A DNA stretch of 64,000 nt from Acidisphaera sp. L21 (GTDB taxonomy: Bacteria; Pseudomonadota; Alphaproteobacteria; Acetobacterales; Acetobacteraceae). The notes under the pieces were generated by a model. It worked only from the letters and a program-made list of their open reading frames with translations. It ran no database searches and was not told the DNA's origin. Position 1 is the stretch's first letter. Every line of letters starts with the position of its first letter. Of this stretch, positions 1 to 64,000 are shown piece by piece. The stretch spans positions 1-64,000 of the forward strand of contig NZ_LMUY01000008.1 in NCBI RefSeq assembly GCF_009765685.1. Direction: 5' to 3'. The translations under genes and the position numbers were made by a program.

Positions 1-1
1 G

Positions 2-175
2 GGCAAGGGCGCGATGACGGACCGGGTGCGCGCCTGGCGCGACCACCTGCCGCACTACTTCCCGCTGCCTCACCCGTCCTGGCGCACCGGCGTCTGGGAA
101 AAACGCAACCCCTGGTTCGTCACCGACGTGCTGCCGGCGCTGCGGGATGCAGTGGCGCGCGCCCTGGCGGAGTGA
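2..175 (+). CDS. Uracil-DNA glycosylase family protein, C-terminal fragment
   Basis: Only the last 57 residues are inside the window; the gene starts to the left. The visible tail contains LPHPSWRTGVWEKRNPWF followed by a short helix and the stop. A HPS-(P/W)-RN-type motif followed by a Trp-rich segment near the C-terminus is what I recognise from the uracil-DNA-glycosylase-like family (single-domain proteins that act on uracil or related bases in DNA). The catalytic N-terminal motif is not visible, so activity cannot be judged. The assignment rests on one motif. Confidence 0.55.
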   Translation, partial: GKGAMTDRVRAWRDHLPHYFPLPHPSWRTGVWEKRNPWFVTDVLPALRDAVARALAE

Positions 176-319
176 GGCGCTAGGGCTCGCGCCAGTTGGT
201 GACCAATCGCTCCCAGATGAATTCCTGACGATCTTCGGACAGCGTCGGCGCCTGTTTTGCGCTCCATGCCAGATCCGGAGGATGACGCGACGGTCGGGGC
301 AGACACAATCCCGGCTCGA

Positions 320-733
320 TCACCCCATCAGATGGAGCACGACCTCGCGCTGATGTGGCGCCGTCCGATGTTCCCACACATACACGCCCTGCCACGTTCC
401 CAGCGCCAGTCGCCCGCCCACGAGCGGGATCGAAACCTGCGTCTGCGTCAGCGCCGCGCGGATATGCGCCGGCATATCGTCCGGCCCCTCGGTGTTGTGG
501 CGATATCCGACATTCTCCGGCACCAGCCAGGCGAAGAAGGCCTCCAGATCGGCCCGGACGGTCGGGTCGGCATTTTCCTGCACCAGCAGCGAGGCCGAGG
601 TATGGCGGATGAACACCGTCAGCAACCCGGTGGTCATGCCCTGCGCCGCAACCCACGCCTCGATCGGGGCGGAGATCGGGACGAGACCCTTGCCGGCGGT
701 CGACACGATCAGGGTGTGCGTTTCTTGCCTCAA
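320..733 (-). CDS. yjbQ: YjbQ family protein (secondary thiamine-phosphate synthase type)
   Basis: A 137-residue protein of the YjbQ/UPF0047 family, a small trimeric beta-barrel protein; some members show weak thiamine-phosphate synthase activity, but the physiological role is unsettled. Conserved features are visible: HTSASLLVQENADP in the middle, RHNTEGPDDMPAH, and LALGTWQGVYVWEHR near the end. The reading frame stays open far upstream, but homologous sequence begins at TTG (731-733), which overlaps the stop of the preceding YdcZ gene in a TTGA arrangement, so I chose that start; it gives the usual family length. Likely co-transcribed with the transporter upstream. The bases between 176 and 319 hold no gene I can support. 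Confidence 0.85.
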   Translation of the reverse strand: MRQETHTLIVSTAGKGLVPISAPIEAWVAAQGMTTGLLTVFIRHTSASLLVQENADPTVRADLEAFFAWLVPENVGYRHNTEGPDDMPAHIRAALTQTQVSIPLVGGRLALGTWQGVYVWEHRTAPHQREVVLHLMG

Positions 734-1191
734 AACACGGCCACGCAAACGATACCGGCGATCATCAATGCTGCTCCGATCAGGCGGCCCAGCCCGGCCG
801 CGTGTTGAGGGAAGCCTACCAGGCCGAAATGATCGAGCGCGATAGAGGCGATGATCGCCGCAATGACCGTGAGCCCGGTGAACAGCCCAGCCCCGAGTTG
901 GCCCGGCGCGATCAGCATCGACATCACGTAGAGCGCGCTGATCACCCCGCCGGCCCAGGCCCACCACGGCACCTGCGCCATCTGCGCCGCCGGGAACGGG
1001 CCGGCCCAAACCAGCGCCCCGATCGCCAGGCAGCCGATCGAGATGAGGGAGAAGATGAGCGCTGGCCACCAGGGGCCGCCAAGGCTGTCGGTGAGCTTCG
1101 CATTCGCGCCCGATTCGACGGAGGTGAGCGCGCCGGCCGCGGCGACGAATAGATACAGGAGGGGTTTCACAGCCCGCCAACGCCCCCGCAA
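730..1191 (-). CDS. DMT-superfamily transporter, YdcZ (DUF606) type
   Basis: A 153-residue, very hydrophobic protein with about five membrane segments. It matches the half-size YdcZ/DUF606 members of the drug/metabolite transporter superfamily: an N-terminal helix carrying a GALTSVESGANAKL segment, a WWAW motif in the third helix, and a final helix ending at the stop. Such proteins usually work as dimers; the substrate is unknown and the sequence gives no hint. An internal GTG would remove the first seven residues. The gene is translationally coupled to yjbQ and lies 10 bases after the mutL stop, but the mutL product is unlikely to be related in function. Confidence 0.8.
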   Translation of the reverse strand: MRGRWRAVKPLLYLFVAAAGALTSVESGANAKLTDSLGGPWWPALIFSLISIGCLAIGALVWAGPFPAAQMAQVPWWAWAGGVISALYVMSMLIAPGQLGAGLFTGLTVIAAIIASIALDHFGLVGFPQHAAGLGRLIGAALMIAGIVCVAVF

Positions 1192-1201
1192 GGTGCGGGT
1201 T

Positions 1202-2998
1202 CTAGCGGCGGCCGAACATGGTTTCGATCTCCGCCCGGCTCAGCTTCAGCACCGTCGGGCGGCCGTGGGAGCAGGTGGCTGCGCGCGGCGTCGCTTCCAT
1301 CTGGCGCAGCAGGGCGTTCATCTCCGCGGCGTTCAGCCGACGGCCGGCGCGCACGCTGCCATGGCAGGCCATGCGCGCGATGGCGGCGTCCAACAGCGTG
1401 TCCAACGCGGTGGCCTCACCATGCTCGGCCAACTCGTCGGCCAGGTCGCGCAGCAGGGGCGCCGGGTCGGGCGAGCCACCGGCCGACAGCACGGCCGGCA
1501 TGGCCCGCACGAGCACCGCACCGGCGCCGAATGCCTCCAACTCCAACCCCAGGGACAGCAAAGTGGCGGCGTGCTGCACCAGATGCGCGACGGCGGCGGG
1601 GGGCATATCCACCACGGCGGGCAGTAACAAGGGCTGGCTGCGCACGCCGCCCTCGCGCACCTGCATAGCCAACGCCTCGTGCGTCAGGCGTTCATGGGCG
1701 GCATGTTGGTCGACCAGCACCAGGCTGCCATCACCAGCTACCGCGATGACGTAGGTATCCAGCACCTGGGCCACCGCAGCGCCCAGCGGATGTGGCGACG
1801 GTTCCGGCGGTGCAGACGGCGCGACGCGGGCCGACGGGGCGGCGGCAAAGGGCAGGGCCAGCTCGGCGAAGCCCTGGGCTGCCAGGGCCGGATGCGGCGG
1901 CGCGGGTTCCACCGGCACCAGGCGCAGCGGGGCGCGGCTGGGCAGCGAAGGGCGGAAGGTGGCGAATCGTGGCGCTGCCCCGGCGCCGGCCGACAAGGTG
2001 CGCCGCAGCGTGCCGATCACCAGCGCCCGCACGCCGTCCGCGTCGCGAAACCGCAACTCGGTCTTGGCGGGATGGACGTTCACGTCGACCTCCTCCGGCG
2101 GGATGGTGAGGTACAACGCCACCACCGCGTGCCGGCCGGCCGCGATCACGTCGCGATACGCCACGCGCACCGCGGTGCGCAACACCGGGTCGGTCACGGG
2201 TCGGCCGTTCACCACCAGGGATTGCCCGGCAGTCGTGGCGCGGCTGGCTGCCGGCCCGGCGGCATGCCCCGCCAGGGTCAACCCACTGCGCCCACCCTCG
2301 ACCAGCAGCAACTCGCCAGCCGCCAACAACGCTGTCGCCCGCGCGCCGCGGTCCTGGACCGGCAGGTCGAACACCACCCGGCCATCGCTGACCAGGCGCA
2401 TGGCGACATGCGGGGCGGCAAACGCCAGGCGGCGCACCGCGGCCTCGGCATGATCCGCCTCCACCCGGGCGGATTTGAGGAAGTTGCGCCGGGCGGGCGT
2501 GGCGAAGAACAGATCGGACACCAGCACCTGCGTGCCTACCGGCCCCGCGGCGGGTGCAACCGCATCGACCATGCCGCCCTCGACCCGGATCCGATGCGCG
2601 TTCGGCGCGCCATGCGGGCGGGATGTGATCTGCAACCGCGCCGCCGCCCCGATGGAGGGCAGCGCCTCCCCGCGGAAGCCGAGCGTATCGATGCGGATCA
2701 GATGGTCGTCGGCTAGTTTGGAGGTGCAATGCCGCTGCACCGCGAGCGCCAGCGCGTCGGGCGACATGCCGGCGCCGTCATCCGTCACCTCGATCCGGGC
2801 GATGCCGCCGCCATCCAGCACGACCGCGATGCGCCTGGCGCCGGAATCGATGGCGTTCTCGACCAATTCCTTGGCAACCGCAGCCGGCCGCTCGATCACC
2901 TCGCCAGCGGCGATCCGGTCCACCAGCGCATCCGGCAGGCGGCGCAGGACCCCGGCGATCGGCGTCAACTCAGGGACAGGGAGGGCGTACGACTCCAT
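1202..2998 (-). CDS. mutL: DNA mismatch repair protein MutL
   Basis: A 598-residue MutL, the ATPase that links MutS mismatch recognition to strand removal. The GHKL ATPase motifs are near the N-terminus: ENAIDSGA, DDGAGM and GFRGEALPSIG. A low-complexity Pro/Ala linker of about 80 residues separates this from the dimerisation domain. The C-terminal domain carries the metal-dependent nicking motifs DQHAAHERLTHE (pattern DQHA-x2-E-x4-E), ACHGS, CSHGRPT and a terminal MFGRR. These fit a MutL with its own endonuclease, as expected in lineages without MutH. The frame is open further upstream, but I chose the ATG giving MESYALPVPELTPI because the upstream part is a repeat-encoded Cys/Trp stretch. 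Confidence 0.97.
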   Translation of the reverse strand: MESYALPVPELTPIAGVLRRLPDALVDRIAAGEVIERPAAVAKELVENAIDSGARRIAVVLDGGGIARIEVTDDGAGMSPDALALAVQRHCTSKLADDHLIRIDTLGFRGEALPSIGAAARLQITSRPHGAPNAHRIRVEGGMVDAVAPAAGPVGTQVLVSDLFFATPARRNFLKSARVEADHAEAAVRRLAFAAPHVAMRLVSDGRVVFDLPVQDRGARATALLAAGELLLVEGGRSGLTLAGHAAGPAASRATTAGQSLVVNGRPVTDPVLRTAVRVAYRDVIAAGRHAVVALYLTIPPEEVDVNVHPAKTELRFRDADGVRALVIGTLRRTLSAGAGAAPRFATFRPSLPSRAPLRLVPVEPAPPHPALAAQGFAELALPFAAAPSARVAPSAPPEPSPHPLGAAVAQVLDTYVIAVAGDGSLVLVDQHAAHERLTHEALAMQVREGGVRSQPLLLPAVVDMPPAAVAHLVQHAATLLSLGLELEAFGAGAVLVRAMPAVLSAGGSPDPAPLLRDLADELAEHGEATALDTLLDAAIARMACHGSVRAGRRLNAAEMNALLRQMEATPRAATCSHGRPTVLKLSRAEIETMFGRR

Positions 2999-3034
2999 GT
3001 GAGGAGAATAGCGTGTTCGATGGCACCACAACAA

Positions 3035-3087
3035 ACACCAGGGCAACAAACACCAAGGCAACACACATCAGGGCAACACACATCAGG
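3035..3087. repeat. 15-bp tandem repeat, about 3.5 copies
   Basis: Three consecutive 15-base units (3035-3049, 3050-3064, 3065-3079) and a half unit (3080-3087) follow the pattern ACAYCARGGCAACAM. The array lies between the stop of the secreted protein gene at 3083 and the mutL start. It is purine/CA-rich and unlike the surrounding GC-rich sequence. It is a simple-sequence expansion; no function is evident. Confidence 0.8.
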
Positions 3088-3520
3088 ATACGGCGCCGGC
3101 ACAACCCGCCACGCCGCCGCGTGTGCCGCGCACCGGATTGCGCGGGTCGACGGTGTCGTCCCCCCAGGCGCCGAAGAAACTGGCATGGTCCGGCGCAAAA
3201 CGGACGTATTCTTTGCCGACCCCGAAGCGGTCGTGCCAGGTGAAGGTGCCACTGCTGTCGTCATCCGGGACGAAATCGGTCAGCTCGCCGTTGAACGGCA
3301 CGTCGTCCTCTATCCGGTAATGGCCGATCAGGTGGCCGTCCTTCAGTTCGAAGCTGGTGTGGTGGCACTGCATGCGCCCGGCATTGCGCACCATGCCGCC
3401 GTAATCCCCCACCACATCGGCCACCCAAGGCGGGTCTGCCGCCGGCTGCGCGATTGCCCGCTGCGCCGTCACCGGAAACGCGAACGCGACCAGCAGCGCC
3501 GGTAGCAGCAGGTGCCGCAT
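3083..3520 (-). CDS. Hypothetical secreted protein
   Basis: A 145-residue protein beginning with a clear signal peptide (basic start, LLLPALLVAFAFP core, cleavage likely near AIAQ). The mature part is rich in Asp, Gly and aromatic residues, with GDYGGMVRNAGRMQCHH, a GHLIGHYRIEDD strand pair and WHDRFGVGKEYVRF, suggesting a small beta-rich periplasmic domain. I do not recognise the family. Its ATG overlaps the stop of the DUF3035 lipoprotein gene by one base, so the two are probably translated from one message with lspA and ileS. The stop lies within the last units of the 15-bp tandem repeat. Confidence 0.75.
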   Translation of the reverse strand: MRHLLLPALLVAFAFPVTAQRAIAQPAADPPWVADVVGDYGGMVRNAGRMQCHHTSFELKDGHLIGHYRIEDDVPFNGELTDFVPDDDSSGTFTWHDRFGVGKEYVRFAPDHASFFGAWGDDTVDPRNPVRGTRGGVAGCAGAVS

Positions 3521-4086
3521 CAGAAGATGGAGTCGAGAATGCCCTGCTGGCGGCGCTGGATGATCGGCGTATCACCCGTGCTCTGCGCCGCGCCCAATGC
3601 CGCGTTCTGGCGCAGTCGCTGGCTCTCGGCCTGTGGGTCCACCGGCGTGCCGGGCGGCGGCGCCGGCTTCCAGAACATCAACCGGTCGGCGAAGGACTGG
3701 CTCGGCGCGTCGAGTTGCGATTCCGAATCCACCTCGTTGCGAATGTCGCGCGGCGCGGCCGGCCCGGCGGCGCTCAACAACGCCTGCTGGCCGGGTGACG
3801 TGCCGGCCGGCGCGCCGCTCAGCGCCGTGGTCGGCGACAAGGCGGCCTCGGCCTGCTGCCGCTCCGACAATTCTTGCGGGCGGGACGCACCGGGGCGCGG
3901 CGGCCGCAGCGAGAAATCCGGCGGCATGGAGAGCGGCGCACGGGTCGTCACGGTGAATTCGTCCGGCGCATCCCGGGTCAACCCAATGGTGCGGGACAGA
4001 TCGTCGCCACCGCAGCCGGACAGACCGATACTGGCGAGCACGACCAGCGCGGGCGCGTGACGTGTCAAGCGATAGATGTTGCTCAT
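3520..4086 (-). CDS. DUF3035-family lipoprotein
   Basis: A 188-residue lipoprotein. The N-terminus has a hydrophobic stretch ending in a lipobox (IGLSGCGG), so it is predicted to be lipid-anchored at Cys. After it come SRTIGLTRDAPDEFTV and an APLSMPPDF segment followed by LRPPRPG, the recognisable signature of the alphaproteobacterial DUF3035 family (beta-barrel-assembly-associated lipoproteins in some annotations; role not established here). The rest is Gln/Ala/Pro-rich and probably disordered, ending in QRRQQGILDSIF. It sits 7 bases after lspA, which encodes the peptidase that would process it. Confidence 0.8.
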   Translation of the reverse strand: MSNIYRLTRHAPALVVLASIGLSGCGGDDLSRTIGLTRDAPDEFTVTTRAPLSMPPDFSLRPPRPGASRPQELSERQQAEAALSPTTALSGAPAGTSPGQQALLSAAGPAAPRDIRNEVDSESQLDAPSQSFADRLMFWKPAPPPGTPVDPQAESQRLRQNAALGAAQSTGDTPIIQRRQQGILDSIF

Positions 4087-4093
4087 GCGCGGG

Positions 4094-4618
4094 TCATAGC
4101 TCCGCTGGCCCTGGCCCTGCAAGCCGCTCGTCAGCGCCGCGTGATTTCGGTCGCAAACCATCCAACACCAGAGCCGCAACGCCGCATACGATCGCGGCAT
4201 CGGCCACGTTGAACACGTACCAGCTCCAGCTGCCGACGTGGAAATGGATGAAATCCACCACCGCGCCGAAGCGCAGCCGGTCCAACACGTTGCCGATCGC
4301 CCCGCCGGCAATGGCGCCCAGCGAGAACGCCACCAGCCGCGACTCCGCCCGGCGCAGCCACACCGCCAGCGCCACCACGATGGCGATGGCCACCGCCACC
4401 AGCAGCAGCGGGCCCCAGGCACCATCCGCCTTGAACAGGCCGAAGGTGACGCCCTGGTTCCACACCATCGTCAGGCTCAGCACCGGCAGCAGATCCACCC
4501 GGCCCAGCAACGGAAGCTGCAGCCCCTGCAGGATCCAGGTCTTGCTGCCCTGGTCGGCCACGAACACCAGCACCAGGGCCACCAGGCCAAGCGCCGTCAG
4601 GCGATTGCGCAGGGTCAC
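4094..4618 (-). CDS. lspA: Lipoprotein signal peptidase (signal peptidase II)
   Basis: A 174-residue inner-membrane aspartic protease that removes signal peptides from prolipoproteins after diacylglycerol transfer. Four membrane helices are visible. The two catalytic aspartates sit in GNVLDRLRFGAVVDF and FNVADAAI, and DQGSKTWIL in the first helix is the family signature. I chose the GTG at 4616-4618, whose GTGA overlaps the ileS stop; ileS-lspA is a widespread gene order. Several lipoproteins in this window (DUF3035, CHAP, LptE, DUF3576) are candidate substrates. Confidence 0.95.
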   Translation of the reverse strand: MTLRNRLTALGLVALVLVFVADQGSKTWILQGLQLPLLGRVDLLPVLSLTMVWNQGVTFGLFKADGAWGPLLLVAVAIAIVVALAVWLRRAESRLVAFSLGAIAGGAIGNVLDRLRFGAVVDFIHFHVGSWSWYVFNVADAAIVCGVAALVLDGLRPKSRGADERLAGPGPAEL

Positions 4619-7383
4619 GCCGCGTCGATTCTTGGCTGGCCGACCAGCCCGCTCTCCACCGCATCGGTGCAGCGCAGGCAGAGTGCCGGATGGGCCGGGT
4701 TGCTGCCGACCTCGGGCAGCACCTTCCAGCAGCGGGCGCATTTCTCGCCCGGTGCCTTGTCCACCGCCAAGGCCCCGCCCGGCACCACCTGGCTGACGAT
4801 GGCGAACTCGCACCACGCCGGGTCATCGAGCAGGCTGCGCATGCTCTCCGGCAAGCTGACCACCGCCTGCAGCGAGGCCTTGATCGTGCCGTCGCGTCGC
4901 GCCGTTTCCAGCACGGTAGTCACCTCGCCGCGATGCTCGCGCAGCGTCGCGATGCGGGCAGCGAGCGCTGAGTCGTACCACTCGGCCGGGATTTCCGGCA
5001 GGGGCTGCAGGTGCACGCTGTCATCTTCGCCCGGGAACCGCGCACCCCAGGCCTCTTCCGCGGTGAACACCAGCACCGGCGCCAGCCAGATAGTCAGGCA
5101 GCGATGCACCGCATTCAGCACCGTCCGTGTCGCCCGGCGCTTCGCATCGTCCGGCCGGTCGCAGTACAGCGCATCCTTGCGCACGTCGAAGTAGAACGCG
5201 GACAGGTCGGCGGCGCAGAAGGCGTGCAGTTCCGGATATAGCCCGGTCCAATCATGCGTCTGCAGCGCACGGCGCAGGCGGCCGTCGATCTCGGACAGGC
5301 GATGCAGCACCCACCGCTCCAGTTCCGGCATCTCGGTCACCGGCACGCGCTCTGCCTCGGTGAACCCCTCCACCGCGCCCAGCAGCCAACGCAACGTGTT
5401 ACGCAGGCGGCGATACAATTCGGCCTGCTGCTTCAGGATCTCCGGCCCGATGCGAAGATCCTCGGTCGTGTCGGAATTCATCACCCACAGCCGCAGGATG
5501 TCGGCGCCCAACTTGTCGGTCACCTGCTGCGGCGCGGTGACGTTGCCGAGCGACTTGCTCATCTTGCGCCCGGTCTCGTCCAGCACGAAGCCGTGGGTCA
5601 GCACTGCCTTGAACGGCGCCGCCCCGCGGGTGCCGATCGCCTCCAACAGGGACGATTGGAACCAGCCGCGATGCTGGTCCGAACCTTCTAAATACAAGTC
5701 CGCCGGCCAGGGCTTGCCCCGGTCCTCCAGCGCGAAGCCGTGGGTCGAGCCGCTCTCGAACCACACGTCGACGATATCCATCACCTGTTCGAAATTCTCA
5801 GGATCGCGGCCATCGCCCAGGAAGCGGCTCTTGGGGGAGCGATACCAGGCATCCGCCCCTTCGCTGGTGAACGCCTCCACCACGCGGGCAACGACCGCCG
5901 GGTCACGCAGCGGCTCGCCCGTGGTGCGGTCGACGAACACCGGGATCGGCACGCCCCAGGCGCGCTGCCGGCTGATGCACCAATCCGGGCGCCCCGCCAC
6001 CATCGAGCCGATGCGGTTGCGGCCCTGCGGCGGGATGAACGGCGTAGCCTCGATCGCTTCCAGCGCGCGGGCGCGGATCTGTTCCGGCCCGTCCATGCGG
6101 ATGAACCATTGCGGCGTGGCCCGATAGATCAGCGGCGCCTTGGAGCGCCAGGAATGCGGGTAGGAATGCACCAGCTTGCCGCGGCCGATCAGCCCGCCCG
6201 CCGCCTCGATCGCGGCACCGACGGGGGTGGCGGCCTTGAACACGTGCGTGCCGGCGAACATCGGCACGCCCGGCGTGTAGCGCCCATCCTCGCCCACCGT
6301 TTCCGGCACGGCGATGCCATGCGCGCGGCACAGCCCGAAATCCTCCTCGCCATGCGCCGGCGCCATGTGAACCAGGCCGGAACCCTGCTCGGTGGTGACG
6401 AAATCGCCCATCAGGATCGGCGCATCGTGGTCGTAGCCCTGGCCACGCAGCGGGTGCGCGCAGATCAGGCCGTCGAGGTCCGAGCCATGCACCACCTGCA
6501 GCACGTGATGCGTCGCGATGCCCAACTGGGTGCAAACGCTGCCGACCAGATCCAGCGCTACCAGGATGATCTCCCCCGGCTTGGCCAGCGAGCCCTCCGC
6601 CACGCTATCGACGCGGACCTGCGCGTAGTCGATCGCGGCCCCAGCGGCGAGCGCCCGGTTACCCGGCATGGTCCACGGCGTGGTCGTCCAGATCACCACG
6701 GACGTGCCTGCCAGCGAGCCGGTCAGGATCGGGAAGCGAACCCACACGGTATCGCTGGTGTGGTCGTGATATTCGATCTCCGCCTCGGCCAGCGCGGTCT
6801 TTTCCACCGTGGACCACATCACCGGGCGCAGGCCGCGATACAGCGAGCCGTTCAGCAGGAACTTGCCGATTTCGCCGGCGATCGCTGCCTCGGCCGGGAA
6901 GTCCATGGTGGCGTAACGGCCCGCCCAATCCCCAGTGACGCCCAGGCGCTGGAATTCTGCCGTCTGGATGTCCAGCCAGCCCTGGGAATAGGCACGGCAC
7001 TCGGCGCGGAAATCCAACACCGGCACCGCATCCTTGTCGCGGCCCGTGCGGCGGTATTCTTCCTCGACCTTCCATTCGATCGGCAGGCCGTGCGTGTCCC
7101 AGCCCGGGATGAAGTCGGCATCGAACCCGGCCATGCGATGGGCCCGCATGATCACATCCTTCAGGATGCGGTTCAGCGCGTGGCCGATGTGCAGATTGCC
7201 GTTGGAATAGATCGGGCCGTCATGCAGCACGAAGGTTGGCTTGCCCGCGGCCATGGCCCGGGTGCGCTGCCACAGGCCCATCCGCTCCCACCGCGCCAAA
7301 ATCTCCGGCTCGCGCTTCGGCAGATCGCCGCGCATCGGGAAGGAGGTCGTGGGGAGAAAGACAGTGTCGCGATAGTCGATCAT
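4615..7383 (-). CDS. ileS: Isoleucyl-tRNA synthetase
   Basis: A 922-residue class I aminoacyl-tRNA synthetase charging tRNA-Ile. The HIGH-type motif appears as NGNLHIGHALNRILKD and the KMSKS loop as GRKMSKSLGN. The editing (CP1) domain lies between them with WTTTPWTMPGN. The C-terminus has a zinc ribbon with two cysteine pairs (CARCWKV and CLRC), as in the bacterial eukaryote-unlike type. I chose the ATG giving MIDYRDTVFLPTTSF, 15 residues inside the longest open frame, because this is where homology to IleS begins. Confidence 0.98.
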   Translation of the reverse strand: MIDYRDTVFLPTTSFPMRGDLPKREPEILARWERMGLWQRTRAMAAGKPTFVLHDGPIYSNGNLHIGHALNRILKDVIMRAHRMAGFDADFIPGWDTHGLPIEWKVEEEYRRTGRDKDAVPVLDFRAECRAYSQGWLDIQTAEFQRLGVTGDWAGRYATMDFPAEAAIAGEIGKFLLNGSLYRGLRPVMWSTVEKTALAEAEIEYHDHTSDTVWVRFPILTGSLAGTSVVIWTTTPWTMPGNRALAAGAAIDYAQVRVDSVAEGSLAKPGEIILVALDLVGSVCTQLGIATHHVLQVVHGSDLDGLICAHPLRGQGYDHDAPILMGDFVTTEQGSGLVHMAPAHGEEDFGLCRAHGIAVPETVGEDGRYTPGVPMFAGTHVFKAATPVGAAIEAAGGLIGRGKLVHSYPHSWRSKAPLIYRATPQWFIRMDGPEQIRARALEAIEATPFIPPQGRNRIGSMVAGRPDWCISRQRAWGVPIPVFVDRTTGEPLRDPAVVARVVEAFTSEGADAWYRSPKSRFLGDGRDPENFEQVMDIVDVWFESGSTHGFALEDRGKPWPADLYLEGSDQHRGWFQSSLLEAIGTRGAAPFKAVLTHGFVLDETGRKMSKSLGNVTAPQQVTDKLGADILRLWVMNSDTTEDLRIGPEILKQQAELYRRLRNTLRWLLGAVEGFTEAERVPVTEMPELERWVLHRLSEIDGRLRRALQTHDWTGLYPELHAFCAADLSAFYFDVRKDALYCDRPDDAKRRATRTVLNAVHRCLTIWLAPVLVFTAEEAWGARFPGEDDSVHLQPLPEIPAEWYDSALAARIATLREHRGEVTTVLETARRDGTIKASLQAVVSLPESMRSLLDDPAWCEFAIVSQVVPGGALAVDKAPGEKCARCWKVLPEVGSNPAHPALCLRCTDAVESGLVGQPRIDAA

Positions 7384-7498
7384 ATGGGGGATCCGGCAAC
7401 AGGCGGCCAAAACGGTCGAACCCGACACCTAGCGCGCCAGACGCCCTCCGCGCCACCCCAGCCTGCGGGGATCAGGGGTGCAGCGCAGCAACCCGCAG

Positions 7499-8005
7499 TT
7501 AATTCGCCGCAACCACGTCCGAGCGGGCGGGTGGGCGCGGGGCGATGAAGCCGAACGTCGGATAGATCGTGGTGCCCAGCGCGTTCGATGGCTCCCACCA
7601 TACGCGCACCGCCGTCCAGTCATTGCCGGGGGAGACATCGATCACGGGCTCGCTGCGGGCAATACGGCCATGCACCCAATTGGCCTGTGTCACGATGATC
7701 TCGCGCGCCGATTTTAGCCGGGAAACGACGGACACATGGCCCGAGGGCAGCCGGCCCGAGCGGCGGAACACCAGAACCTCACCGGGACCCGGCTCCGCCG
7801 TGCGCTGATATCGACCAGACGCACTATCCCACCAGGATGCCGCGTCGCCATAAAGCTGAATCCCGCTAACCTCGCGGGCGAAGGGAGCGCATTCCACATT
7901 GGCGGATCGAGAGCCCCCGGTCATTCCAGTGGGCGATCCACTGCCGGCGCAGGCGGACAGGCCTATCAGGGATACGAGGCAAGCAAGCCAGCCACGCGCA
8001 CCCAT
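7499..8005 (-). CDS. CHAP-domain lipoprotein (putative amidase/peptidase)
   Basis: A 168-residue protein with a lipoprotein-type signal (LIGLSACAGS). The mature part fits a CHAP (cysteine, histidine-dependent amidohydrolase/peptidase) domain: the candidate catalytic Cys is in VECAPFAREVSGI and the His in LPSGHVSVVSRL, with GPGEVLVFRRSG between them. Enzymes of this type usually cleave peptidoglycan stem or cross-bridge peptides in the periplasm. It is a single domain with no visible cell-wall-binding module. Located 115 bases from the ileS start; probably its own transcription unit. Confidence 0.8.
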   Translation of the reverse strand: MGARGWLACLVSLIGLSACAGSGSPTGMTGGSRSANVECAPFAREVSGIQLYGDAASWWDSASGRYQRTAEPGPGEVLVFRRSGRLPSGHVSVVSRLKSAREIIVTQANWVHGRIARSEPVIDVSPGNDWTAVRVWWEPSNALGTTIYPTFGFIAPRPPARSDVVAAN

Positions 8006-8044
8006 TGATCGAACGCTCCCGATTTCGTGAACGGGAGCACCTTA

Positions 8045-8087
8045 CACCGGACATCAACGCGGAGGAATAACGAATTGATGTCCGGTG
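8045..8087. repeat. Perfect 13-bp inverted repeat with 17-base spacer
   Basis: CACCGGACATCAA (8045-8057) is matched exactly by its reverse complement at 8075-8087, with a 17-base purine-rich spacer. It lies 14 bases after the stop of the low-complexity secreted protein gene and 39 bases before the CHAP-gene start on the minus strand. No run of T follows on the minus strand, so a simple intrinsic terminator is not certain; an operator or RNA stem in the CHAP leader is equally possible. Confidence 0.7.
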
Positions 8088-8101
8088 GTTTCAGGCGAGA
8101 C

Positions 8102-8665
8102 TTACTTCGCGGGCGCGGCCGGGGCAGGGGCGGCCGGAGCGGCGGCGGCCGGAGCGGCGGCGGCCTTCTTCTTCGCGGCGACATGGTGCATCGGCTTGGC
8201 GTGCATTGCGCCATGGCGGCCCATCATCGGCTTCCCCGGGGTGGCGAAGTCGGTGTACGGCACTGGGGCAGAGCCCGGGGCGCTGTTCAGCGACTGCGCG
8301 GCGGCCATGCCGGACGCGGTCGGGGCCGGGGCGGCGGCGGCCGGGGTAGCACCCGACATGCCGGGACGCGCACGACCACGCGCCGGGGTCGGGTGGGTGG
8401 TGACGGTTGCCGCGCCGCCGGTCGGATAGGCCATGTTGCCCGTGTCGCGGCCGGTCGGGGCAGCCGTCGTCACGCCGCCGGGGGAGGCGGGATAGGCCAT
8501 GTTGCCGGTGTCGCGGGCGGTCGGGGCCGGAACCCGAACCTGGCCGGAGGGCAGCGAATCGGGGTAGGCCATCTGCCCGCCACCGCCGGTGGACTGCGCA
8601 TGCGCCGCGGCGCCCACGACCAGCAGAGCGAAAGCGGGGACCAGCCCCTGGAAACGGAACGTCAT
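8102..8665 (-). CDS. Low-complexity secreted protein with MAYP repeats
   Basis: A 187-residue protein with a signal peptide (core FALLVVGAAAHA, cleavage probably after AHAQ). The mature part has three MAYP-containing repeats: QMAYPDSLPSGQV, then two RDTGNMAYP units about 22 residues apart. A Met/His-rich stretch follows (PMMGRHGAMHAKPMHHV, about residues 146-162), then a Lys/Ala/Pro tail. The Met/His cluster could bind metal such as copper, but that is inference. I recognise no named family. The start ATG at 8663-8665 is chosen because it begins the signal peptide. Confidence 0.65.
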   Translation of the reverse strand: MTFRFQGLVPAFALLVVGAAAHAQSTGGGGQMAYPDSLPSGQVRVPAPTARDTGNMAYPASPGGVTTAAPTGRDTGNMAYPTGGAATVTTHPTPARGRARPGMSGATPAAAAPAPTASGMAAAQSLNSAPGSAPVPYTDFATPGKPMMGRHGAMHAKPMHHVAAKKKAAAAPAAAAPAAPAPAAPAK

Positions 8666-8796
8666 ATGAGTCACTCTCCTCGAGAAACCCCGGTTCAGGG
8701 GTGTTATGGTTACGGTAACAGCATCGTGCGATGCCGTCTTCAGCCCTGCAGCACAAAATTGCAGCTTACTTGCACGAAACAGCCGATTTTTGCGCC

Positions 8797-9093
8797 TCAG
8801 ACGTAGGACCACCACACCCAGGCGATCGCCGTGCCGCCCAAAACGGCCAGGCTGAGGTCCCGGACCACCAGCATCAGCACCACCGTCGCGGCGCCGCCGA
8901 TCCATTGCATCGGACCGCCGGCGAACAGCGCCGGGGCGACGTAGCTGACGAACAAGGCACCCGGTATGTAACCGAGCACGGTTCGCAGCGCCGGAGTGGG
9001 CCGGATATGGCTGAACAGCCAGTAGCCGCCATAGCGACAGGCAAACGTTGCCAGCGACATTCCGGCGATGGCCAACAGCGTGCTGCCGTTCAT
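8797..9093 (-). CDS. azlD: AzlD family branched-chain amino-acid export subunit
   Basis: A 98-residue membrane protein with about four hydrophobic segments, including a CRYGGYWLFSHI segment, PGALFVSYVAPALFAGG and VLMLVVRDLSLAVLGG, typical of AzlD. AzlD acts with AzlC in exporting branched-chain amino acids or analogues. Its ATG overlaps the azlC stop in an ATGA, and the pair is always encoded together. No regulator gene is adjacent. The 131 bases between 8666 and 8796 hold no gene I can support. Confidence 0.85.
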   Translation of the reverse strand: MNGSTLLAIAGMSLATFACRYGGYWLFSHIRPTPALRTVLGYIPGALFVSYVAPALFAGGPMQWIGGAATVVLMLVVRDLSLAVLGGTAIAWVWWSYV

Positions 9094-9839
9094 TCCACCA
9101 CCAGCGCGGCTGGCGGCGCCGGTGGCCGCAAGCGTTCCTGCAACAACCCGGCCAGCGACCCGGCCAGCGCGCCCACCACCACATACCAGGTCCCCGGCAG
9201 CACCACCGACGTCACGATCGATGCGATCGCGGCGACGACCCGGGGCAAACCATCCATCCGCCCCCGCCACATCGGCACCAGCAGCGCGATGAACACCGCC
9301 AGGGCCGCGAAGAAGATCGGGTGATTGGGTGCCGGCGCGATGACGCCGCCCAACAGATGCCCCGCCAGCGTGGTGCCGACCCAAACGAACCAGGTCAGCA
9401 GACCGCTGCCGAACAGGAACCCGGCATCGCCCTCGCCACGGCGCATCGCCTCGACCGACAGTGCCCAGTTCTGGTCGGCCATCATGAACAGGCTCGCCAT
9501 CAGCCGCCAGCCCTTCACGCGGTCCAGCCAGGGCGCCAGCACCGGCCCCATCAGCACCAGGCGCAGATTGACGATCAGCGCGGCCAGCGTCGCGGCCAGG
9601 ATCGGCGCGGGCACCGCCCAATGTCCCAGGGCCAGCAATTGCGCCGACCCGGCGTAGCACAGGCCGCTCATCAGCCCCGCCTCGGTCAACGACAATCCGG
9701 CGCCCTGTGCCAGCAGGCCGACCACCAGGCCGAAGGGGGCCAACCCCGCCACCAGCGGCAACACGCGGCGCGCACCCAGGCGCATCGCCGCCCCCGAGAA
9801 GCCGATCATTGCCCCCGCCCCTGTGGCACGGTGTCGCAT
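9090..9839 (-). CDS. azlC: AzlC family branched-chain amino-acid permease
   Basis: A 249-residue inner-membrane protein of the AzlC/YgaZ family, which exports branched-chain amino acids. Family features include PFGLVVGLLAQGAGLS near the N-terminus, CYAGSAQLLALG, and FMMADQNWALS in the middle. It has six or seven hydrophobic segments. A second ATG ten codons in, giving MIGFSGAAMRLG, is an alternative start and would be closer to family N-termini. It is translationally coupled with azlD. Confidence 0.87.
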   Translation of the reverse strand: MRHRATGAGAMIGFSGAAMRLGARRVLPLVAGLAPFGLVVGLLAQGAGLSLTEAGLMSGLCYAGSAQLLALGHWAVPAPILAATLAALIVNLRLVLMGPVLAPWLDRVKGWRLMASLFMMADQNWALSVEAMRRGEGDAGFLFGSGLLTWFVWVGTTLAGHLLGGVIAPAPNHPIFFAALAVFIALLVPMWRGRMDGLPRVVAAIASIVTSVVLPGTWYVVVGALAGSLAGLLQERLRPPAPPAALVVE

Positions 9840-9863
9840 CGCTCACGTCCCCCCTTGCCGCCG

Positions 9864-10424
9864 TTATGCCCGGCGGGCCTCCAGCAGCAGGGTTTCGGCG
9901 TCCGCATGGGAAAGGTCTAGTACGCGCATCGCGATATCTGCCCCGAACCCGGCGCGGGCCAGCCGGGCCAGATCACGCTGGCGCTGCGCCGGGTCTGGCT
10001 CGTGCCGGAACGGGCCGATGCGACGGCGACCGATATAGAGGATGGCAGCGCTCAACTCGGCTTCCGGATCGTCGGGCAAGGCAGCCAATTCGGCCGGCAC
10101 GCCCTTCGCCTGCAAATGCGCGGCAATGGCGCGACGCGATCGCCCGGCCCGGTGCAGGGCGCGTGCCCGCCCGGCCGCAAACGCCGCGTCATCCACCACG
10201 CCGATCCCGGCCAGCGCGGTTACGACGGTCCGCGCAGCCGCCTGGCAGACGGCGATCTGCTCGGGCGCCGCCTCCGCCGCGCGGGCCCACCGGTCGATCC
10301 GGCGGCCAAGCACCCGCAGCAACCCGGTCTGCGTGGTGCTGTAGCGGGCGAGATGGTTCAGCGCAGCATGGCGCAACGCGCTCTCGTCCGGGGGTGGACC
10401 TGGTGGTTTGGCGGGGGGGCGCAT
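9864..10424 (-). CDS. recX: Regulatory protein RecX
   Basis: A 186-residue RecX-like protein, a modulator that binds RecA filaments and limits RecA activity. It is Arg/Ala-rich and all-helical, with the three-helix repeats typical of RecX; the recognisable parts are HLARYSTTQTGLLRVLGRRI near the N-terminus, VVDDAAFAAGRARALHRAGRSR, and LARAGFGADIAMRVLDL near the end. The frame is open 18 residues further upstream; I prefer the ATG giving MRPPAKPPGPPPDESALR. recA is not next to it in this window. Confidence 0.8.
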   Translation of the reverse strand: MRPPAKPPGPPPDESALRHAALNHLARYSTTQTGLLRVLGRRIDRWARAAEAAPEQIAVCQAAARTVVTALAGIGVVDDAAFAAGRARALHRAGRSRRAIAAHLQAKGVPAELAALPDDPEAELSAAILYIGRRRIGPFRHEPDPAQRQRDLARLARAGFGADIAMRVLDLSHADAETLLLEARRA

Positions 10425-10625
10425 CGCCCGATGCTGCCACGCGCCGCGGCCGACCGGAACCCGCCGCAACCCTGTCATACGTTAGCTATCATAGCATTGG
10501 CGACATGGTTGGTCGTTAAGCGTTTGACTTCAGGCGCGTTGGCGCTTCATGCTCCCTGCTTCCCTCGCGACTGGCCACGAAGGTCGCGGTTGGCGCGTGG
10601 GGAGTCACTAGGTGAACCCTTCGAC

Positions 10626-11818
<1,193 letters not shown>

Positions 11819-11822
<4 letters not shown>

Positions 11823-12784
11823 GCGGGGCGGTTCGCAAACTGCGACCGGAAGACGGCTTCGAGTTGGAATCCGGCGCGCCCCGTCATTTCTTGGAACTGA
11901 AGGATTTCGACCCGGCGGTGCTGCGCCAGATGCTGGACGTCTCCCGTGGCTACAAGCAGGCGGGGGTGCCGTCATCCCGGCCCCTCGCGGGACAGACACT
12001 GGCGATGATCTTCGAAAAGCCCTCCACCCGCACCCGCGTCTCGTTCGAGGTGGCGATGCGCGAACTGGGTGGCGACGTCATCATGCTGCAGGGCGCCGAT
12101 ACGCAACTGGGCCGGGGTGAGACGGTGGCGGATACGGCGCGGGTGCTATCCCGCTACGTCGATGCCATCATGTTGCGCACCGACGATGCCGCCAAGCTGG
12201 CGGAGATGGCGGCCTATGCCACCGTCCCCGTCATCAATGGGCTGACGAACAAGTCGCACCCCTGCCAGTTGATGGCGGATGTCATGACGTTCGAGGAGCA
12301 TCGCGGCCTCATCGCCGGGCAGTCGATCGCGTGGGTGGGTGACGGCAACAACGTCGCCTGCTCGTGGATCGAGGCGGCGGTGCGGTTCGGGTTCGAACTG
12401 CGCATCGCCTGCCCGGCGGAACTGCAGCCGCCGGCCGATCTGGTGGCCTGGGCGCGGGCGCAAGGTGCCACGATCACGGTTGGCGACGATCCCATGGCTG
12501 CGGTCGATGGTGTCCGATGCGTGGTGACCGACACCTGGATCAGCATGTCCGACGACCCCGCCAGCAACCGGCACAACATGCTGGCACCCTTCCAGGTCGA
12601 TGCAAGGTTGATGCGCCAGGCAGCACCGGACGCGCTGTTCATGCACTGCCTTCCCGCCCATCGCGGGGAAGAAGTGACGGCGGAGGTCATCGATGGCCCA
12701 CAATCCGTCGTGTTCGACGGCGCGGAAAACCGGCTGCATGCACAGAAGGGCGTCTTGGCCTGGGCCCTGGGCGCACTGCGTTGA
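11819..12784 (+). CDS. argF: Ornithine carbamoyltransferase
   Basis: A 321-residue enzyme joining carbamoyl phosphate and ornithine to give citrulline. The carbamoyl-phosphate loop is [13 protein letters not shown], the ornithine loops are visible as [11 protein letters not shown] and DTWISMSDD, and the catalytic Cys region is [13 protein letters not shown] chose the GTG at 11819-11821, which overlaps the argD stop (GTGA); a TTG 33 bases earlier is also in frame but lies inside argD. The argD-argF pair is common in alphaproteobacteria. Confidence 0.95.
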
Positions 12785-13059
12785 GCCGATCGTCCGCAAC
12801 CGAAGAAACGCCGTCCACCCCTGGCTGGGTGGACGGCAGTATTCGCGAGATCTTCGCACCATACGGCCAATCCGTAGAAGCGGCGCGCGACATGTATGCC
12901 GAGTGCCTGGCCGGCGTGCGTGGTGCAGTGGATATGGATCTGGGCCATGACCGCTGTCGCCAGACCCTGTTGGGCGCAGTGGCGAAGATGATCGAGGACC
13001 CAACAGAACTCGATCACGCACTACAGGCGCTCGAGGCAAAGATTTCCGAAGAAGCCTAG
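12781..13059 (+). CDS. Small hypothetical protein coupled to argF
   Basis: A 92-residue acidic protein I do not recognise. The frame carries on directly from argF: a TTG at 12781-12783 overlaps the argF stop (TTGA), and an in-frame GTG lies near 12829. The body ([21 protein letters not shown], then GRLC-free helices, then [19 protein letters not shown]) looks entirely helical and soluble. Codon use and the overlap suggest a real gene, and its position suggests co-expression with arginine synthesis; the function is unknown. Confidence 0.6.
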
Positions 13060-13060
13060 C

Positions 13061-13086
13061 GCGGCCCTCCCAGATGGGAAGACCGC
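13061..13086. terminator. Hairpin between convergent genes
   Basis: GCGGCCCTCCCA (13061-13072) can pair, with a few mismatches, with TGGGAAGACCGC (13075-13086). It sits in the 34-base gap between the convergent ends of the small gene after argF and the flavin-binding protein gene. It has no clear T tract, so it is a candidate two-way terminator only. Confidence 0.4.
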
Positions 13087-13093
13087 GACGCGG

Positions 13094-13582
13094 TTAGCTC
13101 AGCTTGACGGTGCCGTGGCCGCCGGGGTTCGGCGATTCACCCGTCAGCGCAGCCTTCACATAGCCGTAGGCGTGCAGCATGGTGGACGAGGGCGCGTCCC
13201 AGTATTCCGCCTGCTGCACGGTCACCTTCAGCAGGGCAATCTCCGGATCGGCCTTGCCTTTTGGAAACCAAACTTTCAGCGATTCTGTCCAATGGTCCTC
13301 GACCGCTTTCGCATCGCGCACCAGGGCGGCGGTGCCGGAGACGGAGACGTAGTCCTGCTTGCCCGGGTGCGCGAAAGCGAGATTCACCCGCTGCTCGGAC
13401 TGCACCTCGGTCACCTTGTGGGAGTCGGCGCGGGTGAAGAACCACAGCGTCCCATCGAACTCCTTCTGCGACATCGCCATCGGGCGGCTGCGAAGATGGC
13501 CGCCATCCTCGGTGACCATCATCGCCACCTCGACGGACTTGATCAGGTCCCACAGCTTGGCGGTGTTGTTGGTTTCAGTCAT
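13094..13582 (-). CDS. Pyridoxamine 5'-phosphate oxidase-family (general stress protein 26-like)
   Basis: A 162-residue FMN-binding split-barrel protein. The pattern KLWDLIKSVEVAMMVTEDG, LRSRPMAM, GTLWFFTRADSHKVTEV and QDYVSVSGTAALVRD matches the short general-stress-protein-26-like group of the pyridoxamine-phosphate-oxidase superfamily, not true PdxH. Members bind flavin or F420-like cofactors; the substrate is usually unknown. I chose the ATG giving MTETNNTAKLWDL. It is divergent from hslO, with about 110 bases between the starts, consistent with both being stress genes, though no shared regulatory site is visible. Confidence 0.85.
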   Translation of the reverse strand: MTETNNTAKLWDLIKSVEVAMMVTEDGGHLRSRPMAMSQKEFDGTLWFFTRADSHKVTEVQSEQRVNLAFAHPGKQDYVSVSGTAALVRDAKAVEDHWTESLKVWFPKGKADPEIALLKVTVQQAEYWDAPSSTMLHAYGYVKAALTGESPNPGGHGTVKLS

Positions 13583-13694
13583 CGCTCGTTCTCCAACGTC
13601 AGGCCAAGGCAACGAGAATGTGGCGGTGATGGTTCCGCATGCCGTGTGACGGTGCCCGGTGGTTTTGCGCGGGATCACACCCTATCTTGCGACA

Positions 13695-14651
13695 ATGAGC
13701 GCCATGCCAGCCTTCCTCGACGGCACCCGACCGGATGTGCCCGATATCGTCGTGCCTCGCGGCATCACCCCGTTTTACCTACCTGGACGGCCGGTTCGCG
13801 GGCGGCTGGTCCGGCTGGGCGCGTTGGCCGATGCGTTGCTGAGCCGGCACGACAATCACCCGATCGTCACCAGTTTGTCCGGCCAGGCGTTGGCCCTGGC
13901 CGCCGCATTGGCGGCGGCGCTGAAGTTCCAGGGATCGTTCAGCCTGCAGGCGAAGGGCGACGGCGCAGTCACGATGCTGCTGGCGGATTGCACCCAGGAT
14001 GGCGCGCTGCGGGGCTATGCCCGGGCCGATGCCGACAAACTAGCCGCGGTGCTGGAAAAGACCGAAACTCCCACGGCCGCGACGCTGCTGGGCCGCGGTT
14101 ATCTGGCCTTCACCGTGGACCAGGGCGACGACATGGATCGGCACCAGGGCATCGTCGCGATCGAGGGCCGCACACTCGCCGACATGGCGCTGCATTATTT
14201 CGACACCAGCGAGCAATTGCAGTGTGCCGTGCGCCTGGCGTGCGCCAAGACCGACACCGGGTGGCGCGCGTCTGCGCTGATCCTGGAACGGGTGGCGGCC
14301 GAGGGCGGCATCGACCTCAGCGAAGAACCCGATGGCGACGAGGCCTGGCGTGCAGCGACGATCCTCGCCTCGACAGTGACGGATGAGGAGTTGCTGGACG
14401 ATGACCTGCCGTCCGAGCAACTGATCTGGCGGCTGTTCAGTGCCGAAGGCGTAGCGGCGGATCGGCCCCGGGCATTGGCCTATGGCTGCCGCTGCTCCCG
14501 CTCGCGCCTGGCGGGCATCCTGGAAGGGTTCGGCGCGGAGGATCTGGATGACATGGCAACCCAAGGCGACATCGTCATGACGTGCGAATTCTGCAATTTG
14601 GATTTCCGCTTCGGGCGCGATGAGGTAGGCGGGGCTGGCGTCACCGATTGA
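13695..14651 (+). CDS. hslO: Hsp33 redox-regulated chaperone
   Basis: A 318-residue Hsp33, a cytoplasmic holdase that becomes active when its zinc-bound cysteines are oxidised. The C-terminal zinc site is visible as CRC (in AYGCRCSRSRLAGIL) and CEFC (in MTCEFCNLDF). The N-terminal substrate-binding domain carries LQAKGDGAVTMLLADC and the HYFDTSEQL motif. The start giving MSAMPAFLDG is chosen; another ATG is three codons later. Confidence 0.95.
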   Translation: MSAMPAFLDGTRPDVPDIVVPRGITPFYLPGRPVRGRLVRLGALADALLSRHDNHPIVTSLSGQALALAAALAAALKFQGSFSLQAKGDGAVTMLLADCTQDGALRGYARADADKLAAVLEKTETPTAATLLGRGYLAFTVDQGDDMDRHQGIVAIEGRTLADMALHYFDTSEQLQCAVRLACAKTDTGWRASALILERVAAEGGIDLSEEPDGDEAWRAATILASTVTDEELLDDDLPSEQLIWRLFSAEGVAADRPRALAYGCRCSRSRLAGILEGFGAEDLDDMATQGDIVMTCEFCNLDFRFGRDEVGGAGVTD

Positions 14652-14705
14652 CGGGTCCGCCCTGCGTGGCAGGGTGCCGCTGGTTCCGAAATCCAAGGAG
14701 ATAGT

Positions 14706-15335
14706 ATGCTCGCCCGCCGATCCGTCCTGCTGCTGCCGCTCATTGCTGCTGCCTGTGGCAGTGACGACGTTCCCCGGAGCTTCCCGCTGCCGAGCTACAG
14801 GTATCTGACGCCCATCCGGCTGAACGTGGCCGCCGTGGAAGTCGATGACCGCACCACCCCAGCCGGCGGCAGCTCGGTCGAAGGCCTGTCCCCCGTGAGG
14901 CCCAGCGATGCGCTGAAGCAGATGGCAAATGACCGGCTGGTTGCGGGCGGAAGCGCTGGGCGCGCGGTATTCGTCATCGACCAGGCGAGCCTTCGCCGGG
15001 TCGGCGGCGGGATCGAGGGGACGATGGCGGTTCATCTGGACGTATTCGCCGGGCCGGGTGGCGAGCGCGCCGGGTTCGCCGAGGCCCGGGTTGCCCGGCG
15101 CCGCACCAGCACCGATACCGACGAGGATTCCCGCGCGGTGCTGTACGATTTCACCATGCAGATGATGACCGACATGAACGTGGAATTCGAATTTCAGGTG
15201 AAGCGGTCGCTGCGGGATTGGACCCAGGCCACGGCCGGCAGCGCCCCGCCGCCGCCGCCGGTGCAAACCGAGGATTTGTCGGCACCGACCAACCTGGCGC
15301 CCGCGCGTCCGGGAACGCCCGTTCTGCGGCGGTAA
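14706..15335 (+). CDS. Hypothetical lipoprotein
   Basis: A 209-residue protein with a lipobox (LIAAACGSDD), so probably anchored at Cys17. The mature part contains PIRLNVAAVEV and LRRVGGGIEGTMAVHLDVF, then an ARVARRRTSTDTDED segment, a long helix (MQMMTDMNVEFEFQVKRSL) and a Pro-rich tail. I recall similar proteins as conserved hypotheticals in Acetobacteraceae and related bacteria, but no function is known to me. A good ribosome site (AAGGAG) lies 7 bases before the ATG. It is convergent with the DsbD-like gene, only 8 bases apart. Confidence 0.75.
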   Translation: MLARRSVLLLPLIAAACGSDDVPRSFPLPSYRYLTPIRLNVAAVEVDDRTTPAGGSSVEGLSPVRPSDALKQMANDRLVAGGSAGRAVFVIDQASLRRVGGGIEGTMAVHLDVFAGPGGERAGFAEARVARRRTSTDTDEDSRAVLYDFTMQMMTDMNVEFEFQVKRSLRDWTQATAGSAPPPPPVQTEDLSAPTNLAPARPGTPVLRR

Positions 15336-15343
15336 TTTCCGTT

Positions 15344-17383
15344 TCAGCTTCCCAGTTTGGCGACCTGCTGCAGCACATCACCCTCGCTCAGGATCTGCGG
15401 CAGCACCACAGGGTCCCGCCCCGGGGGGTAGAAGACATAGAGCGGCACGCCGTCGCGATCATGCTCGCGCAGGAAGTTGGAGATGGTGGGGTCCTGCTTG
15501 GTCCAGTCGCCCTTCAGGTAGGCGACCTTGGCGTGATCGAACGCAGCGCGGACGGCGGTGGGCGACAATGCGATACGCTCGTTCACCAGGCAGGACAGGC
15601 ACCACGCTGCCGTCATGTTCACGAACACCGGCCGGCCCTCGCCCTGGAGTTGGGCCAGGCGGGCAGGGGTGAATGGCTCGCTGGTTTCTGGCCCGGGCGT
15701 TGTGCCGATGGTGAGCAGGGCAAGGGTGGCAAGCCCCGCAGCACTCGCGACCCCGTAGGCGACGGGACGGGACCGGCCGCTGCTGGATTGGGCGGTACCC
15801 AGCATCCACGCGGTGAACCCGACCCCCACCAGCCCGGCGCCAGCGATGAGCACGCCGGTCGGGCCGGTTTGTTGGCTGACCACCCACACCAGCCAGACGG
15901 CAGCGCCATACATTGGGAAGGCGAGGGCCTGGCGCAGCGTCGTCATCCACCGCCCCGGCCGCGGCAGCAATCCGGCAAGCCGCGGCGCGGCCGCCATGCT
16001 GGCATAGGGGAGTGCCAGGCCAAGGCCCATGACTGCGAACACCAGCAACGCGGTTGCGGGCGGCGCGGCGAGCGCCCCGGCCAAAGCCGCCCCCATGAAG
16101 GACGCCGTGCAGGGCGTCGCCACCACGACGGCGAGCAACCCTGTGAAAAAGCTGCCTGCGTGCCCACGCCGGGCGGCGAGCGCCTGGCCCGTGCCGGTGA
16201 CGCCCTCGCCGATCGAGAACACGCCCGACATGTTGAGGCCGGTGGCGCAAAGCACCCAGGCAACCAGCGTGACGAAAAGCGGGGACTGGAACTGGAAGCC
16301 CCAGCCCACCGCTTGCCCGGCACCCCGTAGCGCGATGAGCACGGCGCCGAGGGCAGCAAAGGCCGCCACGACGCCGACGGTGTAGCTCCCTGCCTCCAGC
16401 CGAACGGTGCGCCGATCGGCCGCGGATAGCCGGGCGAGGGCCATCGCCTTCATGGCCAAAACCGGGAAGACGCAGGGCATGAGATTGAGAAGCAGCCCGC
16501 CGCCGAGTGCGGCCAACAGCAGGAACATCAAGGGTTGTGGCGGTGTCGCAGCCGGGATCGAGCCTTGCGCGGCAGATATCGCGAATGGCTTGGTAACGCC
16601 CGACCCGGTGGTGAGGATGACGACGCCCGTGAGAGGTGCGTGAGGGTCGAACGTTGTGCCGAGGGCAAGATGCAGCAGGAGATCTTGATCCCTGGCAATC
16701 GGTGTTTGCGACCCAACGCCCTCGGTCTGGCCATCGCCCCCGGGGAAGAATTGCGCGGACGTGACACCCTGCGGCAGACCGGGGCCGGACAGCCGTAAAA
16801 TGCCGCCATCTGTGGAGACGGTCGCGTGAAACGTCGGCGAGACTGGGGTTCGCGCGGCGGCGGCGGTAAAGAGTGGTGCCTCGGCCGAGGGGCTGAGTGT
16901 TCCAGCGGGCAGAGCTAGTTTGAAGTCGCCCTGCTCCGGCACGCAGATGTCCCGGCATACCAGCCAGGTGGCGTGGGCTGTCAGTGTTACGGGCGCGCTG
17001 GCTGCGGTAAAGGTGACGGGCAGCAGCAGGTCGCCAGTGTAGGCAAACGTGGTTAGCGGTCCCTCGGCGACCCGGATCGGTACCGGCCATTCGATCGGCG
17101 AGACCTTTGCACCCGGCGGCAGATCGAAGGTGAGATCGGCCGCAACCCCAGCATCGCCGGGGTTCTGCCAGTAGGTATGCCAGCCGGGGGCAAGTTGCAG
17201 ACGGAGGGCGGCCTTGAACTGCCCGCCTGCCTGGATCGCGTCGGTGTTGGTAACGAGCGTGGCTACCGCCCTGCTGGACGTGACCGGCGCCGATTCTAAA
17301 GCATGGCCGGCCGCCGGAATGCCCAGGGCGAGTAGCCCGGCGGCCGCTAGTCGCGCGCCGAACTTTTTCAATTTAGGTGCCAT
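15344..17383 (-). CDS. DsbD/ScsB-type protein-disulfide reductase
   Basis: A 679-residue inner-membrane protein that would pass electrons from cytoplasmic thioredoxin to periplasmic thiol proteins. It has a signal peptide; a periplasmic domain of about 250 residues with a [11 protein letters not shown] motif, as in ScsB-type N-termini; a membrane domain of about eight helices with the reactive cysteines in [13 protein letters not shown] and VATPCTASF; and a C-terminal thioredoxin-like domain with WCLSC. ScsB is the closer match because of the long N-terminal domain. The ATG giving [12 protein letters not shown] is chosen; it overlaps the folE end by 11 bases. Confidence 0.9.
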
Positions 17384-17984
17384 ATTCCAAGGGTGCACGG
17401 TTACCGATCATGGACAACACCTCGCGCCGGGTCTCGGGATTGGTTCGAAACTCGCCAAGCATGCTGCTGGTCACCATCGCGACGCCGGGCTTGTGCACGC
17501 CGCGGGTCGTCATGCATTGATGGCCGGCTTCAATGACAACTGCGACCCCCTTCGGACGCAATACCTCGTTGATAGTATTGGCGATTTGAACGGTTAGCTT
17601 TTCTTGGATCTGCAAGCGCTTGCTGAACGCATCGACGACGCGGGCGAGTTTGCTGATACCCACCACCCGACGATCCGGCAGGTAGCCGACGTGAGCCTTA
17701 CCGATAATGGGCACCATATGGTGCTCGCAATAGGATTCTAATCTTATGTCCCGCAGCAGGATGATTTCGTCATAGCCTTCGACCTCCTCGAACGTGCGTT
17801 CGAGAAGGGCATTTGGATCGACATCATACCCTGCAAATAGCTCGCGGTAGGAGCGTGCAACCCGGGCTGGTGTGTCGCGCAAACCCTCACGCGAGGGATC
17901 ATCGCCCGCCCAACGCAGCAGGGTGCGCACAGCGGCCTCTGCCTCGGCTTGCGTGGGTTTCGGCGTGGGTGCGATGGTGTCCAA
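17373..17984 (-). CDS. folE: GTP cyclohydrolase I
   Basis: A 203-residue enzyme that opens GTP to form 7,8-dihydroneopterin triphosphate, the first step of folate synthesis. The zinc ligands are visible as Cys/His in [20 protein letters not shown] and Cys in [15 protein letters not shown], making this the zinc-dependent FolE1. The middle has [14 protein letters not shown]. It is 57 bases from apaG and overlaps the DsbD-like gene, suggesting one message running apaG-folE-reductase or a separate folE promoter. Confidence 0.97.
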
Positions 17985-18041
17985 ATCGGCCGATCCTGTG
18001 GTGCTTTGCGCATATCGAAATGGGCTTGCCGGGGCGCTCGG

Positions 18042-18446
18042 CTAGTGGAGCTGATGTCCGTTATGGGGGCAGTCCAGGCTAAACGGCGGGATAACGACGT
18101 CGAACGCCTCACCCGTTGTGGTAACCACCATGTGGTAGAGCCCTTGCATGAACCCAGTCGGCGTCTCCAGCGGCGTGCCAGAGGTGTATTCGAAGCTCTC
18201 GCCAGCCTCTAGCAAGGGCTGCTCGCCCACGACGCCGGGCCCTTCGACGTTGATCGTGCGGCCCCGGCCATCCGTGATCCGCCAGGTTCGGCGCATGAGC
18301 TGAACGGTCTCACTCCCCGAGTTATGGATGCGAACGTGGTAGGCCCAGACATAATGTCCGTCATCTGGTTCCGACTTGTCTTCGAGGTAGAAGGACTGCA
18401 CCGCCACCACGATGGCGCGGGTTGTGGCGGTATACTCCTCGGTCAT
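18042..18446 (-). CDS. apaG: ApaG protein
   Basis: A 134-residue ApaG, a fibronectin type III-like single-domain protein linked to Co2+ resistance and Ap4A metabolism in enterobacteria; its biochemical role is not settled. Hallmarks are YVWAYHVRIHNSGSETVQL, RRTWRITDGRG and GPGVVGEQPLLEAGESFEYTS. The ATG shares one base with the metZ stop, so it is probably co-translated with metZ, a linkage common in this group. Confidence 0.95.
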   Translation of the reverse strand: MTEEYTATTRAIVVAVQSFYLEDKSEPDDGHYVWAYHVRIHNSGSETVQLMRRTWRITDGRGRTINVEGPGVVGEQPLLEAGESFEYTSGTPLETPTGFMQGLYHMVVTTTGEAFDVVIPPFSLDCPHNGHQLH

Positions 18447-19657
18447 TACTCAGCCGCCTGACGACGCGGCGCGCTGCTGCCGATGGCAGCGATCCCGCGC
18501 GCCAGGTCCTCACAGATATCGGCCGAATCTTCCAACCCGACCGACAGTCGGATGACCCCATCGGTGATGCCGAGGCGCGCGCGCTCCTCCGCGCCAATCC
18601 GCATATGCGTCGTCGTCGCGGGATGGGTGGCCAGCGACTTCGAGTCACCAAGGTTGTTGCTGATCGCGATCAGGCGGAAGGCGTTCATGAACTCGAACGC
18701 AGCTGCCTTTCCGCCCTTCAACTCGAACGTGACGAGCGTGCCGCCATCGGACATCTGGGACATGGCCAACTCGTGCTGGGGATGGTCTTTCCTGGTGGGG
18801 TAAAGCACCCGCCCGATCTGCGATTGCTGCGACAGGAACTCGGCCACGATTGCTGCCCGTTGGCATCCAGCTTCGACCCGAAGAGCCAATGTTTCCAGGC
18901 CCTTCAGCAGCAACCAGGCGTTAAATGGCGACAGGCTGGGGCCGGTGTTGCGAATGAAGGGCTGCAGCGTCCCCTCGATCCACTCCTTGTTCCCAAGCAC
19001 AGCGCCACCGAGCGCGCGGCCTTGGCCATCGATATGCTTTGTGCAGGAGTAGACGACGATGTCGGCGCCAAGGGTTAGCGGTTGCTGCAGCAGGGGCGTG
19101 GCAAACACGTTGTCGACGACGACGAGCGCACCGGCCGCGTGGGCCATCGCGCAAACCGCGCGTAGGTCGATCACGTCCAACATTGGGTTGGAGGGGCTTT
19201 CGACGAGAACCATCGTCGCCGGGCGCTCGAATGCTGCCCGCCACTGGCCTAAATCGTGGCCATCGACGAATTCCGTCTCGATGCCGTAGCGGGGCAGGAG
19301 GGTCGACACGATCCAGTGGCATGAGCCGAACAGCGCACGGGATGCGACGACGCGGTCGCCGGTCTTAAGGTGGCTCAGCATCGCGGCATGGATTGCAGCC
19401 ATGCCTGTCGCCGTCACCCGGCACGCCTCTGCCCTTTCGACCGCGGCCAACCTGTCCTCCAACATGGTCACAGTTGGATTGCCGAAACGGGAATACTGAT
19501 AGTGCGGCTTCGTGCCGTCGAAGGCGGCTTCGGCCTCCTCGGCACTGCTGTAAGTGAAGCCGGATGTAAGGAAGAGGGCTTCGCTGGTCTCCCCGAACGG
19601 GGTGCGTTGCAACCCGGCTTGCACCAGGCGAGTCGCAATCCGATGATCAGCGTTCAT
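18446..19657 (-). CDS. metZ: O-succinylhomoserine sulfhydrylase
   Basis: A 403-residue PLP enzyme of the Cys/Met metabolism family that adds sulfide to O-succinylhomoserine to give homocysteine. The PLP lysine is in YSCTKHIDGQGRALGG, and SNPMLDVIDL and NTGPSLSPFNAWL fit the MetZ subgroup. Family members acting on O-acetylhomoserine are hard to separate by eye. A SAM-II riboswitch precedes it by about 100 bases, so its expression is expected to fall when S-adenosylmethionine is plentiful. Ribosome site GGAAAGG lies about 10 bases before the ATG. Confidence 0.93.
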   Translation of the reverse strand: MNADHRIATRLVQAGLQRTPFGETSEALFLTSGFTYSSAEEAEAAFDGTKPHYQYSRFGNPTVTMLEDRLAAVERAEACRVTATGMAAIHAAMLSHLKTGDRVVASRALFGSCHWIVSTLLPRYGIETEFVDGHDLGQWRAAFERPATMVLVESPSNPMLDVIDLRAVCAMAHAAGALVVVDNVFATPLLQQPLTLGADIVVYSCTKHIDGQGRALGGAVLGNKEWIEGTLQPFIRNTGPSLSPFNAWLLLKGLETLALRVEAGCQRAAIVAEFLSQQSQIGRVLYPTRKDHPQHELAMSQMSDGGTLVTFELKGGKAAAFEFMNAFRLIAISNNLGDSKSLATHPATTTHMRIGAEERARLGITDGVIRLSVGLEDSADICEDLARGIAAIGSSAPRRQAAE

Positions 19658-19682
19658 AGCAATGGCCTTTCCAGCGGTTCGG

Positions 19683-19750
19683 CTGCCGTCTGGCAGCGGG
19701 GCGAAACGAACCAGCCGTGGACGCCCGACGCCGACAGAGTTTGGCTGTCG
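19683..19750 (-). promoter_or_regulatory. Two hairpins in the metZ leader
   Basis: Between the riboswitch aptamer and metZ there are two short perfect stems. CGACAG/CTGTCG spans 19732-19750, and GCTGCC/GGCAGC spans 19682-19697, close to the ribosome site. Neither is followed by a T run on the minus strand, so they look more like parts of an expression platform acting on translation than intrinsic terminators. This is inference from base pairing only. Confidence 0.4.
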
Positions 19751-19756
19751 AACGCG

Positions 19757-19816
19757 AGGCCTCTTTAGCGCGCTTATTTAGCCTCGCCGCAATCCGGCCG
19801 GACAAATCACGAGGGA
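19757..19816 (-). promoter_or_regulatory. SAM-II riboswitch (metA/metX-type leader)
   Basis: Read on the minus strand, the leader has the ordered elements of a SAM-II aptamer: stem CCTCG (19810-19814), then TGATTTG, a GC-rich loop strand, then closing CGAGG (19782-19786), then CTAAATAAG, and GCTAAAGAGG (19760-19769) at the 3' end, which would form the pseudoknot. This class is compact (about 60 bases), binds S-adenosylmethionine and occurs upstream of homoserine acyltransferase and sulfhydrylase genes in alphaproteobacteria. The order, spacing and conserved AAA/GCTAAA letters fit; a covariance search was not possible. Confidence 0.85.
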
Positions 19817-19884
19817 AGCGTAGTTTATCTTTCACCGGTTGCGCCGTCAACGCGCAGTTTCTATAAGGGCGCGATGGCGCGAGC

Positions 19885-19958
19885 GCGGGTGTAGTTCAAT
19901 GGTAGAACGGCAGCTTCCCAAGCTGCATACGAGGGTTCGATTCCCTCCACCCGCTCCA
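19885..19958 (+). tRNA. tRNA-Gly (anticodon CCC)
   Basis: A complete cloverleaf: acceptor GCGGGTG pairs with CACCCGC, the D-arm contains GTTCAATGGTAGAAC, the anticodon stem GCAGC/GCTGC encloses TTCCCAA (anticodon CCC), and the T-arm is AGGGTTCGATTCCCT. The discriminator base T and an encoded CCA follow. It lies between the divergent metZ leader and rsmG. Confidence 0.97.
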
Positions 19959-19993
19959 TTCTCTCCGCTCCGGCCATCCGCCTTATTTCGGAG

Positions 19994-20560
19994 ATGAGTG
20001 TTTCACGTGAAACACAGCGTGGGCGATACATTTCGCTGCTACGACGCTGGGGTGCCGCGCTCAACCTCACCGCCACCAACAGTGCTTCCGAGGTGGCACT
20101 GAACACCCTCATCGACGATTGCCTCTGCATCGTGCCGCACCTGCCACCCGGCCTGGATCGGCTGATTGACCTCGGGACCGGCCAGGGTTTTCCCGCAATT
20201 CCAATTGCAATCGAAACAGGGGTTGTCCTCGATCTTGTCGAAGCGGATCGCCGCAAGGCAGCCTTCCTGACCACGACCCTCGCCACGCTGGGCCTGCGTG
20301 GTCATGTGCATACGTCTCGGATCGAAGCCACGGCCCTACCACCGGCCGAATGCGTCACCGCACGTGCGTTGGCGCCGCTTTCGGCCCTGATCCCCTTGGC
20401 GCAGCCGTTCATCTCCGCGACCGGTTGCGGGCTATTTCTAAAGGGAGCGTCCGTCGAGGCCGAATTAGCACAGGTCGCCGCCCGATCTGGCTTGTTGATC
20501 GAGCGTCTTCCCACGGATCGCCCTCCCTCTTGTCTCGTCAAAGTGAGCGCCCTCCGCTAA
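19994..20560 (+). CDS. rsmG: 16S rRNA (guanine-527-N7) methyltransferase RsmG
   Basis: A 188-residue Rossmann-fold methyltransferase (GidB) that modifies G527 of 16S rRNA using S-adenosylmethionine. The cofactor motif is LIDLGTGQGFPAIPIAI, and EADRRKAAFL and VTARALAPLS are conserved in RsmG. It heads the rsmG-parA-parB group usual near alphaproteobacterial origins, but mnmE and mnmG, its usual upstream partners, are absent here. A parS site is embedded in codons 2-7, so the reading SVSRET is fixed by the DNA site. Confidence 0.95.
   Translation: MSVSRETQRGRYISLLRRWGAALNLTATNSASEVALNTLIDDCLCIVPHLPPGLDRLIDLGTGQGFPAIPIAIETGVVLDLVEADRRKAAFLTTTLATLGLRGHVHTSRIEATALPPAECVTARALAPLSALIPLAQPFISATGCGLFLKGASVEAELAQVAARSGLLIERLPTDRPPSCLVKVSALR
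19999..20014. other. parS: parS centromere site (perfect 16-bp palindrome)
   Basis: TGTTTCACGTGAAACA matches the universal parS consensus at every position, and the palindrome extends to 18 bases (GTGTTTCACGTGAAACAC). It lies inside the 5' end of rsmG, 570 bases upstream of parA. ParB binds such sites and spreads to build the segregation complex that ParA moves. The location within rsmG rather than in a spacer is a strict constraint on that protein's N-terminus. Confidence 0.95.
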
Positions 20561-20569
20561 GACGCTTGC

Positions 20570-21382
20570 GTGATCGACAACCAAACCACCACTTCTCCCC
20601 ATATCATCGCGATCGCCAACCAGAAGGGAGGCGTTGGGAAAACTACCACTGCGCTCAACCTCGGCACCGCCCTCGCGCAGAGCGGCCTGCGGGTTTTGAT
20701 TGTCGACTTGGACCCCCAGGGCAATGCCTCCACCGGGTTGGACATCCCGCGATCCGATCGCCAACCCGGCTGTTACAACAGCATCACCGGGCGGGCAGAG
20801 TTGGATGAGTGCATCCGCGCCACACAGGTCGAGGGATTATTCATCATCCCGGCCGAACCGGACCTCGCCGGGGCCGAAATTGAATTGGTGGACCAGCCGA
20901 ACCGCGAGTTCTGCCTGCAGCGCGCGCTATCGCACGTGCAAGGCTTCCCCGTCATCATCATCGACTGCCCGCCCAGCCTGGGGCTACTCACGTTGAATGG
21001 CCTAGTCGCCGCCACGACTGTGCTAGTCCCCCTACAGTGTGAGTTTTTCGCCCTGGAGGGATTGAGCCAGCTAGCCCAGACCGTCGACCGTGTGCGAGGC
21101 TCGTTCAATCAGCGCGCCGTGATCGAGGGGATCGTCCTGACCATGTATGATCGGCGAAACAACCTATCTGAACTCGTCGCAGCTGATGCACGAAGCTTCT
21201 TCGGCCAGCGGGTCTACGAAACGGTCATCCCGCGCAGCGTTCGGGTGTCGGAGGCGCCAAGCCACGGCAAACCGGTGATGTTGTACGACCCGAGATCCGC
21301 CGGCGCCCTGGCTTATGGCAAGATGGCGCAGGAACTGAGCGATCGTTTTCACCTCCGCACGACAGCGAGGGCTGACGCATGA
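20570..21382 (+). CDS. parA: Chromosome partitioning ATPase ParA
   Basis: A 270-residue Walker-type ATPase that drives separation of replicated origins. The deviant Walker A motif is NQKGGVGKTTTALNL and the Walker B aspartate is in VIIIDCPPSLGLLT; LIVDLDPQGNASTGL is the switch region. No N-terminal DNA-binding extension, so it is the chromosomal type. Start is the GTG at 20570, 10 bases after rsmG; its stop overlaps the parB ATG (ATGA). Confidence 0.97.
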   Translation: MIDNQTTTSPHIIAIANQKGGVGKTTTALNLGTALAQSGLRVLIVDLDPQGNASTGLDIPRSDRQPGCYNSITGRAELDECIRATQVEGLFIIPAEPDLAGAEIELVDQPNREFCLQRALSHVQGFPVIIIDCPPSLGLLTLNGLVAATTVLVPLQCEFFALEGLSQLAQTVDRVRGSFNQRAVIEGIVLTMYDRRNNLSELVAADARSFFGQRVYETVIPRSVRVSEAPSHGKPVMLYDPRSAGALAYGKMAQELSDRFHLRTTARADA

Positions 21383-22248
21383 GGGATCCCAGCCCCCGTC
21401 TAGGCCGCGGCCTCGCCGCGCTGCTTGGCGATAGCCTGCAGCCCCCACCGCCATCGTCGATTGGCATGATGGATGTCCACACGCTGGAGCCGAGTCCATT
21501 TCAGCCACGTGGCGCAATTCGCGAGGACGATCTCAACGAACTCGCTGCGTCCATCCGGGCGCGAGGCGTTCTGCAACCCATTTTGGTGCGCCCGCACCCG
21601 GGCCGCCCCGGACAGTTCCAAATCATCGCTGGTGAGCGACGGTGGCGGGCAGCGCAACTCGCTGGCGTCACGTCCGTGCCGTGCTTCGTTCGCAACCTGG
21701 CCGATACCGATGCCAGCGCAGCCGCTTTGGTGGAGAACCTGCAGCGGAAGGATCTGAACCCGATTGAAGAAGCAGAGGGCTTCCGCCGCCTTGTCGAGGA
21801 ATTTGGCCTGACGCAGGAGGAACTTGGCGTCGCTATTGGGAAATCCCGCAGCCACGTTGCCAATCTGATGCGTCTATTGGCCCTACCCGGCGACGTCATC
21901 GCCTTCGTTCGCGACGGCACCCTCAGCGCTGGCCATGCCCGTGCTGCCCTTGCCTGCGCGGACCCGGCGGCGGCGGCGGCACAGATGATTGCCCGTGGCC
22001 TCAACGTTCGCCAAGCTGAAGCACTGGCGACACCCAAATCACCCAAAAAGCCCGATGGCAGCGCCCACAGCAGCGCGCTGGCGCAAAGCACTGCCGACCT
22101 ACGCGCTGTCGAGGCTGATCTTGCCGAGCAACTCGGCCTGCAAGTGGCAATTAGCTTCAACGGCAAAGGCGGTGCGGTCACCCTGCATTACCAAACCCTC
22201 GATCAACTCGACCACATCATCGCGAAACTCGGTCACCGCAGCCTCTAG
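21379..22248 (+). CDS. parB: Chromosome partitioning protein ParB
   Basis: A 289-residue DNA-binding CTPase. The N-terminal domain carries PSPFQPRGAIREDDLNELAASI and the nucleotide-binding motif region LVRPHPGRPGQFQIIAGERRWRA; the helix-turn-helix is LTQEELGVAIGKSRSHVANLMRLL; and a C-terminal dimerisation domain ends after the last helix. It binds the parS in rsmG. Translationally coupled to parA. The 144 bases after parB hold no gene I can support. Confidence 0.97.
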   Translation: MRDPSPRLGRGLAALLGDSLQPPPPSSIGMMDVHTLEPSPFQPRGAIREDDLNELAASIRARGVLQPILVRPHPGRPGQFQIIAGERRWRAAQLAGVTSVPCFVRNLADTDASAAALVENLQRKDLNPIEEAEGFRRLVEEFGLTQEELGVAIGKSRSHVANLMRLLALPGDVIAFVRDGTLSAGHARAALACADPAAAAAQMIARGLNVRQAEALATPKSPKKPDGSAHSSALAQSTADLRAVEADLAEQLGLQVAISFNGKGGAVTLHYQTLDQLDHIIAKLGHRSL

Positions 22249-22392
22249 CAGGCAGTAGGGCCAAACGCACCAAGCTGTGATCAATACAATGGTTTGAAGC
22301 AGCGACGATCCACTCCCTTGCCAAGCGAGCGAACCCCACGTCCGTACCTGGCCCAACGGGGAAGAATGACATAGAGCCGCGCCAAGACGCTC

Positions 22393-23403
22393 CTACCGGC
22401 CGCGGCCTCCGACACTCCGCGCCACGACGCCAAGCAGCCGCCCGGCAATCGCCAGATCGGGTGAGGCGGCGCGCTTACAGGCAATATCCGCCTCCCGAAT
22501 AGCGCGGCCAAGGCCTTCCAGCCTGGCCGTTGACCAACGTTGCACCTCCTGCAGGAACGCAGGCATTTGGCGGGGATAGATCGGCGGCTGCAATGTGCGG
22601 CAAGCCTCTTCCGCCGAGCGCCCCTCATCCACCAGCAACCGGACCTTCAGGATGCGCTGCACTTGGCTCGCCAGCACCGCCAACACGCCGGGCCCGGTGG
22701 CGCCATCCCGCCCCAACTCCTCAAGCAGCGTGTCGCATAACACGACGCGGCCGGACAACGCTGCCGAAATAGCCGCGCTCAGCGTCGCATCTAGGCTGAT
22801 GGAGCAGCAGGCCTGCGCCTCCTCCAGAGTGACGGTGCCAGACTGCGCTGCATAGAGCCGCAGCTTCTCCAGTTCGCCGCGCCGACGCGTCGAATCACCG
22901 GCTAATTCGGTCGTGAGGAACGCAAGCGCACTCGGCTCTACACTCAACCCGGCTTCCGACAACACGCGCTTGATCTCGGATGACACCGCCGCGCCAGTAT
23001 CTGGGTAGCAGGCTATCGCCGCCCATTGCGGCTGCTTCTCCGCCATGACCCGCAGTTTGGAGCGCGGCGTCAGCGCACCAGTCTCCAGCACGATCAGCGT
23101 ATCGGCCCGATACTTGGACAAGCCTTCGACGATTGCAGCCAGCCCGTCTGTCGCATCCTGCACCCGAACGACCCGGCGGCCGCCTGTGAGCGACAGGCTG
23201 GTCACCTCGTCCCGAAGACGCCCATGCTCGTCGCGCGTCAGCACCGCCGATCTGAATGGGTCGGAGACAGCGCCAATCACTGCAAGGGTGGCCGACATGG
23301 CGTGATCTCGAACGCGCCCGGTGTCTTCCCCGTATAGGAGGATCCCGATATAGGGCGCCGGGTCCTTCAAAACCCCCGCGATCTGATGGGAGGCTATCTT
23401 CAC
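22393..23403 (-). CDS. holA: DNA polymerase III subunit delta
   Basis: A 336-residue clamp-loader subunit (delta) that opens the beta clamp. The family pattern is visible: GILLYGEDTGRVRDHA near the N-terminus, TGGRRVVRVQDATDG, and AIACYPDTGAAVSSEIKRVL in the middle, followed by an all-helical C-terminal collar domain. Start is the ATG 3 bases after the lptE stop. The leuS-lptE-holA order is common in alphaproteobacteria and supports one operon. Confidence 0.93.
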   Translation of the reverse strand: MKIASHQIAGVLKDPAPYIGILLYGEDTGRVRDHAMSATLAVIGAVSDPFRSAVLTRDEHGRLRDEVTSLSLTGGRRVVRVQDATDGLAAIVEGLSKYRADTLIVLETGALTPRSKLRVMAEKQPQWAAIACYPDTGAAVSSEIKRVLSEAGLSVEPSALAFLTTELAGDSTRRRGELEKLRLYAAQSGTVTLEEAQACCSISLDATLSAAISAALSGRVVLCDTLLEELGRDGATGPGVLAVLASQVQRILKVRLLVDEGRSAEEACRTLQPPIYPRQMPAFLQEVQRWSTARLEGLGRAIREADIACKRAASPDLAIAGRLLGVVARSVGGRGR

Positions 23404-23406
23404 GAC

Positions 23407-23943
23407 CTAGCTCGCGGGTGCGTGCCGGTTGAAATATGAGCCGAGTTGCAGCGTGATCTGGTCCGCCACCGACTCGGCCAGACGCTTCTGTGCCGTCTCC
23501 TGTGCCAGATCGGCCTCGAAATACTGCTGGTCGATGATGTTCACGCCATCAAGCGCACGGGCAGTGCCGCTGGTGACCAACGTATTGCCCGGGTCCAGCC
23601 GCTTCAGCGACCAGGTTGCCGACCCGGTCTCACGAATCCGGGTCGCCGTGGCATCCTGCTGAATGCCCACGATGTCTGTCGATACGCTGAAACTGACAGA
23701 CAATTCGTAGGTCTTGGCCAACGCCTCGCCTGGGTCGTTTAGCCGCTGCTGCAACGCCTGACGCAGTAATTGGCCGTATCGCTCAGGAATGACACCGATA
23801 TCGACCCTGCCCATTTCGTGCCGCGCTGGGCTGTTCTTGCCACGAACGGCGTAGACCGGCTGGAAACCGCAGCCAGACAGCGCCAGCCCAGCTGCGAGCA
23901 GCAAGCTGCGGCGTGCCAGCCGTGCCTGGGCGAAAGTGGTCAC
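23407..23943 (-). CDS. lptE: LPS-assembly lipoprotein LptE
   Basis: A 178-residue outer-membrane lipoprotein that plugs the LptD barrel and delivers lipopolysaccharide to the surface. A twin-Arg-like basic start is followed by a lipobox ([12 protein letters not shown]), the GCGFxPxY pattern being the LptE signature. The mature part has the alternating strands of LptE, ending in a helix with [17 protein letters not shown]. Its ATG overlaps the leuS stop (ATGA). Confidence 0.92.
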
Positions 23944-26549
23944 GCCTTCACCGCGAAGCTCACGATGCGTCCGGGCACGTAGATTTGCTTGACGATCGTC
24001 TTGCCTGCCAGCAGTCGCGCCACGTTCTCCTCCGCTGCCGCCGCTGCAAGCACCGTCTCCTCGGACGCGCCGACTGCCACCTCAATCGTCCCGCGGAGTT
24101 TGCCACCGACCTGCACGGCAATCGTTGCAGTAGTTTCCACCAGCAACGCCGGGTCTGCCACTGGCCAGGTCAAGTCAGGTGCGTTCCCCTGGGTGAGGTG
24201 CAATTGGGACAGGATCTCCGCCGCCAGATGCGGCATCATCGGCGCCATCAGTCGGGCAAACACGTCGAACGCCTGCCGAACCTCCGCCGCGCCGGCATCA
24301 TCTGCCAGGGCAAGCCCGCGATTGGCGTCCGAAATTGCGTTCAGCAGTTCGTGCAGCCGCGCCACGGCGACATTGAACGCAAACTGGTCCAGCGCTATCG
24401 TCACACTCGCGATCGTCCGGTGCACGGCCCGGGTCAGCACGCCGGTTTTTGATGTTCCATGGTCCGGCCGCTCGGCAATCGCCTGCGCCAGGCGATACAG
24501 CCGTTGGGTAAAGCGGTGTGCGCCGGCGATGCCCGTTTCGGTCCACTCCATGTCCCGTTCGGGCGGATTGTCAGACAATACAAACCACCGCGCCGTGTCG
24601 GCACCGTAACGACCAATGATCTCCTGCGGGTCGATCGTGTTGCGCTTGGACTTCGACATCTTGTCGATGGCACTCACGTTCACTGGCCCGCCCGTGGCGA
24701 TCTCGACTACGACGCCATCCGGCCGCCGCTCGATCTCGGTCGGATATAGCCAGCGCCCATCGGGTGCGCGGTAGCTCTCGTGCGTCACCATTCCCTGGGT
24801 AAACAACCCGGCAAATGGCTCATCCACGTCCACGATATCGGCGGCGTGCATCGCCCGGGTGAAGAAACGAGCATACAGCAGATGCAGGATGGCGTGGTCG
24901 ATGCCGCCGACATACTGGTCGACCGGCATCCAATGTGCCGCGGCGGCGTTCGCCACTGGCTCGACCGCATTCGGGCTGCAGAACCGCGCGAAATACCACG
25001 AGCTATCGACGAAGGTGTCCAGCGTGTCGGTTTCGCGCTCTGCCCGGCCGCCGCAGGTCGGGCAGGCGACCACGCGCCACGCGTCGTGGCGATCCAGCGG
25101 ATTGCCGGGCAGATCGAAGTCGACATCCTCCGGCAGCACCACCGGCAGTTCGGCCTCTGGCACCGGCACCACGCCACAGCTTGGGCAGTGCACCACCGGG
25201 ATCGGGCAACCCCAGTAACGCTGCCGGCTCACCCCCCAGTCCCGCATGCGCCAGTTGGTCACGCCATTGCCCTGGCCGCCCTCGGTCAGGCGCTGGATGA
25301 CGGTCTTCACCGCATCCGAACTGGACACGCCATCCAGGAAGCCGGAGTTGATCATTTCCCCCGGCCCGTCATACGCCTTCGTGTCGATCTGGAACGACGC
25401 CGCGTCCTCGCCTGGCGGCAGCACCACTGGCACGACGTCCAGGCCGTATTTCCGGGCAAAATCCAGGTCGCGCTGATCGCCGCACGGGCAGCCAAATATG
25501 GCGCCGGTGCCGTATTCCATCAGCACGAAATTGGCGATCCAGACCGGGACGACGCGGCCATCGAACGGGTGGCGCACCTTGAACCCGGTGTCGTAACCAC
25601 GCTTCTCCGCACCTTCGATCGCTGCCTCGCTGGTGCCCAACGCGCGGCACTCGGCGACGAACGCCGCGGCAGCCGGGTCGGCGGCGGTCGCGGCGGCGGC
25701 CAGCGGATGCTCGGGCGCAACCGCCAGAAACGACATGCCGAACAGCGTGTCTGGCCGGGTCGTGTAGACCTCTACATTGCCGATTTCACCCACTGGATCC
25801 GCCAGGGCAAAACGCACCCGGGCACCCTCGCTGCGACCGATCCATTTGGACTGCATGGCACGGACCCGGTCCGGCCAACGGTCCAGCCCGGGCAGCGCCT
25901 CCAGCAACTCGGGCGCGAATTTGGTGATGCGGAAGAACCACTGCGCCAGTTGACGCTTCTCGACCGGCGCGCCGGACCGCCAGCCGCGGCCGTCAACCAC
26001 CTGCTCGTTGGCCAGCACGGTCTCGTCCACCGGGTCCCAGTTGACCCAGCTTAGCCGACGGTCGACCAGACCCATGCGCATGAAGGACAGGAACAGCTTC
26101 TGCTGCTGGCCGTAATAGGAGGGGTCGCAGGTCGCGAACTCGCGCGTCCAGTCGATCGACAGCCCCATGCGCTGCAATTCGGCCCGCATGGCGTCGATAT
26201 TGCGCCAGGTCCATTCGGCCGGATGCACCTTGCGCTCGCGCGCCGCATTCTCCGCGGGCAGGCCGAACGCGTCCCAGCCCATCGGGTGCAGCACGTTGTA
26301 GCCGGTCGCCCGCTTATACCGCGCCACCACATCGCCCAGTGTGTAGTTGCGGACGTGCCCCATGTGGATGTTCCCGCTGGGATAGGGGAACATCTCCAGC
26401 ACGTAGTATTTCGGCTTGCCATCCGTCGGCACGTCTTCGACCCGGAACGCGCCGGTGTCATCCCACAGGCGCTGCCACCGGGCTTCGATGGCGGCAAAAT
26501 CATAGGCCACCGTGCGATCTACGGTGGACGATGGTGTCTGGTCTTGCAT
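23940..26549 (-). CDS. leuS: Leucyl-tRNA synthetase
   Basis: An 869-residue class I synthetase charging tRNA-Leu. The HIGH-type motif is [17 protein letters not shown] and the KMSKS loop is [14 protein letters not shown]. The editing domain has [20 protein letters not shown], and the zinc-type insert shows two CxxC pairs (CPSC and CPTC). Normal length for bacteria. Starts the leuS-lptE-holA operon; the DUF3576 gene upstream is only 36 bases away and may belong to the same message. Confidence 0.98.
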
Positions 26550-26585
26550 GTATGGCTCACACCCATGGGGGCATGGCGGCAGGCT

Positions 26586-27119
26586 TCACTGGCTGGCGGT
26601 CTGCGCCCTCAGCTCGCGCGCCCGCGCCAGCACCTTGTTCTCGATCTCGCCGGTGGTGGTCTGGCTCACCGATGCGTCCACCCACTGGCCATTTTGTTGC
26701 ACTTGGCGGAAAATCGACACCCGAATACCATCGGCGCGCAATTGGCGGCCCAAAATATAGGCCGTTGCCTTGAAACGCTCGCCACCCGCGGTCGGGGGCT
26801 GATACCAGTCGGTGATGATCACTCCGCCGAACGGGTCGGCCGACGCGAGCGGCATGAAGGCCAGCGTGTCCAACGCCCCACGCCACAGATACGCGTTCAC
26901 GCCCAGTGCGGCGCCGTCCTGGCTGCCAGACGTACCGGCGCCCTTGCCAATGCCGAACACCAGGCCCTGATCGCCGCCCATCTTTCCACGATCGCCCTTG
27001 GTGCGGTAGTCCTGATACTCGTTATCCGCCACTGGCCGCGCAGCCGGTCCGCTTCCGCAAGCAGCAGCAGCGAGGGGCAGCAGGAGTGGAAGAAGCCGGA
27101 GATGACGCCGAGTAAACAT
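26586..27119 (-). CDS. DUF3576-family lipoprotein
   Basis: A 177-residue protein with a lipobox-like leader (LPLAAAACGSG). The body contains LGVNAYLWRGALDTLAFMPLASADPFGG and IITDWYQPP, hallmark segments of the alphaproteobacterial DUF3576 family, usually found next to leuS and lptE. An outer-membrane or envelope role is likely by association; the biochemistry is unknown. I chose the ATG giving MFTRRHLRLLPLL, which begins the signal sequence; the frame is open 26 codons earlier. Confidence 0.85.
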   Translation of the reverse strand: MFTRRHLRLLPLLLPLAAAACGSGPAARPVADNEYQDYRTKGDRGKMGGDQGLVFGIGKGAGTSGSQDGAALGVNAYLWRGALDTLAFMPLASADPFGGVIITDWYQPPTAGGERFKATAYILGRQLRADGIRVSIFRQVQQNGQWVDASVSQTTTGEIENKVLARARELRAQTASQ

Positions 27120-27213
27120 GGACCGCCTGCAAGGAAATGCCGCGCAACTGCGACGACCCTGTCTACAGGGAGTTACCCGTAGCGCCAAGGACTTCAATCC
27201 GTCCGCCCAAACG

Positions 27214-27245
27214 AAAAAGGGGCGGCAGATTGCTCTGCCGCCCCC
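27214..27245 (-). terminator. Intrinsic terminator of the porin gene
   Basis: A perfect 11-base stem (27219-27229 with 27234-27244, GGGGCGGCAGA) with a 4-base loop TTGC. On the minus strand it is followed by five T. It lies 22 bases after the porin stop, as expected for a highly expressed gene. Confidence 0.92.
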
Positions 27246-27267
27246 TCTCGATACTAGTAGGCCAGAC

Positions 27268-28695
27268 TTACCAGGCGAACGAAGTGCCGATCGACAGCAC
27301 CTGAGCGCTCAGCTTGTTGTTGGCGTTGTTGTTGATGGTCGTGAAGCCGGAGGCAGCGCTGGCGTTACCGACCAGGTTGACGCCGTTCTGACGACGCTCA
27401 TCCCACAGGTAGGACAGGAACAGCGACACGCCGGGAGCCAGCGTGTAGGTGCCGCCTGCGGACACACCGTGTTCACGAAGCTGACGACCCTGAAGCACCG
27501 CGGAGGCGTTCTGGCTGACGTTGTTCTCGTCCATGTAAGACGCACCAACGATGACCGGCCCGATCGTGTAGGTGGCGCCGACGATGAACGCGTCAGACTG
27601 CTTCGCACCCTCGGGAGCCAGGCCGTAACCGGCGCCGGTGTAGTGACCGCGCTGGTAGTTACCCTGGAGGCCGAAGCCGCCGTAGGTCAAAGCCAAGCCG
27701 AAGTCCATGATGCCGAGGTCGTCGTAGCGGATGGACGGCGCGGAAACGCCGGCATACTGCACACGACCCGAGCCAACCCAAGACCCCGTGGCTGCAACGC
27801 CGATCGGGCCGAACGTGCCACGATAGCGGGCTTCCGCTTCGTAGGTGTTCCGGCGACGTGCGGTCTCACCGATGATGCTGGTGGAGCTCAGCGTATCGCA
27901 GCCAGCGGATGCAACGCCGGTCCCGGTGACGATCGTGGTGCCGCCGTTGTTGGCGAAACCACCGCAGTCGGCGTTCGTGTAGTTGCCGTTCGAGGTGCTC
28001 GGCTCATACGACAAGCCGATATCGACGCCGTAGAACTGCGGCGACAGGTAGACGGCCTTGGTGGTGGTGTATTCGCCGCTGGTGTCAGCCCACGGCCAGG
28101 TGATCACGTTGGCGCCCGGCAGGAAGTCCGGAGCGTCGCCGTTCCAGTTACCGTCGTTGAAGTTTTCGGACGTGCCGGTCAGCATCAGCGAGGTCGGGCC
28201 GTCAGCCGAACCGAGGCGCAGGGTGCCAAACTTGTCGGTGCCGATGTAGCCCCACTGGCGACGGATATACAGGTCGTTGCGTTCGCGGTCGGCCGAGTTG
28301 ATCGAGCCTGCAACGCCACCACCGGAAAGGGCCGCATTCTCGGTCCGGATTTCGATGGACGCGCCATACTTCAAGCCGTTGGCGGCAACGCCGTCAAAGC
28401 CAGGATACAGACGAGCATAGTCCACGAACCCGTAGTTCGAGATCTTGTTGCTGCCCTGGTTCGCGGTCCCGCCGCTGGTAAGAGCCGTCGCCGTGTTGTT
28501 CGTCACCGCACGAGACGCACCTTCGCTGGTGATGCCGGCATAGAAGCGGAAACGGCCGTTCAGGCGAACGGTGACGGTGCCGGGCGTGGGAAAGCCCTGG
28601 CCGTCGGAGTCATCCACGACTTGAGCGCTGGCATACGATGCCACCGCCATCGAGGCGCCCAGTGCGGCCACAGTGGCCAGCAGGAGCTTGCGCAT
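27268..28695 (-). CDS. Outer-membrane porin
   Basis: A 475-residue beta-barrel porin. A signal peptide (MRKLLLATVAALGASMAVASYASAQ in outline) is followed by GTVTVRLNGRFRFYAG, then alternating amphipathic strands, LRLGSADGPTSLML and many Asn/Gly turns, ending in the terminal aromatic W required for barrel assembly (GTSFAW). This is the general Gram-negative porin type seen in Acetobacteraceae and Rhodospirillales; the transported solutes are unknown. The ribosome site GAGGAGG precedes the ATG by 7 bases. The 295 bases to yggS hold the divergent promoters and no gene. Confidence 0.9.
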   Translation of the reverse strand: MRKLLLATVAALGASMAVASYASAQVVDDSDGQGFPTPGTVTVRLNGRFRFYAGITSEGASRAVTNNTATALTSGGTANQGSNKISNYGFVDYARLYPGFDGVAANGLKYGASIEIRTENAALSGGGVAGSINSADRERNDLYIRRQWGYIGTDKFGTLRLGSADGPTSLMLTGTSENFNDGNWNGDAPDFLPGANVITWPWADTSGEYTTTKAVYLSPQFYGVDIGLSYEPSTSNGNYTNADCGGFANNGGTTIVTGTGVASAGCDTLSSTSIIGETARRRNTYEAEARYRGTFGPIGVAATGSWVGSGRVQYAGVSAPSIRYDDLGIMDFGLALTYGGFGLQGNYQRGHYTGAGYGLAPEGAKQSDAFIVGATYTIGPVIVGASYMDENNVSQNASAVLQGRQLREHGVSAGGTYTLAPGVSLFLSYLWDERRQNGVNLVGNASAASGFTTINNNANNKLSAQVLSIGTSFAW

Positions 28696-28990
28696 TAAAA
28701 CCTCCTCATATCGCCGGACAGTTCCGGCATCAGTTGCAGGCCCCGCCCCGTTTCCGCACACACTCCGTTCCAGCAGGGAAAGCGGAGCCACTTGGAAGGG
28801 CGGGGGCAGCCAGACCTGTCCAGAGTATTGCGGCGGTGTTCACTTTCTCGCAATCGCTACCACGAGTACGCCATGGCATTTGCGAAACACTGTGCCCACA
28901 ACGACACAGCAGGCGCCGGGCGCGCTGTCCTGGACTCTGGTATTGAAGATTTACGCTCGCCCCATGCGACAAACCTGGAGTTTTCTTGCG

Positions 28991-29683
28991 ATGAGTGAAT
29001 CCGCTGCGCTGCGTGACCGCCTGGAACACGTTCGCGAGACCGTCGCATCCGCCGCCTTAGCGGCCGGCCGGCGCCCCGAAGACGTCACGCTGGTCGCAGT
29101 GTCCAAAACGCATGGGGCGGAGGCCGTGCTGACAGTATTGGGCGCCGGGCAGCTCGTCTTCGGCGAAAACCGGGTGCAGGAGGCCGCAGGGAAGTTTCCG
29201 GGGTTGCGGCCGAAACACCCAGATCTGTCGCTGCACCTGATCGGCCCACTGCAGACCAATAAGGTGCGTGAGGCGCTGGCAGTCGCCGACGTCATCGAAA
29301 CGCTTGACCGGCCCCGGCTGGCCGACGCACTCGCCGCTGCCTTGGGCCGGGGCGACACGCTGCCGCAATTGCTGGTCCAGGTGAATGTGGGGGAGGAGCC
29401 GCAGAAGGCCGGTATCGCCCCAGCCGATGCCGACGGCTTCATCCAAGACTGCCAGGCCCGCTTCGGCGACCGGCTGACCGGTTTGATGTGCATCCCCCCG
29501 GCCGAGGGTGACCCGGCACGCCATTTCGCCTGGCTGGCCGATCGCGCCGCACGGCACGGTTTAGCAGTCGTTTCGATGGGAATGTCGGGCGATTACGCCA
29601 CTGCCATCCGCCACGGAGCCACCCATGTACGTGTCGGTACTGCCATCTTCGGCAGCCGCCCGGCGCTTGCCGCCGCAACCTGA
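28991..29683 (+). CDS. yggS: YggS/PLPBP-family pyridoxal-phosphate homeostasis protein
   Basis: A 230-residue single-domain TIM-barrel protein that binds PLP and keeps vitamin B6 and amino-acid pools balanced; it has no known catalytic activity. The PLP lysine is in TLVAVSKTHGAE, and FGENRVQEAAGKF, LHLIGPLQTNK and LSMGMSGDYATAIRHGATHVR-type segments are present (here VSMGMSGDYATAI). The ATG at 28991 is where homology begins. Confidence 0.95.
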   Translation: MSESAALRDRLEHVRETVASAALAAGRRPEDVTLVAVSKTHGAEAVLTVLGAGQLVFGENRVQEAAGKFPGLRPKHPDLSLHLIGPLQTNKVREALAVADVIETLDRPRLADALAAALGRGDTLPQLLVQVNVGEEPQKAGIAPADADGFIQDCQARFGDRLTGLMCIPPAEGDPARHFAWLADRAARHGLAVVSMGMSGDYATAIRHGATHVRVGTAIFGSRPALAAAT

Positions 29684-29756
29684 CGGGTCCCAACTTGAAA
29701 CATCGTGAAACGTCAGGCTTATCTCGGCATAGTATGGGTGCAGAGCACTGACGCAG

Positions 29757-29782
29757 GGCACGGGCAGCGGCACATCCGTGCC
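29757..29782 (+). promoter_or_regulatory. Stem-loop in the kup leader
   Basis: GGCACGG (29757-29763) pairs with CCGTGCC (29776-29782) about 38 bases before the kup ATG, in the 136-base gap after yggS. There is no T run. It may be a leader element or a weak terminator of yggS. Confidence 0.35.
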
Positions 29783-29819
29783 GGGTCGCGCCAAGTTTCG
29801 GCCCGAACGGAGTCGATGA

Positions 29820-31712
29820 ATGAGTGTGGTTGCCAGTGCCCACGGGGGTGTCCGTGCCCCCGTCCGAGCCAGTGCGTTATTGGCCGTCCTCGGAATTGTC
29901 TACGGCGACATCGGGACCAGTCCGCTCTACGCGTTCAAGGCGAGCCTGGACCATTTCACCTCCGAAGGTGTGGCGGAATTCGAGATCCTGGGCATCCTGT
30001 CCCTGATCTTCTGGGCGCTGATCATCGTCGTGACGCTGAAATACGTCGTGCTGGTGATGCGGGCGGACAACCGCGGCGAGGGCGGGATCCTGGCGCTGAT
30101 GGCGCTGGCGCAGCGCGCGACCTCCGATGGGCGGGGCCGGGCGGTGTTGACCATCATCGGCATCATCGGCGCGTGCCTGTTCTTCGGTGACGGCATCATC
30201 ACGCCCGCTGTCTCCGTGCTGTCCGCGGTCGAGGGGCTGGAGGTCTCGGCCCCCAATTTACAACCCTATGTAGTACCCATCGCCTGCGCGGTGATCATGG
30301 GGCTGTTCGCCGTCCAATATCGCGGCACTGGCAAGGTTGGCCGCATCTTCGGCCCGGTCATGGCGGTGTGGTTCGCCGTGCTCGGCCTGATGGGCCTGTA
30401 TCAGATCGTGCAGCAGCCGCATGTGCTGGCCGCCTTGTCGCCGCACCACCTGGTGCTGTTCTGCATTCGCCATGGCTGGCTCGCCTTCGTGGCGCTGGGT
30501 TCGGTCGTGCTGGCCGTCACCGGGGCGGAGGCGCTGTACGCCGATATGGGGCATTTCGGCGCCGCGCCGATCCGCCGGGCCTGGATGTGGTTCGTACTGC
30601 CCTGTCTGGTGTTGAACTATTTCGGCCAGGGCGCGCTCATTCTCGAACACCCCAGCGCCATCGCCAACCCGTTCTTCCTGATGGCGACGCCCAACATGCG
30701 CCTGCCGCTGGTGGTGCTGGCCACGGCGGCGACCGTCATCGCCAGCCAGGCCTTGATCTCGGGCGCCTATTCCATTGCCCGGCAATGCATGCAGATGAAT
30801 TTCCTGCCGCGCATGACGGTGACCCACACCAGCATCACCGAGGAGGGGCAGATCTACGTGCCCCAGGTCAATACCGCGCTGTTCCTGGGCGTCATCCTGC
30901 TGGTGCTGGCCTTCCGCAGCAGCGACGCGCTTACCGCCGCCTACGGCATCGCCGTCACCGGCACCTTTATATGCACCTGTATCTTGGCCGCCTTCGCCTT
31001 CCGCCGCCGCTTCGGCTGGTCGCGCCCGGCGGCCGTTGCAGTGTTCGGTGGCTTCTTCCTGGTCGACGCGGTGTTCTTCGCCGCCAACTTGCTGAAAGTG
31101 CCGGAGGGCGGCTGGGTCCCACTGGTGATCGGCCTGTTCCTGATGGCGCTCATGACGTCGTGGAAGCGCGGCCGCGACCTGATGCTGGCCCGGTGGAAGC
31201 AGGACAGCCTGCCGCTCGCCTCGTTCCTGAAGCGCCTGCCGCAATCGCGCACCCTGCGCGTGCCGGGCATGGCGGTGTTCCTGACAGGGACGCCCGACTA
31301 CGTCCCCGCCGCCCTGTTGCACAACCTGAAGCACAACAAGGTGCTGCATGAGAAGGTGCTGTTCGTCACCGTCACCAACCTGGACGAGCCGGAAGTGCCG
31401 GCGGAACGCCGGACCGAGGTGACGGAGCTGGCGTCGGGCATCCACCGCGTCATCTTGCGGTACGGCTTTATGGAAAGCCCAAATATCCCGCGGGCGCTGG
31501 AGGATCTGCGGCACCTCGGCGTGGATTACGACCCAATGCAGGTCAGCTACTTCCTGGGGCGCGAGGTGCTGGTACGTGCCTTGGTGCCGAAGCTGCCGAT
31601 GTGGCGGCTCTGGCTGTTCCTGGTGATGGTGCGCAACGCCGTCCCCGCCACGGTGTTCTTCCGCATCCCGAGCGACCGGGTCGTGGAGCTTGGCGTGCGG
31701 GTGGCCATCTGA
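29820..31712 (+). CDS. kup: Kup-type low-affinity potassium transporter
   Basis: A 630-residue K+/H+ symporter of the KUP/HAK/KT family with about twelve membrane helices and a C-terminal cytoplasmic domain. The first helix has the family signature [37 protein letters not shown] and GTEAL-like [15 protein letters not shown] follow. The tail has the usual [22 protein letters not shown] segment. Full length. A start overlapping ATGAATGAG is ambiguous by two codons. Confidence 0.96.
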
Positions 31713-31779
31713 CCGCGCGCGACGGCAACGCCGGAATAGTTCGGGCGTTGACGCAGCGCGATGGCGGCGGGGGATACCG

Positions 31780-32130
31780 ATGGTGAACGTGACGATGGTG
31801 CTGGCCCAGGGCCCGGGCTTTCCGGAGGGCAACCTTGAAGACCGCATGCATCTGCACGTCCGGCTCACCGCACAGGGCCACCTGGACTCGGCAGCCTGGG
31901 AAGCCGGCACCACGCCCTGGATGACGTCGCGGGAACGGCCGGACCACCCGACCCGCACCGGTGAACTGGTGAAGATCGAGGAAGGTTGGGCCCTGCGCCA
32001 TTTGGGCAGCGAAGACGACCCGCTCTACAGCTTCTCCGCCCAAATCGTGCGACCGGGGGAGATCGTGCAGATCCGACGGCTCGATGGCGACGAGATGCTG
32101 TATCGCATCGTGGCCGTCGAACCGGCGTGA
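31780..32130 (+). CDS. Hypothetical protein
   Basis: A 116-residue protein of unknown function. The N-terminal part (MVNVTMVLAQGPGFPEGNLEDRM) resembles the start of a small beta-rich domain. The second half has FSAQIVRPGEIVQIRRLDGDEMLYRIVAVE, suggesting a beta barrel of the kind seen in short binding proteins. It starts 67 bases after kup on the same strand and ends convergently 13 bases before the TadG-like gene. I do not recognise the family. Confidence 0.65.
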   Translation: MVNVTMVLAQGPGFPEGNLEDRMHLHVRLTAQGHLDSAAWEAGTTPWMTSRERPDHPTRTGELVKIEEGWALRHLGSEDDPLYSFSAQIVRPGEIVQIRRLDGDEMLYRIVAVEPA

Positions 32131-32143
32131 CGGCTGCCGAGAC

Positions 32144-33721
32144 CTACTGCGTAATCTTCAGGGCGATGATTTGCTGCCCGATGCTGGTGAACGCCGCATC
32201 GATGTCGCTGCCTGTGGTGGTATTGTAATAGTGCGACGTATCGCTGGCGCAGCTCTTCAGCAGCGTCTCCGCGTCCGAGCCGGACGCGGCCTGGAACGCG
32301 ATAGTGAAGATAATCACCCCGGCAGTCTTCATCGCCGAACATATCTTGAGCGTCCGGGTGTCCATCGCATCGGCAACGAGCGAGCTGGCACTGTTGCTCG
32401 CGGCGGAGTTTCCGGTGGGGGTGGATGAGGAGGCTGGCATAGCGATGCCCAACCGGTTGGCCGAGAGCCGGCCATAGGAATTGTAGTAACCGTCCGTCTG
32501 CTTGCACTCCGGCACCACCGTGTAGGATCGGCAGTTCAGGTTCTGGCTCGTCTGCTCGTTACCGTCCCACTCATTATTGCCGTCCGTCATCAGGATGACG
32601 ATCTTCTGGTTGGCGATCGTGTTGTAGGCAAGCGGCCGGGGTAGCCCGGTGGAGTTGTTCCCCAACCCCCAATAGCTCTGCCAAATTGGGCTCAGTGTGA
32701 ACCAGGCCCATTGCAGCCCCTGCGACACGACGGTGCTGCCGCCGCTGGCGGCGATCAACGCGTTGATCGAGTTCTTCACCGTCGCCTTGCTGGCGGTCAA
32801 AGGTAGGACGGCGTTGGTCGAACAACCAAGGTTCGGCCCTATGGGAAGGCCGCTCCATGCGCTGGTCGTGCTGACGCCATTGCCGGTATCCGTGGCAGCG
32901 CCGACGTACCAGTCATTGTCGCCGTGATAATAGTCGGTCTTGCTGGTGGTGTCCGTGTTCAAGACAGTGTTGTAGGTGGACGCCCAATATAGCTGGTTGA
33001 ACTTGGCGGTGCCGGGGTTGTCTTCGGTGATGTCGTAATTCCCGGTCCGGGCCTCCACGCAGCCGCGCCAGGCCTGGGCGGTCCAGCTCCCATTGGTGTT
33101 GGCCCAGGCAGCATGGGTCGTGCCCATATTGACCGAGCCGCGGAACGGCACCACCGCAACGGACAGATTGGGCGCCGTGTCGGCGCTGCCATACACGACG
33201 TCCAGCATGTCGCTGGCAGCGGTCTGCAGCGCGGCCTCTTTCGTGGTTCCGCTGCCGGAGGCGCTCAGCATCGACCCGGTGATGTCCAGCGCCAGCGCAA
33301 TCTCGTAGCCTGTGCCCTTCGCCGCGATGGACGTCGCAGTCGGCGCGAAGCTGGTGAACCCGGCCAGCGTCATCAACGACATGGCCAGGGTTGCCTGGGC
33401 GGTCACCTGCACATGCGCGCTGTCCACCTGCTTGACCACCGCGCCAGCACTGGTCGACCCCATGTAGCCGGTGCCCGAGGCCGCGGTGCCGCTGCTGAAA
33501 TTGACCCAGAACATCGCCTTGGTGTCGGCGAGCTGGTTGGTCGCGCCGATTTCGTAGGCGCCCACCAGAGCTGCCGCGTCCACGGCCTCCTGCAACCGGG
33601 TCTGCAACAGCCATAGCCTTGTGGCATCGAGCCCGAGCCCCACGACCAGCATCATCGGGACCAAGGACAGCCCGACCAACATGGCCACGCTGCCGCGGCG
33701 ATCTATAACAAGCTTGCGCAT
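32144..33721 (-). CDS. TadG-like protein with von Willebrand A domain
   Basis: A 525-residue protein with an N-terminal hydrophobic segment following RRGSVAMLVGLSLVPMMLV (the TadE/TadG N-terminus) and a large extracytoplasmic part. The vWA metal site begins at LALDITGSM, and KIVILMTDGNNEWDG is the second motif. The domain has a large insert with Cys pairs (GCVEAR, LGCST, NCRSY, PECKQ). TadG-like proteins sit in the envelope with tad pili. Its ATG overlaps the stop of the next gene (TGATG). Confidence 0.85.
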   Translation of the reverse strand: MRKLVIDRRGSVAMLVGLSLVPMMLVVGLGLDATRLWLLQTRLQEAVDAAALVGAYEIGATNQLADTKAMFWVNFSSGTAASGTGYMGSTSAGAVVKQVDSAHVQVTAQATLAMSLMTLAGFTSFAPTATSIAAKGTGYEIALALDITGSMLSASGSGTTKEAALQTAASDMLDVVYGSADTAPNLSVAVVPFRGSVNMGTTHAAWANTNGSWTAQAWRGCVEARTGNYDITEDNPGTAKFNQLYWASTYNTVLNTDTTSKTDYYHGDNDWYVGAATDTGNGVSTTSAWSGLPIGPNLGCSTNAVLPLTASKATVKNSINALIAASGGSTVVSQGLQWAWFTLSPIWQSYWGLGNNSTGLPRPLAYNTIANQKIVILMTDGNNEWDGNEQTSQNLNCRSYTVVPECKQTDGYYNSYGRLSANRLGIAMPASSSTPTGNSAASNSASSLVADAMDTRTLKICSAMKTAGVIIFTIAFQAASGSDAETLLKSCASDTSHYYNTTTGSDIDAAFTSIGQQIIALKITQ

Positions 33722-34344
33722 CAGCTGGACGGCCTCGTTCCGGATGTCAGGGTCGGTAGCCCGCCGGTTCGCGGCATGGCGACGGTGTAGACGGCAACGG
33801 TAGATGACCCGGCTCCGCCCATGATCGAGGCGCTGAACACATACGCCGCCTGGGTTGTCGTCATCTCCGTCACGATGACCGACAGGCCGCTCGGCGGGAC
33901 GTAGCCGCCAGGCATCACCGGGGCGGCGGTCGTGGTGTAGGCGCTCGCGGCGCAACTGCCGCTTTTCCACTGCCAGCTCACCTTCGGCGTGCCAGTGGAA
34001 TTGTCGATGCCGGTGACGGCCATGCTGCCGGTGTTACAGGTCAGCGCGCCGCTGCTGAGCGTAGCCTGGGCAATGGGTAGGAAGACGCTGGTGAAATCGC
34101 TGGTGTAGAAATTCTTGTATTGGGTGATGACCTGGCTGACGCCGGCGACGCTGCGCTGCATCTGCATCCAGGTCCGCATCCATAGGACCACATCCGTCCC
34201 AGCCAGCATCAGCGTCAGCATCAGCGGCGCAACCATCGCGAATTCCAGCGCGGCGACCCCCCGCCGGCCCAGCCAGGGCCGCCTCACCCAGCCCCGGCCG
34301 AACCAGCGGCCGCCCAGCAGGGGGCGTCCGCTAGAACGGCTCAT
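33721..34344 (-). CDS. TadE/TadG-like pseudopilin-type membrane protein
   Basis: A 207-residue protein with a basic start followed by GRRGVAALEFAMVAPLMLTLML, the signature of TadE-family proteins (Glu after the processing site, then one hydrophobic helix). The rest is a Thr/Ser-rich extracytoplasmic domain ending in TSGTRPSS. The ATG giving MSRSSGRPLLGG overlaps the upstream gene by 14 bases. Minor pseudopilins of this kind are processed by prepilin peptidase and support Flp/Tad pilus assembly. Confidence 0.8.
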   Translation of the reverse strand: MSRSSGRPLLGGRWFGRGWVRRPWLGRRGVAALEFAMVAPLMLTLMLAGTDVVLWMRTWMQMQRSVAGVSQVITQYKNFYTSDFTSVFLPIAQATLSSGALTCNTGSMAVTGIDNSTGTPKVSWQWKSGSCAASAYTTTAAPVMPGGYVPPSGLSVIVTEMTTTQAAYVFSASIMGGAGSSTVAVYTVAMPRTGGLPTLTSGTRPSS

Positions 34345-34747
34345 TCTGCACCACCACGGTTGCCGTATGGGTGAGGTAGGTCGTGCCCAGAATCGCGGCC
34401 GGGAAGCCGGTGATGAAATAGGCCTTATACGAATAGGTGTAGACGACGAAGTTCGAAGACGCTCCCGTCGTCGTGGCCTTGGTTCCGCTGGATGCAAAGG
34501 CCGCTGGCGTCAGGTAGCTGGCCATCGTCACGGTTAGCTGCGTTGGATCGATGAGTCCGCTGGTGATCGAGGTGGCGGTGCTGAGGATGGTGCTGTCCCG
34601 CGAGCCATCCGCACTACCCTGGCCAGTGATCCCGTAGCGGCTACCGGCGCCGACGCCGATATTCAGCGCCATATCGATGGTCAGCTGATATCCAAGCTCG
34701 AGAGTCAGCATCAGCATCAGCATGAAAGCCGGGCCAATAATCGCCAT
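34331..34747 (-). CDS. TadE-like protein, start uncertain
   Basis: The ATG at 34745-34747 gives 138 residues beginning MAIIGPAFMLMLMLT. In-frame sequence just upstream reads GRRGTTTVE, the normal TadE N-terminal motif, but no ATG, GTG or TTG lies in that frame before it. ATT (34802-34804) or CTG (34793-34795) would include it. Either a rare start is used, or an upstream base is missing or extra in the sequence. The protein ends TATVVVQNEPF. It precedes the two other TadE/G-like genes in one message. Confidence 0.7.
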   Translation of the reverse strand: MAIIGPAFMLMLMLTLELGYQLTIDMALNIGVGAGSRYGITGQGSADGSRDSTILSTATSITSGLIDPTQLTVTMASYLTPAAFASSGTKATTTGASSNFVVYTYSYKAYFITGFPAAILGTTYLTHTATVVVQNEPF

Positions 34748-34992
34748 TTCGACCGTGGTTGTCCCGCGGCGGCCAAGCTTCGGAATGGATGGCAGGTAGC
34801 GAATGGTCCCGGATGTCCTAGGTTGAAGTGGCCTTTGCTCAGCCGCGCACCCACCATGGTGACGACTTCGCCGAAGCCCCTCTTCGACCGTGCGAGAGCA
34901 GCCCGACGCGCCAGCCTATGCCGTATAAGCCCTAAGATTTCGTTGCGCCCGTCCAGGGTGGTGGCCCGGCGCATAGCCGGCGCCCAAACGCA

Positions 34993-35028
34993 AACAGCCG
35001 CCACACCCCAATGGGGTGGGCGGCTGTT
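34993..35028 (-). terminator. Strong hairpin terminator
   Basis: AACAGCCGCC (34993-35002) pairs perfectly with GGCGGCTGTT (35019-35028), and an inner stem CACCCCA/TGGGGTG stacks inside it. It lies about 64 bases after the stop of the small gene at 35092-35265 and about 245 bases before the TadE-like gene. A T-containing stretch (TGCGTTTGG) follows on the minus strand. Confidence 0.7.
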
Positions 35029-35091
35029 ACGGGGTCGGGCGCATCATCAGTTCAAACGCAGACGCTCGAACGGAAGATGCCCGGGTTCAGG

Positions 35092-35265
35092 TTAGGCGAA
35101 GGCCCAGTGCAGCAGCCCGCAGGCGCCCAGCGACAGGGTCAGTTGCATCAGGATCGTCACGCAATCCCCAAGACAGAGTTTGGAGTCATCGGAGGCTGTG
35201 TACTCCTCCAGGCTCAGGAGGATGCTCTCGGTGGGAAGAGCACCCCGTGTAGGTTGAAGCTTCAT
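35092..35265 (-). CDS. Small hypothetical membrane peptide
   Basis: A 57-residue reading frame: an acidic N-terminal half (LEEYTASDDSKLCLGDC) and one hydrophobic helix with a final LGACGLLHWAFA. Three cysteines are present. A clear terminator follows, which supports transcription, but no good ribosome site precedes the ATG. The remaining sequence from 34748 to 35392 holds no other gene I can support; 35266-35392 is the least GC-rich part of this interval and may be the promoter. Confidence 0.4.
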   Translation of the reverse strand: MKLQPTRGALPTESILLSLEEYTASDDSKLCLGDCVTILMQLTLSLGACGLLHWAFA

Positions 35266-35392
35266 AATACGGCTACGCCAATCGTTTCAATTCATTAGCT
35301 CGCACTGACAGCAAATGTGACAGTTCGGCGACGGCTCTTTACGCCTTTCGCGGTGCAGCAAAAATGCCGTTGGTGCCCTATGTGTTATGCAC

Positions 35393-36088
35393 CTAACGTA
35401 TGGCACTGCCAGGCATTGCCTGGTCGTCGACGGGGTCGAGCAGTTGCGGCCCATTATTGCGCACGGCGTTGACGGCCCGCGACACCGGCCAAAACCGCAG
35501 CATATCGTTTGCGGCGGCCTGCATGAGGGTGGTCGCGTGAGCGCTGGCCGGATCCAGCCAGACCGCCCAATCGCCATGCTCCAAGATGACCGGCATCCGC
35601 TCATGCAACACACGCATGGCTGCGTTGGCACCGATCGTCAGGATCGTGAAGCTGCGCAGGATCTCGCCATCTGCCCCTCGCCAGCCTTCCCACAACCCGG
35701 CAAAGGCCAGCGGCGCCCCGTCGGCGCGGGCAATCGCGAACGGCTGCTTGCCATCGGCACGGGCCTGCCACTCGTAGAAGGCATCGGCCGGAATCAAGCA
35801 GCGCCGGGTCGCCAAGGCGGATTTGAACATGCCCGACCCGGCGGCCGTCTCCGCCCGAGCATTAATCGGCCTACGCGCGGCCCTCGGATCCTTGGTCCAG
35901 GACGGCACCAACCCCCATTGCAGCAGATCCAGCCGCCGCTCACCAGTGTCGGGGTGGCGACGCACCACCATCGCGGGCTGAGTCGGTGCGACGTTCCACG
36001 ACGGCGCCACGTTCGGAACTGGCCCGGTGGTTGCGAACAACGCCCGGATCGTGTCCGCCGGAAGCTGGGATGCATAGCGGCCGCACAT
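35393..36088 (-). CDS. SRAP (HMCES/YedK) family protein
   Basis: A 231-residue SRAP-domain protein that covalently caps abasic sites in single-stranded DNA. The N-terminal MCGRYAS provides Cys2, the nucleophile after Met removal. WNVAPTQPAMVV, NARAETA, RRCLIPADAFYEW and MRVLHERMPVIL (with the conserved His) follow in the normal order. The C-terminus is of normal length. It follows the MetX-like hydrolase by 6 bases. Confidence 0.95.
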   Translation of the reverse strand: MCGRYASQLPADTIRALFATTGPVPNVAPSWNVAPTQPAMVVRRHPDTGERRLDLLQWGLVPSWTKDPRAARRPINARAETAAGSGMFKSALATRRCLIPADAFYEWQARADGKQPFAIARADGAPLAFAGLWEGWRGADGEILRSFTILTIGANAAMRVLHERMPVILEHGDWAVWLDPASAHATTLMQAAANDMLRFWPVSRAVNAVRNNGPQLLDPVDDQAMPGSAIR

Positions 36089-36094
36089 CGCATG

Positions 36095-37168
36095 CTAGCC
36101 TGGGGTTTGTCCTGCCATCAATTCAACCAAGTAGCGCGACCATTTCGCTGCCTGTTCATAGGTGTAATGGCCACGCGTGGTCAGATCTGCGGGCAGCAGC
36201 ACGTAATGGGCCCCCGGGATCTTCGCCACCGCCGGGCCCACCGTGTTCAGCACCGCCGGGTTCACGTCATCATCGGCTGAGTTGATCGCCAGCAGATGCG
36301 TGGTGATCCTGGGCAGCAGGTCTTCCGGCGCGTAGTCCATCACCGCCTCCGTCGCATACACGCTGTCGCGCGCATCGGCGTGCCGGGCGTTGTCCACCAT
36401 GCGGCGATACAGTGCGTCGCCTGCATCCACACTCGGCGCCACCTGCGCCAGCGCCTGCACATTATCCGTCAGCAACCGGCCGGCCGGGGCGGTGAAGGTC
36501 CATTGCATGGGCGGCGTCGTGTAGTTGCCATCCTGCCAGCCCGGATCGTTGCGGATCGCCTCGATCGCTACGCGGCGGGAGATCCAGTTGCGGCCCGAAA
36601 TACGCACCGGCTGGCTGGCCATCGGCACTGCTGCGTCCATGAAATCCGGATACATGCCGGCGAACATCCACGTCTGCATGCCACCCATCGAGGCGCCGAG
36701 CACCAGGCGCAGATGATGCACGCCAAGTCCCTGCGTCACCTGCTGATAGGTTGCCCGCACCATGTCGCCGTAGCGGTAATGCGGAAACGCCATCTTCAGC
36801 CCATCCGACGGCTTAGCCGATCCGCCGCGCCCGATCCCGTCCGGCAGAATGACGTAGAATTTCGCCGCATCCATCGGCTTGCCCGGCGCGAACATCTCGT
36901 CGGCGAATGATGGGGTCAGCCAGTTCTTGCCGGTGCCGGAGGTACCATGCAGCAGCAGGATGGCGTTGGTGATCTCTCCCGCTGCATCGCGCTGCGGCAT
37001 GCCGATCGTCGTGGCGTGCAACGTCATCGCCGCCAGATGTTCCCCACTGGCAAAGGCGAAATCGTGCAGCACCGTGTCGGTTTCGGCCTGCCCTGGCCAT
37101 TTCGTCTGCGCGAACGCAGTGGGACCGCTCAGGGTCAGGGCAACGACGATGGCAAGGATCCGGCTCAT
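36095..37168 (-). CDS. Secreted MetX-like alpha/beta hydrolase
   Basis: A 357-residue protein with a signal peptide (AIVVALTLSGPTAFA) and an alpha/beta-hydrolase fold most like homoserine O-acetyltransferase: the nucleophile Ser is in LGASMGGMQTWMFAG, the acid is probably in AINSADDDVNP, and His is in TTRGHYTYE. MetX-type enzymes are cytoplasmic, so the export signal makes a biosynthetic role unlikely; an esterase or unknown acyl-transfer role is more plausible. I chose the ATG giving MSRILAIV. Confidence 0.8.
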   Translation of the reverse strand: MSRILAIVVALTLSGPTAFAQTKWPGQAETDTVLHDFAFASGEHLAAMTLHATTIGMPQRDAAGEITNAILLLHGTSGTGKNWLTPSFADEMFAPGKPMDAAKFYVILPDGIGRGGSAKPSDGLKMAFPHYRYGDMVRATYQQVTQGLGVHHLRLVLGASMGGMQTWMFAGMYPDFMDAAVPMASQPVRISGRNWISRRVAIEAIRNDPGWQDGNYTTPPMQWTFTAPAGRLLTDNVQALAQVAPSVDAGDALYRRMVDNARHADARDSVYATEAVMDYAPEDLLPRITTHLLAINSADDDVNPAVLNTVGPAVAKIPGAHYVLLPADLTTRGHYTYEQAAKWSRYLVELMAGQTPG

Positions 37169-37284
37169 GCGCCCATCATGCCGGCTCTGCCAGCAACCGC
37201 GCAACAGACGTCCGGTGCGGATCGACGCAGGTCGACCGTGGCGGATCGCCACAGGCCGACCACTGCAAAACCGCCGGAAATCAA

Positions 37285-37360
37285 TGGTGGAGCCAAGCGG
37301 GGTCGAACCGCTGACCTCCTGAATGCCATTCAGGCGCTCTACCAACTGAGCTATGGCCCC
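37285..37360 (-). tRNA. tRNA-Ala (anticodon GGC)
   Basis: A full cloverleaf on the minus strand: acceptor GGGGCCA pairs with TGGCTCC (one G-T), D-arm TAGCTCAGTTGGTAGAGC, anticodon stem CCTGA/TCAGG around ATGGCAT (anticodon GGC), T-arm GCGGTTCGACCCCGC. An encoded CCA is at 37285-37287. Confidence 0.97.
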
Positions 37361-37420
37361 ACACCCGCGAAGCGGGAGCGGCCTCTTAGCGCTCCCTCGC
37401 ACGGACATCAACCCACCTGG

Positions 37421-38065
37421 CTATGCAAAATCGGGGTGGATCGCGAACGTCGCCTCCGTCTTGGCCCGGATTTCGTCGAGGCTGACGTCTGGCGCCTTGT
37501 CCACCAGGGTCAAACCGGGGCGGCCGACGTCGAACACGGCCAGGTCGGACACGATCAAATTGACCACGCCGGCGCCCGTCAGCGGCAGGCTGCATTGCTT
37601 TAGGATCTTGGGCGAGCCGTCCTTGGCCGCATGCTCCATCAGCACCACGACCCGACGCACGCCAGCCACCAGGTCCATGGCGCCGCCCATGCCCTTCACC
37701 ATCTTGCCGGGGATCATCCAGTTCGCCAGGTCGCCATTCTCCGCCACCTGCAGCGCGCCCAGAATCGACAGCGCGATGTGGCCGCCGCGCACCATGGCGA
37801 ACGATTGGGCGCTGTCGAAGAATGACGTCGTCGGCAGCTTGGTCACCGTTTGCTTGCCGGCGTTGATCAGGTCGGCATCCTCCTCCCCCTCGAACGGGAA
37901 GGCGCCCATGCCCAGCATCCCGTTCTCGCTCTGGAGCTGGATGGAGACGCCGTCCGGGATGTGGTTGGCCACCAGCGTGGGGATGCCGATGCCGAGATTG
38001 ACGTAGAAGCCGTCCTGCAATTCGCGGGCGGCGCGGGCGGCCATTTGGTCGCGGGTCCATGCCAT
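37421..38065 (-). CDS. scoB: 3-oxoacid CoA-transferase subunit B
   Basis: A 214-residue beta subunit of succinyl-CoA:3-oxoacid CoA-transferase, which activates acetoacetate by moving CoA from succinyl-CoA. The catalytic Glu is in the family motif [13 protein letters not shown], and [15 protein letters not shown] is the usual N-terminal part. It follows scoA by 12 bases; the pair forms the enzyme. Substrate range could also include other 3-oxoacids (as in PcaIJ), which sequence alone does not settle. Confidence 0.93.
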
Positions 38066-38077
38066 GATCGTTCTCCC

Positions 38078-38788
38078 TCAGGCCGCACGCTTGCGTGTGG
38101 TGCGCTGCTCGATACGTTTTTCGACACCGGGCACCGCGATCATGCGCTGCACGAAAATGCCGGGCGTGATGATGTGGTCGGGATCCAGCGCGCCGGGCCC
38201 CACCATTTCCTCCACCTGCGCGATCGTCAGCTTGGCCGCGGTGGCCATGATCGGGTTGAAGTTGCGAGCGGTCATTCGGTAGACGAGGTTTCCCTCCGGA
38301 TCGGCCTTCCAGGCATGCACCAGGGCCAGGTCGGCCACCAATCCCGTCTCCATGATATAGTCGCGGTCGTTGAAGCGACGGACATCCTTGCCCTTGGCAA
38401 TGTCGGTGCCGGCGCCGGTGGCAGTATAGAAGGCAGGGATACCGGCGCCGCCGGCCCGGATCCGCTCGGCCAGGGTGCCCTGTGGGTTGAACTCGATCTC
38501 CAACTCGCCAGCCAGGTATTGCCGGGCGAAGGTCGCGTTCTCCCCAACGTAGGAGCTGATCATCTTACGGATCTGCCGTGTCACCAGCAGCAGTCCCAGC
38601 CCGGCGTCGTCCACACCGGCATTGTTGGAGATGACGGTCAGGTCCTTCACGCCGGATTCGCGCACGGCCTCGATCAGGATGGACGGAATGCCGCAGAGGC
38701 CGAACCCGCCGGACATGATGGTCATGCCATCGTGAAGCACGCCGGCCAGCGCATCCTTTGCCGTCTCGAACGTCTTGTTTACAGCCAT
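38078..38788 (-). CDS. scoA: 3-oxoacid CoA-transferase subunit A
   Basis: A 236-residue alpha subunit. The CoA-binding motif is [17 protein letters not shown] near the N-terminus; [13 protein letters not shown] and [13 protein letters not shown] are typical of this subunit. It pairs with scoB, and is divergent from dadA with about 110 bases between starts. Confidence 0.93.
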
Positions 38789-38901
38789 TGGCCCAGTTCC
38801 TTCCCGTTACCGTCACGCTGCCATTGCCGGGGCGGGAGAGCAATCTGGCATGGTATTCGTATGGCGTATGGTTCGACCCTGTTTTCGACAAGGAATTGCC
38901 C

Positions 38902-40158
38902 ATGAAGATCCTCGTGCTCGGCGCCGGCGTGGTCGGGACCACGACGGCTTATTACCTGCGTGAAGCAGGGCATGAGGTGACGGTGCTCGATCGCCAGCCG
39001 GGCGCCGGGCTGGAGACCAGCTTCGCCAATGCCGGGCAGGTGTCGCCGGGCTATTCGGCACCCTGGGCCGGGCCGGGTGTGCCGTTGAAGGCAATCAAGT
39101 GGATGATGATGACGCATCGACCCCTGGTCATCCGCCCGTTGCTGGAGCCGTTCATGTGGCGCTGGATGGCCCTGATGCTGCGCAATTGCACCGAGGCCGC
39201 CTACCACGTGAACAAGGGACGCATGGTGCGGCTGGCGGAATATTCGCGTGACTGCCTACTGGCGCTGCGGGTCGACACCGCCATCCGCTACGACGACCGC
39301 CAGCGCGGCACGCTGCAACTGTTCCGCACACAGAAGCAGCTGGATCACGTGGCGGAAGACACCGCCGTGCTGGACGAGGGCGGCGTGCCCTACAACGTGC
39401 TGGATCATGCCGGCTGCGTCGCGGCCGAACCCGCCTTGGCCCACGCGAAGGGCACCTTCCTCGGCGGCCTGCAATTGCCCGGCGACGAAACCGGCGACGC
39501 GCATCAATTCACCCAACGCCTCGCCGCTCTGGCCGCGGAAAAGGGCGTGGTGTTCCAGTATGGCACGGAGATCGAGCGGATCGACCAAGCTGGCGGCCGC
39601 GCCACCGCCGTCGTCGCCGGCGGCGTGACCTATCCGGTGGACCAGTTGGTCGTGGCGCTGGGCAGCTACTCCCGCAAACTGCTCGGCCCGTTGGGGATCG
39701 ACATCCCGGTCTACCCGGTGAAGGGCTATTCCATCACCATCCCGATCGAGTCCGAGGCTGGCGCCCCCGTCTCCACCGTCATGGACGAGACCTATAAGGT
39801 GGCGATCACCCGGCTGGGCGACCGCATTCGGGTTGGTGGCACGGCAGAACTCGCCGGGTTCAGCGCCGTGCTGTCGGAGCCGCGGCGGGAAACGCTCGCC
39901 TATTCCGTCAGCAATCTGTTCCCCGAGGGCGGCGACGTGAAGAAGGCCAGCTTCTGGACCGGATTGCGCCCGATGACGCCGGACGGAACGCCGATCATCG
40001 GCCGCACCAAGATCGACAATCTTTGGCTGAACACCGGTCATGGCACGCTGGGATGGACGATGTCCTGCGGCTCGGCCCGGGTATTGGCGGATCTGATCTC
40101 GGGCAAGCAACCGGATATCCAGTTCGACGACCTAGCGATCAGCCGCTACGCCGCCTAG
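38902..40158 (+). CDS. dadA: D-amino acid dehydrogenase small subunit
   Basis: A 418-residue FAD-dependent oxidoreductase that oxidises D-amino acids (mainly D-alanine) and feeds the electron chain. The FAD-binding motif is [20 protein letters not shown] at the start, and [20 protein letters not shown] and [19 protein letters not shown] are DadA hallmarks. I chose the ATG giving [10 protein letters not shown] 24-base tandem duplication spans its stop codon. Confidence 0.95.
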
Positions 40159-40183
40159 CGGATCAGCCGCTACGCCGCCTAGC
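40137..40183. repeat. 24-bp tandem duplication across the dadA stop
   Basis: The 24 bases at 40137-40160, including the last codons and TAG stop of dadA, are repeated at once in 40161-40183 (23 bases, identical). The second copy repeats the stop codon and reaches the maf stop region at 40179, so the two convergent ends share repeated sequence. A recent slippage event is the simplest reading. Confidence 0.95.
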
Positions 40184-40769
40184 TTGGAATGATGCCATGC
40201 TGCCGCAGAAACCCGAGCAACGGCAGCATCGGCAACCCCAAGATGGCAGCGTGTTCGCCTTCGACACGGTCGAAGAGCTGCATGCCCAGCCCCTCCATCC
40301 GGTAGCTGCCGACGCTAGACAGGATGGCCTCGCCCTCGGCCTCCATATAGGTGTCGAGGAAGGTGTCCGAAAACGCCCGCATCGCCAGCACTGGCCGGGC
40401 TACGTGATGCCAAACCGAACGGCCACCACGCCAACATGTCACGGCCGTGACGAGTTCGTGCGGCCGGCCACGTAATTGCACCAGTTGCGCCCGGGCAGCG
40501 GCACGGTCCGGTGGTTTGTCGAACCAGGCGCCGTCGCACACCAGCAACTGGTCGCACCCGATCACCAACACATCCGGATCGCGCACCCGCATCGCCTTGG
40601 CGTCCGCCAGGGTCAGCGCGGTTTCCGTGGCGTCGGCGCCATCGGCCGCCATCGCTTCCTTGATCGCCGCCTCGTCCACTGCGACCGGCTTGACCGTGAA
40701 GCTCAGTCCGGCGGCTTCCATCAAGACCCGGCGCGTGACGGAACCACTGGCTAGCACCACCGATATCAC
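40179..40769 (-). CDS. maf: Maf-family nucleotide pyrophosphatase
   Basis: A 196-residue pyrophosphatase that removes non-canonical nucleotides. It has [20 protein letters not shown] at the start, [16 protein letters not shown] in the middle and [18 protein letters not shown] near the end, the three family motifs. I chose the GTG at 40767-40769, which overlaps the stop of the DUF299 gene (GTGA). The DUF299-maf order next to the origin matches Caulobacter and Rickettsia. Confidence 0.93.
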
Positions 40770-41620
40770 GGCGGCGTGGCGCCGTGTTTCTGCCGGTTGT
40801 GCCAGGCTTCCATCAATTGCAGCACCGTGGCGGCCGTTTCCTCGATGGATCGGCGGGTCACGTCGATGACCGGCCAGCCGCGGCGATTGCAGATGCGGCG
40901 GGCCCACAGCAATTCGTCCTTCACCGTGTCCTGGTCGACGTAATCGGTGGTGTCCTGCCGCATCGGCCCGCCATGGGCGATCATCCGCAGCCGATGCCGC
41001 CGGATCTCGATCAGCGCCGGCGGATCCAGCGTCAGCCCGATCACCGGGCATTTCGGTTCGGCCAGGCCAGGTGGGTCAGGCAAGCCCGGCACCAACGGGA
41101 CATTCGCCGCCTTCACGCCGCGATTGGCCAGATAGAACGACGTGGGAGTCTTAGAGGAACGGGATACGCCCACCAGGATCACATCCGCCTCGGCAATTCC
41201 GGCCTGGGCCTGGCCGTCGTCATGCGCCAGCACGAAATGCATCGCGTCGATGCGACGAAAATAATCCGCGTCCAGCACGTATTGGCGACCTGGGCGGCTG
41301 GCGGCTTTCTCGCCGATCTCCTCCTGCAACATGTCCATCACCGGGTCGAGCACATTGACCACCGTCAGCCCCAGCCGGTCGGTGACACGGGCCAGTTCCT
41401 CCCGCAGCCCGGTATCCAACAGTGTGGACAGCACCGGGCCGGGCTCGGCCTCGATCCCTTCCAGCACGCGATGCAGTTGGAACCGCGTCCGGATCAGGCT
41501 CCAGCGATGATACAGGATCGAGACATGCTCGAACTGCGACACCGTCGCCCGCGCGATCGAGTTCAAAGTCTCTCCGGTCGCGTCCGAGACGAGATGGAGG
41601 TTGAGCCGTTCGGTGACCAT
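40766..41620 (-). CDS. Pyruvate,phosphate dikinase / PEP synthase regulatory protein (DUF299)
   Basis: A 284-residue bifunctional Ser/Thr kinase and Pi-dependent phosphorylase that switches PPDK or PEP synthase. The P-loop is [13 protein letters not shown], preceded by [17 protein letters not shown] at the N-terminus; [18 protein letters not shown] and [16 protein letters not shown] are at the C-terminal end. The ATG giving [13 protein letters not shown] is chosen. This is the RP001 homologue that borders the origin in Rickettsia and Caulobacter. Confidence 0.93.
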
Positions 41621-41800
41621 GGGTGCGAGGATAGCGGGGATAACTGGGTCCGCCAGGGGGGATCGACGGAGACGCAAATTCCAGCGGGGATATCTACGAC
41701 ACCCTCGTCCTCACGGGGACGTTATCTGAAGGGCGGGGCGACCTATCGGGGACAGACCCGAAACCCTCGGTAAACTCAATACCTTGCAGTGCGATCCCGC

Positions 41801-41809
41801 TGTGGATGG
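41801..41809 (-). promoter_or_regulatory. Weak DnaA-box-like site
   Basis: CCATCCACA on the minus strand has 7 of 9 matches to the consensus. It faces the perfect box 37 bases away. Only modest support by itself. Confidence 0.4.
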
Positions 41810-41845
41810 AATCCAGTCCTACGCCCCACAGCCTGAGGTACCCTG

Positions 41846-41854
41846 TTATCCACA
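41846..41854 (+). promoter_or_regulatory. DnaA box
   Basis: TTATCCACA matches the consensus DnaA box exactly. It is in the hemE/DUF299 gap, next to an AT-rich stretch. DnaA bound here would open the neighbouring DNA for replication. Confidence 0.7.
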
Positions 41855-41912
41855 GGGTCCCACTACACACTCCATCTATCTAAGAGTCTTTCTTTGCTTA
41901 TAGATGTGAGGT

Positions 41913-42938
41913 GTGAAGTCTTCGTTTCTCCGTGTGCTGGCAGGCGAACCAGTCTGGCCGCCCCCCGTCTGGCTGATGCGCCAGGCTGGCCGCTATTTGC
42001 CGGAGTATCGGTCGGTGCGCGCGCAGGCGGGTGGGTTCATGGACCTGTGCCTCAACCCGGCACTCGCGACAGAGGTGACACTGCAGCCGATCCGCCGTTT
42101 CGGCTTCGACGCGGCGATCCTGTTTTGCGATATCCTGATGTTGCCCCACGCGTTGGGCCAGGATCTTCGTTACGCAGAGGGCGAGGGGCCATTACTGGCG
42201 CCGATCCGCGACGCCACCAGCTTCGCCAAACTGGATACCAGTCGGGCAGCGGACGTCACCGCGCCGATCATGCAGGCCGTCAGCCGCATCCGGGCCGAAT
42301 TGCCGCCAGACAAGGCGCTGATCGGGTTCGCCGGTAGTCCGTGGACGGTGGCGTGCTACATGGTGGAGGGTCACGGTTCGAAGGAATTCGCGGCCGTCCG
42401 TGGCCTGGCCTATCGCGATCCGCCGCTGTTCGACGCGCTGATCGCGCTACTGGTCGACCAGACGGTCAGCTATCTGCTCGCCATGGTCGACGCGGGCGCC
42501 GACACGGTGATGCTGTTCGATTCCTGGGCCGGCGTGCTGCCCGCCGCGCAGTTCCGCCGTTTCGTGATCGAGCCGACGCGGCAGATCGTCGCCGGGCTGC
42601 GGGCGGTGCATCCGGATCTGCCAGTGATCGGTTTCCCGCGCCTCGCCGGGTCGCTGCTGGGCGAATACACGCGGGCGACGGGCGTGCAGGCGGTGGGGAT
42701 CGATACCTCGATGGACCCCGCATGGGCCGCGTCAACGGTGCCGTCGACTGTCGCGGTGCAGGGCAATATGGATCCGTTGGCCTTGGTCGCGGGCGGTCAG
42801 GCACTGGTAGACGCGGCACAGGCCGTGCTGCAGGCGTGGCGGGGCCGTCCCGGGATCTTCAACCTCGGCCATGGGATCGTGCCGGAGACGCCGCCGGAGC
42901 ATGTGGCGGCGCTGATGGACCTGATCCGCCGTGCTTGA
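41913..42938 (+). CDS. hemE: Uroporphyrinogen decarboxylase
   Basis: A 341-residue enzyme that decarboxylates uroporphyrinogen III to coproporphyrinogen III in heme synthesis. The N-terminal signature is WLMRQAGRYLPEYR and the acidic catalytic region is FCDILMLPHALGQDL; GFAGSPWTVACYMVEG is also typical. Start is the GTG at 41913, just right of the origin region. Its stop overlaps hemH by 8 bases. Confidence 0.97.
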   Translation: MKSSFLRVLAGEPVWPPPVWLMRQAGRYLPEYRSVRAQAGGFMDLCLNPALATEVTLQPIRRFGFDAAILFCDILMLPHALGQDLRYAEGEGPLLAPIRDATSFAKLDTSRAADVTAPIMQAVSRIRAELPPDKALIGFAGSPWTVACYMVEGHGSKEFAAVRGLAYRDPPLFDALIALLVDQTVSYLLAMVDAGADTVMLFDSWAGVLPAAQFRRFVIEPTRQIVAGLRAVHPDLPVIGFPRLAGSLLGEYTRATGVQAVGIDTSMDPAWAASTVPSTVAVQGNMDPLALVAGGQALVDAAQAVLQAWRGRPGIFNLGHGIVPETPPEHVAALMDLIRRA

Positions 42939-44040
42939 CGGAACTGTAACGGCCGCCACCTCAGCCAACATGCAGAAGACCCGTTTGGCCGTCGTGTTGT
43001 TCAACCTCGGCGGCCCCGATCAGCCATCGTCGATCAAGCCATTTCTCATCAATCTGTTCAGTGACCCGGCGATCCTCCGTGTCCCGTTCTTCGTCCGGCC
43101 GTTCCTGGCACGGATCATCGCTGGCGCACGGTTGAAGCCTGCGACCGAGAACTACGCCATCCTCGGCGGCAGCTCGCCCTTGTTGGGGCTGACGAACGAG
43201 CAGGCTCGCTCGCTGGAAGCCGCCTTGCCGGAATTCGACGTGAAATGCTTCGTGGCGATGCGCTACTGGCAGCCCTTCAGCGCGGCGGTCGCGCGTGAGG
43301 TGCGGGATTGGCGTCCGGACGAAATCCTGCTGCTGCCGCTATATCCGCAGTATTCCACCACCACGACCGGTTCGTCGCTGACCGCCTGGCGCGAAGCCGC
43401 GGCCACGGCCGGGTTGGTGGCGCCGGTGACGAGCCTGTGCTGCTACCACGCCGACCCAGGCTACATCACCGCCACGGCGGATGGCGTGCGCAAAGCCTAC
43501 GACGCCGCCATGGCCGAACTTGATGGCAAGGTTCCCCTGCGCGTCCTGTTCTCCGCCCATGGTCTGCCCGAAACCATCGTCAAACGCGGCGATCCATATC
43601 AATACCAGATCGAACGCACGGCGGCGGCCACCGCACGGTCCTTGGCGATCGAGGGGCTGGATTGGTCCGTTTGCTACCAATCCCGCGCCACGCCGCAGAA
43701 ATGGCTGGACCCCAGCACCGAATACGCGATCGAGCAGGCGGCCCACGACAAGGTTGCGGTTCTGGTGGTGCCGATCGCGTTCGTGTCCGAACATTCCGAG
43801 ACGTTGGTCGAGTTGGACGTGGAGTATCGCGACCTGGCAGTGGCCAAGGGCGTCCCCGGCTATTTTCGCGCCCCGGCGCAAAACTCCGACCCGGCCTTTA
43901 TCGACAGCCTGGCCGAACTGGTGCGCAAGAGCCTGGCGCATGGTCCCGGCCTGTGCAGTTGGGCCGGTGGCCGAACCTGTCCCAAGAACCACAAGGATTG
44001 CCCGCACGCCCGCGCCGGGCAGTTGGAGATCGCCACATGA
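42931..44040 (+). CDS. hemH: Ferrochelatase
   Basis: A 369-residue enzyme inserting Fe2+ into protoporphyrin IX. The active-site His is in LFSAHGLPETIV and the acidic Glu is in VSEHSETLVELD; LLPLYPQYSTTTTGS is the substrate-side motif. The C-terminal Cys-rich part (CSWAGGRTCPKNHKDC) with the internal Cys in WSVCYQS could hold a [2Fe-2S] cluster, as in some alphaproteobacterial and animal enzymes; the spacing is not identical. The start overlaps hemE by 8 bases, and an ATG 13 codons in is another option. Confidence 0.96.
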   Translation: MLDGTVTAATSANMQKTRLAVVLFNLGGPDQPSSIKPFLINLFSDPAILRVPFFVRPFLARIIAGARLKPATENYAILGGSSPLLGLTNEQARSLEAALPEFDVKCFVAMRYWQPFSAAVAREVRDWRPDEILLLPLYPQYSTTTTGSSLTAWREAAATAGLVAPVTSLCCYHADPGYITATADGVRKAYDAAMAELDGKVPLRVLFSAHGLPETIVKRGDPYQYQIERTAAATARSLAIEGLDWSVCYQSRATPQKWLDPSTEYAIEQAAHDKVAVLVVPIAFVSEHSETLVELDVEYRDLAVAKGVPGYFRAPAQNSDPAFIDSLAELVRKSLAHGPGLCSWAGGRTCPKNHKDCPHARAGQLEIAT

Positions 44041-44711
44041 CGCCGTTACCGCTGCAATTGGTCATTTTCGATTGCGACGGCGTACTGGTGGATAGCGAAG
44101 GTCCCTCCAACCGCGTGGTGGCCGAGGAGATCACCAAGCTCGGTTGGCCGATGACCACGGCACAAAGCTGCACCCTGTTCGTCGGCCGCCGCCTGTCGGA
44201 CATCCCTCCGGTGATCGAGGCGCAGATAGGGCGCCCGCCGCCGGCAGACTGGGTGGAAATGCTGCGTGGCAGGATCGTCGCCGTTTTGTCGTCCGAAGTG
44301 GCCGCAATGCCGGGTGCGCATGATGCTTTGATGGCGACGACGGCGCTCGGCTTGCCCTATCGTATCGCCTCCAACTCGTCGCATGAGGAGATGGCGGTGA
44401 AGTTCGAACGGGTGGCGATGGTGCATCTGGTGCGCGACCGCATCCATAGCGCGCGGGACGTGGCACGCGGCAAACCGGCGCCGGACGTGTTTTTGCACGC
44501 CGCTGCCGCCGCTGGCGTGGCCCCCGCTGCCTGCATCGTGGTGGAGGACAGCGTGCCCGGCGCCATGGCCGCCGCCGCCGCGGGCATGGCCTGCATCGGC
44601 CTGGCCCCGCATGGTGACGACCCAGCGTTGCGCGCCACCGGGGCGGTTCTGATCCACTCGCTCGCCGAACTGCCTGCTCTGCTGCGCACCGCCATGGCAA
44701 GTGCTGCGTGA
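44037..44711 (+). CDS. HAD-family hydrolase
   Basis: A 224-residue phosphatase of the haloacid dehalogenase superfamily with a helical cap. Motif I is VIFDCDGVLVDSEG, motif II is RIASNSSHEE, and motifs III/IV are GKPAPDVFLHAA and CIVVEDSVPGAMAA. It resembles beta-phosphoglucomutase/phosphoglycolate phosphatase-like enzymes; the substrate is unknown. The ATG overlaps the hemH stop (ATGA). Confidence 0.9.
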   Translation: MTPLPLQLVIFDCDGVLVDSEGPSNRVVAEEITKLGWPMTTAQSCTLFVGRRLSDIPPVIEAQIGRPPPADWVEMLRGRIVAVLSSEVAAMPGAHDALMATTALGLPYRIASNSSHEEMAVKFERVAMVHLVRDRIHSARDVARGKPAPDVFLHAAAAAGVAPAACIVVEDSVPGAMAAAAAGMACIGLAPHGDDPALRATGAVLIHSLAELPALLRTAMASAA

Positions 44712-45532
44712 GGACGATCCATCTGCCGGACGGCACCGAACTTCCCATCATTGGCCAGGGTACCTGGCGCATGGGCGAGGGCCATCGTCCTGCCAAGGCC
44801 GAGGCGGACGCGTTGCGCGCCGGGCTGGATTTGGGAATGACGGTCATCGACACCGCCGAGATGTATGGCGATGGCGGTTCCGAAAAGGTGGTAGGGCAGG
44901 CGATCGCCGGACGTCGGGACGAGGTGTTCCTCGTCAGCAAGGTGTATCCGCAAAACGCCAATCTGCGCGCCATGGCCCGAAGCTGCGACGCCAGCCTGAA
45001 GCGTATGGGCACCGACCGGATGGATCTATACCTGCTGCACTGGCGCGGCGGCACGCCCTTGTCCGAAACTGTCCAGGCGTTTGAGACGCTGAAGGCTGCG
45101 GGCAAGATCTTGCGCTGGGGTGTTTCCAACCTCGATGTCTCCGACATGGAGGAGCTTGGGCCGGGCGACGCCGCCACCGACCAGGTGCTGTACAACCCTG
45201 AGGCACGCGGCATCGAGTTCGATCTGCTGCCCTGGTGCGCGCAACGCCATTTGCCGGTGATGGCCTATTCGCCGGTTGGCCAAGGCGGCGCGCTGCTGGA
45301 TCACCCGGCGATGCTGGCGATCGCGAAACGCCGTGGCGTGACGGCTGCCCAGGTGGCAATCGCCTGGTCCGTCCGGCTACCGGGCATCATCAGCATCCCC
45401 AAGGCGTCCGATTTGGGCCACGTGCGCGAAAACGCCGCGGCCGCGGTCTTGGAATTGCTGCCGGACGACATTGCCGCCATCGATGTAGCATTCCCGCCAC
45501 CCCGGAGGCGTCAGCCCCTCGAGATGCTGTAA
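44708..45532 (+). CDS. Aldo/keto reductase
   Basis: A 274-residue NADPH-dependent TIM-barrel oxidoreductase. The catalytic tetrad is visible: Asp and Tyr in VIDTAEMYGDG, Lys in FLVSKVYP, and His in YLLHWRGG. The cofactor end has ISIPKASDLGHVRENA. Start is the GTG at 44708, overlapping the HAD stop. The substrate is unknown. Confidence 0.93.
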   Translation: MRTIHLPDGTELPIIGQGTWRMGEGHRPAKAEADALRAGLDLGMTVIDTAEMYGDGGSEKVVGQAIAGRRDEVFLVSKVYPQNANLRAMARSCDASLKRMGTDRMDLYLLHWRGGTPLSETVQAFETLKAAGKILRWGVSNLDVSDMEELGPGDAATDQVLYNPEARGIEFDLLPWCAQRHLPVMAYSPVGQGGALLDHPAMLAIAKRRGVTAAQVAIAWSVRLPGIISIPKASDLGHVRENAAAAVLELLPDDIAAIDVAFPPPRRRQPLEML

Positions 45533-47328
45533 TGGTCGCGTTGTTCGCTCTGCCCGCGCTTGTCGGGGTGGTTGTCGTGCTCGGCCTGCTGGCGGTGGCG
45601 GCGCCGTTGTTACCCCAACGAGGCATCCCGCCGGCAACGGCAGGGCTGAGCCTTCTGGCGTTGCTGCTGGCATTGGCGCTGGTCGCCGCGGGTGGCCAAT
45701 CGCAATTGCTGGCCGGCTCGCTGGCGATCGATCCGCTGGGCGCGGTCTTCCTGCTGCCCCCGGCAGTGGCCGGTCTGGCGGTCGCCGGTGGCCTGCTGGG
45801 CCGTGCAGCCCCCGCGGCGTTGCCGGGTTTCGTTGCCGCGTCGTTGCTGGTGGTGCTTGCGGGCGATGCGCGGTTTGCCGTGCTCGGCGTGGCGCTGTTC
45901 GCGACGGCGTCGTCTGATTGGGTGGTTCGCCCGGCCGCGCTCGCCGGCATCTTCTTGCTGGCCGCGGCATTCGCCACGCTGTCATTGGGCGGCGGGCAAA
46001 GTTTTGCCGCCATGCGGGCTGTCCCGCCCGATGGCTGGCGCGCCACACTTGTCCTGGCGCTGACGTTGTTAGGGGTGGCGCCGTTGGTTGGATGGGCACC
46101 CTGGCACCGGCCGTTCCTGGCGTTGGACGCAACCGGCCTGCCGCTCCCCGTGCTCAGCCCGGCCATTGGGCTGTATCTGTGCGTGCGCGTGCTGGCCGAC
46201 CTGTGCGGCCCGGCGACACCGGGCTGGTGGGGTCTTCCGCTGTTGCTGCTGGGCGCCGGGTCTGCAGGCGCCGGACTGATCGCAGCCCTTCGCGCCCCCA
46301 CATTCGGCGGTATTCTGGCCGGCCTGTCGGTGCAGCATGGTGGTTGGATGCTCTCGGGCCTTGGCGTGGCGGCGATCGCGCGCGGGGCGGATCTGTTGCC
46401 CCTGGCCACCCTGGCCCTGGGCGGCACGTTGCTGCACGCCTTGAACTATACCGCCTTCGCCAGCCTCGCCTCGCTCTCGACGGGGGCGGCGGCGATCGGC
46501 GCTGGCAGTCAGACGCTGGACCGCCTCGGTGGCTTGGCCGGACGGATGCCGGTGGTTGCGATCGGAATGCTGGTCGCGGGGCTGAGCCTGGCGTTTCTGC
46601 CGGGCAGCGCCGGGTTCGCCAGCGGGTGGATGCTGCTGCAGGCCCTGTTCGCCGCGCCGAGGGCCGGCGGACTGGCCCTGCAACTCGTGGTGGCCGCGGT
46701 GGTGGCGGCGATGGCCTTGTCCGCCGGGTTCGCGGCGATCGCCGTCATCCGGCTGGGCGGGGTGGCGTTTCTGGGCAGGCCCCGATCCCCCCGCGCCGCC
46801 GCGGCGGAGGATGCGAGCCTGGCGCAACGCGCCGGCATCATCGGGATGGCGGTGCTGTGCGGCTTGTTGGGGCTATTTCCTGGCGTGGCGTTGCGGCTGT
46901 GCGGCATGGCGCAGCATTGGGTGACGTCGGCTGGGCTGGACGGGCAGGGCGACTGGACCGGGATCCGAACCCAGATCGACTCACCGGGCTACGGGCCGCT
47001 GGGCATCGTCATCATGGTCGGCATCGTGCTGGCCGTAATCGCGATGCTGTCCCGCACCGGTCGCCTGCCGGCGGCACAGCCCGTGCCGATCTGGGAAGAC
47101 GGTTTCACCGCCCCGCCGCCCTGGATGCCGTTCGGTGACCCGGCGACGCAACTCACCCCAGCCACGCTGACGGCGACGCTGCCCACAAGGCCGCTGCGAC
47201 TGCCGTCCATGCCGCGCGTGCGGTTGGAGGTGACGTGGCCGAGCGTCACGTTGCGCCATGCCCCCGTGGTGGTTCTGATCCTGGCGGTGCTGCTGCTGTT
47301 GCTGGTCGCGGGTTTCGGCCCGGTATGA
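45532..47328 (+). CDS. HyfB/HycC-like antiporter subunit of a complex-I-related membrane complex
   Basis: A 598-residue protein with about fourteen membrane helices of the NuoL/M/N-like antiporter family, related to HyfB and HycC. The end of the family motif is recognisable (LDRLGGLAGRMPVVA, FLPGSAGFASGWML). Several charged residues that carry protons in relatives seem absent: where the TM7 Lys sits I read Ala211 (ALDATG...AIGLYLCVRV); LFKSL-like becomes YTAFASL (306-312); and the conserved Glu in TM5 is not seen. The start shares a base with the AKR stop (TAATG). Confidence 0.85.
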   Translation: MVALFALPALVGVVVVLGLLAVAAPLLPQRGIPPATAGLSLLALLLALALVAAGGQSQLLAGSLAIDPLGAVFLLPPAVAGLAVAGGLLGRAAPAALPGFVAASLLVVLAGDARFAVLGVALFATASSDWVVRPAALAGIFLLAAAFATLSLGGGQSFAAMRAVPPDGWRATLVLALTLLGVAPLVGWAPWHRPFLALDATGLPLPVLSPAIGLYLCVRVLADLCGPATPGWWGLPLLLLGAGSAGAGLIAALRAPTFGGILAGLSVQHGGWMLSGLGVAAIARGADLLPLATLALGGTLLHALNYTAFASLASLSTGAAAIGAGSQTLDRLGGLAGRMPVVAIGMLVAGLSLAFLPGSAGFASGWMLLQALFAAPRAGGLALQLVVAAVVAAMALSAGFAAIAVIRLGGVAFLGRPRSPRAAAAEDASLAQRAGIIGMAVLCGLLGLFPGVALRLCGMAQHWVTSAGLDGQGDWTGIRTQIDSPGYGPLGIVIMVGIVLAVIAMLSRTGRLPAAQPVPIWEDGFTAPPPWMPFGDPATQLTPATLTATLPTRPLRLPSMPRVRLEVTWPSVTLRHAPVVVLILAVLLLLLVAGFGPV

Positions 47329-48233
47329 GCTTGGCCGGTATCCTGGCCCTGTTGGTGCACGCCGTGCTCATGGCGGGAATGGCCGTGCTCCTCGCCGGGG
47401 TGCTGCCGTGGGCGCAGGCCCGGCTGGCCGGGCGTGTGGGCCCGCCGGTGCTGCAACCGCTGCAGGATTGGCGACGGCTGATGCGCAAGCAGCCCGTGGT
47501 GTCCGAAGGCGCCTCCGCCCTGTTGCCCGCCGCGCCGACCATCCAGTTTGCGATGGTCGCCGCGGCCGCGCTGCTGGTGCCGAGCTTCGCCCTGGGCATG
47601 GCCACGGCGCCGATGAGCGATCTGCTGGTGATCGCCGGCTTGCTGGGCCTGGCTCGTTTCATCATGGCACTGGCTGCGATCGATGCCGGCACCGCACCCG
47701 CCGGGTTGGCGGCCATCCGTAGCATTCGCCTGGCGGCGTTGGCCGAGCCGGCCTTGCTGCTGGTGATCTTCACCATCGCCTTGCTCACCAGCACGACGAA
47801 TTTGGACGCCGCCGTCTTGTCGTTCCGCGAAGCCATCGTACCCGGCGTGCCGTTGCTGCTGGCGATCGCCGGCCTCGCCAGCGTCGTCGTCGCGGTGGAG
47901 GCGGAGGGTGACGCCGCGCTCACCGAATTCTCCGGCTGGCATGCGGCCGCGGCGGAGGCGGCGGTGGCGCTGCGGCGGGTGGTGTGGCTGTCGCTGACGG
48001 CGGCGCTGCTGCTCCCGGGTGGGTTGGCGTTGCCCGGCGGCGGGCTGGTGGAATGGACGGTCGGCCTGGTCGCTTGGGTGCTGAAACTGGGCGTGCTCGG
48101 CCTTGCCTGCGCGCTGGTTGGGCCCAGCCTGCGTCGCGCCGGGCAGGCGGCAGTGGGGCCGTTGATGGGGGCGGCGGTGCTGTTGGGCCTGCTGGCCGTG
48201 CTATTCCTTTTCGCCGCCCAGGGGCTGACATGA
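47325..48233 (+). CDS. HyfC/HycD-like (NuoH-type) membrane subunit
   Basis: A 302-residue protein with about eight membrane helices, related to NuoH, HyfC and HycD, which links the peripheral arm to the membrane. LMRKQPVVSEGASALLPAAP, LRLAALAEP-like LAALAEPALLLVIFTIAL and ALTEFSGWHAAAAEA show that the conserved acidic residues of this subunit are kept. The ATG overlaps the HyfB-like stop (ATGA). Confidence 0.85.
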   Translation: MSLAGILALLVHAVLMAGMAVLLAGVLPWAQARLAGRVGPPVLQPLQDWRRLMRKQPVVSEGASALLPAAPTIQFAMVAAAALLVPSFALGMATAPMSDLLVIAGLLGLARFIMALAAIDAGTAPAGLAAIRSIRLAALAEPALLLVIFTIALLTSTTNLDAAVLSFREAIVPGVPLLLAIAGLASVVVAVEAEGDAALTEFSGWHAAAAEAAVALRRVVWLSLTAALLLPGGLALPGGGLVEWTVGLVAWVLKLGVLGLACALVGPSLRRAGQAAVGPLMGAAVLLGLLAVLFLFAAQGLT

Positions 48234-48751
48234 TCGAGCTGACGCGGCTGCTGGGGCTGGGCGCCTTGCTGCTGTCCTTCGCCCTGCTGGTGGTGCGGCG
48301 TCCGCAACCCTTCGTCTATTGCGGCCAATCCGGCGCGGTTGCGCTGGCGGCGCTGTGCCAGGCTTGGCTGCAGTCGGATTGGCAGCCGATCGCGGTAGCC
48401 GTCGTGTTGGTGGCACAGGCGATGGTGGTGTGGATGTATCGCCCCGCCTTTCACGGCCGGGTCGCATTCCCGGTGGTGACGGTCGTGGCCGCCTTGCTGC
48501 TGGTGGTGCTGGCCACGGCGAGTGCGCCGTCCGAAGGGATGGGCGTGCCGTTGGCGATCGTGTTGTTGGGCCTGCTGGCCGCCGCGTTCATGCCCGGGCC
48601 ATACGGGGTGCTGTCGTTGCTGAACGGTGTGGTGCTGGCGATGGTGACGACGCCGGAGTTGCCGCTGCGCCCGTTCATGGCGCTGGCGCTGGCGGTGTTG
48701 GGTTGCCTGGTGGCATCCGACGGGGTTCTGCCTGCTTGGGTGCGCCGATGA
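48230..48751 (+). CDS. HyfE-like small membrane subunit
   Basis: A 173-residue protein of about five membrane helices, matching the HyfE/NuoK-like subunit in order and size. FALLVVRRPQPFVYCGQSGAV is near the start. The few charged residues are mostly at loop ends. The ATG overlaps the HyfC-like stop. Confidence 0.75.
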   Translation: MIELTRLLGLGALLLSFALLVVRRPQPFVYCGQSGAVALAALCQAWLQSDWQPIAVAVVLVAQAMVVWMYRPAFHGRVAFPVVTVVAALLLVVLATASAPSEGMGVPLAIVLLGLLAAAFMPGPYGVLSLLNGVVLAMVTTPELPLRPFMALALAVLGCLVASDGVLPAWVRR

Positions 48752-50001
48752 TTGCGCTCGTCTGCATTCTGCTACCGCTTCTTGCCGCGGCCGGGCTGTC
48801 CTTCGTGCCGGCGAGTGCATGGGCCTCGTTTGGCTGTGCATTGCTGGTGCTGGTTTTGGTATGCAGCCTGCCCTGGACCGCGGACAGCTTTGGCGGCTGG
48901 CTTTTGCCCGATCCGCTGGCGGTCCAGATCGCCAGTCTCACCGCCTTCGCCTGGGTTATGGCGAGCGCGCAGTCTCTGACGCTGTCCGCCCTGTTTGGCC
49001 GCTCCGCCGGCACGCCGGGTCGCGCGGACCATGCCGGGCTGTTGGCCGCGTTGGTCGGCCTGATGAACCTGGCATCGTTCTCGAATGGTGCCGGGCTGGC
49101 GGCGATCGCAGCGGGGGCGGCCGGCCTGGTCGCGGTGCTGGCGCAGCGGCAAGAAACGCCCGCGCCAATGCTCGCAGTGGCGGCGACGGGAATGGGGCTC
49201 GCCCTGTTTGGCACGGTGGTGCTGTATGCGGGCGCCGTTCCCGCACTGGGCCGCGGTTGGCCCGCGCTGAGCTGGAGCGTGCTGCCGACGGCGGGCGGCA
49301 AATCCAACATCATGGCCATCGATGCCGGCTTCGTGCTGCTGCTGCTGGGAACGGGCATTTCATGCTGTCTCGTGCCAGTGAGCGCTGCCATCCGTGGCGC
49401 GGCGCTACCGGCGGGGTTGGCGATGCTGCTGGGGCCGCTCGGCGGCATCTGGCTGGCGACGGCGTTGCGGCTGCGCGGGGTGCTGGGTGGCAATGTCCGG
49501 GCGATGGCGCCGGGCCCGGTTCTGCTCGGGCTGGGCCTTGCCGGTCTGGTTCTGGCGCTGATCTGCCTAGGACGCCGGCCGGCCATATTGTCACCTTTGC
49601 TGATAGCGCTGCTCGCCGCGGTGCTCGTCGCGTTCGGCGCCGGTGCCCCGGCGGCGACGGGGAGCGGTTTGCTCCATCTGACGCTCGGTTGCCTGGCGCT
49701 GACGGCGGCAGCCAACGGGTCCCGTCTGGGACTGGCGTCGCTGGCGGGGTTGCCTCCGCTGGGCATCTTCGGCAGTGGGTTGACCCTACTGACGGCGGCG
49801 GCCCTGCGGGCTGGATGGGTGGCGGGATTGCTTGGCCTCGGCCTGTTCGGTGTGGCCGCGCTGGCGTTGCGCGGCCTGCCCGCCGAGCCGGCCGGCAACC
49901 GCCTCGCCTGGGTTGGCATCGGCCTGGCGTTGATCGGGGCATGGGCGATGCCGTCAGCCCTGACGAACCTGATCGAGACCATCGCGGTGACGATGCAATG
50001 A
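48748..50001 (+). CDS. HyfF-like antiporter subunit, degenerate
   Basis: A 417-residue, highly hydrophobic protein with about twelve membrane helices. By position it is the HyfF-like subunit, a second NuoN-like antiporter. It is short for the family and even the usual PxxHxWLPxAH-type motif is not recognisable; I see only AIRGAALPAGLAMLLGPLGG in that place. It may no longer move protons. The ATG overlaps the HyfE-like stop. Confidence 0.7.
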   Translation: MIALVCILLPLLAAAGLSFVPASAWASFGCALLVLVLVCSLPWTADSFGGWLLPDPLAVQIASLTAFAWVMASAQSLTLSALFGRSAGTPGRADHAGLLAALVGLMNLASFSNGAGLAAIAAGAAGLVAVLAQRQETPAPMLAVAATGMGLALFGTVVLYAGAVPALGRGWPALSWSVLPTAGGKSNIMAIDAGFVLLLLGTGISCCLVPVSAAIRGAALPAGLAMLLGPLGGIWLATALRLRGVLGGNVRAMAPGPVLLGLGLAGLVLALICLGRRPAILSPLLIALLAAVLVAFGAGAPAATGSGLLHLTLGCLALTAAANGSRLGLASLAGLPPLGIFGSGLTLLTAAALRAGWVAGLLGLGLFGVAALALRGLPAEPAGNRLAWVGIGLALIGAWAMPSALTNLIETIAVTMQ

Positions 50002-51446
50002 GCAGCGCCGACATCATCCGCAGCGCGCCGGTGGCCGCGTGCCGCCCGTGGCCGCGCTACATGGTGCCTACCGACCAGTGGTTGATGCTGGCGCCGGAGG
50101 ATGTGTCGCTGCACGCCTTCTGGGCCGACACCGCCGCGGTCTACGCGCTGTTCACCAGCGGCGCCGGGCAGATCCTGCTGGCATCCACCGCGGTGCGCGA
50201 TGGCGACTATCCGGCACTCTCCCCCCGCTTTGCTTCCGCCATCCTGCCGGAGCGGATGGTCCAGGATCTGTGGGGCCATCGCGCCATGGGTGGCGTGGAT
50301 CCTCGCCCGTGGCTGGACCATGGCCGTTGGAGCGTGACCCATCCGCTGGCCCCGCGCCACGGCCCGGCGACGGGCGCCACCGAATACGCGTTTCGAGCCA
50401 TCGAGGATCTGATGCAGATCCCGGTCGGCCCGGTGCTGGGCCACCCGGCCGAACCCGTGCATTTCCGGATCCACGCGGCTGGCGAGGTGGCGGCCAGTGT
50501 CGAGGCGCGATTGGGCTATGCGCATAAGGGCACGCTGCTGCTGATGCGCGGCAAATCACCCCGCACCGCCGCCCGCTTCGCCGCCCGCCTGTCCGCCGAC
50601 GCGACCGTGGCGCATAGCGTGGCCTTCGCCCGGGCGGCCGAGGCGGCGATGGATATTGAGCCACCGCCCCGCGCCGTCATGCTGCGCGGCGTGATGGCAG
50701 AGGCGGAGCGGATTGCCACCCACCTCGGCGACCTCGTCGCGGCGTGTGGCGAATTACCGCATCTGTGCGGCCGGTTGGGCTGGCACCGGGAGCAGGTGTT
50801 GCGTTCGGCGCAGGTCGCGTTCGGGCATCGCATGATGATGGATTGCGTGGTGCCCGGCGGCCTGGCGGGCGACATTTTGCCCGAAGGTGCGACGGCCCTG
50901 CGCATGGTGGCGGATGGGTTGGCGGCTGAACTGCCCAACCTCGTTCAGGGGTTGGGCACGCTGGGGGCGGGCATCGGCATCGTTCCGCCCGCGAGCCTGG
51001 AGGCTTTGGTGCCGGTCGGGCTCGTTGCCCGTGCCGCCGGATGCAGCGTGGATGCGCGACAGAACCCTGGCTATCCGCCCTATCCCGCCGCCACGCCGCC
51101 AACCCTGCCGGGCGCCGACGCCGCCGCCCGTCTGCGGCTGCGGCTGCATGAAATCACCATCAGCCTCGACTTGCTGCGAGACTGGCTGGGGTCGCTGCCG
51201 ACCGGGCCCGTCAGCCAGACCCTGCCCAATACCGGCGGCGAGGGTATCGCGGTGGCGGAAAGCCCGCGCGGTGCAGTGTGGCACTGGTTGCGCCTGGATG
51301 GCGGGCTGATCGCAAGCGCCTTTGCCGCCGACCCGAGCTGGCGCCTGTGGCCGATGCAGGAAGCGGCCTCCGCCGGCGCCCTGCTGGCCGACCTGACGCT
51401 GATCGACCGTTCCTTCGCCTGTGCCCGGTCCGGAGTGGATCTATGA
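49998..51446 (+). CDS. HyfG-like large subunit (NuoC-NuoD fusion) without Ni-Fe ligands
   Basis: A 482-residue protein. Residues 1-120 resemble the NuoC part (YPALSPRFASAILPERMVQDLWG); the rest is the NuoD/hydrogenase large-subunit fold (RLGYAHKGT, AERIATHLGDL, AFGHRMMMDCVVPGG). In [NiFe] hydrogenases the Ni-Fe centre is held by RxCGxC and DPCxxC. Here the first reads RLSADATVAHS (197-207), so Ser and Ala replace the cysteines; the second reads RSFACARSGVDL at the end. It is therefore not expected to be a hydrogenase. ATG overlaps the HyfF-like stop. Confidence 0.85.
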   Translation: MSSADIIRSAPVAACRPWPRYMVPTDQWLMLAPEDVSLHAFWADTAAVYALFTSGAGQILLASTAVRDGDYPALSPRFASAILPERMVQDLWGHRAMGGVDPRPWLDHGRWSVTHPLAPRHGPATGATEYAFRAIEDLMQIPVGPVLGHPAEPVHFRIHAAGEVAASVEARLGYAHKGTLLLMRGKSPRTAARFAARLSADATVAHSVAFARAAEAAMDIEPPPRAVMLRGVMAEAERIATHLGDLVAACGELPHLCGRLGWHREQVLRSAQVAFGHRMMMDCVVPGGLAGDILPEGATALRMVADGLAAELPNLVQGLGTLGAGIGIVPPASLEALVPVGLVARAAGCSVDARQNPGYPPYPAATPPTLPGADAAARLRLRLHEITISLDLLRDWLGSLPTGPVSQTLPNTGGEGIAVAESPRGAVWHWLRLDGGLIASAFAADPSWRLWPMQEAASAGALLADLTLIDRSFACARSGVDL

Positions 51447-51961
51447 AGCCCGTTGCCGAGACCATGCCCGACCCCGCGGCCGAGGGTGTTGCCGCCCTGT
51501 CCGCCCGGCTGGACGCTGCGGCGCAAACCCGGCTGGGCCGCAGCCTGGCGCTATTTCACGTTCCCACAGGCGGGTGCGGCGGGTGCGAGCGGGAATTGGT
51601 GGCGCTGGAGGGCGTGGTCTACGATCTGGAACGCTTCGGCCTGCGTTTCGTCACCTCGCCCCGGCGTGCGGACGTGCTGCTGGCGACGGGGCCGCTGACG
51701 GCCAATCTGCAGGAAGCGCTGGCCCAGTCCTATGCAGCCATGGCGGAGCCGAAATGGGTCGTGGCGATCGGCGATTGCGCGGTCGATGGCGGCGTGTTCA
51801 AGGGCAGCTACGCCGTGCATGGCGGTGTCGGCGTGGCCGTGCCGGTGGATCTGCTGGTCCGGGGCTGCCCGCCACCGCCCATGGAAATCCTCTCCGGCCT
51901 GCTAAGCCTGTTGGCCGCAAATGGCCCGCGCCAGGTGCGGCCGCGCCGGCGGCTAGAGTAG
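51443..51961 (+). CDS. HyfI-like (NuoB-type) Fe-S subunit
   Basis: A 172-residue NuoB/HyfI-like subunit with all four cysteines for the proximal [4Fe-4S] cluster: GGCGGCE (45 and 48), IGDCAVDGG (112) and VRGCPPPPMEIL (142). It has the N2-type pattern, so electrons can probably still reach this cluster. It ends the run of overlapping genes; its last 9 bases overlap the convergent DUF1489 gene. Confidence 0.87.
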   Translation: MKPVAETMPDPAAEGVAALSARLDAAAQTRLGRSLALFHVPTGGCGGCERELVALEGVVYDLERFGLRFVTSPRRADVLLATGPLTANLQEALAQSYAAMAEPKWVVAIGDCAVDGGVFKGSYAVHGGVGVAVPVDLLVRGCPPPPMEILSGLLSLLAANGPRQVRPRRRLE

Positions 51962-52366
51962 GCACAATTCCCGCAGCCTTTGCGCCAGGGCGTGCGGCAT
52001 GTCCGCTTCGGCCGACCCGGCGACGAGGTCTTCCGGCGCGTCCTCTCCCCGCAAATAGCGCCAGCCCTGAAACGCCTTGACCGGCCGGCCCATCACGGCA
52101 ATGACCGCCGGGTCCAACCCGATCGCGGCGCAGGCCGTGCCGTCCGCGCGGGTCGAGGGCGTGATGGCGGTGATGCGCTGCCGGACGAGCATGGCCCGGT
52201 CGATCACCCAGTAGAGCGAACCGCCTGCCAGCAATTCGTCGGCCCGGCGTGGCAGATGCCGGGTGAGGTGTTGGACGGGCATTCCGCTGGCGGCGCGTTG
52301 TGCCTGGTAGGCGCGGAGTTCGGCGGGGTCGCGAATACCGACGGCGAGTTTCATCAGATGGAGCAT
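51953..52366 (-). CDS. DUF1489-family protein
   Basis: A 137-residue alphaproteobacterial protein of unknown function. It shows LMKLAVGIRDPAELRAYQA, PVQHLTRHLPRRADELLAGG, SLYWVIDRAMLVRQRI and AFQGWRYLRGEDAPEDL, the DUF1489 pattern. I chose the ATG giving MLHLMKLAVG, where the family begins; the frame is open 17 codons further. The last 9 bases overlap the HyfI-like gene end-to-end. Confidence 0.9.
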   Translation of the reverse strand: MLHLMKLAVGIRDPAELRAYQAQRAASGMPVQHLTRHLPRRADELLAGGSLYWVIDRAMLVRQRITAITPSTRADGTACAAIGLDPAVIAVMGRPVKAFQGWRYLRGEDAPEDLVAGSAEADMPHALAQRLRELCLL

Positions 52367-52490
52367 TGCCGGCACAGATGGCGGCGGATGCGGCTTCGGG
52401 CAAGCGTTCATGGCCATTGACTTAAATCCCGTTCACGGCGATGTCCGGCCTAGGCGCAGGGCTGCTCTGCGCAATTCAGGGGGATTGTCG

Positions 52491-53522
52491 ATGAAGGCTT
52501 TCAAGGCAGTCGGCGCGATTGCGCTGGCGGCAGGACTGGTGGCTGGCGCTGCCGGCGCACAGGCCCAGGGCACGGGTTCAGCAACGATCGACGCGATCAA
52601 GGCGCGTGGTTTGCTGGTGTGCGGCGTGTCCACGGGCGTGGCCGGGTTCTCGCTGGCCGACAGCCAGGGCGTGATCAAAGGCATCGACGCCGATGGCTGC
52701 CGCACCGTGGCCGCCGCCATCCTGGGTGACGCGACGAAGGTCCGCTTCGTGCCCACCACCACGATCAACCGTTTCACTGCCCTGCAGTCGGGCGAGATCG
52801 ACGTCCTGATCCGCGAGACGACGTGGACACTGGGCCGCGAAGCCAGCCTGGGCCTCGAATTCGCCGGCGTGAACTATTACGACGGCACCGGCTTCCTGGT
52901 GAAGACGGCTGCCAACGTGAAATCCGCCAAGGACCTGGACGGCGCCACCGTCTGCGTGCAGCCCGGCACCAGCACCGAACTCGCGATCAGCGACTACTTC
53001 CGCAACAACAAGCTGAAGTTCACCCCAGTCAACATCCAGGACCAGAACGAGATCCAGGGCGCGTTCCTGTCCGGCCGTTGCGACGCCTACTCGACCGATA
53101 GCTCGGCGCTGGCCGGGTTCCGGTTCCAGCAGGGCGCCAAAGCGACCGACCTGGTGCTGCTGCCCGAGATCATCAGCAAGGAGCCGCTGGGCCCGATGGT
53201 CCGCAAGGGTGACGACAAGTTCTTCGACGTGGTGAAGTGGACGCAGTACGCGACACTGACCGCCGAAGAAGACGGCGTGACCAGCAAGAACATCGACACC
53301 TTCGCCAGCACCACCAACCCCGAGATCCGCCGGCTGATGGGCCTTGAGGGCGACATGGGCAAGGCGCTCGGGATCGACAACAAGTGGGCCTACAACGCGA
53401 TCAAGCAGGTCGGCAATTTCGGCGAGATCTGGGATCGCAACATCACCGTGATGGGCGTTCCGCGCGGGATCAACAATCTGTGGAACAAGGGCGGCCTACA
53501 GTACGCCCCGCCGATCCGCTGA
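52491..53522 (+). CDS. aapJ: General L-amino acid ABC transporter, substrate-binding protein
   Basis: A 343-residue periplasmic binding protein with a signal peptide (AAGLVAGAAGAQAQG). GLLVCGVSTGVAGFSLADSQG at the start of the mature part, RFVPTTTINRFTALQSGEIDVL and SGRCDAYSTDSSALAG fit AapJ, a broad amino-acid binder. A GGGGGA-type ribosome site precedes the ATG. It heads aapJQMP. Confidence 0.95.
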   Translation: MKAFKAVGAIALAAGLVAGAAGAQAQGTGSATIDAIKARGLLVCGVSTGVAGFSLADSQGVIKGIDADGCRTVAAAILGDATKVRFVPTTTINRFTALQSGEIDVLIRETTWTLGREASLGLEFAGVNYYDGTGFLVKTAANVKSAKDLDGATVCVQPGTSTELAISDYFRNNKLKFTPVNIQDQNEIQGAFLSGRCDAYSTDSSALAGFRFQQGAKATDLVLLPEIISKEPLGPMVRKGDDKFFDVVKWTQYATLTAEEDGVTSKNIDTFASTTNPEIRRLMGLEGDMGKALGIDNKWAYNAIKQVGNFGEIWDRNITVMGVPRGINNLWNKGGLQYAPPIR

Positions 53523-53564
53523 GCCTATAATCGCTCAATAACTGGGCAGGTTGCCCAGCGGAAG

Positions 53565-53594
53565 CGCCGTCCCTGTCTCGGGGGCGGCGTTTTC
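53565..53594 (+). terminator. Terminator-like hairpin between aapJ and aapQ
   Basis: CGCCGTCCC (53565-53573) pairs with GGGGCGGCG (53581-53589), one G-T, followed by TTTTCGTTT. A second small stem CTGGGCA/TGCCCAG lies just before it at 53542-53558. It may lower expression of the permease genes relative to the abundant binding protein. Confidence 0.75.
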
Positions 53595-53695
53595 GTTTGC
53601 GGGGGGATGCAAGCGACGTTGCAGCGTGCAATGCTGCCGAAGTATGACAGCCATGCGCAGTCGGATAACTGCAACGTTCAGGGAATAAGACTGTC

Positions 53696-54907
53696 ATGTC
53701 CGGAGCCGTCGTAGACCCGCGTCTTCATGCTGCCAGGGCCGCGCCAAAGCGCCGTATGCGCTTGTCCTGGTCGGACCCGAAATTCCGCGCCATTGTGTGG
53801 CAGGTGTTGGTGGTCGGAATTCTGGCGGCAATCGTCGCCTATCTGGTGCATAACACGAACAAGAACCTGGCGGCGCGCCACATCGCGACCGGTTTCGCGT
53901 TCCTGGCCCGCACCGCCGGCATCCCGATCGGTGAACACGCGATCGAATACGACCCGGCGACCAGCACCTATGGCGACGCGCTGATCATCGGCATCATCAA
54001 TACCCTGAAGGTCGCCATCGTCGGCGTCGTCCTGACCACGATCTGGGGCACGCTGCTGGGCATCGCCAGGCTGTCCAAGAATTGGCTGCTGTCCCGCGCT
54101 GCCTATCTCTACGTCGAAATCCTGCGCGACATCCCGCTGCTGCTGCAATTGCTGTTCTGGTATGGCCTCGTACAGACGCTCCCCTCGGTGCGCGACGCGT
54201 TCGCCGTGCTGCCGGGCGTGTTCTTCTCCAACCGTGGCATCAAGGTGCCGTTGTTCGATTGGGAGCCGGCGCATAGCTGGGCGCTCGCCGCCTTCCTGGT
54301 CGGGCTCATCGGCGTCATCGCCTGGTCGAGCGTGGCATCCAAGCGGCAGGCCGAAACCGGCGTGCGCCCGAAGACCTGGCCCGTTGCGCTAGGGCTGCTG
54401 GTCGCATTTCCGCTATTCGTCTGGGCCGTGCTGGGTGCGCCGTTCCAGTTGGACATGCCGATCAAGGGTGGGTTCAACTTCCGCGGCGGCGGCACCATCA
54501 GCCCGGAATATTGCGCGCTGACGCTGGGGCTGGTGGTCTATACCGCCGCCTATATCGCCGAAATCGTCCGCTCCGGCATCCAGGCCGTGCCGCAGGGCCA
54601 GTGGGAAGCCGCGGGCGCCCTAGGTCTGCGGCCCGGCGCCGTACTGCGCCAGATCGTGTTGCCCCAAGCGCTTCGCGTCGTCATCCCGCCAATGACCAGC
54701 CAGTTCCTGAACCTGACCAAGAACAGCTCCCTGGCGGTGGCGATCGGCTACCAGGACGTGGTGTCGATCGACCAGACGACGCTGAACCAAACCGGGCAGG
54801 CGATTGAGGGCATTGCCCTGCTGATGGCGGTGTTCCTGGTGATCAGCCTGTCGATCAGCCTGTTCATGAACTGGTACAACGCGCGGATCGCGCTGGTGGA
54901 GCGCTGA
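53696..54907 (+). CDS. aapQ: General L-amino acid ABC transporter, permease
   Basis: A 403-residue inner-membrane permease with about eight helices, longer than the usual His/Glu-type permease, as AapQ is. The EAA-like loop is QWEAAGALGLRPGAVLRQIVLPQ near the C-terminus, and the N-terminal membrane part is preceded by a basic tail. It lies between aapJ and aapM and should pair with AapM. Confidence 0.94.
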   Translation: MSGAVVDPRLHAARAAPKRRMRLSWSDPKFRAIVWQVLVVGILAAIVAYLVHNTNKNLAARHIATGFAFLARTAGIPIGEHAIEYDPATSTYGDALIIGIINTLKVAIVGVVLTTIWGTLLGIARLSKNWLLSRAAYLYVEILRDIPLLLQLLFWYGLVQTLPSVRDAFAVLPGVFFSNRGIKVPLFDWEPAHSWALAAFLVGLIGVIAWSSVASKRQAETGVRPKTWPVALGLLVAFPLFVWAVLGAPFQLDMPIKGGFNFRGGGTISPEYCALTLGLVVYTAAYIAEIVRSGIQAVPQGQWEAAGALGLRPGAVLRQIVLPQALRVVIPPMTSQFLNLTKNSSLAVAIGYQDVVSIDQTTLNQTGQAIEGIALLMAVFLVISLSISLFMNWYNARIALVER

Positions 54908-54908
54908 C

Positions 54909-56081
54909 ATGAGCGAGCTTGCCACCACCAACATCGACCCGGTGCCCGCCACGGCAGGCAACGCCGCCATTCCCAACACCAGCCGGGCGCGACCGCCTGC
55001 GACGGTGCATGGCCCCGTCGCCTGGGTGAAGACGAACCTGTTCGGCTCCTGGCTCTCCAGCCTGGCGACGATCGTGTTCGGCATCCTCCTCATCCGCTGG
55101 GCTATCGGCTTCTTCGACTGGGCGATCCTGCACGCCGTGTGGTCGGTGCCGGAGGGGGCGAACGGCCCCGACGTCAGCGCCTGCCGCGACGCCAAGGGCG
55201 TGGGCGCCTGCTGGGCGGTGATCGGTGAGAAGTACCGCTTCATCCTGTTCGGCCGCTTCCCGTACGACCTGCAGTGGCGCACCGCACTGGTGATTGTGCT
55301 GTTCATCGCCCTGTATGCCGTGTCCGCCTGGCGTCGCTTCTGGCGCAAGGAGTTGCTGCTGGTGTGGGTGGCCACGCTGGTGGTGATCGGCGTGCTGATG
55401 TGGGGCGGTATATTGGGGCTCGAGTTCGTGCCGCAGGACCAATGGGGCGGCCTGCCGCTGACGCTGATCCTGGCGACGTTCGGCCTGGCTTTCGCCTTCC
55501 CGCTCTCGGTCCTGGTGGCGCTCGGCCGCCGGTCGACCAAGCTGCCGGCGGTCAAGGCGCTGTGCGTGCTGTATGTGGAACTGATCCGCGGCGTGCCGCT
55601 GATCACCCTACTGTTCATGGCCAGCGTGATGTTCCCGCTGTTTTTGCCCGAGGGCGTGAACATCGACAAATTGCTGCGCGCCCAGGTTGCGATCATCCTG
55701 TTTGCCGGCGCCTATCTGGCGGAGGTCGTGCGCGGCGGCCTGCAATCCCTGCCGAAGGGACAATACGAGGCGGCCGACGCGCTGGGCCTGTCCTACTGGA
55801 AGAAGACCGGGTTCATCGTGCTGCCGCAGGCGCTGCGGCTGGTCATCCCGCCCTTGGTCAACACCTTCATCGGGTTCTTCAAGGACACCAGCCTGGTGCT
55901 GATCATCGGCTTGTTCGACCTGCTATCGGCCGGCAAGATCGCGATCAGCGAGCCGGCTTGGGCGGCTTACTCGACCGAGGTTTACCTGGTTTTGGCCGCG
56001 ATCTACTTCGTGTTCTGCTACACCATGGCCCGCTACTCGCGCGGGTTGGAGCGCGAGTTCTCCCGCGCTCGTAACCGATAA
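54909..56081 (+). CDS. aapM: General L-amino acid ABC transporter, permease
   Basis: A 390-residue permease. The EAA-like loop is QYEAADALGLSYWKKTGFIVLPQ-like near residue 280, and the signature ELIRGVPLITLLFMASVMFPLF precedes it. An N-terminal extension of about 40 residues comes before the first helix. It starts one base after the aapQ stop. Confidence 0.94.
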   Translation: MSELATTNIDPVPATAGNAAIPNTSRARPPATVHGPVAWVKTNLFGSWLSSLATIVFGILLIRWAIGFFDWAILHAVWSVPEGANGPDVSACRDAKGVGACWAVIGEKYRFILFGRFPYDLQWRTALVIVLFIALYAVSAWRRFWRKELLLVWVATLVVIGVLMWGGILGLEFVPQDQWGGLPLTLILATFGLAFAFPLSVLVALGRRSTKLPAVKALCVLYVELIRGVPLITLLFMASVMFPLFLPEGVNIDKLLRAQVAIILFAGAYLAEVVRGGLQSLPKGQYEAADALGLSYWKKTGFIVLPQALRLVIPPLVNTFIGFFKDTSLVLIIGLFDLLSAGKIAISEPAWAAYSTEVYLVLAAIYFVFCYTMARYSRGLEREFSRARNR

Positions 56082-56096
56082 GATGGGGATTTCAGC

Positions 56097-56882
56097 ATGA
56101 GTGCCGCGATGTCGATGACGACGCCAACCCCACTGTCCAACGTCGCCCCAGCGATCGTGCTGGACAAGGTGAATAAATGGTACGGCGCAATGCACGTGCT
56201 GCGCGACGTAACGCTGACGGTGGGACAGAAGGAGAAGGTGGTGGTTTGCGGGCCGTCCGGCTCGGGCAAATCCACCATGATCCGTTGCATCAACCGCCTG
56301 GAGACGCACCAGGAAGGCAAGATCATCGTCGACGGCACGGAGCTGACCGACGATCTGCGCGCGCTCGACACCATTCGCCGCGAAGTCGGCATGGTATTCC
56401 AGTCGTTCAACCTGTTCCCGCATTTGACGATCCTGGAGAACTGCACCCTGGCGCCGATCTGGGTGCGCAAGATGCCGAAGGCCGAGGCGGAGGAGCTGGC
56501 GATGAGCTACCTGCGCCGGGTCAAGATCCCCGAGCAGGCGAAGAAGTATCCGGGGCAGCTTTCGGGCGGCCAGCAGCAGCGCGTGGCGATCGCCCGGGCG
56601 CTGTGCATGAAGCCGAAGATCATGCTGTTCGACGAGCCGACCTCCGCCCTGGACCCCGAGATGATCAAGGAGGTGCTGGACACCATGATCGGCCTGGCCG
56701 AGACCGGCATGACCATGGTGTGCGTGACCCACGAGATGGGTTTCGCCAAGAAGGTCGCCGACCGCGTGGTATTCATGGATCGCGGCGAAGTGGTGGAGGC
56801 CGGTCCGCCGCGGGAGTTGTTCGACAATCCCCAGACCGACCGGTTGAAGCTGTTCCTCAGCCAGATCCTGAAAGACCACTGA
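56097..56882 (+). CDS. aapP: General L-amino acid ABC transporter, ATP-binding protein
   Basis: A 261-residue ABC ATPase: Walker [11 protein letters not shown]-loop [11 protein letters not shown], signature [15 protein letters not shown], Walker B ILLDEP-like [14 protein letters not shown] and switch His [12 protein letters not shown]. It powers AapQM. 15 bases after aapM. Confidence 0.97.
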
Positions 56883-56944
56883 CGCAGCACGCATGGCCGG
56901 GCGCACCCGGCCGTGACGGACTTTCTCCCCAGGAGCCATAAACG

Positions 56945-58528
56945 ATGAAACGACGCAGTCTTCTCGCGGGGGCCGCGGCCGTCGCAGCTTTGCCACGCCC
57001 GTCCCTGGCGCAGGGTGCCGGCGCCCGCACGCTGAAATTCATCCCGGAGGGCAACCTCGCCAACCCGGACCCGATCTGGACGACGACGACGGTCGCCCGC
57101 AACCACGGCTACATGGTCTACGACACGCTGTTCGGCGTGGATTCCAAGCTGATCCCGAAACCGCAAATGTGCGACGGGTATGATTTATCGGACGACAAGC
57201 TCACCTGGACCTTCAAGCTCCGGGACGGGCTGAAATTCCACGATGGCGCCCCGGTGCGCGGCGTGGACTGCACCGCGTCCATCGCCCGCTGGGCCAAGCG
57301 GGACGCCTTCGGGCAGCGCCTGCTGATGGTGCTGGACAGCATGGAGTCCAAGGACGACCGCAGCTTTACCGTCAAGCTGAAGCAGCCTTTCCCCCTGCTG
57401 GTGTCCGCCCTGGCAAAACCGGCGGCGAACGTGTGTTTCATCATGCCGGAGCGTGTGGCCAAGACCGACGCTTTCACCCAGATCACCGACTTCACCGGCT
57501 CCGGCCCGTTGCGCTTCCTGCGTAACGAGTGGACGCCGGGCTCGCTGGCGTCCTACGCCAAGTTCGACGGCTACGTGCCCCGGCAGGAGCCGCCGGACTT
57601 CGTGGCCGGCGGCAAGGTGGTGAATTTCGACCGGATCGAGTGGAACATCATCACCGATTCCGCCACCTCCGCCGCGGCGATCCAGACCGGGGAGGAGGAT
57701 TGGTGGCAGACCCCGATCAGCGACCTGCTACCGCAATTGCGCAAGATGCGTGGCGTGACGGTGAAGCCGATGACGAGCATCGGCAGCATCGAGGTGATCC
57801 GGTTCAACCAACTGCACCCGCCCTTCAACAACGTCAAAATGCGCCAGGCGGTGCTGAAGGTGGTGAACCAGAAAGAATACATGCAGGCGGCGTATGGCGA
57901 CGACACCAGCCTGTATAAGACCGGCGTCGGCGTGTTCACGCCGGGTTCGCCGGCGGAATCCAGCGTCGGGATGGAAGCGGTCGATGGTCCGCGTGACCTA
58001 GCCGCCGCCAAGAAACTGGTGCAGGAGGCCGGGTATAAGGGCGAGAAGATCGTCATCATCTCCCCCACCGACTACCCGTGGTTGGAGGCATTCTGCCAGG
58101 TCGCCCGCGACACGCTGATCAAGCTGGGGCTGAACGTGGACTACCAGGCGTCGGACTGGGGCACGGTGGTGCAACGCCGGGCCAGCAAGGAACCGGTGGA
58201 GAAGGGCGGCTGGAGCATCTTCTGCACGGGGTGGGAAGGGCTGAACACCGCCGACCCTGGTGGCCACTATCCCATCCTGGGCAACGGGTTGGACGCCTGG
58301 TTCGGCTGGCCGACCGACGCGAAGATGGAGCAACTGCGCACCGACTGGTTCAACGCCCCGGATGCCGCAGCGCAGAAGAAGGCGACGGACGCGATCCAGG
58401 CGCTGGTGTGGGAGGACGTGCCCTACGTCCCGCTGGGCCAGTATTTCCAGCCGGCGGCGATACGGACCAACATCACGGGGGTGCTGGACTCGCCGTTTCC
58501 GATTTTCTGGAACGCGAAGAAGGGGTGA
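56945..58528 (+). CDS. Peptide/nickel-type ABC transporter substrate-binding protein
   Basis: A 527-residue SBP family 5 protein with a Tat-like leader (KRRSLLAGAAAVAALP). The family motif is LKDGLKFHDG-like LRDGLKFHDGAPV, and FNQLHPPFNNVKMRQAVLK is also typical. Such proteins bind peptides or other solutes; the ligand is unknown. It follows aapP by 62 bases with no permease of its own beside it, so it may work with a transporter encoded elsewhere. Confidence 0.92.
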   Translation: MKRRSLLAGAAAVAALPRPSLAQGAGARTLKFIPEGNLANPDPIWTTTTVARNHGYMVYDTLFGVDSKLIPKPQMCDGYDLSDDKLTWTFKLRDGLKFHDGAPVRGVDCTASIARWAKRDAFGQRLLMVLDSMESKDDRSFTVKLKQPFPLLVSALAKPAANVCFIMPERVAKTDAFTQITDFTGSGPLRFLRNEWTPGSLASYAKFDGYVPRQEPPDFVAGGKVVNFDRIEWNIITDSATSAAAIQTGEEDWWQTPISDLLPQLRKMRGVTVKPMTSIGSIEVIRFNQLHPPFNNVKMRQAVLKVVNQKEYMQAAYGDDTSLYKTGVGVFTPGSPAESSVGMEAVDGPRDLAAAKKLVQEAGYKGEKIVIISPTDYPWLEAFCQVARDTLIKLGLNVDYQASDWGTVVQRRASKEPVEKGGWSIFCTGWEGLNTADPGGHYPILGNGLDAWFGWPTDAKMEQLRTDWFNAPDAAAQKKATDAIQALVWEDVPYVPLGQYFQPAAIRTNITGVLDSPFPIFWNAKKG

Positions 58529-58572
58529 AGCCGAGGGGATAGCCGCCCCCCGGACACCTAGCGAAAGGGGTT

Positions 58573-58594
58573 GAAGGGGACGACTGTCCCCTTC
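58573..58594. terminator. Hairpin between convergent genes
   Basis: GAAGGGGAC (58573-58581) pairs perfectly with GTCCCCTTC (58586-58594) around a 4-base loop. It lies between the ends of the binding-protein gene and the phosphate transporter gene and could serve both strands. No long T tract. Confidence 0.55.
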
Positions 58595-58596
58595 GC

Positions 58597-60225
58597 TCAG
58601 AACACTTGCCGGAAGATCACATACAGCGACCCGGCAATCGCCATCGCTGCCGGCAGCGTCATCACCCAGGCCAGCGCCATGCTGCGCAGTGTGCTCCACT
58701 GCAGCCCCGACCCGTTGGCGGCCATCGTCCCGGCCACGCCGCTGGACAGCACGTGGGTGGTGGACACGGGCAGGCCATACGCATCCGCCAGCCCGATCGT
58801 CGCCATCGCCACGATCTCGGCGGAGGCGCCTTGCGCGTAGGTCAGGTGCGTCTTGCCGATCTTCTCGCCCACCGTCACCACGATGCGCTTCCAGCCAACC
58901 ATCGTGCCCAGCCCTAGCGCGATCGCTACGGACACCTTCACCCAGAGCGGGATGAAGCGGGTGCCGCTATCCAGCGAGGAGCGCAGGGAGTTCAGCTGCT
59001 TCTGTTCGTCATCGCTGAAGCCCGGTGCATGCGCCCCCATTACCCGAACCGCGTCGGAAGCGAGGTACATGTCGTTACGCACGTTCTGCGTCGCCGCGGC
59101 CGGGATCGACTTGATCGCGCCGAAGTTCTTCACCTGCTGGTTGATGTCGCCGGTCAGCACGGCCAGGGCGGCGTAGACTTCAGGCTTGTTCACCTCTTTG
59201 GTCTTCAACGCCTCACCGACCACCCCGCGCGCGGCACGCGCATCGGCGGGCGGAGCGGCGCCGTTGCTATGGCCCTGCAGCACACCCTGGGCCGATTGCG
59301 TGGCGGCAAGGAAGGCTGGGGTCGTGCTCTCCGGCATGGCGCGGTTCAGCGCGTAGGCGGTGGGGGCGGCGCCGATCAGGATCAGCATGATCAGCCCCAT
59401 GCCCTTCTGCCCGTCATTGCTGCCGTGGAAGAACGACACGCCGGTGCAGGTCAGCACCAGCAGGCCGCGGATCAGCGGCGGCGGTGGCTTGTTGCCCTCG
59501 GGTGCGGCGTAGAGCGACTTGCTGCGGATCACGAACTTCATCACCAGCAGCAGCAGGGCCGACAGCACGAACCCGATCACCGGGCTGAACAGCAGCGCCT
59601 TGAACACGCCCACCGCCTGGCCCCAATCCACGCCCGAGGTCGCGGACCCGGCGGGCGCCATGAACTGGTTGGCCAGGCCGACGCCCATGATCGACCCGAC
59701 CAGCGCGTGGGACGAGCTATTGGGGATGCCGAACGCCCAGGTGCCGAGGTTCCAGATGATCGCCGCGATCAGCAGGGCGAAGATCATCGCATACCCGGCG
59801 CCGCTGCCGACCTGCAGGATCAACTCCACCGGCAGCAGCGTCACCACCGTGTAGGCGACGGCGCCGCTGGACCACAGCACGCCCAGCAGATTGAACGCGC
59901 CCGACCACACGACGGCGACCATCGGCGGCAGGCTGTGGGTATAGATGACGGTCGCGACGGCGTTGGCGGTGTCGTGGAAGCCGTTGACGAACTCGAACCC
60001 CAGGGCGATCAGCAGCGCCAGGCCCAGCAGCACCAGCGCGCCGATGGCCAGGTTGTGTTCACCCACGTCCGACATGTCGGTGGCGATGCTGTAGGCGGCG
60101 AACAGCAACCCGGCGACCAATACGCCGATGAACACGACGGCGCCGAGCGCGTGCGGCTTCTCGTCCATGTGCGGCCGGGACAACGGTCCCGCCGTCAGTC
60201 CGGTATCTGCAGTGAAGTCCGACAT
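58597..60225 (-). CDS. PiT-family inorganic phosphate transporter
   Basis: A 542-residue PHO4-type transporter with about ten helices. The two repeat signatures are NGFHDTANAVATVIYT near residue 80 and GLPVSTTHVLSSGVAGT near the C-terminus. A hydrophilic loop of about 100 residues (around 330-430) lies in the middle. Low-affinity phosphate uptake in symport with H+ or Na+ is expected. The 300 bases to ahcY hold a promoter and a long hairpin, no gene. Confidence 0.94.
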   Translation of the reverse strand: MSDFTADTGLTAGPLSRPHMDEKPHALGAVVFIGVLVAGLLFAAYSIATDMSDVGEHNLAIGALVLLGLALLIALGFEFVNGFHDTANAVATVIYTHSLPPMVAVVWSGAFNLLGVLWSSGAVAYTVVTLLPVELILQVGSGAGYAMIFALLIAAIIWNLGTWAFGIPNSSSHALVGSIMGVGLANQFMAPAGSATSGVDWGQAVGVFKALLFSPVIGFVLSALLLLVMKFVIRSKSLYAAPEGNKPPPPLIRGLLVLTCTGVSFFHGSNDGQKGMGLIMLILIGAAPTAYALNRAMPESTTPAFLAATQSAQGVLQGHSNGAAPPADARAARGVVGEALKTKEVNKPEVYAALAVLTGDINQQVKNFGAIKSIPAAATQNVRNDMYLASDAVRVMGAHAPGFSDDEQKQLNSLRSSLDSGTRFIPLWVKVSVAIALGLGTMVGWKRIVVTVGEKIGKTHLTYAQGASAEIVAMATIGLADAYGLPVSTTHVLSSGVAGTMAANGSGLQWSTLRSMALAWVMTLPAAMAIAGSLYVIFRQVF

Positions 60226-60479
60226 CTCGCCCCCGAGGGAAGGTTAATATCGGGCCTTTATCGAAACATCCTGGCCCGTAGGATGTCGTTAATGTGACAA
60301 TTTGCTCACGACGGCGGAACTATCCGGCCGAGCAGTGGCAGGCAAGCAGAGTTCCGCCACACCCAGCGCGCCATGGTGGTCCGGCCATTGGCCAGCGTCG
60401 CTGTGCCGGGTGGTCCTGATTATCGGGGTCCAACTGGCCGCGGTGACAACGCGATCTTGACCCTGTTGGCGACGGCGAC

Positions 60480-60515
60480 GATGCAGCCGCGGAAAGTTAA
60501 TTCCGCGGCCGCATC
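60480..60515 (-). terminator. Long hairpin after ahcY
   Basis: Arms of 15 bases (60480-60494 and 60501-60515) pair at 14 of 15 positions, with core GCCGCGGAA/TTCCGCGGC. It lies 11 bases after the ahcY stop on the minus strand. No T run, so it may be a stability element or a factor-assisted terminator. Confidence 0.6.
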
Positions 60516-60525
60516 GCAACCGGGC

Positions 60526-61833
<1,308 letters not shown>

Positions 61834-61865
61834 CGGCGGCTCCTGGCTTGCGTTTCGGGCGCTAT

Positions 61866-61881
61866 ATAAGGATATCTTGAT
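61866..61881. promoter_or_regulatory. Imperfect palindrome upstream of ahcY
   Basis: ATAAGGATATCTTGAT (16 bases) is an imperfect palindrome centred on GATATC, 33-48 bases before the ahcY ATG. It sits where a repressor could block the promoter. ArsR-family regulators such as SahR control ahcY in some proteobacteria through similar AT-rich palindromes; this link is inference. Confidence 0.45.
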
Positions 61882-62041
61882 GTTTGCAATTCCCATCTGC
61901 GGATAGGCTCTGAAGACCAGCGGATGAGCTGTGCGACGTTTTCGGATGCGTAACTTCTATTGCTGCGTTTTCAACGGATTTGCCGCGTTGACCGGCTATA
62001 CTGCGATGCAATAGGTTCGCGGTCGTGGCTGAGAGAGCAGA

Positions 62042-64000
62042 ATGGTAAAGAAAACACCGGACACGCGATCCCGGCTAGGCCAGATCGACGCTATAGATGA
62101 CACGCTTATCCGCGGTTGGGCAGTCGATAAAACCCAATTGAAAGGGCCCGCGACTCTCGTTTTACTTATTGACGATAAAATCGTCGGAGGATTTACCTGC
62201 ACCGACCCCCGACCGGAGCTGAATGCCGAGGGTATTCCCGGGGATCGTCTTGGTTTCCGCTTCCAGCTGCCCCCGGCGGTGATCGATGGCAAGCCGCACC
62301 GCATTCGCATCCGGTTCCGCACCGGGGAGGCGTTGTATTTCGGGCAGGGCGAGCAAGCCAGGGATGAGCTTGAGGTCGTTTTTCAGACCACCGCCATCCA
62401 TGGCGTGGTCGACGGCATGTCCGGCGCGTCCGTCCGTGGCTGGGCGTTCCGCAGCAACCGGGTGACCGGCGAACGCAATGGCAACGTGACGCTGGAGGTG
62501 AGGGCCAACGGGATCCGCATTGGCGCCGTCAAGGCGACGCTGATCCGCAACGACGTGGCCGAAATGTTGGGCTGCGAGCCGCATTGCGGCTTCATGTACA
62601 CCCTGCCCACGCGATTTCGCGACGGCAAGCCGTTCGTCCTGGAATTCCACGGCACGCCGGAGGGCGGCCAGATCCAGGGCAGCCCGTTCAACGGCCGCGT
62701 CCTGACACGCGACAGCAGCGACCGTTTGTTCGAGATGTATGCCAAGATCGAGGCGCTCTGCACCCAGGTGTATGCGCTGAAGGATGAACTGCGGAACATG
62801 GTGTCCGCGGATGAATACGACCTCAGCACCTACAAGCTATGGATGACCAAGTATCTCGACACGTTGCGATCCCGCGTGTTGGCCGAGCGGCGCGGGCCGG
62901 ATTACGCGCGGCTCATGGGCGGCGCCTCCAGCAAGGTGTCCGTCATCTGCCCGGTCTACAAACCGGCGGTGGCCGATTTCGTCGCCGCGGTGGAAAGCGT
63001 GCGCCGGCAGAGCTGGACCGACTGGGAGCTGATCCTGGTCGACGATGCCAGCAAATCCCCGCAGCTGACCACGGCCATCGATGCGTTCTGCGCCAAGGAT
63101 CCGCGGATCCGCGTCATCCGCCACCCGAAGAACCTCGGCATCAGCGAGGCGACCAATGCCGGCATCGCTGCCGCCACCGGCGAATGGATCGCCCTGTTCG
63201 ACCATGACGACCTGCTGGTCGATGTGGCGTTGGAGATCATGTTGCTGGCCGCGCGCAATACTGGCGCCAAGCTGCTGTATTCTGATGAGGACAAGGTCGA
63301 TCAATACGGCAATCTGAGCGACCCGCATCTGAAGACGGACTGGAACTACCGGCTGATCCTATCGAACAACTATATCTGCCATCTGCTGTTCGTCGAGGCC
63401 ACGACGCTGCGGCAGGTGGGACCGTTCCGCCCAGCCTATGACGGTGCGCAGGACCACGATTTGATCCTCCGGCTGTCCGAAGCCATTCCTGCCACGCAAA
63501 TCCACCACGTGCCGGAGATCCTGTATCACTGGCGCAAATCCGCGACCTCCACCGCCGGGCTGCAATCCGCCAAGAGCTACGCGGTCGAGGCCGGGCGCAA
63601 GGCGCTGGCCGACCACCTGGCCCGGCGCAATTTGCCCGCCGCCATCGTGCCGCTGTTCAACTCCACCCTCTACGAGGTCCAGTGGGGTTTCCTGGCCCAG
63701 CCGAAAGTGTCGATTCTGATCCCGTTCAAGGACCAGGTGGAGACGACGAAGCGCTGCGTTGAGGCGATCCTGAAACTGACTGCCTATCGGAATTACGAGA
63801 TCGTGCTGATCGACAATTGGTCGACCGAGCCGAAAACCGAGGCCTGGGTCGATAGCATCCGGTCCAACAAGCGCATCAAGATCATCCGGGTGGAGGAACC
63901 GTTCAACTACTCTCGCATCAATAATTTGGCTGCAAATCAGTTGGAGACGGATTTCTTCCTGTTCCTGAACAACGACGTGTTCGTGCAGCAGGCGGATTGG
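62042..64000 (+). CDS. Glycosyltransferase with two GT2 domains, N-terminal part (runs off the window)
   Basis: The frame is open from the ATG at 62042 to the window edge, 653 codons. Residues 14-105 and 120-218 are two copies of a small beta-rich module with the shared core RGWA (RGWAVDKTQ and RGWAFRSNR) and a later DGKPH/DGKPF. The first GT2 domain begins near 299 with SVICPVYKP, has LILVDDASKS and the metal site LFDHDDLLVD near 386. A second begins near 555 with SILIPFKDQ and has FLFLNNDVFVQQ. Likely a polysaccharide or O-antigen glycosyltransferase. Product and end are not visible. Confidence 0.85.
   Translation, partial: MVKKTPDTRSRLGQIDAIDDTLIRGWAVDKTQLKGPATLVLLIDDKIVGGFTCTDPRPELNAEGIPGDRLGFRFQLPPAVIDGKPHRIRIRFRTGEALYFGQGEQARDELEVVFQTTAIHGVVDGMSGASVRGWAFRSNRVTGERNGNVTLEVRANGIRIGAVKATLIRNDVAEMLGCEPHCGFMYTLPTRFRDGKPFVLEFHGTPEGGQIQGSPFNGRVLTRDSSDRLFEMYAKIEALCTQVYALKDELRNMVSADEYDLSTYKLWMTKYLDTLRSRVLAERRGPDYARLMGGASSKVSVICPVYKPAVADFVAAVESVRRQSWTDWELILVDDASKSPQLTTAIDAFCAKDPRIRVIRHPKNLGISEATNAGIAAATGEWIALFDHDDLLVDVALEIMLLAARNTGAKLLYSDEDKVDQYGNLSDPHLKTDWNYRLILSNNYICHLLFVEATTLRQVGPFRPAYDGAQDHDLILRLSEAIPATQIHHVPEILYHWRKSATSTAGLQSAKSYAVEAGRKALADHLARRNLPAAIVPLFNSTLYEVQWGFLAQPKVSILIPFKDQVETTKRCVEAILKLTAYRNYEIVLIDNWSTEPKTEAWVDSIRSNKRIKIIRVEEPFNYSRINNLAANQLETDFFLFLNNDVFVQQADW

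Follow-up and report, generated by a model that had tools for sequence, protein, structure and literature searches.

In silico prediction of a chromosomal replication origin between hemE and a COG1806 gene in Acidisphaera sp. L21

The 292-bp gap between hemE and the divergent COG1806 gene of Acidisphaera sp. L21 is very probably the chromosomal replication origin, oriC, as predicted in silico. It occupies positions 41621-41912 of the window, the 64,000-nucleotide stretch of DNA analyzed here, which is the first part of a 117,296-bp contig. The origin reading is supported because four independent lines of evidence agree: the gene address, a conserved and top-scoring array of DnaA boxes, GC-skew minima in the contig itself and in the closed genome of a relative (G040), and the proximity of parS and parA. 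An initial annotation had already named the gap a likely chromosomal origin, and the present analysis supports that proposal in silico. The feature is ordinary and well supported; what has been added to the first reading is a conserved array of weak boxes, together with its spacing. The relevant features are as follows.

19999-20014: perfect parS, TGTTTCACGTGAAACA, about 21 kb left of the gap
20570-21382, plus strand: parA, about 21 kb left of the gap
40766-41620, minus strand: RP001/DUF299/COG1806 kinase-pyrophosphorylase gene (PF03618), left flank of the gap, ATG start at 41620
41621-41912: intergenic gap, proposed oriC, top box cluster score of 117 kb
41635-41643, minus strand: box-like site TTATCCCCG (top strand CGGGGATAA), 14.8 bits, first of the W-box-like array, in a conserved column block
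41658-41662, minus strand: GGGGA (TCCCC) array site, sequence match
41685-41693, minus strand: box-like site ATATCCCCG (top strand CGGGGATAT), 10.7 bits, exactly 50 bp from the first
41715-41719, minus strand: GGGGA (TCCCC) array site, sequence match
41747-41755, minus strand: weak site CGGGGACAG, 6.6 bits
41801-41809, minus strand: DnaA-box-like site TGTGGATGG (CCATCCACA), 7/9 match, kept in relatives as TGTGGANNN
41846-41854, plus strand: TTATCCACA, a perfect DnaA box opposite in orientation to the other array sites, adjoining the AT-rich stretch
41855-41912: AT-rich stretch, candidate unwinding element, 58 bp, 57% AT, between the perfect box and hemE
41884-41888: GANTC (GAGTC), possible CcrM methylation site, recurring near the same place in relatives
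41913-42938, plus strand: hemE, uroporphyrinogen decarboxylase, right flank of the gap, GTG start at 41913

Gene address, parS and GC skew

The gap is bounded exactly by hemE and the PF03618 gene, which diverge from it as they do at alphaproteobacterial hemE-COG1806 origins, and maf adjoins the PF03618 gene. Caulobacter has its proven origin, and Rickettsia its predicted one, at this address (PMC1914354), and the Caulobacter/Rickettsia-type neighborhood had been recognized correctly at the outset. The same is true of the switch in gene orientation. Calls from a simple codon-usage gene caller total 23.4 kb on the minus strand versus 9.0 kb on the plus strand in the left arm, and 13.5 kb plus versus 0.5 kb minus in the 17 kb to the right of the gap. 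The parS site and parA, which the initial annotation placed about 22 kb away, lie 21 kb to the left.

Cumulative GC skew had been proposed as a check. The L21 assembly consists of 162 contigs, so its own skew is that of the contig, and closed relatives were sampled for the skew of a whole chromosome. The contig minimum falls at 41575, on a curve that shows little change between about 41 and 44.5 kb. Under block permutation its position is unusual (0.012) and its depth is not (0.39), so the skew of this contig supports the reading without proving it and is weak by itself. The closed genome of G040 (3.37 Mb), sampled as forty 20-kb pieces, reaches its whole-chromosome minimum at 1602 kb, close to the hemE-RP001 gap at 1606 kb (permutation p 0.003). 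In the near-closed genome of G056 the contrast between the arms on either side of the gap gives p 0.02, and the sampled minimum lies 156 kb off, in rough agreement with the gap as origin. The skew of the G009 contig was discarded as uninformative because the gap there is close to the contig end.

Origins in this family can sit away from hemE, as the skew minimum of the closed genome G022 indicates: in that genome, which lacks the PF03618 gene, the minimum is separated from hemE by about 31 kb and from parA by 5 kb. By extension, the L21 origin could lie near but outside the gap, for example toward parAB-parS, or at dnaA, with the hemE gap left as a relic. We consider this extremely improbable. 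The contig skew minimum is at 41575 and not near 20 kb, the L21 box array is intact and occurs nowhere else in the genome, and the 20 kb surrounding dnaA (contig C67) contain no box cluster, the best window there scoring 22.6.

DnaA boxes, weak sites and the AT-rich stretch

Boxes were scored with a position weight matrix (PWM) built from 69 gaps of relatives, with the L21 gap left out. The gap scores 51.7, the top window of the whole contig, where the next best reaches 28.4. None of 2000 dinucleotide shuffles attained this score; the box cluster as a whole, a hallmark of hemE-COG1806 origins, is not due to chance. The orthologous gap also ranks first among the windows of G056 (134 kb, 55.8) and G009 (60 kb, 119.8), both outside the PWM training set. 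In G040 it is the top window of 60 kb, yet with a low score of 13.3.

The initial annotation described a perfect DnaA box and a second, weaker inverted box, and both are present, at 41846-41854 and 41801-41809. A single TTATCCACA carries little weight, because its 15 copies genome-wide equal the count for a reversed-pattern control. The further search for DnaA, CtrA and IHF sites that had been suggested gave a mixed result, adding five TCCCC sites to the first list and finding no CtrA or IHF consensus in the gap. These five sites, GGGGA on the top strand, share one orientation (41636, 41658, 41686, 41715 and 41748, spanning 41636-41752). Shuffled sequences give 1.55 GGGGA on average (p 0.006), and the opposite strand of the gap has none. 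No other such cluster occurs in the contig, and the whole 6.38-Mb assembly has a single match to a gapped pattern of the array. The sites resemble the Caulobacter W-box, with consensus TCCCCA (PMC4285127), and weak sites with this TCCCC core are characteristic of the Caulobacter-type Cori.

A comparison of the gap across Acetobacteraceae, also proposed at the outset, reveals a conserved array. We examined 110 hemE loci (the window, 80 loci from public genomes and 29 from genomes of the same family). Of these, 94 (93 of 109 without the window) have a divergent PF03618 gene on the upstream side of hemE, and some of the others stop at contig edges. Gap lengths in relatives are mostly 290-345 bp. 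When 70 non-redundant gaps were aligned, conserved positions were limited to short blocks matching DnaA boxes: CGGGGATAA-type blocks, TGTGGATNN, and TTATCCACA beside the AT-rich end. Box-like sites average 4.07 per gap versus 0.35 in dinucleotide shuffles, with at least three in 64 of the 70 gaps, a count favored by the training of the PWM on 69 of these same gaps (those of L21, G009 and G056 being outside it). Sites of the same orientation are most often 50 bp apart in relatives, followed by 9, 164, 175 and 114 bp, and the L21 gap has the 50-bp pair at 41635 and 41685. The sequence between blocks is not conserved and the distances are, a combination that would be expected of a protein array of fixed geometry.

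Like other hemE-COG1806 origins, the gap is richer in AT than its surroundings (43%, versus 34% for the contig). The AT-rich stretch with a GANTC site noted initially is indeed there: the last 58 bp are 57% AT, and just 0.2% of all windows of that size in the contig reach this value. In 62 of the 70 gaps of relatives the last 60 bp are richer in AT than the remainder. DnaA-trios, part of the bacterial BUS unwinding system, read 3'-GAT-5' and lie 10-13 bp from a box (PMC8287927); GAT triplets are present in the gap, but reading by eye found no clear repeat at that distance from a box.

Because hemE and the PF03618 gene are transcribed away from each other, their promoters have to be located within the gap or close to it. 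The gap might then be merely a divergent promoter region, its conserved sites serving transcription, perhaps with DnaA as a regulator, while replication starts elsewhere. This too is highly improbable. The gap coincides with skew minima in L21 and in G040, Caulobacter has a proven origin at the same gene address, and a spaced array of several boxes with an adjacent AT-rich stretch far exceeds what promoters need.

Comparison with known origins and a possible mechanism

Its synteny, DnaA boxes, AT content and GC skew place the gap among the alphaproteobacterial hemE-COG1806 origins, as one whose boxes follow a variant layout. Like Caulobacter crescentus Cori, it sits between hemE and the COG1806 gene and combines full-length DnaA boxes with five weak W-boxes of core TCCCC, and its host has genes for GcrA and for a protein with a CcrM-type domain, as C. 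crescentus does. Unlike Cori, it is only 292 bp long, its full boxes are of the TTATCCACA type where Cori has the G-box TGATCCACA, and it lacks CtrA TTAA sites and an IHF consensus. The origins of Rickettsia prowazekii and Wolbachia also have hemE as a boundary gene, DnaA boxes and AT content above the genome average. They differ in their predicted CtrA and IHF sites and in a very different genome G+C content, and the Wolbachia origin has lost the COG1806 neighbor that is retained here.

The CtrA pattern TTAA-N7-TTAA is absent from the L21 gap and occurs once among the 70 gaps of relatives, and therefore the CtrA block of Caulobacter is not expected here. The IHF consensus has no match in the L21 gap and occurs six times in those of the relatives, versus 0.7 expected. 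GANTC, by contrast with shuffled sequence, is 2.2-fold enriched in the relatives' gaps (212 versus 95) and clusters in the hemE-side AT-rich stretch, aligned near 41886. The L21 gap has another GANTC starting at 41809. With this enrichment and recurrence, and with GcrA and a RAMA-domain (CcrM-type) protein encoded in the L21 genome, a methylation input to the origin through GANTC and CcrM is plausible.

By analogy with Caulobacter, on which DnaA binding, the order of assembly and the opening site are modeled, initiation may proceed as follows. DnaA-ATP would first occupy two sites, the perfect box (41846) and the inverted one (41801), and would then spread cooperatively along the weak TCCCC sites of the same orientation, from 41752 back to 41636; in Caulobacter, five weak W-boxes fill only through cooperation with stronger boxes (PMC4468827, PMC4285127). 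The DnaA oligomer would open the AT-rich stretch at 41855-41912, on the hemE side, where helicases would load and two forks would move apart. The GANTC sites may couple these events to CcrM methylation.

It is possible, if rather doubtful, that Acetobacteraceae origins share a distinct CtrA-independent layout, in which the unwinding stretch adjoins one or two full boxes, weak TCCCC sites form an array on a fixed 50/114-bp ruler, and GANTC methylation replaces CtrA as the cell-cycle input. A literature search limited to open papers, few hits of which were read, found no experimentally mapped Acetobacteraceae origin, and a search for TTATCCCC with DnaA returned only irrelevant papers. A likely origin has been placed for a family with no experimentally mapped one in the papers searched. 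W-box-like weak sites and their spacing, known from Caulobacter, are likewise conserved in this lineage, where CtrA sites are missing from the origin, so their role can be tested by comparison.

Variation among relatives

Several loci depart from the common arrangement. At an E-value of 0.001, an RP001/PF03618 homologue is missing from five of 11 same-family genomes tested (G010, G022, G026, G041 and G006), which we interpret as lineage-specific loss of the origin-flanking gene. The minimum in G022 is sharp, at 1844035 (loci L147 and L224-L228; G022:C1:1750001-1886000), and hemE there has no box array; this looks like a relocation either of the origin or of hemE. In Rhodopila (L029, L033, L049), candidate clusters of boxes located 6 kb upstream of hemE were rejected as lying inside a conserved coding frame. 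In L059 the gap upstream of hemE extends over 1238 bp, a fourfold increase on the usual length, and its box array is at the RP001 end; an insertion between origin and hemE is a possible cause. The densest array seen, with ten box-like sites, is in the 443-bp hemE-RP001 gap of G009 (L118/L135; G009:C1, about 1382800-1383270).
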